From: Flagellimonas oceanensis
GTDB taxonomy: Bacteria > Bacteroidota > Bacteroidia > Flavobacteriales > Flavobacteriaceae
Direction of reading: 5' to 3'
Length of the DNA stretch: 64,000 nt
Assembly (NCBI RefSeq): GCF_003992595.1
Contig: NZ_RZNA01000049.1
Location: forward strand, 62,001 to 126,000
Position numbers and translations under genes: made by a program. Below the pieces are notes generated by a model, which saw only the letters and a program-made list of their open reading frames with translations, made no database searches and was not told the DNA's origin. Below are positions 1 through 64,000 of this stretch, piece after piece. How positions within the stretch are numbered: position 1 is the first letter of the stretch; each line of letters opens with the position of its first letter.

Positions 1-148
1 CAACCGTGGTCAGCAAGGCCAATGTAAATAGTAGCCAATCAAACTGGTTTTCCATTACGGCCAATGCCGTTCCTGCTATAATTCCGGATAAAGAAAGTGG
101 AAGTGTGCGAAGTCTAGCAGCTTGTACCCAAGCCTTTGTGTTTCCCAA
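1..148 (-). CDS. menA: MenA-like 1,4-dihydroxy-2-naphthoate polyprenyltransferase, N-terminal part (continues off the left edge)
   Basis: Reverse-strand translation by eye from a TTG: LGNTKAWVQAARLRTLPLSLSGIIAGTALAVMENQFDWLLFTLALLTTV, resembling the MenA/UbiA N-terminus; not in the ORF track. Confidence 0.72.
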   Translation of the reverse strand, partial: MGNTKAWVQAARLRTLPLSLSGIIAGTALAVMENQFDWLLFTLALLTTV

Positions 149-150
149 GA

Positions 151-750
151 TTAATACGGATCTTCTATTTTAACTCTTTGGCCATCTTGGTAAGATGCCA
201 CGAATGCATCTTGGAATCCCATTTGTACCAATTGTTTTCTGAACTTCTGTGCTTCTTCCAAGGTTTCAAAATTACCCAAGGAATAAGCATAAAAAGGGTT
301 CGTCTTCACAAAAAGAGTGTTGGTCAATGCCTCTGAGGCTAAAGTCACATTGTTTTCAACAAAGGATTTTACCTGTACGGAATAGATTTTTTCTTTGTTC
401 AAAAACTCTTTGGCCAAGTAGAACTCCCTCACCAAGCTCAACTCTTCATTTTGATCCCTAAGATTGTCTATTCGTGCTTTGATCACATCCAAACTATCAA
501 TGGAAACAAGTACATTACTTTGATTATCAAAAGATTGCTTACTACTAAGCCCTGCGGTAAACGATGTAATAGCCAAAGTTCCAATGACAAACAGACCAAC
601 AAAACCTAGAAGAATGTTTCGTTGCAGTTTGATTTTACGCAGGTCTTTATTCTTATATTTTATCTGATCGAGAAGTCTTTCGTTGATAATCTGGGCCTTG
701 TCTATATCCTTATGAAGGTCCAACAAATCGCTTTCTTCAATAAAAGGCAT
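151..750 (-). CDS. membrane-anchored SPOR-like domain protein
   Basis: N-terminal coiled region, one TM segment, C-terminal SPOR-like sequence (VQVKSF...FYAYSLGNFETLEEAQKFRKQL). Confidence 0.6.
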   Translation of the reverse strand: MPFIEESDLLDLHKDIDKAQIINERLLDQIKYKNKDLRKIKLQRNILLGFVGLFVIGTLAITSFTAGLSSKQSFDNQSNVLVSIDSLDVIKARIDNLRDQNEELSLVREFYLAKEFLNKEKIYSVQVKSFVENNVTLASEALTNTLFVKTNPFYAYSLGNFETLEEAQKFRKQLVQMGFQDAFVASYQDGQRVKIEDPY

Positions 751-901
751 ATTGTGAAGGGGTTATAATTATGTGCTATGCTAAATGCATAACAACCAAT
801 AAGTTAATCTGAATCCCTACAAAAATAAAATATTTACCTAAAGAAAAAAACTTTACAGCCCTAAAGCTTGCAAGAATCAAGCCTTGACGGACATTTTTCC
901 A

Positions 902-1756
902 TTACAGCATGTGTATACCATCATCCTGAATATTGATTTTTCTCTGACGGTACAAAATACCCACACCTTTTTTAAAGGCCTTTTTGCTCAAATGCAGGGT
1001 TTTCTTGATTTCTTCTGGAGATGATTTGTCGTGCAAGGGCAAAAAACCTCCGTTCTCTACGAGTTTATCCAAAATCATTTTGGCCGTGGGCTCCAGCATT
1101 TTGGCACCAATGGGCTGTAGGGAAATATCTATCTTTTTGTCCTCCCTTACATTTTTGACGAACCCTCTTAAACGGTCTCCAACAGTTACAGGTTTAAAAA
1201 TGTCACTATCAAAAATGAGTCCTTTGTGACGGTCATCCACAATAACCTCCCACCCCAAAGGGGTTTTTCTATGCACCAACAAATCAACAGGGTCGTTCTG
1301 TTCATAGGTGACGTCCTCGTTGGACAAAAACTTGTCCACCCTACTGGATCCGGTCAAGCGCATACTCTCTTCGTCCATATAGCAATGTACAATGTACTTA
1401 TTGCCTTCTTCCATACGCTGGGACTGTTCCCTAAATGGAACAAGCAGGTGTTTTTCCAGACCCCAATCCATGAAGGCTCCATATGCCCCCACTTCTACCA
1501 CTTCCAGACAAGCAAAGCCATTACGTATTATTTTTGGCTCCAAGGTCGTAGATATAGGACGTTCGGCATTGTCCAAGTAACAAAATACCTCCATTTCCTG
1601 GTCAATCTGAAAATCTTCGGGGACATATTTGTTGGGCAATAGAATTTCCGTGCCTTCATCGTCTCCTAAAAAAAGTCCTATACTGGTGCTCCTGAGCACC
1701 TTAAGGGTATTGTAGTTTCCCAATTCTATCATTTGGCAAAGGTAGCTGTAAATCAT
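902..1756 (-). CDS. CvfB-like S1 RNA-binding domain protein
   Basis: Full ORF with tandem S1-like segments and C-terminal winged-helix-like end. Confidence 0.8.
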   Translation of the reverse strand: MIYSYLCQMIELGNYNTLKVLRSTSIGLFLGDDEGTEILLPNKYVPEDFQIDQEMEVFCYLDNAERPISTTLEPKIIRNGFACLEVVEVGAYGAFMDWGLEKHLLVPFREQSQRMEEGNKYIVHCYMDEESMRLTGSSRVDKFLSNEDVTYEQNDPVDLLVHRKTPLGWEVIVDDRHKGLIFDSDIFKPVTVGDRLRGFVKNVREDKKIDISLQPIGAKMLEPTAKMILDKLVENGGFLPLHDKSSPEEIKKTLHLSKKAFKKGVGILYRQRKINIQDDGIHML

Positions 1757-1776
1757 GGGTATAAAAAACCATTCCC

Positions 1777-2796
1777 TTAAGTCAATTTTTTCAACAATTG
1801 ATAAGATCGAAAAGATACATTAAGCAAAGGCTTAGAGTTGAAAATGAAAACCAGAGTCCTGTTCAATAAACTATCAAATCCATTGACCTTCGGAAAAAAA
1901 CGAAATGGATATGCATCTTTTTCCCTATATATTTCTAAATCTTTACTCAACTCTTTAAAACTAAAATCAGATTTGAAGTATCGAACTATTGAAATCAGAA
2001 CATACCTTTCTTTTTTGGCTTTTAACATCTTCAAACAATCTATATTCTCGCCTTTATTTTCATTTTCAATTGATTTTATCAACTCATCTTGCTTTTCTAT
2101 TGCAAAAGCTAAATCCTTAAAATGGGTTTTCAAATGCTTTTTGGATTTGTTTCGAGTAATAGAATTGTTGGACATGTAGTATCTGTATACATCATAGTTC
2201 AAGTAAACTACTCTTTCTGCCTTACTAAAAAGAATAGGGGTTATATATGAATCCTGCAGAAACTTTCTGTGATAAAAAGTTACCTTACAATTATGGTAAA
2301 ATTGTCTTCTTATAAAATACCACCAAACCTCAGGTTTGAAATTATGTTTACCTATAAACTGTGTGCCTTTCATAACAGAAACAGGCTTGTCTTCATCAAT
2401 ATTATCAGATTTGGACAGTGAATGACTTGTTACTTGTTTACTGTTAAATCCTATAATATCCAAATCATTTGTAATTGCTAAATTCAATATCTTTTCTAAG
2501 GTATTGGCAGCTATATAGTCATCAGCATCCACGAAATATAAATAGTGACCACATGCAATATCTACACCTCTATTTCTAGCGCCTCCATTGCCTTTGTTTT
2601 CCTGATTTATTAGCTTAATATTTCCGTGTTCTGCTATGAGTCCTCGAACAATAGATTCTGTAGCATCTGTAGACCCATCATTTACCACAATGATTTCATA
2701 ACGTGATGAATCTATATTCTGGTTGAGCAAGCTTTTCAAACAAATTTCTATATGTGACTCAACATTATATGCTGGAATAACAATACTTAAATCCAC
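1777..2796 (-). CDS. family 2 glycosyltransferase
   Basis: MDLSIVIPAYNVESHIEICLKSLLNQ...VNDGSTDAT...FVDADDYI (GT-A signature). Confidence 0.93.
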   Translation of the reverse strand: MDLSIVIPAYNVESHIEICLKSLLNQNIDSSRYEIIVVNDGSTDATESIVRGLIAEHGNIKLINQENKGNGGARNRGVDIACGHYLYFVDADDYIAANTLEKILNLAITNDLDIIGFNSKQVTSHSLSKSDNIDEDKPVSVMKGTQFIGKHNFKPEVWWYFIRRQFYHNCKVTFYHRKFLQDSYITPILFSKAERVVYLNYDVYRYYMSNNSITRNKSKKHLKTHFKDLAFAIEKQDELIKSIENENKGENIDCLKMLKAKKERYVLISIVRYFKSDFSFKELSKDLEIYREKDAYPFRFFPKVNGFDSLLNRTLVFIFNSKPLLNVSFRSYQLLKKLT

Positions 2797-2879
2797 TTAA
2801 TCAGTTTTAAATTAACAAACGATTTTATAAGGCAAATATCAAGACAAGCATCTGGGGTTTAAACTTATTTCTTTCAAAT

Positions 2880-2910
2880 AAAAAAGCTGCCCTTATTTGG
2901 ACAGCTTCTT
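2880..2910 (-). terminator. Rho-independent terminator of the DUF2853 gene
   Basis: AAGCTG/CAGCTT hairpin followed by a T-run on the minus strand, just after the stop at 2927. Confidence 0.6.
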
Positions 2911-2926
2911 TAAACGGGTCGTAATC

Positions 2927-3268
2927 TTAATTATAAACCGATTCTTTTCCAAAGTGCTTCGTCAACATGTAATAGATTACCGCACGATGTTTATTCTTTT
3001 CCGACTTTCCGTACGCATCAATAACACTATTGATGGATTCCATCAATGCAGGGGTCTCCGCCAATCCCAATTTCTTGATCAAAAAATTGTTCTTGACCGT
3101 TTCCAATTCCTTATCATCGGAACCAGAAACTTTGGAAGCATCCAAATTATAAATAGCAGGACCCAATCCTATCGCAACTTTTGTCAGCAGATCCATATCC
3201 GGAGTTTGCCCAAATTTACTTTTGATGTCCTCGGCGTACTTTTCAATTAATTCGTCTCTTTTACTCAT
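2927..3268 (-). CDS. DUF2853 family protein
   Basis: Small acidic/basic alpha-helical protein matching the family pattern; flavobacterial menD neighbour. Confidence 0.7.
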   Translation of the reverse strand: MSKRDELIEKYAEDIKSKFGQTPDMDLLTKVAIGLGPAIYNLDASKVSGSDDKELETVKNNFLIKKLGLAETPALMESINSVIDAYGKSEKNKHRAVIYYMLTKHFGKESVYN

Positions 3269-3307
3269 AATGTGTTAGTGTTCTTAATGGATTTTAAAGC
3301 AAAGGTT

Positions 3308-5047
3308 CTAAGATATGAAATCGAAGTACCCAAGCAAAATTTTATTGTTCAAAACCCGTGGTGTGGCGACTTCCAAGATTTTCGGCCTGTCTGATTTTGC
3401 ATATAGTTTCTGTAATGCTTCATCCAATTCTGCCTCGTTTTTTGCATGGATATGTTCAAAACCATACATTTCTGCCAAATGTTCAGCGGATAAGTCGTGA
3501 CTGGTCTCAAAAAAGGTCTCAAACTCTTCCGTATCCTCTTTGCCTGGCAAAATCCTGAAAATGCCCCCTCCTGAATTATTGATGAGCACAATCCTGAAAT
3601 CAGGTCTCATATACTTGTTCCACAATGCGTTGCTGTCATAAAAGAAACTCAGGTCGCCCGTAAGTAAAACGGTGGGTTCCTTACTGTAAATGGAACTTCC
3701 CACGGCCGTGGAAGTAGTACCATCTATGCCGCTTGTACCACGATTGCAAAATACCTGAAGGGATTCATCCAAAGTAAAAAGTTGTGCATACCTTACGGTG
3801 GAGCTATTGGCCAAATGTACCTGATACCCTTTGGGTATGTTTTTTAAGATTCGGTCAAAAGCGATAAAATCCGAAAATGGAATTTCCTTCAAATAGTCCT
3901 TACGCTTTTTCTCGTAATTATCTTTTTTATGTTCCCAAAATGCCTTGAAATCACTATCGCCGGAACCATTGGCCCCCATCTTTTCAAAAAATTGATTGGG
4001 GTCGGCTTTAATATGCTTTGTCAAGCAATAAAAGGTATCATTGGCTTTTTTTGTATCGATATGCCAATGTTGCTTGGGCCTGTACTCCCGTAAAAAGGCC
4101 TTTATTTTTTTGGACACGATCAGTCCACCAAAGGTTACCAAAAGTTCTGGTTGCAACTTTTGAAAAAGCTCCTCCCTGTTTTTGGATTTTTCAATGGGAG
4201 CGATGATACTATCGATACTCTCAAAAAAGTTGGGATGGTGCAGATTCGATGTCGTTTCTGTAAACAAAACCGTATTGGGGTCGTTGGCCAAAAGCTCCAA
4301 GACTCCTTCATCAATAGCATTGGGATGATTTACACCGACCAAAACCATTTTCCGAGAACTGGTATTCCATATCGCGGCCAAATTGTCCCAATTATCATCC
4401 ATCGGGTTTGATGGGTTTGCTAAAGCTTCCAAATTTTGGATTTGTACCGAGGGCTCTTCTACCCTTCCATACAAGGGCTCCTCAAAGGGAATGTTGATAT
4501 GAACAGGATATTTGTCATCAAAAGCGACGGCAAGGGCCTTGACAATCTCTTTCTCGTTATGTTGTTGTACCTCCTCTTGACTGTTTTTCAACAACGACTT
4601 TCCATATTTTGAAATGGTCTGCGTGGCATGGGAAACATCCTGTTTCAAATTAGCCGAATAGCCAATGTGCTTTTCCAATACATTTTCCTGTCGTATCGTC
4701 TGTCCGTCCCCAATGTCTATCCTGTAACTGGGCCTATCCGCAGATACTACAATCAACGGGATGTCGCTATAAAATGCTTCCGCCACAGCGGGATAAAAAT
4801 TCAACATCGCACTACCCGAAGAACAAAGCACGGCCACGGGCTCCTGCAGGTGTTGTGCCATGCCCATGGCAAAAAAGGCGGCACAGCGTTCATCTACAAT
4901 GCTGAAACATTTAAAAAATGGATTTTTAGTGAAACTTATGGTCAATGGGGCGTTTCTGGACCCCGGGGAGATAACTATATTTTTAACACCCTTTGATTTA
5001 AAGTACAAAACCAAAGTCTGTGCAGCGGGTATATCTGAGTACATCAT
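3308..5047 (-). CDS. menD: 2-succinyl-5-enolpyruvyl-6-hydroxy-3-cyclohexene-1-carboxylate synthase
   Basis: ThDP enzyme; VISPGSRNAPLTISF and C-terminal NNSGGGIFRILPG motifs. Confidence 0.95.
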   Translation of the reverse strand: MMYSDIPAAQTLVLYFKSKGVKNIVISPGSRNAPLTISFTKNPFFKCFSIVDERCAAFFAMGMAQHLQEPVAVLCSSGSAMLNFYPAVAEAFYSDIPLIVVSADRPSYRIDIGDGQTIRQENVLEKHIGYSANLKQDVSHATQTISKYGKSLLKNSQEEVQQHNEKEIVKALAVAFDDKYPVHINIPFEEPLYGRVEEPSVQIQNLEALANPSNPMDDNWDNLAAIWNTSSRKMVLVGVNHPNAIDEGVLELLANDPNTVLFTETTSNLHHPNFFESIDSIIAPIEKSKNREELFQKLQPELLVTFGGLIVSKKIKAFLREYRPKQHWHIDTKKANDTFYCLTKHIKADPNQFFEKMGANGSGDSDFKAFWEHKKDNYEKKRKDYLKEIPFSDFIAFDRILKNIPKGYQVHLANSSTVRYAQLFTLDESLQVFCNRGTSGIDGTTSTAVGSSIYSKEPTVLLTGDLSFFYDSNALWNKYMRPDFRIVLINNSGGGIFRILPGKEDTEEFETFFETSHDLSAEHLAEMYGFEHIHAKNEAELDEALQKLYAKSDRPKILEVATPRVLNNKILLGYFDFIS

Positions 5048-5102
5048 GGACTACAAAAATACATCATCTGTGTGGTAAAAAGCCAATATAGAGCTTATGA
5101 AT

Positions 5103-6164
5103 TTACAGGATGCCCAACATGGTTTTACTCTTGTTCTGGGTCTCTTCCCATTCGCTTTCCGGGTTGGATGCTTCCGTGATTCCGCCTCCGACAAAAATGG
5201 ATGCTTTACCATTCTCCAACTGCATGCACCTTAAGTTAACGAACAACGACAATTCTCCCTGTCCATTTAAGTTCAGCTCGCCCAAAAAACCTGTGTAGAA
5301 TGTTCTTTTGTAGTTTTCGTTGGCCTTAATAAATTGTGTGGCCTCACCTGTGGGTATTCCACACACCGCAGGGGTTGGGTGCAATGCCCTGATAACTTCC
5401 TCAACCTTTAGGTTAGGCATCATGCTGCCGCGTACCTCGGAGCGTAAGTGCCATAAATTCCCCGCCCTCACGGATTCCGCTTCATCTATTTCCAAGCGCT
5501 CCATGGTATGGGCCAGTTTATCCCCAATGTACTCGGATACCATTTGCTGTTCCTCTATCTCCTTCTTTCCCCATTTTGGTTTTACATTTTCCACGTAGGG
5601 CAAGGTGGCAGCCAAAGACATGGTCTGTAATTTTTTGTCCCTGACTTTGACCAAGGTTTCGGGGGTTGCACCGCACCAAATTCCTACTTTGGGATGATGG
5701 AAAAGATAGCCAAAGGCGTTGGGATATTTGTTGAGAAGCGTTTTTAATATTTTGATGGGCGATTTAGAAACGGTAACCTCAATCTTTCTGGAAAGCACTA
5801 CTTTTTGAAGCCTTCCTTTTTCAATTTCCTTGATACCGCTTTTTACCAAATTGATATGCGCTTCCCGCCCCGATTCATCCAAAGAAATGCTATTTGTGTC
5901 TTGGGACGCTTCATAATGAAACTTTCCTTTCCAAATCTCATCAGGTTGAATCAAAACAACCTTATCTTCTGAATCAAAAGGGGCAAAAACAAATCCTTTT
6001 TCCGTAAAATCCTTGGAGTGATGAAGTGCAGCATCAGCCTGAAAAACCCCTGAAATTTCATCTTCGTTGGGTTTCCTGTACAATGCAAATGGCAAACCTT
6101 CATCGAGACAGGTCTCTACCCTATCCAAAATCTCCTGAAGGTTCTTAGTTTTTGGGTAGTGCAA
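5103..6164 (-). CDS. isochorismate synthase
   Basis: Chorismate-binding motifs (VVLSRKIEV, GATPETLV, LHPTPAVCGIPT, FVGGGITEASNPESEWEETQNKSKTM). Confidence 0.92.
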   Translation of the reverse strand: MHYPKTKNLQEILDRVETCLDEGLPFALYRKPNEDEISGVFQADAALHHSKDFTEKGFVFAPFDSEDKVVLIQPDEIWKGKFHYEASQDTNSISLDESGREAHINLVKSGIKEIEKGRLQKVVLSRKIEVTVSKSPIKILKTLLNKYPNAFGYLFHHPKVGIWCGATPETLVKVRDKKLQTMSLAATLPYVENVKPKWGKKEIEEQQMVSEYIGDKLAHTMERLEIDEAESVRAGNLWHLRSEVRGSMMPNLKVEEVIRALHPTPAVCGIPTGEATQFIKANENYKRTFYTGFLGELNLNGQGELSLFVNLRCMQLENGKASIFVGGGITEASNPESEWEETQNKSKTMLGIL

Positions 6165-6567
6165 TGGTGGTCAGTTTACAGTTGGAAATCAAACGGTCCT
6201 CTTCATCGGTAATTTTTATTTCCCACAATTGCGTGGTTCTCCCTTTGTGAAGTATGGAGGCCCTGGCATACACAAAGCCTTCTTTTATGGAACGAACATG
6301 GTTAGCAGCGATTTCAATGCCTCGAACAAAAAACTTTTGTCCGTCCAAGAAAATATAGGAAGCTGCACTCCCCACACTTTCGGCCAAAGCTACGGAAGCC
6401 CCTCCGTGCAATACACCATCAGGCTGGTGGACTTTTGGTGTGACGGGCATTTTGGCCAAGAGAAAATTTTCGCCTACATCAATATACGTTATGTCCAATG
6501 TTTCCATTAATGTGCCTTTGCAAATTTCGTTGCAAACAGACAGAATCTTCTCTTTGTGTTCGTTCAT
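6145..6567 (-). CDS. PaaI/hotdog-fold thioesterase, candidate DHNA-CoA thioesterase
   Basis: HQPDGVLHGGASVALAESVGSAAS hotdog motif; start taken at MNEHKEK; overlaps isochorismate synthase start. Confidence 0.85.
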   Translation of the reverse strand: MNEHKEKILSVCNEICKGTLMETLDITYIDVGENFLLAKMPVTPKVHQPDGVLHGGASVALAESVGSAASYIFLDGQKFFVRGIEIAANHVRSIKEGFVYARASILHKGRTTQLWEIKITDEEDRLISNCKLTTIALPKN

Positions 6568-6628
6568 CCCTCTAATTTTTGTAAAATTACACAAAGCTTT
6601 GCCAATATCTAAATCAGCATTTTTAAAC

Positions 6629-7273
6629 ATGTCCAACACAGAGAAGACTGTTACCTACACTTCCGAGAATACATACCTGACGCAGAATGAATTAACCCCG
6701 AAAACCAAGAATGTATGGTTGGTTTTTCATGGAATCGGTTATTTGAGCCGCTATTTTGTGAAGTATTTCAATGGGCTTGATGCTGAGGAAAACTACATTA
6801 TTGTTCCCCAAGCTCCTTCCAAGTATTATCTGAAGAACGAGTACAAATATGTTGGCGCAAGTTGGCTGACCAAGGAAAACACCCAAACGGAAATCAAGAA
6901 TGTACTCAACTATATTGATGCGGTACTGGAAGCTGAAGAAATCCCAGAAAATGTAAACCTTATGCTCTTCGGGTTTTCGCAAGGGGTTTCCGTGGCTACG
7001 CGATGGCTGGCCAGCAAAAAGGCAAATTGTAAACTAGTGGCTTTGTATGCCGGTGGTATCCCCAATGAATTGACAGCGAAGGATTTTGATTTTTTGGATT
7101 TCGACTCTACTGATATAAAAATTATCTACGGCGACCAAGACCAATACTTGACCCCAGACCGATTGAAAAGCGAAAAAGTTAAAATTGACAAACTGTTCAA
7201 AGGCTATGCTGAAACCATCACATTTAAAGGTGGACATGAAGTAAAGCCAGAAATCATTGAAGGCCTGATTTAA
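6629..7273 (+). CDS. alpha/beta hydrolase (phospholipase/carboxylesterase type)
   Basis: GFSQG nucleophile elbow, GDQD, GGHEV; start taken at MSNTEKT. Confidence 0.85.
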   Translation: MSNTEKTVTYTSENTYLTQNELTPKTKNVWLVFHGIGYLSRYFVKYFNGLDAEENYIIVPQAPSKYYLKNEYKYVGASWLTKENTQTEIKNVLNYIDAVLEAEEIPENVNLMLFGFSQGVSVATRWLASKKANCKLVALYAGGIPNELTAKDFDFLDFDSTDIKIIYGDQDQYLTPDRLKSEKVKIDKLFKGYAETITFKGGHEVKPEIIEGLI

Positions 7274-8196
7274 TTACTGGTCTCCTCCTTGGAAGCTTCC
7301 TCTTCGTAATATTCGATGGTTCTTGTGGTATATGTGTTTCCTGGAGTAACAATCTGCTTTACCCAATTGCTGGGTGTATGATTATCGAACTGAAAAATAT
7401 ACTTGTCCGCTGATTCCGTATTTACCGTTTTCTTGATGACCTTGCTCAGCACTCCGTCAGTATAGTGATAGAATTTTTTTTTCTGTGATACGAACTCCTT
7501 TCCTGCTACATCATACAGAAAATCTTCACTTGTAACCAGCTTACCTGCACTATTGAAAACCTCTTCGTTTGCAATATTGGGTTCTCCATCGATATACTCC
7601 TTGGTCAAAATAACCTCATATTCGCCATTCGCGCCTTTTTTGGTGGAAGTCCTAACTGATTTTTGCAAGATTCCATTGGTAAAAGTGCTAACCGTCTTTT
7701 CGTTTTTTACCTGAGTATATTCAAAAGTGGTCTCGTCCACCCCTTCGCCGTTGGATGTAATGATGCGGGTCAATTTTCCTTCCTCATCATAATGGTAGTG
7801 CTGCTGCTCCAAGAACTGTTTGTCATAGGAAATTATCTTTTCAATGATCTTACGATTGGGAACCGTATCCAATTCATAAAAATTGGCCATGGAAGTGGAT
7901 TCATCCAAAACGTTGCCCTTATAGCTTTCCATGCGCTTCTCCACCAACTCACCTTCATTGTATTTGTAATAGGTAATGTCCTGGTCGGTCTCGTTGTATT
8001 GGGTAATTGTCTTGGTCAGTACACCATCCTTGTTGAATTCAAATAATTCCTTGCCATAATCGGTACTTACAAGGCACGATTTAACCTGCCCTTTGAGATC
8101 AAAGTCTTCAACAGTAAAGATTTGAACCTCTTGGGACCAAATTCCAAGGCTATGAATAAATGAAAAAAGGAGTAGTATGGTGTAGTGTTTTTTCAT
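7270..8196 (-). CDS. secreted hypothetical protein with YD-like strand repeats
   Basis: N-terminal signal peptide; repetitive YHYDEEGKLTRI-type motifs. Confidence 0.6.
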   Translation of the reverse strand: MKKHYTILLLFSFIHSLGIWSQEVQIFTVEDFDLKGQVKSCLVSTDYGKELFEFNKDGVLTKTITQYNETDQDITYYKYNEGELVEKRMESYKGNVLDESTSMANFYELDTVPNRKIIEKIISYDKQFLEQQHYHYDEEGKLTRIITSNGEGVDETTFEYTQVKNEKTVSTFTNGILQKSVRTSTKKGANGEYEVILTKEYIDGEPNIANEEVFNSAGKLVTSEDFLYDVAGKEFVSQKKKFYHYTDGVLSKVIKKTVNTESADKYIFQFDNHTPSNWVKQIVTPGNTYTTRTIEYYEEEASKEETSN

Positions 8197-8273
8197 GCTG
8201 TAAAATTAGTCGTTAAAAATGCAACTGAAAAATCTAAACCGCATATATCGTGCCCTAGATGATCAAATGTTAT

Positions 8274-9530
8274 TTAAAACTTTCTACCGGGGTCGAATGG
8301 AGCAATATCCATGGACAATTTATCCCCTGAAATGATTTCGGTTACCAATTTGCCGGTAGCCGGACCCAAGCTCCATCCCATCATGGCATGTCCGGTGGCA
8401 ATGGTTACATTGTCAATGTTTTTAGGTCTACCTATATACGGAAGCCCATCGGGAGAAACGGGACGAAGTCCACATTGCGCATTTTTCTTGGCTTCCTCGG
8501 GAAGTCGTAGTCCTTGGTAGTATCCTTCCACCCCTTTTGCAATGGCCTCCACCCTTTCCTTGCGAATGTTATGGTTGATTCCTGAAAACTCCATGGTTCC
8601 CGCAAAACGCGTAAAGCCTTCCATGGGGGTAACAGCAATCTTTTTTTCCATCAAAATGGCGGGCATGGTAATGTTTGTGGGCTCTTCTACATTGATTCTG
8701 TATCCTTTACCTGCTTGCAACGGCAATTTCAAGTTCAATTTTTTTGACAGTTCAGAAGTCCAGGATCCTGCAGCAAAGACCACTTCATCCGCTTTGTAAG
8801 AGGTTTTGTTGGTAGTAACCCCGGTAATTTTATTCCCCGAGACGGACACATCGGTTACAGTTTCATTTTTGTGAAGGGCCACTCCACTTTTATCTAGGTA
8901 CTCCACCATTCTTTTCATGATCAATGGTGGTGTGGTATGCCGGTCACATTCCCAAAGCACGGCTCCCTCAGCATTGAAATCCACATTGGGTTCTATTTGC
9001 CGTAATTCTTCTTTGGACAGGTGTTTGCCTACTAGTCCCATTTCTCCGGCTTTTTCCACCACTTCCATCTCGTGGTCGCGGGCTGCTTCGGTTTGGTAAA
9101 CCATCAATAAGCCTTTATCCCCTATCTCAAAATCCCCCAAGTCGCCTGAAGCCTGGATACCTTCATACAGTTCCCTGCTCAAAAGGTTGATGTCCTTGAT
9201 TACAGGCATGGCCTGCTTCACTTTGGATTGGGTTGAGGACTTTTTAAAATACCATGCCCATTTTATGAAATCAGGATCCAATCTAGGTTTCATATAAAAA
9301 GGGCTGGATGAATTGAACATATACTTCAATCCCTTTGTGATCATGCCAGGTGCGGCCAAGGAAATAATATGGCTTGGAGTGAGGTATCCTGCATTAACAA
9401 AAGAAGCTCCGGATGTAATATCGGATTTATCCAATACAGTTACCCGATGCCCTTCCTTTTGTAAAAAATAAGCGGTGGATAGTCCCACGATACCACCACC
9501 AATTACAATTACACTTTTATTCTTGTCCAT
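8274..9530 (-). CDS. DadA-like FAD-dependent D-amino-acid dehydrogenase/oxidoreductase
   Basis: VIVIGGGIVGLSTAYFLQKEG Rossmann motif; C-terminal GHAMMGWSLGPATGKLV. Confidence 0.88.
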   Translation of the reverse strand: MDKNKSVIVIGGGIVGLSTAYFLQKEGHRVTVLDKSDITSGASFVNAGYLTPSHIISLAAPGMITKGLKYMFNSSSPFYMKPRLDPDFIKWAWYFKKSSTQSKVKQAMPVIKDINLLSRELYEGIQASGDLGDFEIGDKGLLMVYQTEAARDHEMEVVEKAGEMGLVGKHLSKEELRQIEPNVDFNAEGAVLWECDRHTTPPLIMKRMVEYLDKSGVALHKNETVTDVSVSGNKITGVTTNKTSYKADEVVFAAGSWTSELSKKLNLKLPLQAGKGYRINVEEPTNITMPAILMEKKIAVTPMEGFTRFAGTMEFSGINHNIRKERVEAIAKGVEGYYQGLRLPEEAKKNAQCGLRPVSPDGLPYIGRPKNIDNVTIATGHAMMGWSLGPATGKLVTEIISGDKLSMDIAPFDPGRKF

Positions 9531-9631
9531 GTTAATCCTTTAATACCGGTGCAAAATACATAAAGGGCTGAGAATGATAATGCCAAAATTGCGATTTCTT
9601 TATCTAACTTTTTGACTATTTTTGAAGGATT

Positions 9632-11206
9632 ATGAAAACTTACAGACTAATGAAAAAATTATCCTTATTGGTATTGGGCTTTGCCTTTGCCTGCAATTCC
9701 TCCCAGAAAACAGTTGCGGAGGCCCAACAACCAAAACCGGTAGCCAGCCCGGTATCCTATGCGGAATCCATTACCCAAGAAGATCTTAAAGAGCATTTAT
9801 ACACCTATGCTTCAGATGAGTTTGAGGGAAGGGAAACCGGTACTCCCGGACAAAAAAAGGCCGTAAATTACATTAAGGCACACTATGAATCCTTGGAAAT
9901 TCCACCAGCACAATCAAATGGCGAATATTTTCAAGATGTTCCCTTAGAGGTGTCCAAAGCTCCTGAGGGAAATATGAGCATCAATGGTACATCTTTTGAG
10001 CTTGGCGAACATGTATTGACCTTTTCAGAAGCCAAAGGTGACTACAATAGCATTGTTTACGCTGGATATGGTATAGAAGATGGAGACTATTCGGACTATA
10101 GCGGGATTGATGTAAAAGGGAAATATGTATTGATCAAAGCTGGTGAGCCAGTTGATGAAAATGGCGTATACGATATTTCCGGAAATATGGAACAATCGGT
10201 TTGGAGCAATGCATCCGAAGCAGTAGGCAAGAAACGTGATATTGCCAAAGAAAAAGGGGCTATTGGTGTATTATACTACGATATGTTGAGCTTCCCAAGG
10301 TCCAACAGGTATTTTCAGTATATGAAGAAGAACAATAGTGGTAGAATGAGATTGGCCGATGAAAAGAGTGATGAAGTTCTTATCTACTTGGACGATACCG
10401 CGGTAAAAGCTCTAAAAAGTGATATTGAGGAGGACAATATTCCCAAACTTATTGAGGCTGACATCGAATTGAACATTACGAGCAGCGATGAAAAAATCAA
10501 TTCTGAAAATGTTGTGGCCATTTTAAAAGGTTCCGAAAAACCAGAAGAGTATGTCGTCATTTCTTCCCACTTGGACCATACTGGGATCACTTCCGACGGG
10601 CAAATCAATAACGGTGCCGATGACGATGGTTCCGGTACTGTTTCCTTATTGGAAATTGCAGAGGCCTTTAAAAAGGCTGCTAATGAAGGCAATGGTCCAA
10701 AACGTTCCATAGTGTTCTTACATGTTACCGGAGAAGAAAAAGGACTTTTAGGTTCTAGATATTATACCGATGTCGACCCTATTTTCCCTTTGGAAAACAC
10801 TGTTGTGGACCTTAACATTGATATGATTGGACGTATCGACCCCAACTATGAAGGAGCTAGAAACTATTTGTATTTGATAGGTTCCGATAAATTGAGTACC
10901 GAATTGCACAATCTATCCGAAGAGGTAAATAATCAATATACCAACATTGAGTTTGATTACACATACAATGATGAGAACGACCCGAACCGTTTTTATTACC
11001 GAAGTGATCACTACAATTTTGCCAAAAACAATATTCCGATCATATTCTATTTCAATGGTACCCACGCGGACTATCATAGACCAAGCGACACACCTGACAA
11101 GATAAATTATGATCTCTTGGAAAACCGTTCAAGACTTATTTTCTATACAGCATGGGAAATAGCCAACAGACCCAACAGATTGGTAGTCGACAAGGCCGCT
11201 GATTAA
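9632..11206 (+). CDS. M28 family zinc peptidase (lipoprotein)
   Basis: Lipobox-like FAFACNSS; SSHLDHTG...GADDDGSGTV...TGEEKGLLGSRYY metal ligands. Confidence 0.92.
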   Translation: MKTYRLMKKLSLLVLGFAFACNSSQKTVAEAQQPKPVASPVSYAESITQEDLKEHLYTYASDEFEGRETGTPGQKKAVNYIKAHYESLEIPPAQSNGEYFQDVPLEVSKAPEGNMSINGTSFELGEHVLTFSEAKGDYNSIVYAGYGIEDGDYSDYSGIDVKGKYVLIKAGEPVDENGVYDISGNMEQSVWSNASEAVGKKRDIAKEKGAIGVLYYDMLSFPRSNRYFQYMKKNNSGRMRLADEKSDEVLIYLDDTAVKALKSDIEEDNIPKLIEADIELNITSSDEKINSENVVAILKGSEKPEEYVVISSHLDHTGITSDGQINNGADDDGSGTVSLLEIAEAFKKAANEGNGPKRSIVFLHVTGEEKGLLGSRYYTDVDPIFPLENTVVDLNIDMIGRIDPNYEGARNYLYLIGSDKLSTELHNLSEEVNNQYTNIEFDYTYNDENDPNRFYYRSDHYNFAKNNIPIIFYFNGTHADYHRPSDTPDKINYDLLENRSRLIFYTAWEIANRPNRLVVDKAAD

Positions 11207-11230
11207 AAAGCCAAGATTCAAAAAAGTAAA

Positions 11231-11257
11231 AGCCCTCAATACCTGAGGGCTTTTTTT
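11231..11257 (+). terminator. Rho-independent terminator after M28 peptidase
   Basis: GCCCTCAATACCTGAGGGC followed by TTTTTTT. Confidence 0.8.
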
Positions 11258-11275
11258 ATGTGATCGTTTTTAAAA

Positions 11276-11309
11276 CAAAAAATCCCAAACCAGAAGGCTT
11301 GGGATTTTA
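11276..11309 (-). terminator. terminator downstream of tRNA-His
   Basis: AATCCCAA...TTGGGATT hairpin with T-run on the minus strand. Confidence 0.7.
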
Positions 11310-11319
11310 CAAACTCAAG

Positions 11320-11394
11320 GGTGGAAGACCGGGTTCGAACCGGCGACCTCTGGAACCACAATCCAGCGCTCTAACCAGCTGAGCTACAACCACC
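11320..11394 (-). tRNA. tRNA-His (GTG), G-1 encoded
   Basis: Minus strand GGTGGTTGTAGCTCAGCTGGTTAGAGCGCTGGATTGTGGTTCCAGAGGTCGCCGGTTCGAACCCGGTCTTCCACC; anticodon GTG, C73. Confidence 0.93.
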
Positions 11395-11658
11395 ATTTAA
11401 AGCGGATGCAAAAATACTTTTTTGTAATGATTCAACCAAAATATTTTTCAAATTACATCAATTTATTCTCATATAGTAGATTCGCTCCCGTTCTGTTTTC
11501 TTTTAACTCACTGGCAACTAACATTAAAAGTTGAACAGTACAATTTACCGTTAAAATGCACGTTTTTAAGACCAAACACACATTTTTGGGCATTTCACAA
11601 CAATTAATTCCCAAAACGGTGTTCCGAAATTATTTTTACAACAAATATTTTCAACTGG

Positions 11659-13752
11659 GTGTTGTCAGAAAAAAACTTCGTAATCAACCGTAAAGCCTCA
11701 TTAGTTTCACTAGTGCTTTGCACCCTTATGTTTACAGTGACCATCACTGCTTTAGGGCAATCTTCCAATGAAAGGGATAGCTTGGCCTATAAACTACAAC
11801 GCCTCGAATCAACCCATCGTTTCAATCCCAAAGACACTACCCACATCAATTTGCTAGTGGACCTTGCTTTTTCTTACCAATATCTGGACAGCGACAGCCT
11901 ATACTCGGTGGCAAACAGAGCCTTGGAATACAGTAGAAAAATAAATTATGCCCATGGCATAATAGGTGGTTTGAATGCGCTGGGAACTTATCATTACAAT
12001 AAAGGGAACAGGGAAAAATCCATGCCCATGTTCAAGGAGGCCCTTGAGCTTGCAACAGAGGTAAATGATATAGATTCGGAATTGTCCATCATAAATACCA
12101 TGGCCCAAAACTATAGTTTTGAAGGAAACTATGCCGAAGCACTGAACCTTAACCTAAAGGGCATTGACCTGGCCAGAAAAATCGAGGATGAATCTACCCT
12201 TTCTGTGCTCAATGAAAATATAGCTGGACTATACGCCGACCAAAAAGACTTTAAAAATGCATTGATGTTTTATGACACTGTGCAGAAATTCAACAGAAGG
12301 TTGGGCGACGAAGTCGTGGATGCAGAAACGCAAAGTAACATGGCATCGCTATATAAAGATGCAAAGGATTATAAAAATGCGATGTTCAACATCAATCGGA
12401 GCATCAGTACCTTCGAAAAACATAAAATTTACGATTGGTTGGCCTATGCCTACCAGGTAAAGGGAGACATTTACCTCGATCAGAAAAAGTACAAATGGGC
12501 TTTATATTGGTACGACCAGAGCGATATGCTCTTCAAACACCAAATTGAGGATGATCGAATTAAAATTCAGTTGATGAATGGAATGGCCAAAGTATACTTC
12601 GGCTTAGAAAGGGACAGTCTCTCATTGGAATATGCCAAAAAGGGGCTTACACTTTCCAATAAAATCAAATCGTTGCAAGGGCAGATTGATTGTTCAGAGA
12701 CATTGTACAAGGTTTACAAAAAGAACGGGGAAACCCCAGAAGCTTTGGCTTATCTGGAAACCTTCAAAACGTTGTCTGATTCGCTGTTCATGGACAAGAA
12801 CAAGCAAAGCTTATCTCTTCTCGAAACCAAATTACACTACGAGCAGGAAAAGCAAGAATTAATAGAAGCCAATGAAGAAGCCCTTGCCAAACAACGTAAT
12901 TACATCTATTTTACCGTAATCGTACTTCTGATTCTGACCATTATCACTTTTGTAATCCGAAGAAGTGAGAATATCCAGAAAAAATTGAACAAAGAACTCA
13001 AGGATAAATCACAAGCGGTAATCCAAAGAGAGTCACAACTTCATGAAATCAACAAAACCAATACAAAGTTGTTCTCAATTATTGGGCACGACCTCAGGGG
13101 ACCTATTGGTGGTTTACAAAGTATTCTGAAAATGTTTACCGATGGGGACATTTCCACAAAAGAGCTGGTCTCGTTTATTCCAAAACTTAAAACAGATGTC
13201 GACAATATATCCTTTACCTTGAACAACCTGTTATCCTGGGGATTGAACCAACTTAACGGTGTTGTGACCAAACCTAAACGGGTATCCTTGTCTTACCTTG
13301 TGAGCAATAATATTCAATTGTTATCTGAGATTGCGAAAAGTAAATCCATCAAGATCATCAACCAACTTCCTGAAAACCCTCGTATTTGGGCCGATAACAA
13401 CCAAATTGACATCGTTATCCGAAATTTACTGAGCAATGCCATAAAATTTACCCCTGAAAATGGTCTTATCACTATTGGCGCCGAAGAGAAATCGGGCATG
13501 TGGCAGATATCCGTTCGTGACACAGGTATCGGGATGACGGCTGAAATGCAACGTTCCGTTTTCAAGGATTCATCCAACATTACCACTTACGGTACCAACA
13601 ATGAGAAAGGTACAGGGTTAGGCCTCTCGCTATGCAAGGAAATGGTCCATAAAAACAATGGGGAAATTTGGGTGGATAGCGTTCCGCGTAAGGGAACCAC
13701 CTTCTACTTTACCGTTCCTAAAGCACAGAGTAGGTACCAAAAAGCGTCTTGA
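11659..13752 (+). CDS. TPR-repeat sensor histidine kinase
   Basis: N-terminal TPR repeats, TM, HisKA (FSIIGHDLRGPIGG), HATPase (GTGLGLSLCKEMV); GTG start. Confidence 0.88.
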   Translation: MLSEKNFVINRKASLVSLVLCTLMFTVTITALGQSSNERDSLAYKLQRLESTHRFNPKDTTHINLLVDLAFSYQYLDSDSLYSVANRALEYSRKINYAHGIIGGLNALGTYHYNKGNREKSMPMFKEALELATEVNDIDSELSIINTMAQNYSFEGNYAEALNLNLKGIDLARKIEDESTLSVLNENIAGLYADQKDFKNALMFYDTVQKFNRRLGDEVVDAETQSNMASLYKDAKDYKNAMFNINRSISTFEKHKIYDWLAYAYQVKGDIYLDQKKYKWALYWYDQSDMLFKHQIEDDRIKIQLMNGMAKVYFGLERDSLSLEYAKKGLTLSNKIKSLQGQIDCSETLYKVYKKNGETPEALAYLETFKTLSDSLFMDKNKQSLSLLETKLHYEQEKQELIEANEEALAKQRNYIYFTVIVLLILTIITFVIRRSENIQKKLNKELKDKSQAVIQRESQLHEINKTNTKLFSIIGHDLRGPIGGLQSILKMFTDGDISTKELVSFIPKLKTDVDNISFTLNNLLSWGLNQLNGVVTKPKRVSLSYLVSNNIQLLSEIAKSKSIKIINQLPENPRIWADNNQIDIVIRNLLSNAIKFTPENGLITIGAEEKSGMWQISVRDTGIGMTAEMQRSVFKDSSNITTYGTNNEKGTGLGLSLCKEMVHKNNGEIWVDSVPRKGTTFYFTVPKAQSRYQKAS

Positions 13753-14475
13753 TCAAATTAGATCATCAAGACTGTCCACTCCAACATATCGTTCCACTGT
13801 AAAACCTTCAGCGTACTCCACGCCAATCAACCTGCCTAAATCCCTGGCTCTGTAGATGACACTGTCCGTAAAGTTTTTACTGCTGATGGGTGTCTCTGGC
13901 TCGTCGCTATCAGGGTCAAAGAATTGTGAACCGTAGGCCATTATAGCATCGGTTTTCGTTTCTATAAATCCTGATACATCCACGGCAAAATCGGGTTCCA
14001 GGTTTTTCCATTGAATAAAATGATAGACCAATTTCGGCCTCCAGACTTCTTGCCATGCATCATCCCCGTCCATTTTGGTGTCTATTTTCATCAATCCGCT
14101 CAAAAAGCAGGCATCACTGACCAGTTTACTGCCTTTTCCATGATCAATATGACGGTCTTCGATAGCATTACAGAGCACAATTTCTGGTCGATATTTTCGA
14201 ATGATTTTGATGAGTTCCAACTGATGCTCCTTGTCGTTCACAAAAAATCCATCGGCAAACTCCATGTTTTCACGAACGGCTACACCCAAAATTTCGGCTG
14301 CTTTTGCCGCTTCTCTGTCCCTTATTTCGGCAGAGCCCCGGGTTCCGAGTTCGCCACGGGTCAAATCCACTATCCCTACCTTTTTTCCTCTGGAAACTTC
14401 TTTTGCTATGGTGGCCCCTGCCCCAAGTTCGGCATCATCTGGATGCGCTCCGAATACTAAAATGTCTAATTTCAT
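13753..14475 (-). CDS. bshB1: bacillithiol biosynthesis deacetylase BshB1
   Basis: MKLDILVFGAHPDDAELGAGATIA...DLTRGELGTRGS...EDRHIDHGKGS. Confidence 0.93.
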   Translation of the reverse strand: MKLDILVFGAHPDDAELGAGATIAKEVSRGKKVGIVDLTRGELGTRGSAEIRDREAAKAAEILGVAVRENMEFADGFFVNDKEHQLELIKIIRKYRPEIVLCNAIEDRHIDHGKGSKLVSDACFLSGLMKIDTKMDGDDAWQEVWRPKLVYHFIQWKNLEPDFAVDVSGFIETKTDAIMAYGSQFFDPDSDEPETPISSKNFTDSVIYRARDLGRLIGVEYAEGFTVERYVGVDSLDDLI

Positions 14476-14482
14476 ATAAATA

Positions 14483-15652
14483 TTACGCCGTAACGGTCAT
14501 GGATTTTACTTTGGCTATCGCCTGTTCAATATCCGCTATTAAATCTTCCGTTTCCTCAATGCCTAGAGAAAAACGAATCAACGAGTCCTTTATCCCTTGT
14601 TTGGCCCTGTCTTCCGGACTCATCAATGCATGGGAGGTTTGGGTCGGAGAAAGCATGGTGCTTTCAATCCCTGCCAAACTCATGGATGGTTTTATCAATT
14701 TCAATTCCTTAAAGAAAAGGGATGCATCTATTTCTGGTTTCAATTCAAAAGAAAGCATACCTCCAAAACCCTTCATCTGTGATTTGGCCAGTTCGTGCCC
14801 TGGATGGTCTTTAAGTCCAGGATAATACACATGGTCCACATCATCACTTTGACTCAAATAGGTGGCCATTTGCATTGCATTCTCATTTTGGGCCTTCACA
14901 CGGATGGCCATCGTTTTTAAGCTTCGTTCCAAAAGCCAAACCGTATAATCGCTCAGGCTTCCACCAAAACAAATCCCTGTTTGCCAAACCTCTTCCATAT
15001 GCTCTTGAGATGCGGCAACAACACCGGCACAGATATCGGAATGTCCTCCCATATATTTGGTGGCACTGTGGACTATCACATCAATTCCAAAATCAATTGG
15101 ATTCTGATTGATGGGACTTGCAAAGGTATTGTCGATCATGGAAAGGATTCCTTTCTTTTTGGCCAAATCGGCCACTCCTTTTACATCAGTAATGGTCAAC
15201 AATGGGTTCGATGGTGTTTCCAAATACAGCACTTTGGTATTTGGTTTGATTTCTTTTTCAAAATCTTCAACCTCCCATCCTGTAGTAAAGGAATATTCGA
15301 TGCCAAATCTTTCAAATTGACTCACAGCAAAATGGTAGGTTCCCCCATAAATGGTCTGCTGTAGCACCACATGATCTCCAGCTTGAAGAAATGCCATCAA
15401 TGCTGTGCTGATAGCTGCCATTCCGCTACCAAAAATCAAAGCAGCCTCGGTATGCTCCAAGGCTGCCAGTTTTTTACCCAACGCTTCTTGATTGGGCGTA
15501 TTGTAATATCTAGGGTATCTTTTTACCGCTACGTCCTCAAATTGGTACGATGAACTCATGTACAAAGGAGACACTGCCCCTTTGAATTCCTTGTCCTCCA
15601 ACTCGCCAACGTGGGTACAGATGGTATTCAATCCTTTTTTATCCTCGTTCAT
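14483..15652 (-). CDS. trans-sulfuration family PLP enzyme (cystathionine gamma-synthase/methionine gamma-lyase type)
   Basis: Cys/Met metabolism PLP-enzyme motifs (FGSGMAAIST, HSATKYMGGHSD, RFSLGIEETEDLIADIEQA). Confidence 0.9.
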   Translation of the reverse strand: MNEDKKGLNTICTHVGELEDKEFKGAVSPLYMSSSYQFEDVAVKRYPRYYNTPNQEALGKKLAALEHTEAALIFGSGMAAISTALMAFLQAGDHVVLQQTIYGGTYHFAVSQFERFGIEYSFTTGWEVEDFEKEIKPNTKVLYLETPSNPLLTITDVKGVADLAKKKGILSMIDNTFASPINQNPIDFGIDVIVHSATKYMGGHSDICAGVVAASQEHMEEVWQTGICFGGSLSDYTVWLLERSLKTMAIRVKAQNENAMQMATYLSQSDDVDHVYYPGLKDHPGHELAKSQMKGFGGMLSFELKPEIDASLFFKELKLIKPSMSLAGIESTMLSPTQTSHALMSPEDRAKQGIKDSLIRFSLGIEETEDLIADIEQAIAKVKSMTVTA

Positions 15653-15686
15653 GTTGGTTTTCTTTAGGATAAAGATACGAAACCCA

Positions 15687-17102
15687 TCATACTTGGACTT
15701 TCTTCCATTTTCCTTTTTTAAACCATATCATGGCCAAAACTGCCAACATTACTTCTGCCAAGGTAATGGCTATGAAAACACCTGTTGCACCCCACCCCAG
15801 AACCAAAGCTGAAATATAGGCCAATGGCAATTGAAAGAACCAGAACGAAATCAAATTGATCTTGGTGGGAGTACGGGTATCCCCTGCTCCATTGAAAGCT
15901 TGTGTCACTACCATACCATAGGCATAGAAAATATACCCGATGGCAATCACTTGAAGACAAAGTGCTCCGCTCTTTACCACCTCCGGCGTTGTATTGAACC
16001 AAGAAATAATGGTGTTCGCAAAGATAAGATACCCCAAGGAAACCGTGCCCATGAAATAGGCGTTGTATTTCCCCGTTTTCCAAACGGATTGCTCAGCCCT
16101 ATCGGGTTGTTTGGCTCCAAGATTTTGACCAACCAAGGTTGCTGCTGCGTTGCTCATACCCCAAGATGGCATTAAAGTGAACATCATTACACGAATGGCA
16201 ATGGTGTACCCTGCCAATACTTCGCTTCCGAACTCGGACATGATTCGCATAAGGAAAATCCAACTCGAAGTCCCAATCAGGAACTGGGCGATTCCACCCA
16301 ATGAAACTTTGATCAAATTGAGCATTACCTTTAAGTTCAATACCAAATCCTTGGCCGCCAATTTGATTTTTCCCCAACCGAAGAATAAAATTCCCAATTG
16401 AAAGAGTACAGCCGTTCCCCTACCGATATTGGTAGCTACCGCTGCACCTTTTACGCCCATTTCAGGAATAGGTCCAAAACCGAAGATAAACATGGGGTCC
16501 AAAATGATATTGAGTCCATTGGAAAGTACCAAGGCCCACATGGCTATGGATGCATTCCCCGCGCCGCGGAAAATGGCATTGATCAAGAACAAGAGCACTA
16601 CGGTAATGTTTCCTCCAATCAAAAATTGAGTATACCCATATCCGTCAGCAATCAGGTCGGGTTCGGCACCCATGAGGGCCAAGATATCCTTAGCATAAAT
16701 AATACCAATGATTCCGATGGTTATGGAAATTACCACGCCCAAACTAATGGCCTGTATGGCTGCAATACGTGCCCCGTCCACGTCTTTTTCTCCGATCCTA
16801 CGCGCCACAACTGCGGTGGCAGCCATGCTGAGCCCAATGGCCAACGCATAAACCAGCGTGATAACGGATTCTGTCAATCCGATGGTCGCCACGGCATTCA
16901 CGCTTACTTTGGAGACATAGGCAATGTCCACCAGCGCAAAAATGGATTCCATGAGCATTTCCAAAATCATGGGAATGGAAAGCATGAAAATGGCCTTTCG
17001 GATGCTTCCAGAAGTAAATTCTGTCTCTTTACCGGAAATGGCTATCCAGAAATATTGAATGAATTTTTTAAATGAATTTGTATGTTGATGAGTCATTATC
17101 AA
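15687..17102 (-). CDS. MATE family efflux transporter
   Basis: Twelve-TM MATE pattern; AFNGAGDTRTPTKINL and LSIPMILEMLMES. Confidence 0.92.
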   Translation of the reverse strand: MIMTHQHTNSFKKFIQYFWIAISGKETEFTSGSIRKAIFMLSIPMILEMLMESIFALVDIAYVSKVSVNAVATIGLTESVITLVYALAIGLSMAATAVVARRIGEKDVDGARIAAIQAISLGVVISITIGIIGIIYAKDILALMGAEPDLIADGYGYTQFLIGGNITVVLLFLINAIFRGAGNASIAMWALVLSNGLNIILDPMFIFGFGPIPEMGVKGAAVATNIGRGTAVLFQLGILFFGWGKIKLAAKDLVLNLKVMLNLIKVSLGGIAQFLIGTSSWIFLMRIMSEFGSEVLAGYTIAIRVMMFTLMPSWGMSNAAATLVGQNLGAKQPDRAEQSVWKTGKYNAYFMGTVSLGYLIFANTIISWFNTTPEVVKSGALCLQVIAIGYIFYAYGMVVTQAFNGAGDTRTPTKINLISFWFFQLPLAYISALVLGWGATGVFIAITLAEVMLAVLAMIWFKKGKWKKVQV

Positions 17103-17326
17103 AGAATTATGTGTGGAAAAAGTAAGTCAATGTCGGATTCGCCGAGGGAGTTTCGGTTACTGGATCGGCCCTCGGCCAATGGTGACATCTATCGTGTACA
17201 TAATTCTTGTTACTTCATGATGATGCAAATATGCGAAAAAATCCTATATATTATTCATTTTTTTTCATTTACTAGCCCACTCCTTGTCCCTACCTTCGTC
17301 CATACCAACTTAAATAATTCAAAATA

Positions 17327-18622
17327 ATGCGTATTAAAATTTTGGTGATCATGGTACTATCATGTTCCTTGGCACTAACAACATCATGTAGAAAGTCTCC
17401 TGAGACTGCAGAGACCAAAGAAAAATCAGGTTATCAAGGACAAGGTAAAAGCCCTGTTGTACCTACGGTGGACAAGCCCATTCAAAAGCAATGGAAAGGT
17501 ATTTGGGCCTTTAACGACAGAATGACTTTCTTTTCAAACAAATTTGAGGGTGCCCGGTTGAACGGTGTGGCCTACGACGGTAACGACCATTATACTATAT
17601 GGGTTACCGCTGAAAACACACCCATCAACGTAAGTCCTTGGTATGCTTTTCAGGTATGGTCCGAGGAGCCGCGCGATATCACGGTTCAGTTAAACTATCA
17701 AGATTCAAGAAGCAGATATTACCCAAAGATCAGTACGGACGGAAGAAACTTTACCCCTCTCGATAGCACAAAATTTAAGGCCATTAACTCCGGCGTTGGC
17801 GAATTTGGAATAAAAGCAGCACCAGAATCTGCGGAATTGACAATTAGTGTGACCGAAGACCCAACTTGGATAACCGCACAGGAACTTTATACTTCCACCA
17901 TTGTAAAGGAATGGGTGGATTCCCTGAGTCAAAAACCGTTTATTGAAAATTATCCAATCGGTCTGTCAAAGGAGAAACGTACCATGCACTTGATGGAAAT
18001 CAATGCAAATGAAGAGGCCAATAAAGCCATGATGATCATTTCCAGACAACACCCACCCGAAGTAACTGGGTTTTTAGCCATGAAGTCTTTTATTGAAACC
18101 ATTTCCGGGAATTCGGAACTAGCCAAGGAGTTTAGACAAGAGCACTCCGTGTTTGTGGTACCATTGATGAATCCTGATGGAGCCGACAATGGGCATTGGA
18201 GACATAATATGGGAGGCATTGACCTCAACAGGGACTGGCAAAACTTCCATCAGCCAGAAACCAGAAACGTTCGGGATTTTCTAGTAGAGAAAGACAAGAC
18301 CTATGATTTTGTTTTCGGAGCAGATTTCCACTCGACATGGGACGATATCTACTACCCCATTGATACCACTGTAACCGGGGAAAAAGGGAAAATAGTATTT
18401 GACTGGATTGAAAACATCAGCGAAAGATTACCTCAGAAGAAAACCAACATAAGTGCTTCCGATCAAATTGACCCTACCATGGTATCCAGCAAGTATTTTT
18501 ACGTACATCATGGAATGCCTGCCATTGTATTTGAACTGGGAGACAATACTTCCCGACCTTTCCTAAAAGAAAAAGGTAAAGTAGCTGCAGAGGAAATCAT
18601 GAAACTTTTAATGGAGCAATAG
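17327..18622 (+). CDS. M14 family zinc carboxypeptidase (lipoprotein)
   Basis: Lipobox-like TTSCRKS; ISRQHPPEVTG, PLMNPDGADNGHWRHNMGGIDLNRDW. Confidence 0.9.
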   Translation: MRIKILVIMVLSCSLALTTSCRKSPETAETKEKSGYQGQGKSPVVPTVDKPIQKQWKGIWAFNDRMTFFSNKFEGARLNGVAYDGNDHYTIWVTAENTPINVSPWYAFQVWSEEPRDITVQLNYQDSRSRYYPKISTDGRNFTPLDSTKFKAINSGVGEFGIKAAPESAELTISVTEDPTWITAQELYTSTIVKEWVDSLSQKPFIENYPIGLSKEKRTMHLMEINANEEANKAMMIISRQHPPEVTGFLAMKSFIETISGNSELAKEFRQEHSVFVVPLMNPDGADNGHWRHNMGGIDLNRDWQNFHQPETRNVRDFLVEKDKTYDFVFGADFHSTWDDIYYPIDTTVTGEKGKIVFDWIENISERLPQKKTNISASDQIDPTMVSSKYFYVHHGMPAIVFELGDNTSRPFLKEKGKVAAEEIMKLLMEQ

Positions 18623-18623
18623 C

Positions 18624-21600
18624 CTATTTTTTGGCATAGTGTACTTTGTACCTCCAAAAACTGATACCTCCTAAAACAAAGACCCCAAGTACCGTGTACC
18701 ACACAAAGCTTGGGGTTATTACTTGGTCCCCACTGGCATAACTGTGCAGTCCTACCAAATAGAAGTTTACTCCAAAATAAGTCATCATAATACTGGCAAA
18801 GGCCACAATACTGGCAAAATTATAAGTCCACTTGCCACGTAGACCAGGAACCAATCGCATGTGAAGTACAAAAGCATACACCATGATTGAAATCAAAGCC
18901 CAAGTTTCCTTCGGGTCCCAACCCCAATAACGGCCCCAACTCTCATTGGCCCATTGACCACCCAAAAAGTTACCGATGGTCAGCATGACCAAACCAGCTG
19001 TAAGGGCCAATTCGTTGATTACGGTAAGCTCCTTAATAGCAAGATCCATTCGTTTTTTGTTCTTTTTGTTGGTAAGAATCATCAATAAGAGGGTAACTAC
19101 CCCTAGAATCATCCCAACCGTCAAAGGACCATAACTACCTACGATTACGGCAACGTGAATCATCAACCAATAACTGTCCAATACAGGTACCAAGTTGGCA
19201 ATCGCAGGATCCACCCAACTTTGATGGGCTATCCATAACAACATGGAGGTCACAAAAGCACTTGCTGCTATGGTAAGCTCACTCTTTCGACCTAGCGCCA
19301 AACCAATTCCCATGGTGGCCCACCCAACATACAATATACTTTCGTAGGCATCACTCCAAGGTGCATGGCCAGATATGTACCAGCGCAATATCAAACCAAT
19401 GGTGTGCCAGATAAAGAACAATATGATGGTCCCTTTCAATAAATAAGCAAAGGCATCGAGAAATTTTCGTTCCTTGAAAATTTTGGCAATCAATACGAAG
19501 AACAACAAGACACCGACCATTGCGTAGTACTTATACAAACGGTTGAACAGGTCCAGCTTGTTGTAAATGATCTCGGTTTTTATCTTTCTATCCGATGGCA
19601 ATACTTCCTCCCCGTGATTCTTTTGATTCTGTTTGAAGGCTTCCAGCAATCTATCAGGTTGAGAGTAATCTCCGGTCTTGATGGATTGTTGCAGCGAATT
19701 CAAATAATACGGCATCGCATTTCTGATGAAATTGGCATAGAGTGAATCCTGTACCTGATAGTCCCCACCACGATATTCAACAGCAGAAATCCATTTATTG
19801 TTTTCATCGTTCAGCAAGGGAAATATTTTGACGATGCTTCCACCCAAAGCAACATCCAACAAACTCAACCTTTCCCATACCTTTTTGATATCCTTTTCAA
19901 AATTCGAAGGATTGTTTGTAGTAGTGGCCTTTTCTAAATAAGGCCCCAATTTATTGACTCCTTTCTCATCAAAAAAATCAGTGGCCTTAACATAATCTGT
20001 ACCCTTCGGAACTCCAATTACTTTTCGAATACTATCGTTTTGCCATTTACCCACTTCAATAAAATCCGCAGTGTACCAAACCCCAGGATTAAGCATCATG
20101 GAAAGGAAAACCTGATTGGAAGACATATCTTTATACTTGTCCTTACCGCTCAATTTTCGTAATAGTTCAGAAGAAAAAGTGTGTACAGGCTTCATTCTAC
20201 CCTCCCCATCCTGTATGACCAAAGCACCAAACTTCTCGGCATGCTCTTTGGCTACGGTAGTGGCTTGAATCACAGAATCTATTTGTGCCTTCGTTGGGAC
20301 ATTGGAATGTTCATGCACCTCTTCTTGGGCGTTTGCCGAAACAAAAGCGAAGAAAAGTGCAATTGTTGTCAATGCGGCTTTCTTTTCCTTGATTTTTTCG
20401 AGCATGGTCTGTAAATCCCTGAAACGTGTTTTTCCAAAGAACATGATGCCCATCAAACCAATATACAGCAGAAAATAACCAATATAGGTAATCCATGTGC
20501 CCCACCAGTCATGATTTACGGAGAGAACGGTTCCTTTCTCATCAGGATGGAAACTGGATTGGAAGAACCGGTATCCTTGATGATCTAGTACGTGATTCAT
20601 ATAAATATCATAATCAAAAGGACGGTCGTCGTGCACCGTGACCTTACTCATGAATGAAGCATAACCTGTTTCGGTTCCCGGATATTTTTCAGCAATAAAA
20701 TCGTTCAGCTCAATGGAAAAAGGAAGCTCGTATACTTTGGATCCATAACTCAATGAGAAATCCAACCCACCTACATTGATCTTGTCCGAGAAATTAGATG
20801 TTCCCTTGCTTCCCAACAATTTCACTTCCTTGCTCTCACCATTGGCAGAGATGGAAACAATTAAAGCATCTTGTGTTTCTTTGGTAATTTCCTCCTCGGG
20901 CACTTTAACAATACCATAACTACCTTTTATCAAAGGGTCAGGTACCACAAACTGCATGCCGCCCATAGTGTAAAGTGAGCGTAATTGCAACTGCTGGATG
21001 CTATCACTGGCCACTTCCCCTTGGAATTGGTCTGCCATTCGCATAAAATTACCTTCAAATGGCGATTTGATGCGGTAACCATTTTCTTCATCGTAAAAGA
21101 TGTTGACGGCACCATCAGTTTCATTGTTTAAAGCGAAAAGGATGTTATGGACACTGGCTATTTTACCATTTTCCAGATAATGCTCGTGGCGCTGACCATT
21201 TCCAGCTTCTACAATTTGAAGGTACTCGGTTCCATTTTCATCTGGTATCAATCCTTTTTCTGCTCCTTTGATAAAATCCACATAACTGATGGAAAACGGT
21301 TGCCCATTGAAATCGGATTTCCACGGTAAACTGGAACGTTTTCCCTCTGGGGTCACTAGGATGTCATCTTCCAATACCCTACGTTTAGTTTCTCCATTGA
21401 TGTCCCCATCTACAAAAGCAGTCAAATACGTCTTATCCGAATAAAAAACCTTCTCAGTGGCACCTTCCCTTATGGGCATCATACCCTCATAACTGATATA
21501 ACGGGTCACAAACGCGCCAACGATGATCAAAATCCAAGAAAGGTGAAGAATCAGTACCGGCCATTTTTTCCATTGCAAAAGACGATACCTGTAAATGTTT

Positions 21601-21869
21601 CCAAAAAAGTTGATTACGAAGAAGACCATAATGGCCTCAAACCAAGTAGCGTTGTAAATATAAATTCGTGCGGTTTCGGTACTGTACCAGCTTTCCACAA
21701 AAGTTCCCATGGCCATTGCCGCAGCAAAGACCAAAAATAGAACAGCCATAAGTCTTGTGGAAAAAAGCGTTTTCTTAAGAATATCGATCATGGAAATTCG
21801 GTCTACTTTCGGTTTGCAAAAATACGGTCTTTTTAGAACTTCCTTGTTGCATAAAACGATAAAAATCAC
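18624..21869 (-). CDS. ResB-CcsA (CcsBA) fusion cytochrome c biogenesis protein
   Basis: 1081 aa; C-terminal WWxxD-type GYWGWDPKETWALIS tryptophan-rich motif of CcsA, N-terminal ResB-like part. Confidence 0.9.
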   Translation of the reverse strand: MIFIVLCNKEVLKRPYFCKPKVDRISMIDILKKTLFSTRLMAVLFLVFAAAMAMGTFVESWYSTETARIYIYNATWFEAIMVFFVINFFGNIYRYRLLQWKKWPVLILHLSWILIIVGAFVTRYISYEGMMPIREGATEKVFYSDKTYLTAFVDGDINGETKRRVLEDDILVTPEGKRSSLPWKSDFNGQPFSISYVDFIKGAEKGLIPDENGTEYLQIVEAGNGQRHEHYLENGKIASVHNILFALNNETDGAVNIFYDEENGYRIKSPFEGNFMRMADQFQGEVASDSIQQLQLRSLYTMGGMQFVVPDPLIKGSYGIVKVPEEEITKETQDALIVSISANGESKEVKLLGSKGTSNFSDKINVGGLDFSLSYGSKVYELPFSIELNDFIAEKYPGTETGYASFMSKVTVHDDRPFDYDIYMNHVLDHQGYRFFQSSFHPDEKGTVLSVNHDWWGTWITYIGYFLLYIGLMGIMFFGKTRFRDLQTMLEKIKEKKAALTTIALFFAFVSANAQEEVHEHSNVPTKAQIDSVIQATTVAKEHAEKFGALVIQDGEGRMKPVHTFSSELLRKLSGKDKYKDMSSNQVFLSMMLNPGVWYTADFIEVGKWQNDSIRKVIGVPKGTDYVKATDFFDEKGVNKLGPYLEKATTTNNPSNFEKDIKKVWERLSLLDVALGGSIVKIFPLLNDENNKWISAVEYRGGDYQVQDSLYANFIRNAMPYYLNSLQQSIKTGDYSQPDRLLEAFKQNQKNHGEEVLPSDRKIKTEIIYNKLDLFNRLYKYYAMVGVLLFFVLIAKIFKERKFLDAFAYLLKGTIILFFIWHTIGLILRWYISGHAPWSDAYESILYVGWATMGIGLALGRKSELTIAASAFVTSMLLWIAHQSWVDPAIANLVPVLDSYWLMIHVAVIVGSYGPLTVGMILGVVTLLLMILTNKKNKKRMDLAIKELTVINELALTAGLVMLTIGNFLGGQWANESWGRYWGWDPKETWALISIMVYAFVLHMRLVPGLRGKWTYNFASIVAFASIMMTYFGVNFYLVGLHSYASGDQVITPSFVWYTVLGVFVLGGISFWRYKVHYAKK

Positions 21870-21924
21870 ACATATTTGTTAATTCTTACTATGATTCATC
21901 AACCCTAAATTTGTAATTTTGGGC

Positions 21925-22686
21925 ATGCTCAAGATTGTGATTTTGGGAACCGGCAACCTCGCCAAACACCTGTACAGCGCTTTTGCAGGAGCCACTAATG
22001 TTGATGTGGTCCAAGTTGTGGGACGCAATGGAGAAGCACTTCAGCAATTTTCGACACACTCCCCTATTTCCAACGATTTTAATGCCATTACTGATGCCGA
22101 TGTGTATGTAATCGCAGTAAAAGATGATGTTATTGGCGAAGTGTCAAAACATCTATCGAACAAACAAGGAATCGTGGTCCACACTTCTGGAGCCATTAGT
22201 CTGAAAGCGATACAACCTATGAACAAAGGTGTTTTTTACCCACTACAGACGTTTACCAAAGGTAAGACGGTTGATTTTTCAAGTATTCCTATCTGTATTG
22301 AAGCTGAGGAGAAACAATCTTTGGAAACATTGAGAACCTTGGCAGCATCCATTTCTGAAAACGTACACCATATCGACTCGGAACAGCGAAAAAAATTGCA
22401 TCTTGCAGCCGTTTTTGTGAACAACTTTACCAATTACCTCTACGGTATCGGCGAAGAACTTTGTTTGGAAGAAGGACTCTCTTTTGATTTATTGAAACCA
22501 TTGATTATGGAAACTGCGAATAAAATCCAGACCATTTCGCCCAAAGAGGCTCAAACGGGGCCTGCACGCCGTAATGACATCAAAAGCAAGGAAGAGCACC
22601 TGGAACTTCTGAACAAACCAGAACACATTACACTCTATAAACTATTGAGCCAAGCCATAAAACAAGCGCATGAAAAAGAATTATAA
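21925..22686 (+). CDS. Rossmann-like/DUF2520 domain protein
   Basis: ILGTGNLAKHLY NAD-binding start; TGPARRNDIKSKEEHLELL typical C-terminus. Confidence 0.87.
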   Translation: MLKIVILGTGNLAKHLYSAFAGATNVDVVQVVGRNGEALQQFSTHSPISNDFNAITDADVYVIAVKDDVIGEVSKHLSNKQGIVVHTSGAISLKAIQPMNKGVFYPLQTFTKGKTVDFSSIPICIEAEEKQSLETLRTLAASISENVHHIDSEQRKKLHLAAVFVNNFTNYLYGIGEELCLEEGLSFDLLKPLIMETANKIQTISPKEAQTGPARRNDIKSKEEHLELLNKPEHITLYKLLSQAIKQAHEKEL

Positions 22687-23197
22687 AGAGCTACTGAGTA
22701 ACATTACCACCTTTGTTTTTGATGTTGATGGGGTTTTTACAGATGGGACCGTTTTGATCACCACTGATGGCGAACTACTTCGCAAAATGAGTGTCAAGGA
22801 TGGCTATGCCTTAAAAACTGCCATTAAAAAAGGATACAATGTGTGCATCATCACCGGTGGAACCAATCAAGGCGTAAAAGAGCGCTTAAAAGGTCTTGGG
22901 GTAACCGACTTTTACATGGGTGCCCATTACAAACAGGAACCGTTGGAGGAGTATTTGGATATTCATGATATTGACCCACAATCCGTGGTTTACATGGGCG
23001 ATGATGTTCCCGATATTCCACCCATGAAAATGGTGGCCCTGGCCACTTCTCCACAGAACGCAGTACCCGAAGTAAAAGCTATTTCCGACTATGTTTCGCA
23101 CAAAAATGGAGGCGATGGTTGTGTTCGCGATATTATTGAGCAAGTTTTAAAAGTTCGCGGGGACTGGAACGATAATTTTAGTGCCAAGAATGACTAA
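22670..23197 (+). CDS. KdsC/YrbI-like HAD phosphatase
   Basis: FVFDVDGVFTDGTV and MGDDVPDIPPM HAD motifs. Confidence 0.9.
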   Translation: MKKNYKELLSNITTFVFDVDGVFTDGTVLITTDGELLRKMSVKDGYALKTAIKKGYNVCIITGGTNQGVKERLKGLGVTDFYMGAHYKQEPLEEYLDIHDIDPQSVVYMGDDVPDIPPMKMVALATSPQNAVPEVKAISDYVSHKNGGDGCVRDIIEQVLKVRGDWNDNFSAKND

Positions 23198-23783
23198 AAA
23201 TCCACTCAAAGAAAAGCTCAAGGACAAAAAAATCATCTTAGGCTCTGGCTCGCCAAGACGCAAAATGTTTTTGGAAGAATTGGGACTTGATTTTGAAGTA
23301 GGACCTAAATCCGTAGAAGAGGTCTATCCTGAAGCATTACAAGGTCAAGAAATATCAGAGTATCTGGCCAAACTAAAGGCCACGCCATTTTTGGAGGAGT
23401 TGGAACCCAACCAAATCGTGATTACGTCCGATACCCTGGTTTGGCACAACAATACTTCTTTGGCCAAAGCTTCTGATAAAGCAGAAGCATTCGAAATGAT
23501 CAAAACGCTCTCTGGCGATTGGCACGAAGTGATTACCTCTGTCTGTTTTACCACAAAAGATGCGCAAAAAACAGTAAGTGGGGTTACCAAGGTAAAGTTG
23601 AAGGAATTCTTGGATGATGAAATCAACTACTACATTGACACTTGTCAACCGTTTGATAAAGCTGGTGCCTACGGCATTCAGGAATGGATCGGTATGATCG
23701 GTATTACTGAGATTCAAGGTTCATATACCAACGTAGTGGGACTGCCCACCGATTTGGTCTACAAAACACTCATGGAGCTGTAA
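23181..23783 (+). CDS. maf: Maf family nucleotide pyrophosphatase
   Basis: LGSGSPRRKMFLEELGLDF; SDTLVW; GAYGIQEW. Confidence 0.93.
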   Translation: MPRMTKNPLKEKLKDKKIILGSGSPRRKMFLEELGLDFEVGPKSVEEVYPEALQGQEISEYLAKLKATPFLEELEPNQIVITSDTLVWHNNTSLAKASDKAEAFEMIKTLSGDWHEVITSVCFTTKDAQKTVSGVTKVKLKEFLDDEINYYIDTCQPFDKAGAYGIQEWIGMIGITEIQGSYTNVVGLPTDLVYKTLMEL

Positions 23784-24014
23784 TCACGTTCGTTTTACCG
23801 AAATGATTTTTACGGGACAGGCTTTGGAGGCTTGTTCACAGGTATCGTAAATGCCCTCATCGTGGGATTTGATGGTATGAAATCCTTTTTTGTTCTGGGA
23901 GTGTAATAAAACAGATTTCCCATCTTTCTTGGACATGGCAAATTGTTCTGGAGCCATCTCCACACAATAATTACAACCGATACATTTTTCACGCTGAAGC
24001 GTCACTACCACCAT
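23784..24014 (-). CDS. 4Fe-4S ferredoxin
   Basis: CIGCNYCVEMAP and ACPVKII cysteine pattern. Confidence 0.88.
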   Translation of the reverse strand: MVVVTLQREKCIGCNYCVEMAPEQFAMSKKDGKSVLLHSQNKKGFHTIKSHDEGIYDTCEQASKACPVKIISVKRT

Positions 24015-25258
24015 TAGGCCTCTATCTTATTTTCCACGATTTTGTACAACTTGTCCGATAGGCGAATTCTAAAATTCAAAGGAATGGTTACGGAATCGCC
24101 CTTTTTGGCGGTGGAAAGTTTGGCATCGTTCACCAACATTTCGGTCACTTTCATTTCTTTGGCTCCTGTTGAGGGGCCTGTCACCAAAATGGTATCACCA
24201 ATTGAGATATCGTAAGCTTCAATGATGAACTCACCAATGTTACTTTTCGGGAAGAAGTGGGCTCCTTTACCAATATACACCTTCTTTTGTGTAGCCGAAG
24301 AACCGGGAATTTTACTCCACTCGCCCAACTTTTGGCCCAAGTAGTACCCGCTCCAAAAACCACGGTTGTATACTTTTTCCAATTCCTGCATCCAAGTGAT
24401 TACTTTCTCTTTGTCGTAGTTGCCTTCGTATAAGCTATCCAATGCTTGACGATAACATTTGATTACTTTGGCCACATACTCCGGAGCACGCCCCCTACCC
24501 TCAATCTTCAATACTTTGATGCCTGCATCAGCCACTTGGTCCAAGAAATCAATGGTACATAAATCCTTTGGAGACATAATATACTCGTTGTCCAGTTCCA
24601 TTTCAAAACCAGTCTCCTGGTCGATAACCGTATACTTTTTTCGGCAGTTTTGCTTGCAAGCACCTCTATTTGCGGATGAGTTGTAAGAGTGCAAACTCAT
24701 ATAACATTTACCCGAAACGGCCATACACAAGGCTCCATGACCGAAAACCTCTATCTCAACCAAACGACCCGATGGTCCTTTGATCTGTTCTTTTTCTATT
24801 TGCCCGGTAATCTTCTTTACTTGCCGCAAGCTCAACTCACGGCTCAACACCATGGTATCTGCGAACATGGCATAGAATTTTACCGTTTCAATATTGGTTA
24901 CGTTGATTTGGGTGGATATATGTACTTCCAACCCCATTTCCCTGGCGGAAGCGATTACCGCTTGATCCATGGCAATAATTGCGGTCAAACCTACTTCTTT
25001 GGCCTTCTTTAATAAGGTCTTGACAATGGAAAGATCATGATCGTAGATAATGGTGTTCAAAGTCAAGTAAGTTCGCACCCCCCTGGCATTACATCGCTTT
25101 GCTATCTCGGGTAGATCGTCCAACGTAAAGTTCATGGTCGCCCTTGCTCTCATGTTCAATTGCTCCACACCAAAATACACCGAATCGGCTCCGTTCTCCA
25201 ACGCAGCCTGTAACGATTCAAAGTTACCCGCAGGTGCCATCAACTCAATCTGTTGCAT
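24014..25258 (-). CDS. U32 family peptidase / tRNA hydroxylation-type protein
   Basis: MQQIELMAPAGNFESLQAALENGADSVYFG; EVFGHGALCMAVSGKCYMS; CKQNCRKKY. Confidence 0.9.
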   Translation of the reverse strand: MQQIELMAPAGNFESLQAALENGADSVYFGVEQLNMRARATMNFTLDDLPEIAKRCNARGVRTYLTLNTIIYDHDLSIVKTLLKKAKEVGLTAIIAMDQAVIASAREMGLEVHISTQINVTNIETVKFYAMFADTMVLSRELSLRQVKKITGQIEKEQIKGPSGRLVEIEVFGHGALCMAVSGKCYMSLHSYNSSANRGACKQNCRKKYTVIDQETGFEMELDNEYIMSPKDLCTIDFLDQVADAGIKVLKIEGRGRAPEYVAKVIKCYRQALDSLYEGNYDKEKVITWMQELEKVYNRGFWSGYYLGQKLGEWSKIPGSSATQKKVYIGKGAHFFPKSNIGEFIIEAYDISIGDTILVTGPSTGAKEMKVTEMLVNDAKLSTAKKGDSVTIPLNFRIRLSDKLYKIVENKIEA

Positions 25259-25329
25259 ACCAAAAAGTTTAACTTCTGAAATATTCTGCAAAACTACATT
25301 TTTCCGTGTATTGGAAAAAGTTAAGTATC

Positions 25330-25360
25330 TTGATATAAACCGACTTTACCCCTAACTTTG
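25330..25360 (+). promoter_or_regulatory. Bacteroidetes sigma-A promoter (TTG-N20-TAACTTTG)
   Basis: TTG at 25330-25332, N20, TAACTTTG at 25353-25360; ATG at 25374. Confidence 0.55.
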
Positions 25361-25373
25361 GAAAAATGCACCA

Positions 25374-26318
25374 ATGAAAATTTCTATATCAACTTTTAGT
25401 ACTTCCTTTTTATTATTGATTTTCTTGCTTATCGGATGTAAACAAGAAAATAATCCAGAAGCTTTGGCCAATACTGCTTCTGCCAAAAAAACAAATGAGC
25501 AGCCACCCAAAGTTCCACTTTCAGATGATTTCAAGGAGTATTGGTACGCTGGAGAAGCGGAAATAACTTCGTACGAACTGAAGCAAGCACGATATGGGGA
25601 ATTAAGGGAAGGCAAGGCTGTTTTGATTTACGTTACCGAACCCTTTTTGCCCCAAGAACAGGTTAAAGCAAACAATAGCAACCCTGAAAACGTATCGGTC
25701 TTGAAATTGAACGGCACTAAAAAGTTTTTAACGGGTATCTATCCCTATTCCATCATGAGCAGTACATTTTATCCTGTTTATGACAATCAGCATGCTCTTA
25801 AAACAAGTCTGTCGGTTCAAGAATGGTGTGGACATGTATACTCCCAACTTAACAACCGGGAACAGTTTGAGTTCACTTCACATTCCTATTTTGAAGGAGA
25901 GGCCGATCAAGCATTCGCGATGGAAAAAGCAATTCTTGAAAACGAGATCTGGACCAAAATCCGAATCAATCCCGAAAATCTTCCTGTGGGCAGTATCTCC
26001 ATAATTCCTTCTCTCGAGTTTATTCGGTTAAGCCATCAAGAAATAAAAGCTTATAATGCCAATGCTCAACTTTCATCTAAAGATGGCCTTACAACTTACT
26101 CCATTTCTTACCCAGAATTGGAACGAAATTTGATGGTAAAATTCACGACTGACTTCCCCCATTCCATTGAAAGTTGGACGGAAGAATTTAAAAGTGACTT
26201 TGGTCCCGATGCAAAAAGAATGACAACTTCGGCCACCAAAATCAAGTCACTAAAAACTGCCTATTGGCAACAAAATGACAACAATAATTTAATATTAAGG
26301 GATAGTTTAGGTTTGTAA
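25374..26318 (+). CDS. secreted lipoprotein of unknown function
   Basis: Lipobox LLIGCKQ; no recognised catalytic motif. Confidence 0.75.
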   Translation: MKISISTFSTSFLLLIFLLIGCKQENNPEALANTASAKKTNEQPPKVPLSDDFKEYWYAGEAEITSYELKQARYGELREGKAVLIYVTEPFLPQEQVKANNSNPENVSVLKLNGTKKFLTGIYPYSIMSSTFYPVYDNQHALKTSLSVQEWCGHVYSQLNNREQFEFTSHSYFEGEADQAFAMEKAILENEIWTKIRINPENLPVGSISIIPSLEFIRLSHQEIKAYNANAQLSSKDGLTTYSISYPELERNLMVKFTTDFPHSIESWTEEFKSDFGPDAKRMTTSATKIKSLKTAYWQQNDNNNLILRDSLGL

Positions 26319-26410
26319 CAGCAACGAATTGCTATGTTAAAAGTCTTGTAAAGAAACGGATGACTGCCTACAAACTACCTATATTTGAATTAACCACTAA
26401 ACGACCAACT

Positions 26411-28942
26411 ATGAAGCATTTTTGGGTACTCCTTTCCATAACCACATTAATTTTCACGAACGCTTTTGCCCAAAAACCCGATAAACTTACTGCTTCGGAA
26501 CTATTCCACGAAATCCAAAAACTCAATTTTTTGGGCACAGCACTTTACGTCGCGGCACACCCCGATGACGAAAACACAAGTCTGATTTCCTATCTCGACA
26601 ACCATGAAAAGGCAAGGACTGTTTATCTCTCCATGACCCGTGGCGATGGTGGTCAAAACTTGATTGGTTCTGAGTTGGCCGAGCTTTTAGGCGTATTGCG
26701 AACACAGGAACTTTTGGCCGCAAGACATATGGATGGCGGGGAACAACGATTTACCCGTGCCATCGACTTTGGGTTTTCCAAACACCCAAAAGAAACTTTG
26801 AAAATTTGGGATAAAGACAAAGTATTGGCCGATGTGGTTTGGGCCATTCGCAATATAAAACCCGATGTGATCATCAACCGTTTTGATCACAGAACGCCTG
26901 GTTCCACGCACGGACACCATACCTCTTCCGCTATTTTGAGTATGGAGGCCTTTGACATTGCCAATGATTCCAATGTGTATTCGGACCAATTACAATGGAC
27001 CACACCATGGCAACCCAAACGTATTTTTTACAACACATCGTGGTGGCAATACGGAAGCCAAGAAGCCTTTGAAAAGGTTGACAAATCCGGCATGGTAAAG
27101 TTTGATGTTGGAACGTATTATCCTGAACTCGGGCTGTCCAACAACGAAATTGCGGCCATGGCACGTAGCCAACATCTATGCCAAGGGTTTGGCAGGTTGA
27201 CCGACAGGGGCTCTTCCAACGAATACATTGAACTTTTAAAGGGAGACATGCCCAAAGAGAATGATGTTTTTGATGGTATCAATACAACTTGGTCGCGCGT
27301 TGAAGGAGGCGAAGCTGTTGGCGATATTTTATATAAGGTTGAGGAGGATTTCGATTTCCAAAACCCAGCCAAACATATCCCTGAACTTGTTCAAGCCTAT
27401 CAATTGCTGCAAAAGGTGGAAGATGAGCATTGGAGGGCATTAAAATCAAAAGAGCTTAAGAATATCATCTTGGCGGCGGCAGGTTTGTACCTGGAAGCAA
27501 GCTCTGCGAGTTCTTCCGCTACTCCTGGAAGCAAGGCGACCATCAATATAGAAACCATCAACAGGTCGACTCCGAGTATTACTTTAAAAGAAATCGATAT
27601 TGTTGGAGTTGGTGCCAAATTGACCCCAAACAAAGTCTTGGGAGACAATCAAAGAGAAAATTTTGAAATCAGTTTTACCATTCCCGAAAACACTTCATAC
27701 ACTAGTCCCTACTGGTTAAATGAACCTGGAACTTTGGGAACCTATACCGTGAATGATCAAACCTTGATTGGTAAACCAGAAACTCCAAGCGCTTTCAAAG
27801 CAATTTTCACTTTAGCCATTGACGGTGTTGAAATCCCTTTTGAAAAATCCGTGGTGCACAGGTATTCCAAACCGGACAAAGGCGAATTGTACGAACCCTT
27901 TGCCATTTTGCCCGAAGTAACTTCCAAGATTGATGAAAAGGTCTTGATTTTTGCCACTTCGGATACCAAAGAGGTTCAGGTAAAAATAAGAGCAGGAAAA
28001 AATGATGTTTCTGGATCAGTTGTGCTGAACCACCCATCAGGATGGGTAGTCACGCCAAAGAGTATTCCATTTTCCATTGCGCAAAAAGGAGAGGAAATCC
28101 CTGTTGTCTTCAATGTTACTCCACCCAACACAGAAAGTGAAGGGAAATTAGAGCCAAAAGTTACCCTCAACAATAAAGTGTTCGACAAAGAACTGGTGGA
28201 AATCAGTTACGATCATATCCCAAAGCAATCCGTATTGCTTCCATCCGAGGCCAAGGTGGTTCGTATGGACATCAAAAAATCCGGAGAGCATATTGCCTAC
28301 ATCATGGGTGCTGGGGACAATGTACCCGAAAGCTTGGAGCAAATAGGTTACCAAGTGCACATAGTGGACCCCAATGATATTCAAAATGGGGATTTGGACA
28401 ATTATGATGCTGTAGTGGTTGGAATTAGAGCCTACAATGTGGTGGATGCCCTAAAATTCAAACAACCCGTCCTGTTTGAGTACGTTAAAAATGGAGGCAC
28501 TATGATCGTGCAGTACAATACTGCTGGAAGATGGGCCAGTCAATTCGAAAATATTGCACCTTATGATGTAACACTCTCCAGGGACAGGGTTACTGACGAA
28601 AATGCCGAAATTGAAATATTGGCGCCCAACAATTCATTGGTCAACTACCCGAACACCATCACACAAAAGGATTTTGATGGTTGGGTACAAGAACGTGGAT
28701 TGTATTTTCCGAGTGAGTGGAGTTCAGAATTCACACCTATTCTCTCCATGAAAGATGAGGGCGAAACTGACAAACAAGGAAGCCTTATTGTAGCACCTTA
28801 TGGAGAAGGTCATTATATTTACACAGGATTAAGCTTTTTCAGGGAATTGCCTGTTGGGGTTTCGGGAGCGTACAAACTCTTTGCAAATATGCTTTCCGTA
28901 GGAAAAGATGAAGTAAAAAGAGACAGTAATGTCAAAGGATAA
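26411..28942 (+). CDS. large PIG-L/LmbE family deacetylase with C-terminal extensions
   Basis: YVAAHPDDENTSLISYL, RGDGGQNLIG, FDHRTPGSTHGHH; signal peptide at MKHFWVLL. Confidence 0.9.
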   Translation: MKHFWVLLSITTLIFTNAFAQKPDKLTASELFHEIQKLNFLGTALYVAAHPDDENTSLISYLDNHEKARTVYLSMTRGDGGQNLIGSELAELLGVLRTQELLAARHMDGGEQRFTRAIDFGFSKHPKETLKIWDKDKVLADVVWAIRNIKPDVIINRFDHRTPGSTHGHHTSSAILSMEAFDIANDSNVYSDQLQWTTPWQPKRIFYNTSWWQYGSQEAFEKVDKSGMVKFDVGTYYPELGLSNNEIAAMARSQHLCQGFGRLTDRGSSNEYIELLKGDMPKENDVFDGINTTWSRVEGGEAVGDILYKVEEDFDFQNPAKHIPELVQAYQLLQKVEDEHWRALKSKELKNIILAAAGLYLEASSASSSATPGSKATINIETINRSTPSITLKEIDIVGVGAKLTPNKVLGDNQRENFEISFTIPENTSYTSPYWLNEPGTLGTYTVNDQTLIGKPETPSAFKAIFTLAIDGVEIPFEKSVVHRYSKPDKGELYEPFAILPEVTSKIDEKVLIFATSDTKEVQVKIRAGKNDVSGSVVLNHPSGWVVTPKSIPFSIAQKGEEIPVVFNVTPPNTESEGKLEPKVTLNNKVFDKELVEISYDHIPKQSVLLPSEAKVVRMDIKKSGEHIAYIMGAGDNVPESLEQIGYQVHIVDPNDIQNGDLDNYDAVVVGIRAYNVVDALKFKQPVLFEYVKNGGTMIVQYNTAGRWASQFENIAPYDVTLSRDRVTDENAEIEILAPNNSLVNYPNTITQKDFDGWVQERGLYFPSEWSSEFTPILSMKDEGETDKQGSLIVAPYGEGHYIYTGLSFFRELPVGVSGAYKLFANMLSVGKDEVKRDSNVKG

Positions 28943-29045
28943 TATGGATACCAAATTTGAATGGAAAAAGGAATACAGCATTGTAATCCTTTTAAACGCC
29001 ATATATATATTGGTTTTTTACCTCATAATGATTTTAAACAATTAG
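28929..29045 (+). CDS. 38 aa single-TM small protein, possible symporter accessory
   Basis: ATG...TAG not in ORF track: MSKDNMDTKFEWKKEYSIVILLNAIYILVFYLIMILNN; overlaps upstream stop by 14 nt, precedes SSS gene by 8 nt. Confidence 0.6.
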   Translation: MSKDNMDTKFEWKKEYSIVILLNAIYILVFYLIMILNN

Positions 29046-29053
29046 CACCCTGA

Positions 29054-30763
29054 ATGGCATTACTCGACTGGATTATTCTTGGTAGTACCCTACTCTTCAT
29101 CGTTGCATACGGTGTTTGGAAAACCCGTGGCAACAATAATGTGGACGACTATGTACGTGGTGGCGACAACGTAAAGTGGTGGACCATTGGTCTATCCGTT
29201 ATGGCTACACAGGCAAGTGCCATTACCTTTTTATCCACACCAGGGCAAGCCTTCCACGACGGAATGGGCTTTGTACAGTTTTATTTTGGACTGCCCATGG
29301 CCATGATTGTTATCTGCTTGGTGTTTATTCCCATTTATAAAAAACTAAAGGTATTTACCGCTTACGAGATGCTCGAAGGCCGTTTTGACCTGAAAACACG
29401 TACTCTTACCGCCCTTTTGTTCTTGGTGCAGCGTGGATTGGCCGCGGGAATCACAATTTTTGCTCCCTCCATTATTTTATCTGCGGTATTGGGATGGGAT
29501 TTACGAACGTTGAATATAATCATTGGGATTCTGGTAATCATTTATACCGTTTCCGGGGGTACCAAGGCGGTTAGTGTCACCCAAAAACAACAGATGTTCA
29601 TCATCATGTTGGGGATGTTCTTTGCTTTCTTTTTTATCATGGGGGCATTGCCAACGGACATTTCTTTTGGTAAAGCTTTAAAAATAGCAGGAGCCAACAA
29701 TAAACTCGATATTCTTGATTTCTCTTTTGATACCGATAACCGATATACATTTTGGAGTGGTATCACAGGTGGTTTCTTTTTGGCATTGGCCTATTTTGGA
29801 ACAGACCAGAGTCAGGTGCAGCGATATTTATCAGGTAAATCTGTTCGTGAAAGCCAGTTGGCTTTGATTTTCAATGGTATTTTTAAAATACCAATGCAGT
29901 TCTTTATCCTGTTGGTTGGTGCCATGGTGTTTGTTTTTTACCAGTACAACTCCTCTCCCCTCAACTTTAACCCTGCTGCAACCGAGGCTGTGTTGCAATC
30001 GGAATACGCGAATGACTATAAGACGCTTGAGAAGGACCATAAAGAATTGGAGAAAGAAAAACGAATGGCACAACATTCTTTCTCCTCCGCATTGGAGCTC
30101 AAAGAGTATAATGCCATTGAACAGGCAAAGCAGGATATCATCAATATAAATGAAAGGGAAAAAGATAACAGAGAGGCAGCAAAGACCATAATCTCAAAAG
30201 CGGATGCTACCGTGGAGACCAATGACAAGGATTACGTATTTATCCACTTTATCCTGAACAATTTGCCCATGGGGCTTATTGGTCTGTTATTGGCTGTTAT
30301 TCTCTCTGCTGCGATGTCATCGACTGCATCGGAGTTAAACGCTCTGGGAACCATTACAGCTTTGGATTTGTATAAAAGGAATGTCAAAAAAGAGCATGAC
30401 CAAGAACATTATTTAAAGGCTACCAAGGCATTTACCCTGCTTTGGGGAATCATTGCGATTGTGATTGCCAATGTGGCCAATCTTTTTGACAACCTTATCC
30501 AGTTGGTCAATATCATCGGTTCTATTTTCTACGGAAATGTACTGGGTATATTCTTACTGGCCTTCTTCTTCAAATTTGTGAAAGGAAATGCTGTTTTTGT
30601 GGCGGCCATCGTCACTCAAATTATTGTGATTGTTGGTTATAATCTAGACTGGATGTCCTATCTGTGGTTGAACGCCTTCGGATGTGTTTTGGTCATAGTT
30701 TTGGCCATTATCACTCAAATGTTCGACAATTTTTTAGGTAACTCCTCATCTATTCAGGAATAA
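29054..30763 (+). CDS. sodium:solute symporter (SSS family)
   Basis: Multi-TM SSS pattern; DDYVRGG, GGTKAVSVTQKQQ, LAYFGTDQSQVQRYL. Confidence 0.93.
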   Translation: MALLDWIILGSTLLFIVAYGVWKTRGNNNVDDYVRGGDNVKWWTIGLSVMATQASAITFLSTPGQAFHDGMGFVQFYFGLPMAMIVICLVFIPIYKKLKVFTAYEMLEGRFDLKTRTLTALLFLVQRGLAAGITIFAPSIILSAVLGWDLRTLNIIIGILVIIYTVSGGTKAVSVTQKQQMFIIMLGMFFAFFFIMGALPTDISFGKALKIAGANNKLDILDFSFDTDNRYTFWSGITGGFFLALAYFGTDQSQVQRYLSGKSVRESQLALIFNGIFKIPMQFFILLVGAMVFVFYQYNSSPLNFNPAATEAVLQSEYANDYKTLEKDHKELEKEKRMAQHSFSSALELKEYNAIEQAKQDIININEREKDNREAAKTIISKADATVETNDKDYVFIHFILNNLPMGLIGLLLAVILSAAMSSTASELNALGTITALDLYKRNVKKEHDQEHYLKATKAFTLLWGIIAIVIANVANLFDNLIQLVNIIGSIFYGNVLGIFLLAFFFKFVKGNAVFVAAIVTQIIVIVGYNLDWMSYLWLNAFGCVLVIVLAIITQMFDNFLGNSSSIQE

Positions 30764-30795
30764 AAAAAACCCACTGAAAAGTGGGCTCTTTTTAT
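30764..30795. terminator. bidirectional terminator between convergent genes
   Basis: CCCACTGAAAAGTGGG flanked by A-run and T-run. Confidence 0.75.
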
Positions 30796-30818
30796 TATTT
30801 TAAGGAAATAGGCTTCAA

Positions 30819-31673
30819 TTACATTTTCGCCCACTCTTTCAATGAATCTTTGTTCATTTTCACATAATCAGGATTGCCTGCAGCTTGAGCAGCGGCCAAG
30901 GATTTTTTAGCAGCTTCAACAGCAGCTTCCTTGTCTCCTAGCTTTGCATAGATCAAGGATTGGGTGCGCATCATCCAATAGGCACTTCCATCCCCCATTT
31001 CAACAGCCTTGTTTACCCATTCCTTAGCTTGTTCCATATTCATGCCTTCCGCAAAATAATAAGAACCTGCAGCAAAATAATCGTTGGCAGTCAAATCTTC
31101 CTTGCTTTCCATGGTTTCCTTGATGCTCTTGAGAGCCTTATCCACTGTGGGAACAATGAAATCAACACCAACATAAGTGTTCTCCCACATAATGCCCAAG
31201 GTTCCCCCATTGTTGTGAAGATCATCTATAGTAATAGTGAATGATTCAATGGGCATGGGAATCTCAAAGGTTTCAACTTTTACGGTAGCAGCAACTTTAG
31301 ATGCATCCCACTCGGCAGGATTTCCCCAATTATCTGTTGCTGTATAGAAAAATACTTCCCATACTGCTTCATCGGGTCTTGTGTAAATGGCATATGTGCC
31401 AGCTTTCAGTTCCTTTCCCTCTACGGTTACATCATCACTGAAAGAAATAGTTGTGTTCTCATTGGCCCCTGTTCTCCAAATGGCACCATAAGGAACCAAG
31501 TCCCCAAATATGGTCCTACCCTTCATTGCAGGGCGTGAGTATTTAACAGTAACATCCGTCAAACCAACCTTTTGCTCCAATGTAGAGGATGGGCTGGGTG
31601 CTGGTGTCTGTATTTGTGCTTCCAAAGAAAAACACATCGACACCGCAAATAATAAGAGTGTAAATTTTTTCAT
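30819..31673 (-). CDS. DUF2911 domain protein with C-terminal TPR-like region
   Basis: Signal peptide; VKYSRPAMKGRTIFGDLVPYGAIWRTGANENTTI. Confidence 0.88.
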   Translation of the reverse strand: MKKFTLLLFAVSMCFSLEAQIQTPAPSPSSTLEQKVGLTDVTVKYSRPAMKGRTIFGDLVPYGAIWRTGANENTTISFSDDVTVEGKELKAGTYAIYTRPDEAVWEVFFYTATDNWGNPAEWDASKVAATVKVETFEIPMPIESFTITIDDLHNNGGTLGIMWENTYVGVDFIVPTVDKALKSIKETMESKEDLTANDYFAAGSYYFAEGMNMEQAKEWVNKAVEMGDGSAYWMMRTQSLIYAKLGDKEAAVEAAKKSLAAAQAAGNPDYVKMNKDSLKEWAKM

Positions 31674-31825
31674 AGTTATTGTATGTATTAATTGTTCAGC
31701 TGAACAAAATTAAAATAAAGCGATACGCTATTTGTTAATTAATCCTTAAAACAAAAATAGGAAATAAATGGCTCTGATTTAATTTTTGTTTAACTATTTA
31801 TTATTTTAATTAAACATTTTACTGC

Positions 31826-31833
31826 TATCTTTG
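31826..31833 (+). promoter_or_regulatory. -7 element TATCTTTG upstream of SRPBCC operon
   Basis: Perfect TAnnTTTG 16 bp before ATG at 31849; no clear -33 seen. Confidence 0.4.
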
Positions 31834-31848
31834 TGTAAATTCATTTAG

Positions 31849-32346
31849 ATGCAACTCTATCAATTAAAATCCAAGCAAGTATTTCCCATCAGCAAAAAAG
31901 AAGCTTGGGATTTTCTATCGGACCCCAAAAACCTAGCAGTGATTACCCCAAAGCACATGGGGTTTCATATCTTGGCAGGAGCTGATAGGCCTATGTTTCA
32001 AGGCCAAGTGATTCAATACATTGTAAAACCGTTTCCGTTCGTCTCTACCAAATGGGTTACCGAAATTACCCATGTAAAGGATGGGGAATACTTTGTGGAT
32101 GAGCAACGTTTTGGCCCCTACTCGTTATGGCACCACAAACACTTTTTGAAAGAAATTCCAGAAGGTGTGGAAATGGAGGATATTATCGATTATAAATTGC
32201 CTTTTGGATTTTTGGGACAGTTAACACACCCACTCCTAGTAAAAAAACAGTTGCACAAGATTTTTGAGTTTCGGGAAAAGAAGCTTGCTGAGTTATTCGG
32301 CCAAGTGGATGGAAAAGAGAATTTTTTAAGTATTGGAAAAGTATAA
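31849..32346 (+). CDS. SRPBCC family protein
   Basis: START-like pattern (LSDPKNLAVITPKHMGFHIL...FVDEQRFGPYSLWHHKHFL). Confidence 0.83.
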   Translation: MQLYQLKSKQVFPISKKEAWDFLSDPKNLAVITPKHMGFHILAGADRPMFQGQVIQYIVKPFPFVSTKWVTEITHVKDGEYFVDEQRFGPYSLWHHKHFLKEIPEGVEMEDIIDYKLPFGFLGQLTHPLLVKKQLHKIFEFREKKLAELFGQVDGKENFLSIGKV

Positions 32347-32347
32347 C

Positions 32348-33043
32348 ATGAAAAAGAATATATTATTGATTGGTGGTTCTTATGGTATTGGCTTGGAGAT
32401 GGCCAAAAAGCTCTCCAAGGACAATCAGGTGTTTGTAGCCAGCCGAAGCAACGAAGAGCTTTCAAACATAGACGTTACCCACATTCCCTTTGATGTTTTG
32501 AATGATGACATCAGCGAAAAATCAATTCCAGAACAACTGGATGGCTTTGCATATTGTCCAGGGAGCATTAACCTGAAACCATTTAAAACAATGGGGATTG
32601 ATACAATTCAAAATGATATGGAAATCAATTTCATTGCATTGGCCAAAACGGTCAAATCCATCATCAATAGAATGAATGAAAGTTCCAGCATGGTCTTTTT
32701 TAGCACAGTTGCCGTGGGAACAGGAATGCCTTTTCACACCAGTGTTTCGGCAGCAAAAGGAGCCATAGAAGGCTTTGCGCGTGCCCTGGCGGCAGAATAC
32801 GCGCCAAAGGTAAGGGTAAATGTCATCGCTCCTTCGCTAGTGGACACGCCCTTATCGGAACGACTATTGAGCAATGACAAGAAAAAAGAGATGATGTCCG
32901 AAAGACATCCCATGAAAAGGGTTGGCAATACAGCGGATATTGCGAACATGGCTACCTTTTTGTTGGATTCCAATAATTCATGGATCACAGGACAAGTTAT
33001 TGGGGTCGATGGTGGAATGTCTAGCTTAAATGTGAGTTCATGA
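32348..33043 (+). CDS. SDR family oxidoreductase
   Basis: GGSYGIG, catalytic S...(14)TSVSAAKGA; overlaps the next ORF. Confidence 0.9.
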   Translation: MKKNILLIGGSYGIGLEMAKKLSKDNQVFVASRSNEELSNIDVTHIPFDVLNDDISEKSIPEQLDGFAYCPGSINLKPFKTMGIDTIQNDMEINFIALAKTVKSIINRMNESSSMVFFSTVAVGTGMPFHTSVSAAKGAIEGFARALAAEYAPKVRVNVIAPSLVDTPLSERLLSNDKKKEMMSERHPMKRVGNTADIANMATFLLDSNNSWITGQVIGVDGGMSSLNVSS

Positions 33044-34353
33044 AAGACAAAGTCATAGTTTTTTGGTTCAGGCGTGATTTGCGCCTAGATGACAACGTTG
33101 GGCTTTATCAAGCGCTACAAAATGATGTTCCTGTACTACCAATATTCATTTTTGATACCGAAATACTGGAAAACCTCCCTAAAAATGATGCAAGGGTCAC
33201 ATTTATCCACAAGCAGCTTCAAAAAATTAGCAATCAGCTTAGAACCAATCATGGCAGTAGCATTGCACAATTTCACGATACCCCGAAAAAGGTTTTTAAA
33301 CAACTATTGGATGACTTTGACATTGAAGCCGTCTACACCAATCACGATTATGAACCTTATGCCAAAAAGCGTGATGAAGAAATAAAATCACTTTTAGAGG
33401 AAAACGATGTGCAGTTCAACACGTTTAAGGATCAGGTCATTTTTGAAAAAGATGAAGTAGTAAAGGACGACGGAGACCCTTATGTGGTGTACACCCCATT
33501 TATGCGAAAATGGAAGGAAAACTTCAATCCATCCACACATCTGGTGGAATATGATACGCTGAGCGACCTTGGTAAAAACCTATATGAATCCAAAAAATTA
33601 CCAAGACTTTCCTTGGAAGATATGGGATTTGAGGAGTCCTCCATCGAGGTTCCCGATTATACGGTAACTTCAGGTTTGATTCAAAAATACGAGGACACAC
33701 GGGACTACCCAGCCAAAGAAAAAGGAACTTCCCGACTGGGTCCCCATTTACGATTTGGCACGGTTTCCATCCGAAAAATGGTTAAGAAAGCCATTGATGA
33801 AAAGAACGAGACCTTTTGGAACGAATTGATTTGGAGAGAGTTTTTCATGCAGATTCTCTGGCATTTTCCACATACCGTCAATAAAGCTTTTAGAGCCAAA
33901 TACGACAGAATCGAGTGGCGCAACAACGAAGAAGAGTTTGAAAAGTGGAAAAAAGGTGAAACAGGCTACCCACTGGTCGATGCTGGAATGCGAGAACTCA
34001 ATGAAACAGGATACATGCACAATCGGGTTCGCATGTTGGTCGCCAGTTTTCTCTGCAAACATCTATTGATTGATTGGCGCTGGGGCGAAGCCTACTTTGC
34101 AGAAAAGCTGCTGGATTACGAAATGGCCAGCAATGTTGGTAATTGGCAATGGGCCGCAGGCAGTGGTGTGGATGCTGCTCCCTACTTCAGGATATTCAAC
34201 CCTACCACGCAAATCAAAAAATTCGACAAGGACAAAAAATACATCAACACCTGGGTGCCTGACTTGCAGGAATTAAGCTATCCTGACCCTATCGTCGACC
34301 ATAAAATGGCCCGTGAAAGATGTTTGAAAACGTATAAAGAAGCCGTCAGTTGA
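33040..34353 (+). CDS. deoxyribodipyrimidine photolyase/cryptochrome family protein
   Basis: VFWFRRDLRLDDN; NEL IWREFFMQILWHFP; NVGNWQWAAGSGVDAAPYFRIFNP. Confidence 0.95.
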   Translation: MKDKVIVFWFRRDLRLDDNVGLYQALQNDVPVLPIFIFDTEILENLPKNDARVTFIHKQLQKISNQLRTNHGSSIAQFHDTPKKVFKQLLDDFDIEAVYTNHDYEPYAKKRDEEIKSLLEENDVQFNTFKDQVIFEKDEVVKDDGDPYVVYTPFMRKWKENFNPSTHLVEYDTLSDLGKNLYESKKLPRLSLEDMGFEESSIEVPDYTVTSGLIQKYEDTRDYPAKEKGTSRLGPHLRFGTVSIRKMVKKAIDEKNETFWNELIWREFFMQILWHFPHTVNKAFRAKYDRIEWRNNEEEFEKWKKGETGYPLVDAGMRELNETGYMHNRVRMLVASFLCKHLLIDWRWGEAYFAEKLLDYEMASNVGNWQWAAGSGVDAAPYFRIFNPTTQIKKFDKDKKYINTWVPDLQELSYPDPIVDHKMARERCLKTYKEAVS

Positions 34354-34394
34354 AGCTTTTTCGTTAATTTTATTTCCCTTAATTACATTCCACA

Positions 34395-35402
34395 ATGAAA
34401 AACCCCGTTCTACAAACCTTTCCGTTAAGTTCTCCTTGGCAAACCTTAGACCCATTTTTATTCAGCGTGTACCATTTGGACCATTTTCCAAAAGGCAATG
34501 GCGAAATGGGACCAGACGAATCCTTGCTCAAAGGAAGAAACTTGGGTAGTGATTTTGACCCGAGCAATGAATGGCGGATGTACCACGGACAGACCATACC
34601 GGGATTTCCATCCCACCCCCATTGTGGCTTTGAAACCATAACCATTGTCAACAAAGGCTTTTGTGACCATTCTGATTCCTTGGGAGCAGCTGGAAGATTT
34701 GGTAAGGGCGATGTACAATGGATGACCGCTGGAGGAGGTGTGCAGCACTCCGAAATGTTTCCATTATTAAAAGATGATGAGGGAAATACGCTGGAATTGT
34801 TTCAAATTTGGTTGAACCTACCCAAAGCCGGAAAGTTCGTAGATCCTCATTTCAAAATGCTCTGGAATGAAGATATACCGATTGTAGAAGAGCAAAATGC
34901 AAAAATCAAAGTGGTTGCTGGCACCTATAAGGATGTAAACCCCGTTCCTCCAGCCCCGGATTCATGGGCTGCCACTACTGAAAACGAGGTGGCAGTTTGG
35001 AACATTCATGTGGATGCTGATTCAGAATATATGCTGCCAAAGGCAAATTCTTCAGAAGTAAACCGTGTACTATATTTTTACGAAGGGGATAACATCCAAA
35101 TCGGGGATAAAAAAGTTAATCCCAACTTTGGAATTGTTATGGACCCAACCCAAGACGTCAACATCAAAATAGGCTCTGAAACAGCACATTTTATGTTGTT
35201 GCAAGGCAAACCCATTGGCGAACCCGTTGCCAAATACGGTCCCTTTGTGATGAACACCCAAACCGAAATACAAAAAGTAATGGAAAATTACCGCCTTACC
35301 CAATTTGGCGGTTGGCCTTGGCCATATCCTGACAATGTTCATGATAAGGATAAGGGGAGATTTGCACTCTATCCTGATGGAAAATTGGTTGAGAAAGAAT
35401 AA
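34395..35402 (+). CDS. pirin family protein
   Basis: Pirin cupin motif FPSHPHCGFETITIV...GDVQWMTAGGGVQHSEM. Confidence 0.93.
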   Translation: MKNPVLQTFPLSSPWQTLDPFLFSVYHLDHFPKGNGEMGPDESLLKGRNLGSDFDPSNEWRMYHGQTIPGFPSHPHCGFETITIVNKGFCDHSDSLGAAGRFGKGDVQWMTAGGGVQHSEMFPLLKDDEGNTLELFQIWLNLPKAGKFVDPHFKMLWNEDIPIVEEQNAKIKVVAGTYKDVNPVPPAPDSWAATTENEVAVWNIHVDADSEYMLPKANSSEVNRVLYFYEGDNIQIGDKKVNPNFGIVMDPTQDVNIKIGSETAHFMLLQGKPIGEPVAKYGPFVMNTQTEIQKVMENYRLTQFGGWPWPYPDNVHDKDKGRFALYPDGKLVEKE

Positions 35403-35530
35403 CCTTTTTCTTACAGTTAGCTTTGTTTCAACGATTTAGGGGCTTTTAAATGGAATTCTTCATAAATTACTGCCAGCCAGAACCAATTGAATAGAAATCA
35501 ACCTACAACTATTCAATAAACCAACTTTGT

Positions 35531-37488
35531 ATGAATGTGTCCCAACCATCAATTTTGCATGCCCTAATTTTTTGTTGTATTACACATCTTTGTTTCTCTC
35601 AGACCAATGAGATTGACAGTCTTCAAAACTTACTTGAAACAGCGAATGACACTACCCGAGTCAACACACTTAAAGAATTGGGGAGAAAGTTTAGGTTTCA
35701 AAACAAAGAAATGGCCATTAAATATGGCTTACAAAGTTTAGAAGAAGCTAAAGAGATAAACTTTACCCTAGGTGAAATCAAAGCATTGTACGACATTGGC
35801 CTTACTTATGGTATGACAGGGGACTATGCCACATCCCTGGGATATTTTAATAAGGCCCAATCCCTGGCATTGGAGCACGGGAATTTTCAAATTGTTCTTG
35901 ATACTTATAATTCTTTGGGTATTGTATACAAACGTATAGGGGATTACCCAACAAGTCAGAGTTATTATTTAAAGAGCATTAAGTTGATTGATTCATTGAA
36001 CTTGGGATTGGATGTTTCTCCAATATATGTCAATTTAGGGGTGCTACATTATCAGATGGGCCAAGACAAACAAGCCGTTGATAATTTTGAAAAGGCATTG
36101 GAACTTGTCCCAGAATCCAATCGTGAAGAACGCGAGCACTTTGTTCTTGTCAACTTAGCAGTGCTGGACTACCAAAATGGAGATTATGAAGTCGCATTAA
36201 ACAAGTTTTTAAAAGCTGTTCCGTATAGCAAAGAGCGAAACGACAACATTTCTCTGTGTACTAAATACTCAAACATCGGTAGTTGTTACTTTAATTTGGG
36301 ACAATGGGCATAAGCAGAGAAATATTTTTTTAAATCTTTAGAATTGGTTCAAAGCCTTTCTTTGAAAAAGGAAATTGCCGGGGCCTACTACAATCTAGCA
36401 AACCTAAGGTTTAAACAAAAGCGGTATAATGACGCGATGGATTACTCCAAACAAAACATCCAAGCTTTAAGCCAAATTGATGGGTACGATGACAAAGTAG
36501 AACCGCATCAGCTGACTTTTGAAATAAATGAGACCATTGGTAGACAGTCAAATGCTATTTATCATTTAAATCAGAAAATGGCATTCAAAGACAGCCTGAT
36601 GAACGAAACCAAGGTCAAGGAAACACAGAACCTTCAAATCCAATGTAAAGGACAGGGAAATCGAGGCAAACGAACTTCAACTTGCTTTGCTCAACACCAG
36701 GGTGAAGCAGAACAAGAAAAGGTTGATCTATTTCATCATCATCTTGGTTTTGTTGTTGTTCTCTGCGAGCCTCCTCTACTTTAGGTTTTTGGCGAAGAAA
36801 AAATCAAATGCCCTGCTCCGCGAGAAGAACAAGTTGATATCCTAACAAAAGGATATGATCAGCGATATGAACAGGCAATTGGAAAAGAGAATGCTCCGGG
36901 CTCAGATGAACCTGCATTTTATCTTTAATTCCCTGATTTCCATCCAACACTTGATCAATACGGATCAATAAAAAAAGGAGCTCTTGTTTATCTTTCGAAT
37001 TTTTCAAAACTGCTTCGGCAAGTTTTGGAAAGTTCGGTCGATATTACACTGGTCCTTCGGGAGGAGCTTGAGCTCTTGAAAATATATGTGGAATTGGAAG
37101 CGCTGTGTTTTGATGACTCCTTTAGTTATTCCTTTGACATTGATGAAGATTTGGGCATCGACAAACATGAAATCCCCATGTTTTTGGTCCAACTCTACAT
37201 CGAAAATGCCATTATTCATTTTTGATACCCAAAATAGGTAAGAAACACTTGAGCATTTCCTTCAAGGACAAGGAGAACAACATTGAGTGTGTGATTGAGG
37301 ACAATGGTGTTGGGAATCCAGCATTAAAGCCGGAAAATAATCAAAGAATATCCAGAGGCATGTCCATTACTTCAAAAAGAATCAATGCGCTGACGAAATT
37401 CACAAACCAAGAATTGGTACAAGTGGAAAGCCTCAACAAAAATGATAGCACGGGTACAAAAGTGACCATTTTAATCCCAAAGGATTAG
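35531..37488 (+). pseudogene. decayed TPR-containing LytS-type (HisKA_7TM-less, PF06580-like) sensor histidine kinase
   Basis: Conceptual translation continues across TAA at 36311, a +1 shift near 36650, TAA at 36843, TAA/shift near 36969 and a shift near 37216; retains TPRs, TM, MNLHFIFNSLISIQHLI and IEDNGVGNP. Confidence 0.88.
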
Positions 37489-37497
37489 CTAGACACA

Positions 37498-38805
37498 TTA
37501 AACCCTCACAATATTCGCTCCGATGGCACGCAAGCGTTCATCGATGTTTTCGTAACCACGGTCAATCTGTTCGATATTGTGAATGGTAGAAGTTCCCTTG
37601 GCGGACAATGCTGCAATTAAAAGGGACACCCCTGCCCTAATATCGGGAGAAACCATGGTAGTGGCCTTCAATGTGGATTTAAAATCATGTCCGATAACAG
37701 TAGCCCTATGCGGGTCACACAGAATGATTTTTGCTCCCATATCAATGAGTTTGTCCACAAAGAACAATCGGCTCTCGAACATTTTTTGATGAATGAGCAC
37801 CTCTCCCCTTGCTTGTGTGGCGACCACTAGAATAATGCTCAACAAATCAGGAGTAAGTCCTGGCCATGGGGCATCCGCAATCGTTAGGATAGACCCATCA
37901 ATAAAATTCTGTATTTCGTAACCCTCTTCGTGCTTCGGAATAAAGATATCGTCGTTTTTTCGCTCTACATTAATTCCTAACTTTCGGAAGACTGTGGGGA
38001 TTTGACCTAAATCATCCCAACTCACATTTTTGATGGTCAATTCACTCTGGGTCATTGCGGCCAAACCTATCCAGCTACCAATCTCGATCATATCGGGCAA
38101 CATGGTGTGTTCGGTCCCTCCCAAAGAATCCACCCCTTCAATCTTCAATAAGTTGGAACCAATTCCCGAGATTTTAGCTCCCATGCGGTTCAGCATCTTG
38201 CACAATTGTTGCAAATAAGGTTCGCAAGCAGCATTGTAAATTGTGGTGGTACCTTCGGCCATCACAGCAGCCATTACAATGTTGGCGGTTCCCGTAACGG
38301 AGGCTTCATCCAAAAGCATGTACGTTCCCGTAAGCTTATCGGCCTCTACGCCATAGAAGTATTCCTCTTTATTATAACGGAACTGGGCTCCAAGTTTGAT
38401 AAAGCCCTCAAAGTGGGTATCCAATCTTCGTCTTCCGATTTTGTCACCACCAGGTTTAGGGATATACCCTTTACCAAATCGTGCCAATAAAGGCCCGACC
38501 AGCATAATGGAACCACGGAGTCCGCGACCATCTTCTTTGAACTTAGCGGATTGTAGGTAATCCAAATTGACATCATCTGCCTTAAACGTATATGAACCCT
38601 TGCCTTTTTTCTGGATTTTTACTCCCAAATCCTCAAGAAGGGCAATCAATTTATTGACATCGACAATGTCAGGTATGTTGTTTATGGTAATTTTCTCCTC
38701 TGATAGCAATACGGCGCAAAGAATCTGTAGTGCTTCGTTCTTTGCTCCCTGAGGCGTGATTTCACCATGTAATTGGTGTCCGCCCTCTATTCGAAATGTA
38801 CCCAT
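37498..38805 (-). CDS. murA: UDP-N-acetylglucosamine 1-carboxyvinyltransferase
   Basis: MGTFRIEGGHQLHGEITPQGAKNEALQ; EPT synthase pattern over full length. Confidence 0.95.
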   Translation of the reverse strand: MGTFRIEGGHQLHGEITPQGAKNEALQILCAVLLSEEKITINNIPDIVDVNKLIALLEDLGVKIQKKGKGSYTFKADDVNLDYLQSAKFKEDGRGLRGSIMLVGPLLARFGKGYIPKPGGDKIGRRRLDTHFEGFIKLGAQFRYNKEEYFYGVEADKLTGTYMLLDEASVTGTANIVMAAVMAEGTTTIYNAACEPYLQQLCKMLNRMGAKISGIGSNLLKIEGVDSLGGTEHTMLPDMIEIGSWIGLAAMTQSELTIKNVSWDDLGQIPTVFRKLGINVERKNDDIFIPKHEEGYEIQNFIDGSILTIADAPWPGLTPDLLSIILVVATQARGEVLIHQKMFESRLFFVDKLIDMGAKIILCDPHRATVIGHDFKSTLKATTMVSPDIRAGVSLLIAALSAKGTSTIHNIEQIDRGYENIDERLRAIGANIVRV

Positions 38806-38820
38806 GTATTCCTTTGGAAT

Positions 38821-39507
38821 TTAGTATCGTTTTTTGCGACTTCTTTGTCCTTTTTTACCGCGGTTGTTGTTGGACTTGTTAGACCTACTTGGTCTATTTT
38901 TAAGGAATTGTCCACTCTCCGTCAGACTCTCATCACTTTTGGCCAAATCAATCTGTCCATCGCTCAATTCCTTCAAGTGATTGAATATGACAACATCTTC
39001 TACCGTGTCCTTGTTCCAAACCAGATAGCATTTTTTCATGTGGTTGGCAATGGCGTACTCCAAACCAGACCTTTTATCCCCTTTATCCCACTTTACAGCT
39101 TCATCAATCATTCTCTTGATGTTGTTCCCATAAAATCGATACTTCGGATGGTTTTGCGGGTACTCCAAAGGTTCTGGGCGTTGTTGCAAAACTTCTTTTG
39201 AGGTAATTGGGAAGGGTGAATCCACGTCCAACTTAAAGTCGGCCATGATAAACAATTGGTCCCAAAGCTTATGCTGAAAATCAGGAACATCCCTTAAATG
39301 CGGCTGCAAATTTCCCATCACGCTGATGATGGATTTGGCCACTCTGTTCCGTTCATCACGGTCTTCAATGGTTACTGCATGATCCACCATTTTCTGAAAA
39401 TGACGACCATATTCGGGAATAAAGAGTTTTGGACGCTCTGTATTGTATTCTAGGTTATATACTTCGTTCAAACTTGTGTGTTTATGATTTGATAATTGGA
39501 AAGTCAA
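38821..39507 (-). CDS. DUF4290 domain protein
   Basis: LEYNTERPKLFIPEYGRHFQKMVDHAV; basic C-terminal tail. Confidence 0.87.
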   Translation of the reverse strand: MTFQLSNHKHTSLNEVYNLEYNTERPKLFIPEYGRHFQKMVDHAVTIEDRDERNRVAKSIISVMGNLQPHLRDVPDFQHKLWDQLFIMADFKLDVDSPFPITSKEVLQQRPEPLEYPQNHPKYRFYGNNIKRMIDEAVKWDKGDKRSGLEYAIANHMKKCYLVWNKDTVEDVVIFNHLKELSDGQIDLAKSDESLTESGQFLKNRPSRSNKSNNNRGKKGQRSRKKRY

Positions 39508-39552
39508 TCCGATAACGCCTGCAAATTAATAAAATTATGGCAAACAAAGGGT

Positions 39553-39840
39553 TTAGAGGGAAATTACCCCTTCCACAACCGAAACTTCCTTGTATTTTTC
39601 AATGACCGCATCGGGATCTTTCAAATTTACTGTTACTGATAGACTGGTATAAGTTCCCTTCTTGGATTTTTTAGATTCTATCACAGCCCCTGTATTGTCG
39701 AAAATATCTTGAATTTGAGAAATCCGTTTTTCATCCGTTGGAACAATGAATTTGTAGAGATATGTTGAAGGCCAATTGGTGGTCTCCAATAATTGTTCAC
39801 GAAGTTTTGCGTAAAACTCTTCTGTGTTCTTTTTGTCCAT
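39553..39840 (-). CDS. DUF493 family protein
   Basis: Start at MDKKNTEEF; YKFIVP...YTSLSVTVNLKDPDAVIEKYKEVS. Confidence 0.82.
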   Translation of the reverse strand: MDKKNTEEFYAKLREQLLETTNWPSTYLYKFIVPTDEKRISQIQDIFDNTGAVIESKKSKKGTYTSLSVTVNLKDPDAVIEKYKEVSVVEGVISL

Positions 39841-39928
39841 ACCGCAATTTTCTACAAATATATGGCTTAACCAACGATTTTTTTTCCTTCGAGCGATTTC
39901 ATTACTTTGTATCATTAATTCAAGGTCT

Positions 39929-40492
39929 TTGGGCAAGAGCAAGGTAGTTATAACAGGAGCCCCTGGAACAGGGAAAACATCCATCGTAAATGGATTGGAG
40001 AGCAAGGGTTTCCATTGCTTTCATGAGATTATTAGGGACATGACCTCCAAAGCAAAAGAACAAGGTCAGTCCGAGGAGTATATTTCCAACCCGCTTGTAT
40101 TTGTTGACGATGCACTGCAGTTCAACAAAGACTTGCTGGAGGGTAGGACATCCCACTACAGGGAATCGCTAAGCCTGAATGCTCCAATAAGCTTTTTTGA
40201 CCGTGGCATACCGGATGTATTGGCCTATATGGACTTTTTTGGTCAGGAGTACGACGATTTTTTTACTTCGCATTGCGAAAACCATAGATACGATTCAGTT
40301 TTCATTGTTCCACCTTGGAGAGAGATCTATGTTTCCGATAACGAACGAATGGAAACCTTTGAAGAAGCAGAGAGCATTCATCATTCCTTGATGAAAATCT
40401 ATACACAATTTGGCTATGACCCCATCGAAGTGCCAAAAGATGCAGTCCTAAATCGGATTGACTTTATTTTGGAAACACTTAAAAAACAATAG
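39929..40492 (+). CDS. AAA/P-loop ATP-binding protein
   Basis: VVITGAPGTGKTSIVNGL Walker A; likely TTG start at 39929 because the upstream ORF part overlaps DUF493. Confidence 0.8.
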   Translation: MGKSKVVITGAPGTGKTSIVNGLESKGFHCFHEIIRDMTSKAKEQGQSEEYISNPLVFVDDALQFNKDLLEGRTSHYRESLSLNAPISFFDRGIPDVLAYMDFFGQEYDDFFTSHCENHRYDSVFIVPPWREIYVSDNERMETFEEAESIHHSLMKIYTQFGYDPIEVPKDAVLNRIDFILETLKKQ

Positions 40493-42384
40493 TGCATAAG
40501 GACACCACAAGTATTTTAAAACAATTTTGGGGGTATGATGATTTCAGGGGTTCCCAAAAGCAAATCATCAATACAGTTCTTTCCGGACAAGATGTGCTGG
40601 CCCTGATGCCCACTGGTGGAGGTAAATCCGTTTGTTATCAAGTGCCTTCGCTGGCCATGGAGGGCATCTGCATTGTAGTATCACCTTTGGTGGCACTCAT
40701 CCAAGACCAAGTAGCGCAATTAGAAAAGCGAGGTATCAAGGCCATTGCTTTAACGGGAGGGATTCCACCCAGCGAGCTGAACGATCTATTGGACAATTGC
40801 CTGTATGGCAACTATAAATTTTTATACCTGTCCCCAGAACGCTTGCAACAAACCATTGTTAGGGAGCGAATCCAACAAATGAACGTGAACCTTATCGCTA
40901 TAGATGAGGCCCACTGTATATCACAATGGGGAAACGATTTTAGACCAGCTTATTTGGAATGTTCCGTTTTAAAGGAGCTTGTGCCCAATACCCCGATGAT
41001 TGCTCTAACCGCAACAGCCACACCAAGAGTTGTAGATGATATTGTGGAGAATTTGGAATTGGAAAATGTCACAGTGTTCAAAGATTCCTTCTCTCGCTCC
41101 AATATCAATTTTAAAGTAAAGCGTTCCGAGGACAAGCTATACCAGCTTAAAAAGTATATGGAGAAAATTCCCGGAAGTGCCATTGTGTATGTACGCTCTA
41201 GAAAGATGTCCATTTCGCTGGCCAACTTTTTGATCAAGAAAGGCATCTCAGCTTCTTTTTTTCACGGAGGCATCCCTAAATCGGACAAAGAAGAAAAACT
41301 CAATCTTTGGTTAAACGGAAAAGTAAGGGTGATGGTCGCTACCAATGCGTTTGGTATGGGCGTGGACAAACCGGATGTCCGGTTAGTGGTTCACTACCAA
41401 ATACCCGATAGTTTGGAAAGTTATTTTCAAGAGGCAGGAAGAGCTGGACGTGACGGAGAACCCTCCACGGCAATCATCATAACTTCCAACGAAGACGAGG
41501 ATAAGGCCAAGCAACAGTTTTTATCCACATTGCCAGATGTGGCTTTCGTGAAACAGGTCTATTCCAAGCTCAACAATTACTTTCAGATTTCCTATGGCGA
41601 GCTTATCTCCGAACCTTTGGCTTTCAAATTCAACGAGTTTTGTAAACGATACGAATTCAATCCGAACATGACCTTTAATGCCATCCGCATTCTAGATCAG
41701 AATTCCGTGCTGTCGCTTGCGGAGAATTTCAAGGAAAAAACCACCCTTCAATTTGTGGCTTCCAAAACCGAGATTTTTAATTATCTGGATAAAAACAAAA
41801 AAACCGCACCTATCATCCAAACGATTTTACGGACCTACGGAGGCATTACCGATTACGAGACCAAAATCAACTTGTATATGCTCTCCCAAAAAACAGGTAC
41901 AAGTGAAGAACGGTTAAAACAAATACTGCAGCAACTGGCGGATGATAACATCGCGGCGTACGAAAACAATACTTCCGATCTGGAAATCACTTTTTTGGTG
42001 CCCCGTGAAGATAATCATACCATTAACTTGTTCGCCAAAAAAATCAAGGGTTTTAATCAGGTGAAAGAAAACAATATGGCCGCTATGTTGGGCTACATTT
42101 CCAATAAAAAGTTATGCCGTAGTGTTTACCTGCTGAATTATTTTGGGGAAAAGACTGCGGAAAAGTGCGGTACATGCGATATTTGTACCAAGAAAAAAGT
42201 ACTGGCCTCTCCACACGACCTGGAGCAAAGGGTCTTGGAGCTTTTGGACATTCGCCCACATACTTCCCGACAATTGGAGAAAGAAACGGGCATCAATGAA
42301 AAGGAACTTTTAAAAACACTGGAAAGACTACTGGAAGATGAGTTGGTCTCCCTAAACTTTAAAAATGAGTACATCAAAACATAA
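40492..42384 (+). CDS. recQ: RecQ family ATP-dependent DNA helicase
   Basis: ALMPTGGGKSVCYQVP, DEAHCISQWGNDFRP, GRAGRDGEPS; GTG start. Confidence 0.95.
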   Translation: MHKDTTSILKQFWGYDDFRGSQKQIINTVLSGQDVLALMPTGGGKSVCYQVPSLAMEGICIVVSPLVALIQDQVAQLEKRGIKAIALTGGIPPSELNDLLDNCLYGNYKFLYLSPERLQQTIVRERIQQMNVNLIAIDEAHCISQWGNDFRPAYLECSVLKELVPNTPMIALTATATPRVVDDIVENLELENVTVFKDSFSRSNINFKVKRSEDKLYQLKKYMEKIPGSAIVYVRSRKMSISLANFLIKKGISASFFHGGIPKSDKEEKLNLWLNGKVRVMVATNAFGMGVDKPDVRLVVHYQIPDSLESYFQEAGRAGRDGEPSTAIIITSNEDEDKAKQQFLSTLPDVAFVKQVYSKLNNYFQISYGELISEPLAFKFNEFCKRYEFNPNMTFNAIRILDQNSVLSLAENFKEKTTLQFVASKTEIFNYLDKNKKTAPIIQTILRTYGGITDYETKINLYMLSQKTGTSEERLKQILQQLADDNIAAYENNTSDLEITFLVPREDNHTINLFAKKIKGFNQVKENNMAAMLGYISNKKLCRSVYLLNYFGEKTAEKCGTCDICTKKKVLASPHDLEQRVLELLDIRPHTSRQLEKETGINEKELLKTLERLLEDELVSLNFKNEYIKT

Positions 42385-43327
42385 TCCCCTTCGTATTGTT
42401 TTTATGGGCACCCCGGATTTTGCCGTGGGCAGTCTCGAACAGCTTATAAAAGCTGATTTTAATGTAGTCGGTGTCGTTACCGCGCCGGACAGACCTGCAG
42501 GTCGTGGGCGTAAGGTGCAAGAATCGGCCGTAAAACAATGTGCTACAAAACATAACTTAAAGGTATTACAGCCCACTAATTTAAAAGACAAAGCTTTTTT
42601 GGAGGAGCTCAAAAGTCTTGATGCCAATTTACAGGTGGTGGTCGCCTTTAGAATGCTACCCAAAGCGGTTTGGCAAATGCCCGAACACGGCACCTTTAAT
42701 CTACATGCTTCCCTCCTGCCCCAATATCGTGGTGCGGCACCCATCAACTGGGCCATAATCAATGGGGAAACGGAAACGGGCGTGACTACATTTTTTATTG
42801 ATGAAAAAATAGATACGGGCAGTGTCATACTTCAAAAAACAACATCGATATTACCTGATGATAACGTAGGGACTTTACACGATAGATTGATGGAACTGGG
42901 TTCCCATTTGGTTGTGGAGACCTGTAAACAAATTGAGGCGGGAACGGTCAAAAGGCAAAAGCAAGACGAAAGTGCAGCACTTAAACCCGCTCCAAAAATC
43001 CATAAGGAGACTTGCCGCATTGATTGGGAAGCATCCATGGAAGATATTTACAATCATATTAGAGGATTGAGCCCTTACCCAGGTGCATGGACGGAATTGG
43101 TGAACGGAGATAAAGCCGAAGCCATGAAAATCTTTACAACCGAAATGGAGCAGGCTGACCATAACTACGAGATCGGTAAACTGATTGCAGAAAAAAAATC
43201 ATTGAAGGTAGCTGTCCAAAATGGGTATATTTCTCTTTTGGAATTACAGTTGCCAGGGAAGCGAAGAATGCAGTTCAACGAGGTTTTGAATGGGCTAAAT
43301 CTGGAAAACAAGGCACATCTTCGCTAA
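42365..43327 (+). CDS. fmt: methionyl-tRNA formyltransferase
   Basis: RIVFMGTPDFAVGSLEQL; FNLHASLLPQYRGAAPINWAIINGETETGVT. Confidence 0.95.
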   Translation: MSTSKHNPLRIVFMGTPDFAVGSLEQLIKADFNVVGVVTAPDRPAGRGRKVQESAVKQCATKHNLKVLQPTNLKDKAFLEELKSLDANLQVVVAFRMLPKAVWQMPEHGTFNLHASLLPQYRGAAPINWAIINGETETGVTTFFIDEKIDTGSVILQKTTSILPDDNVGTLHDRLMELGSHLVVETCKQIEAGTVKRQKQDESAALKPAPKIHKETCRIDWEASMEDIYNHIRGLSPYPGAWTELVNGDKAEAMKIFTTEMEQADHNYEIGKLIAEKKSLKVAVQNGYISLLELQLPGKRRMQFNEVLNGLNLENKAHLR

Positions 43328-43429
43328 AGCCTTGCTATGATTGGGCTGCGAAAAGTTGTCATTTTTTTCCGACTTTATCAACAAACGTTTCAAGTTATCA
43401 ACAAAAACCCCGATTTCCCTTGGTTTTAC

Positions 43430-43459
43430 TTGCGTGAGTTGCAAATCCATATAAATTTG
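43430..43459 (+). promoter_or_regulatory. sigma-A promoter of HU gene (TTG-N19-TAAATTTG)
   Basis: TTG 43430-43432, N19, TAAATTTG 43452-43459; ATG at 43504. Confidence 0.7.
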
Positions 43460-43503
43460 TTCAGCATTAAAATTATATTAACAACAATTAATTTAATTCC
43501 ATT

Positions 43504-43776
43504 ATGAACAAAACAGAATTAATCGATGCTATGGCAGCTGATGCTGGCATCACTAAAGCAGCAGCAAAAAAAGCATTGGAATCTTTCTTGGGAAATGTAG
43601 AGGGAACGCTTAAAAAAGGAGACAGAGTTTCCTTGGTAGGTTTTGGTTCTTGGTCAGTTTCTAAAAGAAGCGCTAGAGAAGGTAGAAATCCACAAACTGG
43701 AGCTACTATTAAGATTGCCGCTAAGAACGTTGTAAAGTTCAAAGCAGGTGCTGAATTGAGCGGTGCAGTAAACTAA
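43504..43776 (+). CDS. HU family DNA-binding protein
   Basis: MNKTELIDAMAADAGITKAAAKKALESFLG; GRNPQTGATIKI. Confidence 0.96.
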   Translation: MNKTELIDAMAADAGITKAAAKKALESFLGNVEGTLKKGDRVSLVGFGSWSVSKRSAREGRNPQTGATIKIAAKNVVKFKAGAELSGAVN

Positions 43777-43800
43777 TCAATTATTTATTTAATATACGAA

Positions 43801-43827
43801 AGCACTCCTTTTTGGGGTGCTTTTTTA
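43801..43827 (+). terminator. Rho-independent terminator of HU gene
   Basis: AGCACTCCTTTTTGGGGTGCTTTTTT. Confidence 0.85.
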
Positions 43828-43897
43828 GTTTATATGCATCTTGTTTTTTTGCATATTTTGAATATTATGTTAAATTTAAGTACAAGAAGAAATGTAA

Positions 43898-44458
43898 ATG
43901 GTAAGCCAAAAGCCTAAAAAAGGGAATTTACTTGTTGCGGAACCTTCACTTACCGGTGATGTTTCTTTCAACAGGTCCGTTGTACTTATAGCAGAACACA
44001 ATCACGAAGGTTCAGTGGGCTTTATTTTAAATAAACCTCTTGATTATACCATTTGCGACCTGGTTTCCGATATTACCATTCCTTTTCAAGTTTTCAATGG
44101 TGGCCCGGTGGAGCAAGACAATCTCTATTTCATACACAAGGTCCCTGAACTCATTGAAAACAGCATTGAGATTTCCGATGGTATTTTTTGGGGCGGCAAT
44201 TTTGAAATGACTGTGGAACTCATCAACAGTGGAACCATAACAGAACAAGATATTCGCTTTTTCTTAGGATATTCCGGATGGGGAACCAGCCAGCTGGACC
44301 AAGAACTTTCATCAAAATCTTGGGTAGTGGTACCCAACGAATATGAAAGCAGTATTCTTGAAAAAGCCGCCAATGCCTTTTGGAAAGAAAAAATGGTGGA
44401 ATTGGGCGGGGACTATCTACTCTGGTCCAATGCTCCCGAAAATCCTTCGCTCAATTAA
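43898..44458 (+). CDS. YqgE/AlgH family protein
   Basis: KGNLLVAEPSLTGDVSFNRSVVLI; GPVEQDNLYFIH; GYSGWGTSQLDQEL. Confidence 0.93.
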   Translation: MVSQKPKKGNLLVAEPSLTGDVSFNRSVVLIAEHNHEGSVGFILNKPLDYTICDLVSDITIPFQVFNGGPVEQDNLYFIHKVPELIENSIEISDGIFWGGNFEMTVELINSGTITEQDIRFFLGYSGWGTSQLDQELSSKSWVVVPNEYESSILEKAANAFWKEKMVELGGDYLLWSNAPENPSLN

Positions 44459-45300
44459 CCGATTCGGGCTTTGGCATTCAATTTGCCCACCAAGCTCTTC
44501 GCTACTTTGGATTCATACTCTTTTTTCCTGTACTTGCTGATAGGCTTAATACCTACGATGGAGTTGGTAATGAACAGTTCATCCACTTTTTGAAGTTCAA
44601 AAGGAGAAATGGAGTCCTCCACCAAATCGTACTCTTCAGAACCGGCAATGATTTTCATAAGGTTTTTACGGATGATGCCATCCAAACAACCATCACTCAG
44701 GGGAGGGGTTTTTATTTCGTTGCCCTTCACTAAAAACAGGTTTCCGTTAATGGCCTCCACTACTTTTTTGTCGGTATTTACCAATAAACAGTTGGCATAG
44801 CCATTTTCTTCGGCATATACCCCAGCGACCACATTCAATATTTTATTGGTGGATTTTAAGTTGGAAAGCATATCCTTGTTCACATAATAGTCCTTGAACA
44901 ATTCCACTTCGTAATCCCCATCGTCAAGAATGAAAAAAGGAGATTCCATATCGCGCGTTTCAATCACGTAGGATACATCGTTGGTACTTGGGGTATACAG
45001 TCCGCCCTCGTTCCTAAATACGGTCAAACGCACTCGAACTGCTCCACTTTCCTGATTCTTGGAGCTAATGGTCTTCTTTATCTCCTCTTCCAGAAATTCC
45101 AAGGTAAACTCCATGGGGATTTCCATCCGTAGAATACGCATGGATGCCATTAACCTAAAGTAGTGGTCTTCCCAAAAAAATAGGGTTCCATTTACATAAC
45201 GAACCGTCTCAAAAAGAGCGTCGCCATACTTGAACGCCCTGTTGTTTTGTGTAAAAATCGCTTTATCCGCTGCTAAAAGCTCTCCATTGTAATTGACCAT
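44455..45300 (-). CDS. class IV aminotransferase (PabC/BCAT-like)
   Basis: MVNYNGELLAADKAIFTQNNRAFKYGDALFETVR; LKSTNKILNV. Confidence 0.9.
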   Translation of the reverse strand: MVNYNGELLAADKAIFTQNNRAFKYGDALFETVRYVNGTLFFWEDHYFRLMASMRILRMEIPMEFTLEFLEEEIKKTISSKNQESGAVRVRLTVFRNEGGLYTPSTNDVSYVIETRDMESPFFILDDGDYEVELFKDYYVNKDMLSNLKSTNKILNVVAGVYAEENGYANCLLVNTDKKVVEAINGNLFLVKGNEIKTPPLSDGCLDGIIRKNLMKIIAGSEEYDLVEDSISPFELQKVDELFITNSIVGIKPISKYRKKEYESKVAKSLVGKLNAKARIG

Positions 45301-45326
45301 AAAAAAGTCCCGATTTAAATCGGGAC
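45301..45326 (-). terminator. perfect 20 bp palindromic hairpin plus T6 ending at the next start codon
   Basis: Minus strand GTCCCGATTTAAATCGGGACTTTTTT then ATG. Confidence 0.7.
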
Positions 45327-45334
45327 CAAAGATA
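45327..45334 (-). promoter_or_regulatory. -7 element TATCTTTG upstream of the aminotransferase
   Basis: Perfect TAnnTTTG on the minus strand immediately before the hairpin; no clear -33. Confidence 0.4.
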
Positions 45335-45354
45335 CGGTTTACTTAAGAATCAGA

Positions 45355-45738
45355 CTAGGTTGAACCCAGAACCTGTTTAAGGTCGGAAACTTGGATTTCC
45401 CAAAGCATTTTTGCCTCGTCCACCTCGTCATCTTCCGCAAAATCTGTTATAAAAAGAGAAACATCTTTGGTTATTTCGTCAACTATAATGCGCATTTCAA
45501 AAAAGGAACCATCTTCGTTTTCCTCCCATGCCAATTTTACAAATTCCTCACTTTTTCGCTTGAGCAGCTTAGCTCTCTCTTCTGCACCATCCCATATAAA
45601 TGTAAAAATCTCTCCACGGGAATTAACGTTGTCGGCATACCATTCAGATAGTCCCGAGGGAGTGGAAATATATTGGTAAAGCAACTGAGGCGACGCCTGG
45701 ATCACAAACTCCAGTTCAAATTTAACCTTATCACTCAT
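45355..45738 (-). CDS. START-like/AHSA1-type domain protein
   Basis: MSDKVKFELEFVIQASPQLLYQYISTPSGLSEWYADNV. Confidence 0.85.
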   Translation of the reverse strand: MSDKVKFELEFVIQASPQLLYQYISTPSGLSEWYADNVNSRGEIFTFIWDGAEERAKLLKRKSEEFVKLAWEENEDGSFFEMRIIVDEITKDVSLFITDFAEDDEVDEAKMLWEIQVSDLKQVLGST

Positions 45739-45823
45739 TGTCGTGTTCTTTAAATCGTTTTTCAACTTTAGTATAGTTTGGGAAGATATAAAAATAAATA
45801 TCAAATAATAAATTAATCATGAA

Positions 45824-45856
45824 TTTTGATTCAGCGAAAATTTAAACATATATTTG
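45824..45856 (+). promoter_or_regulatory. sigma-A promoter of tRNA-Met (TTTTG-N20-TATATTTG)
   Basis: TTTTG 45824-45828, N20, TATATTTG 45849-45856; tRNA begins at 45877. Confidence 0.7.
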
Positions 45857-45876
45857 CACCCGCTTAGCGCAATCAC

Positions 45877-45950
45877 GGCGAGGTAGCTCAGCTGGTTAGA
45901 GCGTCGGATTCATAACCCGGAGGCCGGGGGTTCAAGTCCCCCTCTCGCTA
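45877..45950 (+). tRNA. tRNA-Met (CAT)
   Basis: GGCGAGGTAGCTCAGCTGGTTAGAGCGTCGGATTCATAACCCGGAGGCCGGGGGTTCAAGTCCCCCTCTCGCTA. Confidence 0.93.
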
Positions 45951-45958
45951 CAAAAACA

Positions 45959-46000
45959 AAGTCATTTAACTGTTTTTCAGCTGAATGGCTTTTTTGTTTT
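45959..46000 (+). terminator. terminator after tRNA-Met
   Basis: AAGTCATT...AATGGCTT stem followed by a T-rich run. Confidence 0.65.
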
Positions 46001-46046
46001 TTCCGTATTTTTTTTCCTAACTTAAAGACTTTAAACCAACCTTCGA

Positions 46047-46235
46047 ATGAATTACTTTAAAAAGTTAGGAACTGCCAATTTATTGATGTTGATTCTTTGC
46101 GCATTGATCATTCTTGTGGCAGAATATTTATTTCTTAACGGGGATACCGAACACGGCCTGTTTGTGGGGCTATGGGCACCTACTCTTCTAGGTGTTATGA
46201 TTTACTTAAAGCTTGTGGACAATGACAGCAAATGA
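46047..46235 (+). CDS. 62 aa two-TM small membrane protein
   Basis: MNYFKKLGTANLLMLILCALIILVAEYLFLNGD...; good hydrophobic pattern. Confidence 0.7.
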   Translation: MNYFKKLGTANLLMLILCALIILVAEYLFLNGDTEHGLFVGLWAPTLLGVMIYLKLVDNDSK

Positions 46236-46332
46236 TATCGTTTTATGGTTTTCCATTGTAGTCATTGTACTGGTCGCCATTTGGGCCATACTTATGATTC
46301 GTGCCTACAATAAAGCAAGTAATAGAAAATAA
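46222..46332 (+). CDS. 36 aa single-TM small protein
   Basis: Not in ORF track: MTANDIVLWFSIVVIVLVAIWAILMIRAYNKASNRK; overlaps previous stop by 14 nt. Confidence 0.55.
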   Translation: MTANDIVLWFSIVVIVLVAIWAILMIRAYNKASNRK

Positions 46333-46417
46333 GTAGGTTTTACTATCCCATTCTTACTGGTCATTTTATGCCATTCGGTAAAAACATTATGGAATTTACC
46401 CGTATTTTTAAAGTACC

Positions 46418-48337
46418 ATGAAGAATACCATATCCGAACGCATTGCCGATTTTCTTAAAAATTACCCTCCGTTCAATGCGATGGAGGCCAAACAACTGGA
46501 GCAGTTATCCCTTGAGGTAATCATTATCCACAAGGAGACCAATACTCTTGTTTTTTCACAGAACGAGAGTCCACACGAAAACTTTTACGTGGTTAACAAA
46601 GGTGCTGTAGCCCTGTCGAAAGCAGGTTCCAGCCAAATTTTGGATATCTGTGATGAAGGGGATGTTTTTGGGCTCCGTCCCCTATTGGCCAACGAGAACT
46701 ACAAATTAGAGGCCAAAGCTTACGAAGAGACCATTCTCTACGCCATTCCCATCAAGGATTTTAAACCCTTGGCCTTGGAAAACAAACGCATCGGAAACTT
46801 TTTGATAGAAAGCTTTGCTTCCAATACCGGTAACCCATATTCCATTAAACACCGTGGCAAATTATATGGGGCCAGTAGCGATTCCAATCAATACTCCAGC
46901 GATAAGATTCTGGATCTACAGCCCATCAAATATTCCACGGACCTCATCACGTGTAAAGAAGGTACCAAAATAAAGACCATTGCCAATAAAATGACCAAGC
47001 ATAACGTAAGCTGTATTTTGGTTGAAAGGGATGGTCTTCCCGTAGGCATCATTACCGATAAGGATTTAAGGAAAAAAGTAGCCACAGGAGAGTTTCCCAT
47101 CACGGCAACGGCAAAAACCATTATGTCCTCGCCAATAATAACATACCCTAAGGAACTTACCTTGGCGCAATCACAAATGGCTATGATGAAAAGCAACATC
47201 AGTCATTTGATCCTTACCGAGGATGGAACCACGGATACCAAATCGTTAGGTATCCTGTCCAAGCACGATATTATGGTTGCCGTCGGAAACAATCCCGCTG
47301 TTTTACTACGGGCCATCAAAAGAGCTACGGATGCCAAACGATTACGAGGCATACGGCATGGCATCATGAATCTGCTGCAAGGATATCTAGACCAGAACAT
47401 CCCTTTGGGATTGGTTTCCAAAATTATTTCCGAATTGAATGACGCTTCCACAAAACAGGTCATTCAGCTTGCCTTGTCCAAAATGGAAGAAGAGCCCCCC
47501 GTACAGTTTACATGGCTCAGTATGGGCAGTCAAGGACGTGGCGAACAATTATTGAACACCGATCAGGACAACGCTATTATTTTTGAAGACGTATCCGATG
47601 AAAAATTAGAGGAAACCAGAGGCTATTTTTTAAAGTTGGGCGAACGAATTTCCAAAATGCTAAACACTATTGGGTTTGAATATTGTCCCGCTGATATGAT
47701 GGCATCCAACCGCTCCTGGTGTCACAGCTTGAGCGAGTGGAAACAAGTTACCGCCCACTGGATCCATAATCCTGGGCCTGATGAAATTTTACTGTCTTCC
47801 ATCTTTTTTGATTATAACGTTACGTATGGCGATAAATCGCTTGCGGATGAATTATCGCACAGCATTTTCGACCATGCCAACCATTATCCGCAATTCTTCA
47901 CGCATTTGGCGAGCGGCGCATTGCAAAATCCATCACCATCAGGCTTTTTCAGGGATTTTTTGGTGGAACAGGATGGGGAGCACAAAGACTTCTTTGATTT
48001 GAAGCTACGCGCCCTTATGCCCATTATCGATGCCGCACGGGTGCTAATTCTATCGCATTCCATCAAGTCCATCAACAATACAGCGGAGCGTTACGAAAAA
48101 TTGGCCGAGCTGGAACCCAATAACCGAGAACTTTATTTGGCATGCTCCTACGCAAGCAAAGCTTTGCTCAAGTTTAGAACCAGACAGGGGCTTTTGCACA
48201 ACGATTCGGGCAGGTATATTGCTTTGGACAAATTGAACAAGGAAGAAAAAATAAAACTGAAAAGGACCTTTAAAACCGTCAAGGAAATCCAATCTTTGAT
48301 TGAAGTTAGGTTCCAAGTTAAAAACCTGATGCGCTAA
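46418..48337 (+). CDS. cNMP-binding/CBS/DUF294 nucleotidyltransferase-like protein
   Basis: N-terminal cyclic-nucleotide-binding fold, tandem CBS, GSQGRGEQLLNTDQDNAIIFED nucleotidyltransferase motif. Confidence 0.92.
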   Translation: MKNTISERIADFLKNYPPFNAMEAKQLEQLSLEVIIIHKETNTLVFSQNESPHENFYVVNKGAVALSKAGSSQILDICDEGDVFGLRPLLANENYKLEAKAYEETILYAIPIKDFKPLALENKRIGNFLIESFASNTGNPYSIKHRGKLYGASSDSNQYSSDKILDLQPIKYSTDLITCKEGTKIKTIANKMTKHNVSCILVERDGLPVGIITDKDLRKKVATGEFPITATAKTIMSSPIITYPKELTLAQSQMAMMKSNISHLILTEDGTTDTKSLGILSKHDIMVAVGNNPAVLLRAIKRATDAKRLRGIRHGIMNLLQGYLDQNIPLGLVSKIISELNDASTKQVIQLALSKMEEEPPVQFTWLSMGSQGRGEQLLNTDQDNAIIFEDVSDEKLEETRGYFLKLGERISKMLNTIGFEYCPADMMASNRSWCHSLSEWKQVTAHWIHNPGPDEILLSSIFFDYNVTYGDKSLADELSHSIFDHANHYPQFFTHLASGALQNPSPSGFFRDFLVEQDGEHKDFFDLKLRALMPIIDAARVLILSHSIKSINNTAERYEKLAELEPNNRELYLACSYASKALLKFRTRQGLLHNDSGRYIALDKLNKEEKIKLKRTFKTVKEIQSLIEVRFQVKNLMR

Positions 48338-48987
48338 TGTGGCCTTTCTCCAAAAAAAAACCGTTGGAGCTTCCCGATTTTTGGTGGGCATACGAGGAGC
48401 ATTTCAAGGAAAAGCTTCCAGAAGATATCCGTGACAACACTTTTGTAGTGCTTGATACAGAAACCACGGGATTTAGCTTTACAAGAGACCGGATGTTGTG
48501 TATCGGGGCCTTAAAACTTTTGGATAACAATATCGTGGTAAAAGAGAGTTTTGAGGTGTATATTCAACAAGAGCACTACGATTCTGAAAGTGCAGAAATA
48601 CATGGGATTCTTAAGAAGAGTAAAAAAGAGAGCATCTCTGAGCTCGATGCCTTAAAACAATTTTTAGTGTATGCCAAGAACCATATTTTGGTAGGCCATC
48701 ATGTGATGTTCGACGTTAATATGATCAACGCTGCCTTGAAACGAAATGGACTTCCCAAATTAAAGAACAAGACGTTGGATACTGAATCACTCTACATCAG
48801 AACATTGTTAATATCCACCGTAGTTCAGAAAAAAGAGCGGTATTCCCTTGATGATCTCGCCAAAAAGTTCAGTATTTCCAGAAAGGACAGGCACACTGCC
48901 TTAGGCGATGCCTTTATTACCGCGATTGCCTTTCTACGGACCATAGAAAAACTGAAACCACAAAAATTAAAGGACCTCCTTGGGTAA
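48337..48987 (+). CDS. DEDDh 3'-5' exonuclease (DnaQ/PolC epsilon-like)
   Basis: VVLDTETTGFS, VGHHVMFDVNM, RHTALGDAFIT; TAATG overlap with DUF294 gene. Confidence 0.92.
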   Translation: MWPFSKKKPLELPDFWWAYEEHFKEKLPEDIRDNTFVVLDTETTGFSFTRDRMLCIGALKLLDNNIVVKESFEVYIQQEHYDSESAEIHGILKKSKKESISELDALKQFLVYAKNHILVGHHVMFDVNMINAALKRNGLPKLKNKTLDTESLYIRTLLISTVVQKKERYSLDDLAKKFSISRKDRHTALGDAFITAIAFLRTIEKLKPQKLKDLLG

Positions 48988-48997
48988 AGAGGTCCTT
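48970..48997. terminator. bidirectional terminator overlapping the exonuclease stop
   Basis: AAGGACCTC...GAGGTCCTT perfect 9 bp stem between convergent genes. Confidence 0.7.
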
Positions 48998-49020
48998 CTT
49001 AACTTATAAAACAAGTCTAT

Positions 49021-50928
49021 TTAAAGGCTTTCCTTCATAATGTTTTCCACTACTTCGGGGTTCAACAAGGTTGAAGTGTCCCCTAAGTTACTGGTATCCT
49101 TGGATGCGATTTTTCTAAGGATTCTCCTCATAATCTTACCACTTCGAGTTTTTGGCAGACCTTCCGTAAACTGAATTTTATCCAGCTTCGCGATGGGTCC
49201 AATATGCTCTGTGATCAATTGGTTGATTTCCTTTTTAAGATTGTCACGGTTACGGGTTTCCCCTGTTTCCTTCAAAATAATATAACCATACAAGGCATTT
49301 CCCTTGATATCGTGCGGGAATCCGACAATAGCGGATTCGGCCACAGCTGGATGCTCGTTAATGGCATCCTCAATCGGTGCCGTACCCAAATTATGGCCGG
49401 AAACAATGATCACGTCATCTACCCTACCTGTAATTCGGTAGTACCCCACCTCATCGCGGAGTGCTCCATCACCGGTAAAATATTTACCTTCAAAAGCCGA
49501 GAAATAGGTATCCTTGTAGCGCTGATGATTGCCCCAAATAGTTCTGGCAATTGATGGCCATGGATATTTGATGCACAATCGACCGTCCACTTGGTTGCCT
49601 TTGATTTCCTCGCCATTTTCATCCATAAGTGCAGGCTGGATACCCGGCATGGGCAAAGTGGCATAAGTTGGTTTTGTTGGTGTGGAAAATGGAATCGGGG
49701 AAATCAAGATTCCGCCGGTTTCCGTTTGCCACCACGTATCCACAATAGGGCATTTTTTCTCCCCTACGTGGTCGTTATACCAGTGCCATGCCTCCTCATT
49801 TATAGGTTCTCCCACAGTACCCAACACTTTTAAGCTGGACAGGTCATATTCCGTTACAAAATCCAAGTTTTCCTTAGCCAATGCCCTAATTGCTGTTGGT
49901 GCTGTGTAAAACTGGGTTACTTTGTGTTTCTGTACCACATCCCAGAACCTACCAAAATCGGGGTAAGAAGGTACCCCTTCGAACATTACGGTTGTAGCAC
50001 CGTTGGCCAGCGGTCCATACACTATGTAAGAGTGGCCCGTAATCCAACCGATGTCCGCAGTACACCAATACACATCTTCTTCACGGTACTGGAACACATT
50101 TTTAAAAGTATATGCCGTATACACCATGTACCCACCGGTTGTATGGACCATACCTTTTGGACGGCCCGTGGAACCAGAGGTGTACAAAATAAACAAAGGG
50201 TCTTCGGCATCCATGATTTCCGGAACACAATCGGAATAGGCTTTATCCAAAAGTGGTTGAATCCATACATCACGACCTTCTTTCATGGTTACATCGCCAC
50301 CTGTTCGTTTGGTCACCAATACGGTTTCCACATCCGGGCAACTTTCCAAACCTTCATCTACAATGGCCTTTAAATCGATAACTTTTTTACCTCGATAAGA
50401 CCCATCGGATGTCAGTACCATTTTTGCACCACAATCATTGATTCTGGTTGCCAATGCTGTTGACGAAAATCCAGCAAAAACAACGGAGTGAATGGCTCCG
50501 ATACGGGCACAGGCCAGTAAAGCCACCGCCAAATCTGGAATCATGGGAAGGTAAATTACCACCCTATCACCTTTTTGAACTCCTTTATCCTTCAATACAT
50601 TCGCATATTTGCACACACGCTCATGAAGTTGGCGGTATGTAATATGCTCTGCTTCCTCCTTGGGGTCGTTGGGTTCAAAAAGAATAGCGGTTTTATCGCC
50701 ACGAATGCGAAGATGACGATCGATACAGTTTTCGGTAATGTTCAACTTGGCCCCCTTAAACCAGCTTATCTCTGGTTTTGTGAAATCCCATTCCAAAACG
50801 GAATCCCATTTTTTACGCCAATGGAAGTGCTCTTCGGCCACTTCTTCCCAAAATCCTTCGGGGTTTCTAACGGATTTTCGATACACCTGAAAATACTCCT
50901 CCAAGTGCTTGATATGATAATTACTCAT
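49021..50928 (-). CDS. acs: acetate--CoA ligase
   Basis: LYTSGSTGRPKGMVHTTGGY; DIGWITGHSYIVYGPL; GLPKTRSGKIMRRILRKIA. Confidence 0.97.
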   Translation of the reverse strand: MSNYHIKHLEEYFQVYRKSVRNPEGFWEEVAEEHFHWRKKWDSVLEWDFTKPEISWFKGAKLNITENCIDRHLRIRGDKTAILFEPNDPKEEAEHITYRQLHERVCKYANVLKDKGVQKGDRVVIYLPMIPDLAVALLACARIGAIHSVVFAGFSSTALATRINDCGAKMVLTSDGSYRGKKVIDLKAIVDEGLESCPDVETVLVTKRTGGDVTMKEGRDVWIQPLLDKAYSDCVPEIMDAEDPLFILYTSGSTGRPKGMVHTTGGYMVYTAYTFKNVFQYREEDVYWCTADIGWITGHSYIVYGPLANGATTVMFEGVPSYPDFGRFWDVVQKHKVTQFYTAPTAIRALAKENLDFVTEYDLSSLKVLGTVGEPINEEAWHWYNDHVGEKKCPIVDTWWQTETGGILISPIPFSTPTKPTYATLPMPGIQPALMDENGEEIKGNQVDGRLCIKYPWPSIARTIWGNHQRYKDTYFSAFEGKYFTGDGALRDEVGYYRITGRVDDVIIVSGHNLGTAPIEDAINEHPAVAESAIVGFPHDIKGNALYGYIILKETGETRNRDNLKKEINQLITEHIGPIAKLDKIQFTEGLPKTRSGKIMRRILRKIASKDTSNLGDTSTLLNPEVVENIMKESL

Positions 50929-50988
50929 GTAACGCTACGTTTAGTTAATATGTAAATAATTAGTTCAGTTTCACTTTTCTTTCGGGAC

Positions 50989-51357
50989 TTAACCCAATAA
51001 ATCTTCAATATCGGAGATGACCTTTTTTATGGAGAACGGTTTGGTCATGTAACTGTCTGCTCCCATTTTCAATCCTTTTTCCACATCTTTCTCCTTGCTC
51101 TTTGCGGATAAAAACACCACTTTGGTATGGGAAAGGTCTATATTGTCCCTAACACGCTTTAAGGTTTCGTACCCATCCATTTCAGGCATCATGATATCCA
51201 AAAGTATAAGGTCAGGTTTCTCCCTGTTCGATATGTCCAATGCCTCGGTACCATCTCGGGCGATGAACACTTCAAAGTCTTTCTTTTTAAAGGCATATTC
51301 CAACGACATTACGATGTTGGGTTCATCATCCACTATCAGTATTTTTTTCTGCATCAT
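50989..51357 (-). CDS. receiver-only response regulator
   Basis: KKILIVDDEPNIVMSLEY...PDLILLDIMMPEMDGYE...KPFSIKKV, 122 aa, no output domain. Confidence 0.93.
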   Translation of the reverse strand: MMQKKILIVDDEPNIVMSLEYAFKKKDFEVFIARDGTEALDISNREKPDLILLDIMMPEMDGYETLKRVRDNIDLSHTKVVFLSAKSKEKDVEKGLKMGADSYMTKPFSIKKVISDIEDLLG

Positions 51358-54041
51358 TGTTCTTTGGGTATTGAAAACATCATACGTGTACCTTTCTTAA
51401 ATTTTTTATCCACCGCAATGGAACCTTTATGACTTTCCACTATTTTTTTGCAAATGGCAAGACCAAGGCCACTACCCTGCGGTTTCTTTACATTTTGATT
51501 TTTTGATTGATAGAATTTGTCAAAGATGTAATCCTTGTCCTCTTCGGGTATTCCCCTGCCATTATCTTTAATGGTAACCAAAACCTCCTTATTAAGGTCT
51601 TCCAACAGAATTTTGATTCTTCCGTTATGGGGTTCTGTAAATTTAAGGGAATTCGAGAGCAAATTCGTCAATACTTGCAAAATTCGGTCCTCATCATAGG
51701 CTGCAAACACCTTTTCTTTGTGAGAAAACTTAATTTTTATCTCTTTTTTGGATGCAATTTGCTCCACTCCTTTTATGGCCTTCTGAATGGTTATTGACAT
51801 ATTATGTTCGTCAATGTCCAGTTCCGATCTATTCCCCGATAATTTTTCAAGGTCCAAAATGTTATGAATCAAGGTGTCCAAACGATCACTGTCCCTATTG
51901 ATATTTTCCAGGAATCTGTTTCTGAGTTCGGGTGGCATTCCCTCATCTTCCAAAACTTCCGAAGCTGCTTTTATGGAGGTAATTGGTGTCTTGAGCTCGT
52001 GTGCCACGGTATCCAAAAACTCGTCCTTGAGCTTATCCTGAATGCGAAGCTCCTTGTTGGCTGCTTTTAATTGCTGGGCCATAGCAGCAAGCTCTTCGGA
52101 CTTTTCCCTAAGTAATTTGTTGCTTGCTTTGGTTTCCTTGCTCTCTTCCAAAATATTGAGTACCTCCACTAAACTTATGGGTGTTTCCTTCGAAACCGAG
52201 GCCAATAATATTTTTGCCGAAGCACTTCCGATACTCCCCGTTAAAAGCTTCTCTGAAAAATTGATCAATCTAGCATCTGCTCGTTCTTCGGTTTCGGATA
52301 TATTATATTTTTTATTGAAAAATTGTAAGGCCCTATTGGTCCGTTGCTCTCCCAAAAAACGATTTAATAATCGTTTAATATCAGCTACATAAGCTTCTCC
52401 TTTCCAGATAAATCCTCCCTCCTGAAGATTACCATAGTTTTCGTGATTAACGAACATCTCGGCATAATTACGTTCCCTATAATTACCTTTGGTATGAAGG
52501 GAAAACCCAACGAACGTCAGGGTATTAAAGGACATGCTCCATAAAAAGGCATTACTTTCCGGCGTTAAATAATCCAACCCAAACAAATGTGCCGGCTGCA
52601 ACCAGGCCTGACCAAAGAGTCCTTCTTCCATAGATTCCACACCGGGCATGGTGGCTTGACTAATTATTGGCAAAAACAAGGTGTAAAACACAACAGCTAA
52701 ACCTACTAGAATACCAATTTCTGCTCCTTTTGCTGTTCCCCTTCGCCAGGTCAACCCCAAAAAGAACGATGGTGCCAACTGAGCAATGATCACAAAAGAG
52801 ATCAATCCGATGGAATACAAAGAAAGTTGAGCGGAAAACCGAATGTAGAAGAAATAGGCAATGATGATCAAAAGAAAAATAGCAACTCTCCTAATGTTTT
52901 TGATACGCTTATTGTTTTCTTCGGGATTGCCTTCCACCAATGTTTTAATGAATCCGTAGGGAATCACAATGTTGTTACTTACCATGGTTGACAATGCAAG
53001 GGTAGAGACCACAATCATTGAAATGACAGTGGTAAATCCACCGATAAAAACCAAAAGTGCCAATCCGTAATTGTTCTCCTGTAAAGGCAATAAAAGGGAA
53101 TAATAATCATGATTTACCGTAGCTGGGAGACTAATATTCCCAGCCCAGGCTATAAAAATCACGAAAACATTGAATAACAGCAAGTACAACGGGAACAACC
53201 AAATGGCTTTGCGCAAATAGCTTTCGTTATCGTTCTCCACTACGGCCACATGAAATTGTCTGGGCAGCAAAAAAATGGCGAAAATGGAAAGACAGATGGT
53301 AAACAGCCAGTTGAAACCATTCTCTAAACCACCAAAAGTGGTCAGTTGCTCAAAGTTTTCCTGTAGGCTTGCCTGAGTGTAGAGGTCTGTGGTTCCATCA
53401 AACAAATAAAAGGTAATGTAAATTCCAATGGCCAAGAAGAAGCCCAGTTTTAAAATGGACTCCAAAGCAATGGTCGCCACGATGCCTTTTCGGTGTTCCG
53501 AAGTATCGGTGGACAAGGTTCCATAAAAGGCAACAAAAACCGCTATAAGCAACGCAATGTAGAAGGTGGAATCATCGAAAAAGCCCGTGGATTCATAACC
53601 TCCTTTTGCCGAGATCAATGAAAATGTCTCGGATACTGCTTTTAATTGCAAGGAGATATATGGAATTATGGCAAATAAACAGGTTAGCGTTACCAAAGCT
53701 CCCAACTGGCGATTATTACCATATCTCATGGAAATAAAATCGGCAACACTGGAAATTTTGTGCTGTTTGGAGATACGAATTACCTTTCTCATGAGTACAA
53801 CCCAAAGAGGCAGGGCAATTACAGGCCCAAGATAAACGGCCATAAAACTAATACCCGAACTGGATGCTATTCCCACACTCCCGTAGTAGGTCCATGCGGT
53901 ACAGTATACCGCCAGTGAAAGTGTGTAGACATAAGGATTGTTCGTCCATTTGCTCCTTTTGTTCTTTTCGGCAAAGTAGGCCAGTACAAAAAGCATGGCC
54001 AAATACAACACAATTACCAATCCTACAATATAATTACTCAT
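51354..54041 (-). CDS. SSS-fused (CbrA/CrbS-like) sensor histidine kinase
   Basis: N-terminal multi-TM SSS domain; C-terminal FLDTVAHELKTPITSI and HATPase GSGLGLAICKKIVE. Confidence 0.93.
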   Translation of the reverse strand: MSNYIVGLVIVLYLAMLFVLAYFAEKNKRSKWTNNPYVYTLSLAVYCTAWTYYGSVGIASSSGISFMAVYLGPVIALPLWVVLMRKVIRISKQHKISSVADFISMRYGNNRQLGALVTLTCLFAIIPYISLQLKAVSETFSLISAKGGYESTGFFDDSTFYIALLIAVFVAFYGTLSTDTSEHRKGIVATIALESILKLGFFLAIGIYITFYLFDGTTDLYTQASLQENFEQLTTFGGLENGFNWLFTICLSIFAIFLLPRQFHVAVVENDNESYLRKAIWLFPLYLLLFNVFVIFIAWAGNISLPATVNHDYYSLLLPLQENNYGLALLVFIGGFTTVISMIVVSTLALSTMVSNNIVIPYGFIKTLVEGNPEENNKRIKNIRRVAIFLLIIIAYFFYIRFSAQLSLYSIGLISFVIIAQLAPSFFLGLTWRRGTAKGAEIGILVGLAVVFYTLFLPIISQATMPGVESMEEGLFGQAWLQPAHLFGLDYLTPESNAFLWSMSFNTLTFVGFSLHTKGNYRERNYAEMFVNHENYGNLQEGGFIWKGEAYVADIKRLLNRFLGEQRTNRALQFFNKKYNISETEERADARLINFSEKLLTGSIGSASAKILLASVSKETPISLVEVLNILEESKETKASNKLLREKSEELAAMAQQLKAANKELRIQDKLKDEFLDTVAHELKTPITSIKAASEVLEDEGMPPELRNRFLENINRDSDRLDTLIHNILDLEKLSGNRSELDIDEHNMSITIQKAIKGVEQIASKKEIKIKFSHKEKVFAAYDEDRILQVLTNLLSNSLKFTEPHNGRIKILLEDLNKEVLVTIKDNGRGIPEEDKDYIFDKFYQSKNQNVKKPQGSGLGLAICKKIVESHKGSIAVDKKFKKGTRMMFSIPKEQ

Positions 54042-54228
54042 AGAACCGCTTTAAAATAATATAGGCCAAGACAATGGAAACCAACCAGCTAAGAAATATG
54101 AATACATAGAACATGGGAAAGCCAAAAATTTCAGCTTCTCCATCAAAAATGGTAACAAATGGCACATTCCATAAAAAAAACAGTACTATGGAAATAAGTA
54201 TCAATTTCTGCTGATGCCTTTTCTTCAT
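54034..54228 (-). CDS. 64 aa small membrane protein coupled to the SSS-kinase
   Basis: Start at MKKRHQQKLILISIVLFFLW; two TM segments; overlaps kinase start. Confidence 0.75.
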   Translation of the reverse strand: MKKRHQQKLILISIVLFFLWNVPFVTIFDGEAEIFGFPMFYVFIFLSWLVSIVLAYIILKRFYE

Positions 54229-54312
54229 TTTTATTTGCACGGTCGCTAAACTTAAAATTACAAAAAACGGTGCGGTAAATCCATACCACACCGCTTTTTC
54301 ACAACCAACTAA

Positions 54313-56028
54313 TTAATGAGACGATGCTTCACCCGCACCGCTGGGTATTCTGATATGCTCCACAATTTCCTGAACTTCTTCTGGAGGTTCTGGGGTAAAC
54401 CTATTTACTACGATGGCCACAATAAAGTTGACGATCATGGCAATGGTTCCAAACCCTTCGGGCGATATGCCAAACCACCAGCTTTCCTGAAGACCGGCCA
54501 CTGCTTCTTTGCCTCCGTCAAATATTCCAAATTTGAATTTCAGCATGTAGAAAAGCATCAAACAAAGCCCTACGATCATTCCAGAAATGGCTCCCTTGCT
54601 GTTCATTTTTTTATAGAAAATACCCAAGATGATAGCAGGGAAAAACGATGCAGCTGCAAGACCAAAGGCCAAGGCCACAACCGCTGCCACAAAGCCCGGC
54701 GGGTTGATTCCAAAATAACCGGCAATAACAACAGCTATCGCAGCTGAAAGTCTAGCTGCCCAAAGCTCTGCCTTTTCAGAAAGATCTGGTTTAAGTACGT
54801 TTTTAATCAAATCGTGGGAAACCGAAGATGAAATCACCAATAATAAGCCTGCTGCAGTAGATAGCGCTGCTGCCAGTCCACCTGCAGCTATCAAACCGAT
54901 TACCCAGGCCGGAAGGTCGGCAATTTCCGGGTTGGCCAATACCATAATATCACGATCTACCGTAAGCTCATTTACCTCGGGCGATGCCACATATTGGATT
55001 TTACCATCACCATTTTTGTCATCATGGGCAATCAGCCCCGTGGTTTCCCAGCGACTGAACCATTCTGGCATGTTATCGTATTCCTTACCACTTACGGTTT
55101 CAATCAGGTTGGTTCTGGCAAATACGGCCACAGCTGGTGCAGTGGTGTAAAGAATTGCTATGAACAATAATGCCAATCCAGCAGATTTTCTAGCATCACG
55201 TACCCGTTTTACCGTAAAAAACCGAACTATGACGTGGGGCAATCCAGCCGTACCCACCATCAAGGCAAGGGTAATGGCAAAAACATCGATGGTGCTCTTT
55301 GAACCATCTGTATATTCCGCAAAGCCAAGTTCGGTAGAGAGACCATCCAATTTATCCAAAAGATAAGTTCCAGAACCATCAGATAGGGTACTACCAAAAC
55401 CTAGTTGGGGTACTGGGTTTCCTGTCATCTGAATGGAAATGAATATGGCCGGTACCATAAAGGCGAATATCAACACGCAATATTGAGCCACCTGCGTATA
55501 AGTGATACCCTTCATTCCACCGAGTACGGCATAGAACAACACAATTACCATTCCGATTACTACTCCCGTATTGATATCCACTTCGAGATATCTGGAAAAG
55601 ACAATCCCTACCCCGCGCATTTGTCCCGCTACATAAGTAAAGGAAACTATCAATGCACAGATGACAGCCACGACACGTGCGGTCTTCGAGTAATAGCGTT
55701 CTCCAATAAAATCAGGAACGGTAAACTTTCCAAACTTTCTGAGATAAGGTGCCAATAGCAAAGCCAAAAGCACGTAGCCTCCCGTCCATCCCATTAAGTA
55801 AACAGCTCCATCGTATCCGGCAAAAGAGATTATCCCTGCCATGGAGATAAAAGAAGCTGCCGACATCCAATCAGCCGCAGTGGCCATTCCGTTGGCCAAT
55901 GGGGAAACTCCTCCTCCGGCCACATAAAACTCCTTGGTGGAGCCTGCTCGCGACCAAATCGCAATTCCTATATATAGTCCAAATGACAGCGCGACAAGAA
56001 CATAGGTCCATATTTGTACATCATTCAT
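54313..56028 (-). CDS. sodium/solute (acetate-type) symporter, DUF4212-associated
   Basis: SSS pattern; EFYVAGGGVSPLANGMATAADWMSAASFISMAGII. Confidence 0.94.
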   Translation of the reverse strand: MNDVQIWTYVLVALSFGLYIGIAIWSRAGSTKEFYVAGGGVSPLANGMATAADWMSAASFISMAGIISFAGYDGAVYLMGWTGGYVLLALLLAPYLRKFGKFTVPDFIGERYYSKTARVVAVICALIVSFTYVAGQMRGVGIVFSRYLEVDINTGVVIGMVIVLFYAVLGGMKGITYTQVAQYCVLIFAFMVPAIFISIQMTGNPVPQLGFGSTLSDGSGTYLLDKLDGLSTELGFAEYTDGSKSTIDVFAITLALMVGTAGLPHVIVRFFTVKRVRDARKSAGLALLFIAILYTTAPAVAVFARTNLIETVSGKEYDNMPEWFSRWETTGLIAHDDKNGDGKIQYVASPEVNELTVDRDIMVLANPEIADLPAWVIGLIAAGGLAAALSTAAGLLLVISSSVSHDLIKNVLKPDLSEKAELWAARLSAAIAVVIAGYFGINPPGFVAAVVALAFGLAAASFFPAIILGIFYKKMNSKGAISGMIVGLCLMLFYMLKFKFGIFDGGKEAVAGLQESWWFGISPEGFGTIAMIVNFIVAIVVNRFTPEPPEEVQEIVEHIRIPSGAGEASSH

Positions 56029-56050
56029 AATTTTAGATTTTGTTGGTTAG

Positions 56051-56314
56051 TTAATCTTCGTTGTATCCGTATTTCTTGTCCAATTTGTTCATTAGGCGTA
56101 CGTACACGAAAATGAGGATGACAAATACATAGATAGACCCCTGTTGTGCGAACCAAAACCCTAGTTTAAATCCACCCAGTCTAATGTTGTTCAAAGCATC
56201 TTTGAAGAGAATGCCCGCTCCGTAGGAGACCAAGAACCAGATGACCAGTAAAATGACCAAATACCTCAGGTTCTCTTTCCAATAGGCCGAAGCCTTTTTC
56301 TGTTTTTCTGACAT
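56051..56314 (-). CDS. DUF4212 small symporter subunit
   Basis: AYWKENLRYLVILLVIWFLVSYGAGILF...FKLGFWFAQQGSIYVFVILIFVY. Confidence 0.92.
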   Translation of the reverse strand: MSEKQKKASAYWKENLRYLVILLVIWFLVSYGAGILFKDALNNIRLGGFKLGFWFAQQGSIYVFVILIFVYVRLMNKLDKKYGYNED

Positions 56315-56332
56315 AATTTGTTGGTTGTTTAG

Positions 56333-57559
56333 TTATAAATAAATCTGTGCTTGCAATGTTACCACGCTGTTGCTGTCGCCAGCACCGACTTTGGAATTGG
56401 CATATTCCAATGTTAACTTGGAATGATGGCCCGTCATAAACAGGTTGATTCCCAATCCCAATCTTGTGGCGTTGTCATCAATTGCATCTATGGTTCGTGT
56501 TTGATAGGATAAATAAGGCTGTACCCTTGAATTATCCGCTGGGGCAGGAATCAAGTATCCCACATGCCCATATACCATATTTCCGGTACCATATGGTCCC
56601 AGGTTGAAGTTACGACCATAATCGTTATTTTGAAACACGGCATAGGCAGTTATTGCGGAACCATCCTCACCAAGAGGTGCATCGTAAAAGGCGTCCACAG
56701 CCAAAATGTTGACATTTTCACCTTCTAGATTACCAGTTCCGTCCATCACCACAACACCGTTTGGATGTGTTAGAAAACCTGCTCCGACATTGAATACTTT
56801 TTTGCTGCCCAGATAGGTCCCTACCTTGTAAGGAAGAAAGTTGGATTCTTCATCCAAGAACTGATAATCGAAATAACCTTGAATTACTTTACCTGCATCG
56901 GCAGAACCCAATAATTCCCTTCCTCGATACACGGCTCTGCCGTTTGGTGTAGGATCATTGGTGGCATCCAAGGTATTTGTAATAGCCTCATTGAAAGATA
57001 CCCGGTATTGCAAACGACCTACCCTACCCTTTACATACACACCCAAATGACGGGCAAATTGGTCGCTAAGTCCCAATACTGCCCAAGACTGGCGGTTGTT
57101 GTCCAAGGTCATAAAATTAAGGGTACTACTATTGTTCAGTCTGGAAATGCCATTCCAGTAGTGCAGTCCAGTCCCCGCATAAAAATCCTTTGCAACACGC
57201 CATTCCCCCCAAAAGGAGTGGTAAAAAAGTTGTGAAGACTCCCCTTTTCCCGTTGCACTAAGATTATTTCCGTTCAAACTGTTTAATCCAAAATGTGACA
57301 ACAGCAGGAACCTTTTGTTCAATTGGGTAAAGCTCAACAATCTTGCTCTTCGGACGCTAAAGTTTGTGGTGCTGACATCCTCAGGAACATTATCGTTGTA
57401 TTGGGCCCAAAACTGACCCCATGCGATCATACGAAGATATTTGGAACCATCTTCGTTGAAATTGATTTTGAAACCTCCCGTGTATTCGGTGTTTCCCTGT
57501 GAAAATGATTTTGGAACGAACAACAGAAAAAATACCATTCCAATTAGGATTCTTTTCAT
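56333..57559 (-). CDS. outer-membrane porin-like protein
   Basis: Signal peptide, beta-barrel alternation, C-terminal aromatic-like end (VVTLQAQIYL). Confidence 0.8.
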   Translation of the reverse strand: MKRILIGMVFFLLFVPKSFSQGNTEYTGGFKINFNEDGSKYLRMIAWGQFWAQYNDNVPEDVSTTNFSVRRARLLSFTQLNKRFLLLSHFGLNSLNGNNLSATGKGESSQLFYHSFWGEWRVAKDFYAGTGLHYWNGISRLNNSSTLNFMTLDNNRQSWAVLGLSDQFARHLGVYVKGRVGRLQYRVSFNEAITNTLDATNDPTPNGRAVYRGRELLGSADAGKVIQGYFDYQFLDEESNFLPYKVGTYLGSKKVFNVGAGFLTHPNGVVVMDGTGNLEGENVNILAVDAFYDAPLGEDGSAITAYAVFQNNDYGRNFNLGPYGTGNMVYGHVGYLIPAPADNSRVQPYLSYQTRTIDAIDDNATRLGLGINLFMTGHHSKLTLEYANSKVGAGDSNSVVTLQAQIYL

Positions 57560-57630
57560 TTCAGTTTGAGTGTTAGAGCGTTATGTGCTCTACGAACATC
57601 CTAAAATTTTGTCCTGAAATAAAAATCCAT

Positions 57631-57654
57631 ATATATATATGCTAAATAATTATA
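57631..57654. repeat. left arm of imperfect inverted repeat flanking the InsA-like ORF
   Basis: ATATATATATGCTAAATAATTATA; 21/24 to reverse complement of 58076-58099. Confidence 0.5.
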
Positions 57655-57655
57655 C

Positions 57656-58069
57656 TCAATCCTTAAAACGGTCCCATTTTATCAGCATAAATTTATCACC
57701 CAACTCGGTTACCAACTGTCCTGCCCCTTTTAGGTTTTCAGGGTTTTGAAAGTATTTTTGAAGCTCCGTATGGTTCAGGATCTTGTAAGTGGGATGGTAC
57801 TTTGAATTGTAAGGCCGTTTGATGTTATATTTTCGGACCCAATTCATTACGGAAACATGGGAAACACCCAAAATACGCTCGATTTCACGATAGGTCAATC
57901 CCTCCAAATACAACTGTAGCGCCTTGTTCACGAAGTAATCGTCAATCTGTTTACCTAGTTTGGGCACCGTAAAATAGTAACCACAGGACTTGCATTTATA
58001 GCGTTGCCGCTCTTTTATAATTCCGGCTTTGGTAAACTCTGTGGATGAGCAATTTGGGCAACTTTCCAT
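57656..58069 (-). CDS. zinc-ribbon/HTH protein resembling IS1 InsA, putative transcriptional regulator
   Basis: CPNCSSTEFTKAGIIKERQRYKCKSCGYYF zinc ribbon plus GLTYREIERILGVSHVSVMNWVRKY HTH and a C-terminal extension. Confidence 0.85.
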   Translation of the reverse strand: MESCPNCSSTEFTKAGIIKERQRYKCKSCGYYFTVPKLGKQIDDYFVNKALQLYLEGLTYREIERILGVSHVSVMNWVRKYNIKRPYNSKYHPTYKILNHTELQKYFQNPENLKGAGQLVTELGDKFMLIKWDRFKD

Positions 58070-58071
58070 AC

Positions 58072-58102
58072 TTGATATACTTAATTAGCATAAATATATC
58101 AA
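58072..58102. promoter_or_regulatory. operator-like perfect inverted repeat upstream of InsA-like gene
   Basis: TTGATATA-N15-TATATCAA ending 2 bp before the start codon; contains the right arm 58076-58099. Confidence 0.5.
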
Positions 58103-58134
58103 TTTAGCTTTAAATATTTATCATTCTTATAGCA

Positions 58135-58165
58135 ATAAAAAAAGGGAATCGTTAAAATTCCCTTT
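58135..58165 (-). terminator. Rho-independent terminator of purC
   Basis: AAAGGGAAT...ATTCCCTTT hairpin with T-run on the minus strand. Confidence 0.8.
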
Positions 58166-58196
58166 AGTTTATTGGTCAAATCACAATATAGGTGGG

Positions 58197-59150
58197 TTAT
58201 TTTGACAAATATGTGGTCACATTCTCCAAAATACGCTCTTGAAGATTAGAAATATCGCTTTTCACGAATTGCTCCCCTGTAATATTCTCATAAAGTTCAA
58301 TATACCGATTGGAAACCGACTCGATATAATCATTAGACATTTCAGGGACCGATTGTCCCTCTAGTCCTTGGAATCCGTTGGAAATCAACCACTGTCTAAC
58401 AAATTCCTTTGATAATTGCTTTTGGGCTTCACCCTTAGCTTGGCGTTCATCATAGCCGTCGGCATAGAAATATCGGGAAGAGTCCGGGGTATGGATTTCA
58501 TCGATCAAAACAATTTCCCCTTCTTTGGTTTTACCGAATTCGTATTTGGTGTCCACCAAAATAAGACCTCTTTTGGCCGCTATTTCGGTTCCTCTTTGAA
58601 ATAGGGCTCGTGTATATTTTTCCAATACTTCGTAATCTTCCTTGTAGACAATACCACGCTTCAAAATATCCTCTTTGGAAATATCCTCGTCATGATCTCC
58701 TTTTTCAGCTTTTGTTGCTGGAGTAATAATCGGTTCCGGAAATTTATCGTTCTCTTGCATTCCTTCGGGCATGGGTACACCGCAAAGCATTCTTTTGCCT
58801 GCTTTGTACTCGCGTGCAGCATGGCCGGACATATAACCCCTGATCACCATTTCCACCTTGAATGGTTCACAAGCCTTGCCCACCGCTACATTGGGGTCAG
58901 GAGTGGCCATCAACCAATTGGGAACAATATCTTCGGTATCCTTCATCATTTTGGTGGCTATTTGATTTAGAATCTGCCCTTTGTAGGGTATTCCTTTGGG
59001 CATCACTACATCAAACGCAGAGAGACGGTCCGTGGCAACCATTACCAAAACATCGTTCTCCAAGGTATAGACTTCCCTTACTTTTCCTTTATAAACAGAT
59101 TTTTGCCCAGGAAAATTAAAATCCGTGGACATCAGCGTATTCATTCCCAT
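58197..59150 (-). CDS. purC: phosphoribosylaminoimidazolesuccinocarboxamide synthase
   Basis: [52 protein letters not shown]. Confidence 0.95.
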
Positions 59151-59158
59151 AATTTTTT

Positions 59159-60118
59159 CTAGAATTGATTTTGGTGCTCTATGTTCTGATAGGCATCAAT
59201 CACCTTTTTCACCAATTTGTGACGGATCACATCTTTATCATCTAAATAAATAATACTAATACCATCCACATTCTTTAAAATAAGCAAAGCTTCTTTTAAA
59301 CCAGAAATTACCCTGCGTGGCAAATCAATCTGCCCAGGGTCGCCCGTCAACAAAAACTTGGCATTCTTTCCCATACGAGTCAAGAACATCTTCATTTGGG
59401 CGTGCGTGGTGTTCTGGGCCTCATCCAAAATCACAAAGGCATTGTCCAAGGTTCGACCGCGCATAAACGCCATCGGTGCGATTTGGATGGTGCCGTCTTC
59501 TATGTACTTTTCCAATTTCTCGGCTGGAATCATATCCCGAAGAGCATCGTACAACGGTTGCATGTAGGGGTCAAGCTTTTCCTTGAGGTCACCTGGCAAA
59601 AAACCAAGGTTTTCCCCAGCCTCCACAGCGGGACGTGTAAGGATAATGCGTCTCACCTGTTTTTCCTTCAAGGCTTTTACGGCCAGAGCAACACCTGTAT
59701 AGGTTTTTCCGGTACCAGCGGGACCGATGGCAAAGACCATATCATCTACTTTGCAGGCATCCACCATACGTCTTTGATTGGCTGTCTGGGCCTTGATCAA
59801 CCTACCACTGACGCCGTGCACCAAAACATCGCCACTACTGGAAGATGAAGTGTACTCCTCCTTACTTGTACTGGTCAGTACCCGCTCGATCATATTCTCA
59901 TCGAGCTTATTGTATTTGGCAAACTGCCCTGTGAGTTCATCAAAGCGTTTATCGAACTCTTCCAACAGTTCTTCATCGCCAAATACTTTGATCTTGTTCC
60001 CCCTTGCTACAATCTTGAGTTTAGGGAAGTATTTCTTAAGCAACTCAATGTTAGCATTTTGTTGCCCAAAAAATTCCTGGGGGCTGATTTCCGTAAGTTC
60101 AATTATTAGTTCGTTCAA
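59159..60118 (-). CDS. PhoH family ATPase
   Basis: [58 protein letters not shown]; likely TTG start (ORF extends to 60187). Confidence 0.94.
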
Positions 60119-60237
60119 AAATAGTGAGGTGTTACAGTTGTTTTTGAAGAATTTTATTCTTTCTTTTTTGACTAATTTTACAAACAAACTTAACTAAAAA
60201 TCAATTTGAACGCGGAAAAACATATCAACAGTATTGT

Positions 60238-61068
60238 ATGCCAATCATAACCTTAACTACAGATTTTGGATACAAGGACCACTTTGTGGGTGCTGTTAAA
60301 GGGGCCATTCTGAACAACCTCCCCGATATTAGCGTTGTTGATATTTCCCATGCCATCAGTCCGTTCAATATTCAGGAATGTGCCTATATCCTAAGGAATG
60401 CCTACCGTTCGTTTCCAAAGGGAACGGTCCATATTGTAGGGGTGGATTCTGAAATTTCACCCGAAAACGAGCACATCGTAGTGCAAGTAGATGGGCACTA
60501 TTTTGTGAGTGCCAACAGCGGTGTCATTTCCTTGATAACTTCCGAGGTACAACCTGAAAAAGTGGTAGAGATCAATCTACCCAATGCTGAGGCCGGTGCC
60601 TTTCCTGTGCTCAATATATTTGTTCAGGTAGCGTGCCATATTGCACGAGGCGGCAAATTGGAAGTCATAGGCAGACCATTGCAAAGTTTGAAGGAGCTGC
60701 GCGATTTTGAACCACGGATAACCAACGAAGGCAAAACCATTACGGGCAATGTAATTTATATAGACAACTACGGTAACGTGGTCACCAATATCCAAAAAAG
60801 TTTGTTCGAAGCCTATCGGAGCGGCCGCGATTTTGAGATCAATGCACGGACCACCAAAATACGGCAAGTGCACCAAAGCTATAACGGCTTCATCAATTAT
60901 GATCTGGAACGGAACCAGCGAAAAGGGCCCGGAGATGCCTTGGCCCTGTTCAATTCCGCAGGCTATATAGAACTTGCCATTTATAAAAGTGACCTGAATT
61001 CGGTCGGAGGCGCGTCCACCCTTCTAGGACTGAATTATAGGGACACGGTAACCATAAATTTCCTGTAA
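60238..61068 (+). CDS. SAM hydroxide adenosyltransferase (DUF62 family)
   Basis: ITLTTDFGYKDHFVGAVKGAIL; VHIVGVDSEI; YIDNYGNVVTNI. Confidence 0.92.
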   Translation: MPIITLTTDFGYKDHFVGAVKGAILNNLPDISVVDISHAISPFNIQECAYILRNAYRSFPKGTVHIVGVDSEISPENEHIVVQVDGHYFVSANSGVISLITSEVQPEKVVEINLPNAEAGAFPVLNIFVQVACHIARGGKLEVIGRPLQSLKELRDFEPRITNEGKTITGNVIYIDNYGNVVTNIQKSLFEAYRSGRDFEINARTTKIRQVHQSYNGFINYDLERNQRKGPGDALALFNSAGYIELAIYKSDLNSVGGASTLLGLNYRDTVTINFL

Positions 61069-61371
61069 ATGTTGATACGCATTGTAAAACTGACTTTTAA
61101 ACCCGAAAATATTGCTAGTTTTGAGCGAATCTTTGAAGAAAGTAAAAATGGCATTCTGGCTTTTGAAGGATGTAATATGGTAGAATTGTATCAGGACATT
61201 ACGAATTCCAATATATTTTTCACCTATAGTTTTTGGGATACCGAATCGCACCTGAACAACTACAGGAATTCCGATTTCTTCAAAGGGGTTTGGGGCAACA
61301 CCAAAAAACTGTTTGCCGACAAGCCCGAAGCATGGAGTGTTCATAAAATTCAATCAACAAACCCATCTTAA
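61069..61371 (+). CDS. antibiotic biosynthesis monooxygenase-like (ABM) protein
   Basis: 100 aa ferredoxin-like fold pattern; LYQDITNSNIFFTYSFWDTESHLNNYRNSDFF. Confidence 0.85.
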   Translation: MLIRIVKLTFKPENIASFERIFEESKNGILAFEGCNMVELYQDITNSNIFFTYSFWDTESHLNNYRNSDFFKGVWGNTKKLFADKPEAWSVHKIQSTNPS

Positions 61372-62102
61372 TGTTCGCAATTTTTAAGAGAGAGGTACGG
61401 TCCTTTTTTACATCGCCCATCGGTTACTTGATCGTAGGTTCGTTTTTACTGCTCAACGGGCTTTTTCTTTGGGTCTTCAAGGGCGAATACAACATTTTTG
61501 ATTACAGCTTTGCCGATTTGAGCAACTTCTTTTTGTTGGCCCCTTGGATTTTTATCTTTTTGGTGCCCGCCATCACCATGAAGAGTTTTTCCGAAGAACG
61601 AAAAATGGGAACGCTCGAATTATTGCTGATCAAACCCATCTCCGTTTGGAAATTGGTACTCGGGAAATTTTGGGGAGCCTTCTTGCTATGCGTTATCGCT
61701 GTAATTCCCACAATCGTCTATGTTTTTGCCATCTCGGGATTGGGCATGGTAGAGGGTAATTATGACCTAGGCGTGGTAATAGGTTCCTACTTTGGACTAT
61801 TGTTTTTGATGGCCTGTTATACGTCCATCGGGATATTTGCGTCTACCCTTTCCAACAATCAAATCATAGCATTTTTAGTGGGTGTTTTGGTCTGCTTTCT
61901 GATTTTCAATGGGTTTGATGCCGCGTCTTCGTTGTTTTCGAACGGGGAAACGCAACAAACCATACAATCGCTCGGAGCAAAATCACATTTTGATAGCATT
62001 GCAAGAGGTGTGATAGACACTAGGGATTTAACCTACTTTATCTCGTTGACACTCTTATTTCTATACCTCACTTTTCAACGTTTAAAACAATTGCCAAGAT
62101 AA
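61371..62102 (+). CDS. gldF: gliding motility ABC transporter permease GldF
   Basis: ABC-2 permease; KREVRSFFTSPIGYLIVGSFLLLNGLFLWVF. Confidence 0.93.
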   Translation: MFAIFKREVRSFFTSPIGYLIVGSFLLLNGLFLWVFKGEYNIFDYSFADLSNFFLLAPWIFIFLVPAITMKSFSEERKMGTLELLLIKPISVWKLVLGKFWGAFLLCVIAVIPTIVYVFAISGLGMVEGNYDLGVVIGSYFGLLFLMACYTSIGIFASTLSNNQIIAFLVGVLVCFLIFNGFDAASSLFSNGETQQTIQSLGAKSHFDSIARGVIDTRDLTYFISLTLLFLYLTFQRLKQLPR

Positions 62103-63766
62103 TGGGAAAGTTTTTTGTGTCCATTTTAAAAGTGATTGTGGCTGTTTTGGCCATCAACCTGTTGGCCAGTTTTGTGTATACTCGGTTTGACCTTACCGAG
62201 GATAAAAGATATACCCTTTCGGAACCTGCCGTAGCGGTAGCACAAAAATTTGAAACTCCAATTATTGTTGATGTACTCTTGGATGGGAACATTCCTGCCG
62301 AGTTCGCCAAATTGAAAACAGAGACCATTCAACTGTTAGAATCATTCGGGGCTAAAAACAGTAACATCAAATATAATTTGGTGGACCCTATGGAGGATAG
62401 TGAAAATCCACAGGAAACGGTCGCCCAATTACAGAGCTTAGGCTTGCAACCTGCCAATGTTACCGTTGAGGAAAACGGAAAAGTATCTAACGAGCTGGTC
62501 TTTCCTTGGGCCATGGTCAATTACAACGACCAGACGGTAAAAGTGCCGCTGCTCAAAAATAAATTGGGCTCCACTGCCGAAGAACGAATCAATAACTCGG
62601 TACAGCAATTGGAATACGCCTTTGCCGATGCTTTTACCAAGTTAAGCATTGAAGAAAAAAAGAGCATCGCCGTTATCAAGGGAAATGGCGAACTCGACGA
62701 TATTTATATCGCTGATTACCTTACCACCATTCGGGATTATTACAACATTGGCGCAATAACCTTGGATTCCGTGGCTACCAATCCGCAAAATGTTTTAGAT
62801 CAATTAAAAAACTTTGACTTGGCTCTGATTGCCAAACCCACAGAGGCGTTTACGGATCAGGAAAAATATGTAATGGATCAATATATGGTTCAAGGGGGTA
62901 AAACCATTTGGATGATAGATCAAGTGAATATGGAAATGGATAGCATTTATGCCGGTGGCGGAGAGGCCATCGCCATTCCCAGAGACCTTGATTTGAAAGA
63001 TTTATTTTTTAAATATGGGGTGCGCATCAATCCAGTTTTGGTCAATGACCTCTATTTTACCCAAATTGTTTTGGCCACGGGAGAAGGGAATGATTCACAG
63101 TATAATCCCCTACCCTGGTTTTATTATCCGATGGTGTTTTCGCAAAACAATCATCCCATCAACACCAACATTGAAGCAGTACGGCTCCAGTTTACCAGTC
63201 CAATGGACGTGTTGGAAAACGATTATAACAAAACTATCCTATTGCAAAGTTCACCGCTTTCCAAGACCGATGGAATTCCGCGAGTGGTCAGTTTGGATAT
63301 GATCAACCAACAACCTGACCAAGCCACATATAACAATGGTAATTTGCCATTAGCCGTCCTGATTGAGGGGAATTTCACATCCATGTACAAGAACAGGGTA
63401 AAGCCATTAAAGCTTCAAAATACTTTGGAGGAAGGTCCAGAAAACAAGATGATTGTTATCTCGGACGGGGATGTCATCAAAAACCAATTGCGCAATGGCA
63501 GACCTTTGGAGTTGGGGTACGACAAATGGACCAGTAACTTCTACGGCAACAAGGAATTTCTAGTGAACAGCACAAATTACCTTTTGGACAATACGGGGCT
63601 TATTAACATTCGAAACAAGAAAGTGACCATCCCATTGCTGGATGTCAAAAAAATTGCAGAACAGAAAACCAAGTGGCAGCTTGTAAACATTGGATTTCCA
63701 GTCGTTTTAACGCTGTTGTTCGGGCTGTTCTTCGGCTATTACAGAAAACGTAAGTTTACGGCTTAG
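62102..63766 (+). CDS. gldG: gliding motility-associated GldG
   Basis: ABC-type uncharacterised transport family; FDLTEDKRYTLS; C-terminal TM and YYRKRKFTA. Confidence 0.93.
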   Translation: MGKFFVSILKVIVAVLAINLLASFVYTRFDLTEDKRYTLSEPAVAVAQKFETPIIVDVLLDGNIPAEFAKLKTETIQLLESFGAKNSNIKYNLVDPMEDSENPQETVAQLQSLGLQPANVTVEENGKVSNELVFPWAMVNYNDQTVKVPLLKNKLGSTAEERINNSVQQLEYAFADAFTKLSIEEKKSIAVIKGNGELDDIYIADYLTTIRDYYNIGAITLDSVATNPQNVLDQLKNFDLALIAKPTEAFTDQEKYVMDQYMVQGGKTIWMIDQVNMEMDSIYAGGGEAIAIPRDLDLKDLFFKYGVRINPVLVNDLYFTQIVLATGEGNDSQYNPLPWFYYPMVFSQNNHPINTNIEAVRLQFTSPMDVLENDYNKTILLQSSPLSKTDGIPRVVSLDMINQQPDQATYNNGNLPLAVLIEGNFTSMYKNRVKPLKLQNTLEEGPENKMIVISDGDVIKNQLRNGRPLELGYDKWTSNFYGNKEFLVNSTNYLLDNTGLINIRNKKVTIPLLDVKKIAEQKTKWQLVNIGFPVVLTLLFGLFFGYYRKRKFTA

Positions 63767-63886
63767 GTGTTGATAAATTTGTTTCTCTGCTAAATCCATT
63801 TGGGATATATTTGTTTTTATTGATTTTATAGGCCCTATTACAGGGAGAAATTGCCAAAAAGGCAACTATACTAAAGTATTTCTTTG

Positions 63887-64000
63887 ATGAAGTTTATTGT
63901 ATCCAGTACATATTTATTGAAACAGCTTCAGGTTTTGGGGGGAGTTATCAACAACAGCAACACCTTGCCTATCCTGGATAATTTTTTATTCGATCTTAAA
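63887..64000 (+). CDS. dnaN: DNA polymerase III beta clamp, N-terminal part (continues off the right edge)
   Basis: Translation MKFIVSSTYLLKQLQVLGGVINNSNTLPILDNFLFDLK; not in ORF track. Confidence 0.92.
   Translation, partial: MKFIVSSTYLLKQLQVLGGVINNSNTLPILDNFLFDLK

Follow-up and report, generated by a model that had tools for sequence, protein, structure and literature searches.

How did a gene for an InsA-like protein, tightly bracketed by inverted repeats, come to stand beside a set of metabolic genes in Flagellimonas oceanensis, and what could it do there? The gene (57656–58069, minus strand) lies in the window, the 64,000-nucleotide stretch of DNA that was analysed, and encodes 137 residues with a zinc ribbon (C4, C7, C26, C29), a helix-turn-helix (HTH) and a C-terminal domain. 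The zinc ribbon and HTH, as well as the absence of any InsB-type DDE ORF adjacent to the gene, had been noted in the original prediction and were confirmed. The prediction had also described two 24-bp arms, 57631–57654 and 58076–58099, matching each other in inverted orientation at 21 of 24 positions. Arms, ORF coordinates, sequences and match count all proved exact on re-checking, and so did the spacing of 6 bp to the ATG and 1 bp to the stop codon. The minus-strand orientation of the gene places the arm at 58076–58099 upstream and that at 57631–57654 downstream. Taken as a whole, the explanation that we consider highly probable is a domesticated InsA repressor, which lost insB, reuses the ends of its former element as operators and regulates the adjacent operon.

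Repeats flanking the regulator gene

The prediction had allowed for chance similarity between the AT-rich arms. When the two intergenic regions were dinucleotide-shuffled 1000 times, no shuffle reached a 21/24 match (mean match 15.7, maximum 20), and the local-alignment score of the arms was equalled in 1 of 1000. An alignment across relatives, which the prediction had proposed, revealed repeat arms conserved alongside the ORF, and this cross-locus conservation is, in our reading of the sequences, stronger evidence than the shuffles. Together they rule out a chance repeat.

The upstream site is a 33-bp tandem repeat, nearly invariant across 80 orthologous loci, consisting of two direct half-sites (TGCTAAWTTNNTATA) with a spacing of exactly 19 bp in 97 of 99 loci, including those from other orders. 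Each predicted arm does contain one half-site, but the second, outer half-site of the upstream operator had been missed: the inner one, TGCTAATTAAGTATA (58076–58090, minus strand), lies within the right arm, while the outer one, AGCTAAATTGATATA (58095–58109, minus strand), is found 19 bp from it. The downstream half-site TGCTAAATAATTATA (57640–57654, plus strand), within the left arm, is inverted relative to the upstream ones and therefore IRR-like. Between the regulator stop codon and the porin gene an inverted half-site scores at least 4 in 82% of 99 loci, compared to 5% of shuffles (Mann-Whitney p about 1e-43), with half-site scores in direct orientation at background. This downstream site is a weaker, degenerate copy, and some loci lack it or carry it in direct orientation. 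One of the latter (L137) has a strong tandem operator ~85–100 bp past the stop codon, direct and not inverted.

The upstream half-sites are separated by the linker TATATTTA (58091–58098, minus strand), which is found in most loci and is a candidate -7 box, with one mismatch to the Bacteroidota consensus TAnnTTTG (PMC6847099); the exact consensus is present in 8 loci. Since the tandem pair straddles this candidate box, its occupation would block the regulator’s own promoter. Across the 4.27-Mb genome the exact half-site TGCTAAWTWNNTATA is confined to two places, and both of them flank the regulator gene. Half-sites with one mismatch numbered 20 over the whole genome against 31 in the control, that is, at or below control frequency, and so we claim no additional regulon targets. 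Of 41 genomes of the genus, 17 carry the gene and 16 of these have the tandem motif, as against none of the 24 without the gene (Fisher p = 1.6e-10), the sole exception (G153) having its regulator gene cut by a contig end. On these sequence grounds the “inverted repeats” are conserved operators, that is, candidate binding sites.

The regulator gene itself is single-copy. Its product is 100% identical to that of [Muricauda] yonaguniensis, and dN/dS against close orthologs is about 0.003–0.012 where dS is unsaturated, indicating very strong purifying selection. Gene order is shared with other families and orders of Bacteroidia, at a protein identity of about 60–69%. The NF033558 (IS1 family) profile matches residues 4–112 with 74 bits, under its 100-bit cut-off, and no IS1 transposase above that cut-off was found in the F. 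oceanensis genome. Of the hallmarks of the family, the locus has the InsA-type zinc ribbon and HTH, and the core TGCTAA-N5-TATA in IRL/IRR orientation; it has no InsB/DDE catalytic domain, no terminal GGCA, no target-site duplication, and neither mobility nor multiple copies, being single-copy with fixed synteny. An InsA-like gene bracketed by inverted-repeat-like sites could also be a recent or still mobile minimal, MITE-like derivative of IS1, and this we rejected as next to impossible: the single copy, the synteny fixed over several orders, the strong purifying selection and the missing DDE gene and GGCA all speak against it.

Relation to IS1 elements

The nearest true transposases belong to the IS1 family and are encoded on plasmids of Tenacibaculum finnmarkense (CP116298), Methylobacter sp. 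YRD-M1 and the archaeon Methanomethylovorans (pMETHO01), to which the phylum sample adds a decayed chromosomal copy. The plasmid elements have terminal inverted repeats (TIRs) of the GGCATTGYTAATTWA type, and TIRs of the nearest elements include GGCATTGCTAATTTAATATAG, GGCATTGTTAATTAAGTATAG, GGCATTGTTAATTAAACATCG and GGCATTGTTAATTAGTTATAG. The bacterial copies have a TIR core equal or nearly equal to the operator half-site. The Tenacibaculum element, 54% identical to the regulator over residues 4–81, has the TIR GGCATTGCTAATTTAATATAG, which is identical to one operator at 15 of 15 positions. When this element is scanned with a position weight matrix (PWM) of the operators, its left TIR ranks first of 1460 positions with a score of 19.7 (the median of real operators is 19.3) and its right TIR second. 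The Methylobacter TIRs likewise rank first and second of 1470, while those of Methanomethylovorans score poorly and those of other IS1 subgroups do not match. The orientation of the operators relative to the regulator gene corresponds to the IRL/IRR geometry. A tree built from the DNA-binding region places the regulators in a single clade (100/99), which groups with this IS1 subgroup (86/92); several IS rows sit on long branches, and the branching order among IS rows is therefore not settled.

Could the sites instead be conserved promoter elements bound by another protein, with the likeness to IS1 ends coincidental? Their AT-rich composition and a linker resembling the -7 box would fit. Within the genus, however, the motif is confined to genomes that have the gene, and the F. 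oceanensis genome contains it at no other place; the TIRs that are the top or second PWM matches of their elements belong to the very elements encoding the closest DNA-binding domains; and an inverted copy is kept at the stop codon. We regard this reading as very improbable. The prediction had offered relic TIRs or paired operators of a domesticated regulator as alternatives, and the data favour both at once, because the operators agree in sequence and orientation with the TIRs of the nearest IS1 elements and are conserved as cis-sites of a gene that is single-copy, syntenic and non-mobile.

The wide distribution of IS1, together with the unshifted tail described below, suggests that the regulator descends from IS1 rather than the reverse. 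Elements of this subgroup found in Bacteroidota are few: those recovered with NF033558 in the phylum sample fall mostly into other subgroups, and their TIRs differ or are unrecognisable; an order-wide search returned one decayed copy only, without recognisable TIRs, and InsA as a query had no match among viral contigs. In the scenario that we propose, an IS1 element with TIRs GGCATTGYTAATTWAnnATAG would have been captured once in an ancestor of Bacteroidia; insA would have been retained as a host regulator and insB lost, while the left and right terminal repeats would have turned into operators, with the left repeat forming a tandem pair. Bacteroidota appear to have permanently captured a regulator together with its own DNA ends and to use it on site. 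Two observations do not fit easily: the locus shows neither terminal GGCA nor target-site duplications, and in the genome G065 a divergent regulator (47% identical) is accompanied by no operator and no kinase.

InsA of IS1 binds IRL and IRR via its zinc finger and HTH and represses the IS1 promoter, which partly overlaps IRL (PMC12428005). By analogy the regulator would occupy the TGCTAAWTTNNTATA half-sites of its own promoter and probably act as an autorepressor, as InsA does at P(IS1); the joint presence and absence of motif and gene and the TIR match lend indirect support to such binding. With InsA of E. coli IS1 (NF033558) it shares the zinc ribbon and HTH, its nature as an unshifted-frame product, recognition sites that flank the gene as inverted repeats and, probably, autoregulation. 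In contrast to E. coli IS1, it is single-copy and immobile, has no insB and has lost the terminal GGCA, its upstream site is a tandem pair and a metabolic operon is linked to it. The GGCATTGYTAATTWA-type elements also differ from the locus here, as they carry insB/DDE and have a mobile-element structure of about 740–765 bp.

TldR is derived from TnpB. It is likewise a mobile-element DNA-binding protein turned host regulator (PMC13418256), but an RNA-guided one, as opposed to an InsA protein with its own terminal repeats as operators. Exapted regulators from mobile elements have been reviewed (PMC8987985). Bacteria seem to offer few documented cases in which a mobile-element protein was exapted along with the element's own ends to form a regulator-operator pair, and no report of an InsA-derived metabolic regulator was found in the literature searched, mostly outside subscription journals. 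The present case has both nearest IS relatives and gene-negative genomes at hand for comparison, and illustrates that the product of a conserved, non-mobile gene tied to a metabolic operon can look like half of an IS1 transposase.

The C-terminal tail

The C-terminal extension had been described as unrelated-looking, a view that we have to revise: in the nearest IS1 elements the unshifted InsA frame aligns with it. The alignment with Methanomethylovorans InsA covers 122 residues at 45% identity without a shift in frame, and continues past the A-rich site where the transposase frameshift is expected. Here the IS segment NTAGSGLLLIEL, whose counterpart in the regulator is ENLKGAGQLVTEL, is an out-of-frame reading of InsB YCWIWIAVDR. 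At fixed register, over 14 residues and five IS copies, some of them decayed, the unshifted IS tails reach a mean score of 17.6 (joint permutation p = 2e-4), whereas the InsB frame scores 1.2, which is negligible, though it exceeds most permutations of that frame (p = 0.005). The start of a DDE fold in the InsB frame was therefore rejected as the identity of the tail. Since the unshifted frame scores well and the InsB frame does not, the regulator looks like a near full-length InsA rather than a truncated transposase (137 residues compared to about 144–148 for InsA).

An AlphaFold model of the regulator (mean pLDDT 84) has a beta-alpha-beta-beta tail. A PDB sequence search returned no significant relative (best E = 0.014), and neither did a fold search, in which the best matches were Lrp/AsnC-like proteins (E = 0.02, TM-score 0.26). 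The strong conservation of the unshifted tail suggests a role beyond DNA binding. The tail is also a candidate for a protein domain that arose from the overlapping, out-of-frame reading of a transposase gene.

The adjacent operon and its possible control

Downstream of the regulator gene, all on the minus strand, follow a porin (56333–57559), a DUF4212 symporter small subunit (56051–56314), a VC_2705-family sodium/solute symporter (54313–56028), an 85-aa membrane-like protein that matches no family above cut-off (54034–54291), a histidine kinase with an N-terminal SSS domain (CrbS/CbrA-like; 51354–54041), a stand-alone receiver domain of 122 residues without a DNA-binding domain (50989–51357) and acetyl-CoA synthetase (ACS; 49021–50928). 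This order, usually ending with ACS, is seen across 80 contigs, of which some stop early and two (L069 and L080) have no intervening DUF4212/SSS match; purC and phoH upstream of the regulator are common mainly to close relatives. The 85-aa protein consistently occupies the position between symporter and kinase; genomes of the genus without the kinase lack it too. The gene content makes uptake of acetate or a monocarboxylate the probable function of the operon. We propose that the regulator, acting at the downstream site, would control this porin-symporter-kinase-ACS operon, in one direction or the other, and so set acetate or monocarboxylate uptake.

The cluster resembles the CrbS/CrbR (MxtR/ErdR) acetate system in having an SSS-domain kinase beside symporter and acs genes. 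The kinase here has an SSF domain, whose match only just passes the cut-off, as well as HisKA and HATPase_c, and HATPase_c runs to residue 894 of 895, which leaves no C-terminal receiver; in contrast to CrbS the kinase is thus not a hybrid. For the STAC domain, which in the CrbS/CrbR system lies between symporter and kinase, no model is among the Pfam/NCBIfam matches listed. CrbR of gammaproteobacteria is a LuxR-family protein with a DNA-binding domain of its own (PMC5715377), whereas the receiver here has none of the LuxR type, and a separate InsA-like protein is present instead, the sole recognisable DNA-binding protein of the cluster. SSS kinases have been noted in Bacteroidetes by a review (PMC7918813), and a characterisation of such systems in Bacteroidota was not found in the literature searched.

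What would the kinase and receiver act on then? A split two-component system is one possibility: the regulator may provide its DNA-binding output, and the phosphorylated receiver would bind the C-terminal domain of the regulator. This would extend the domesticated-repressor explanation rather than oppose it, and we hold it to be plausible, at somewhat less than an even chance. It agrees with the lack of a DNA-binding domain in the receiver and with the co-inheritance of the two genes: the kinase is present in 14 of 151 genomes of the family and the regulator in all 14 (Fisher p = 4.6e-16 over the 98 transporter-positive genomes, which contain only one further regulator, a divergent one), and both are lost en bloc within the genus. 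Co-inheritance may, on the other hand, stem from operon linkage alone. In addition, at a locus from another order (L157, 6128–10488) regulator and tandem operator are followed by an MHS-family metabolite/H+ symporter and ACS, and kinase, receiver, porin and SSS are all missing from the 17 kb read; G065 has its divergent regulator without the kinase. The fuller version, a split system with a captured InsA on operators from its own ends, where a tail that was once out-of-frame with a catalytic core became the receiver interface, is on balance doubtful.

The regulator could also be autonomous, an autorepressor and local repressor or activator of the operon that senses a small molecule itself or senses nothing, with kinase and receiver acting elsewhere. 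InsA of IS1 needs no partner (PMC12428005), and the regulator-operator pair of L157 adjoins transporter and ACS genes without a kinase; that regulator and kinase are strictly co-inherited within the family sample, and that the tail is strongly conserved, argues against autonomy, and we rate it as a serious candidate that falls a little short of even. The domesticated-repressor explanation predicts a binding site, a controlled operon and, for SSS-kinase systems, the missing output protein.

Gene-negative genomes offer a view of how the block disappears. DUF4212 is present in 40 of the 41 genomes of the genus. Nearly all gene-negative ones retain transporter genes, and those that were read mostly keep phoH-purC-DUF4212-SSS-ACS, with regulator, porin, 85-aa protein, kinase and receiver missing together (G188, where the contig ends inside the porin, was left out as uninformative). 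In several of them (L200, L202, L203, L205, L206) a relic outer half-site, CTAAATTGATATATT, stands directly 5' of DUF4212, as expected if a deletion had ended within the operator; it is possibly reused as a promoter. The prediction had suggested a search for empty sites and target-site duplications: gene-negative genomes do exist, but they look like products of block loss rather than sites without an insertion, and by eye no target-site duplication was noticed in those of the genus that were read.

In G065, whose genome measures 1.7 Mb, the divergent regulator (L161, 8180–8575; 47% identity) lies ahead of DUF4212-SSS-ACS; no such kinase and no recognisable operator were found there. Separately, a multicopy 102-aa HTH ORF lies near several contig ends of G000 (C39, C41–C44, C48, C50, C53 and others) and is probably a repeated insertion sequence that breaks the assembly.
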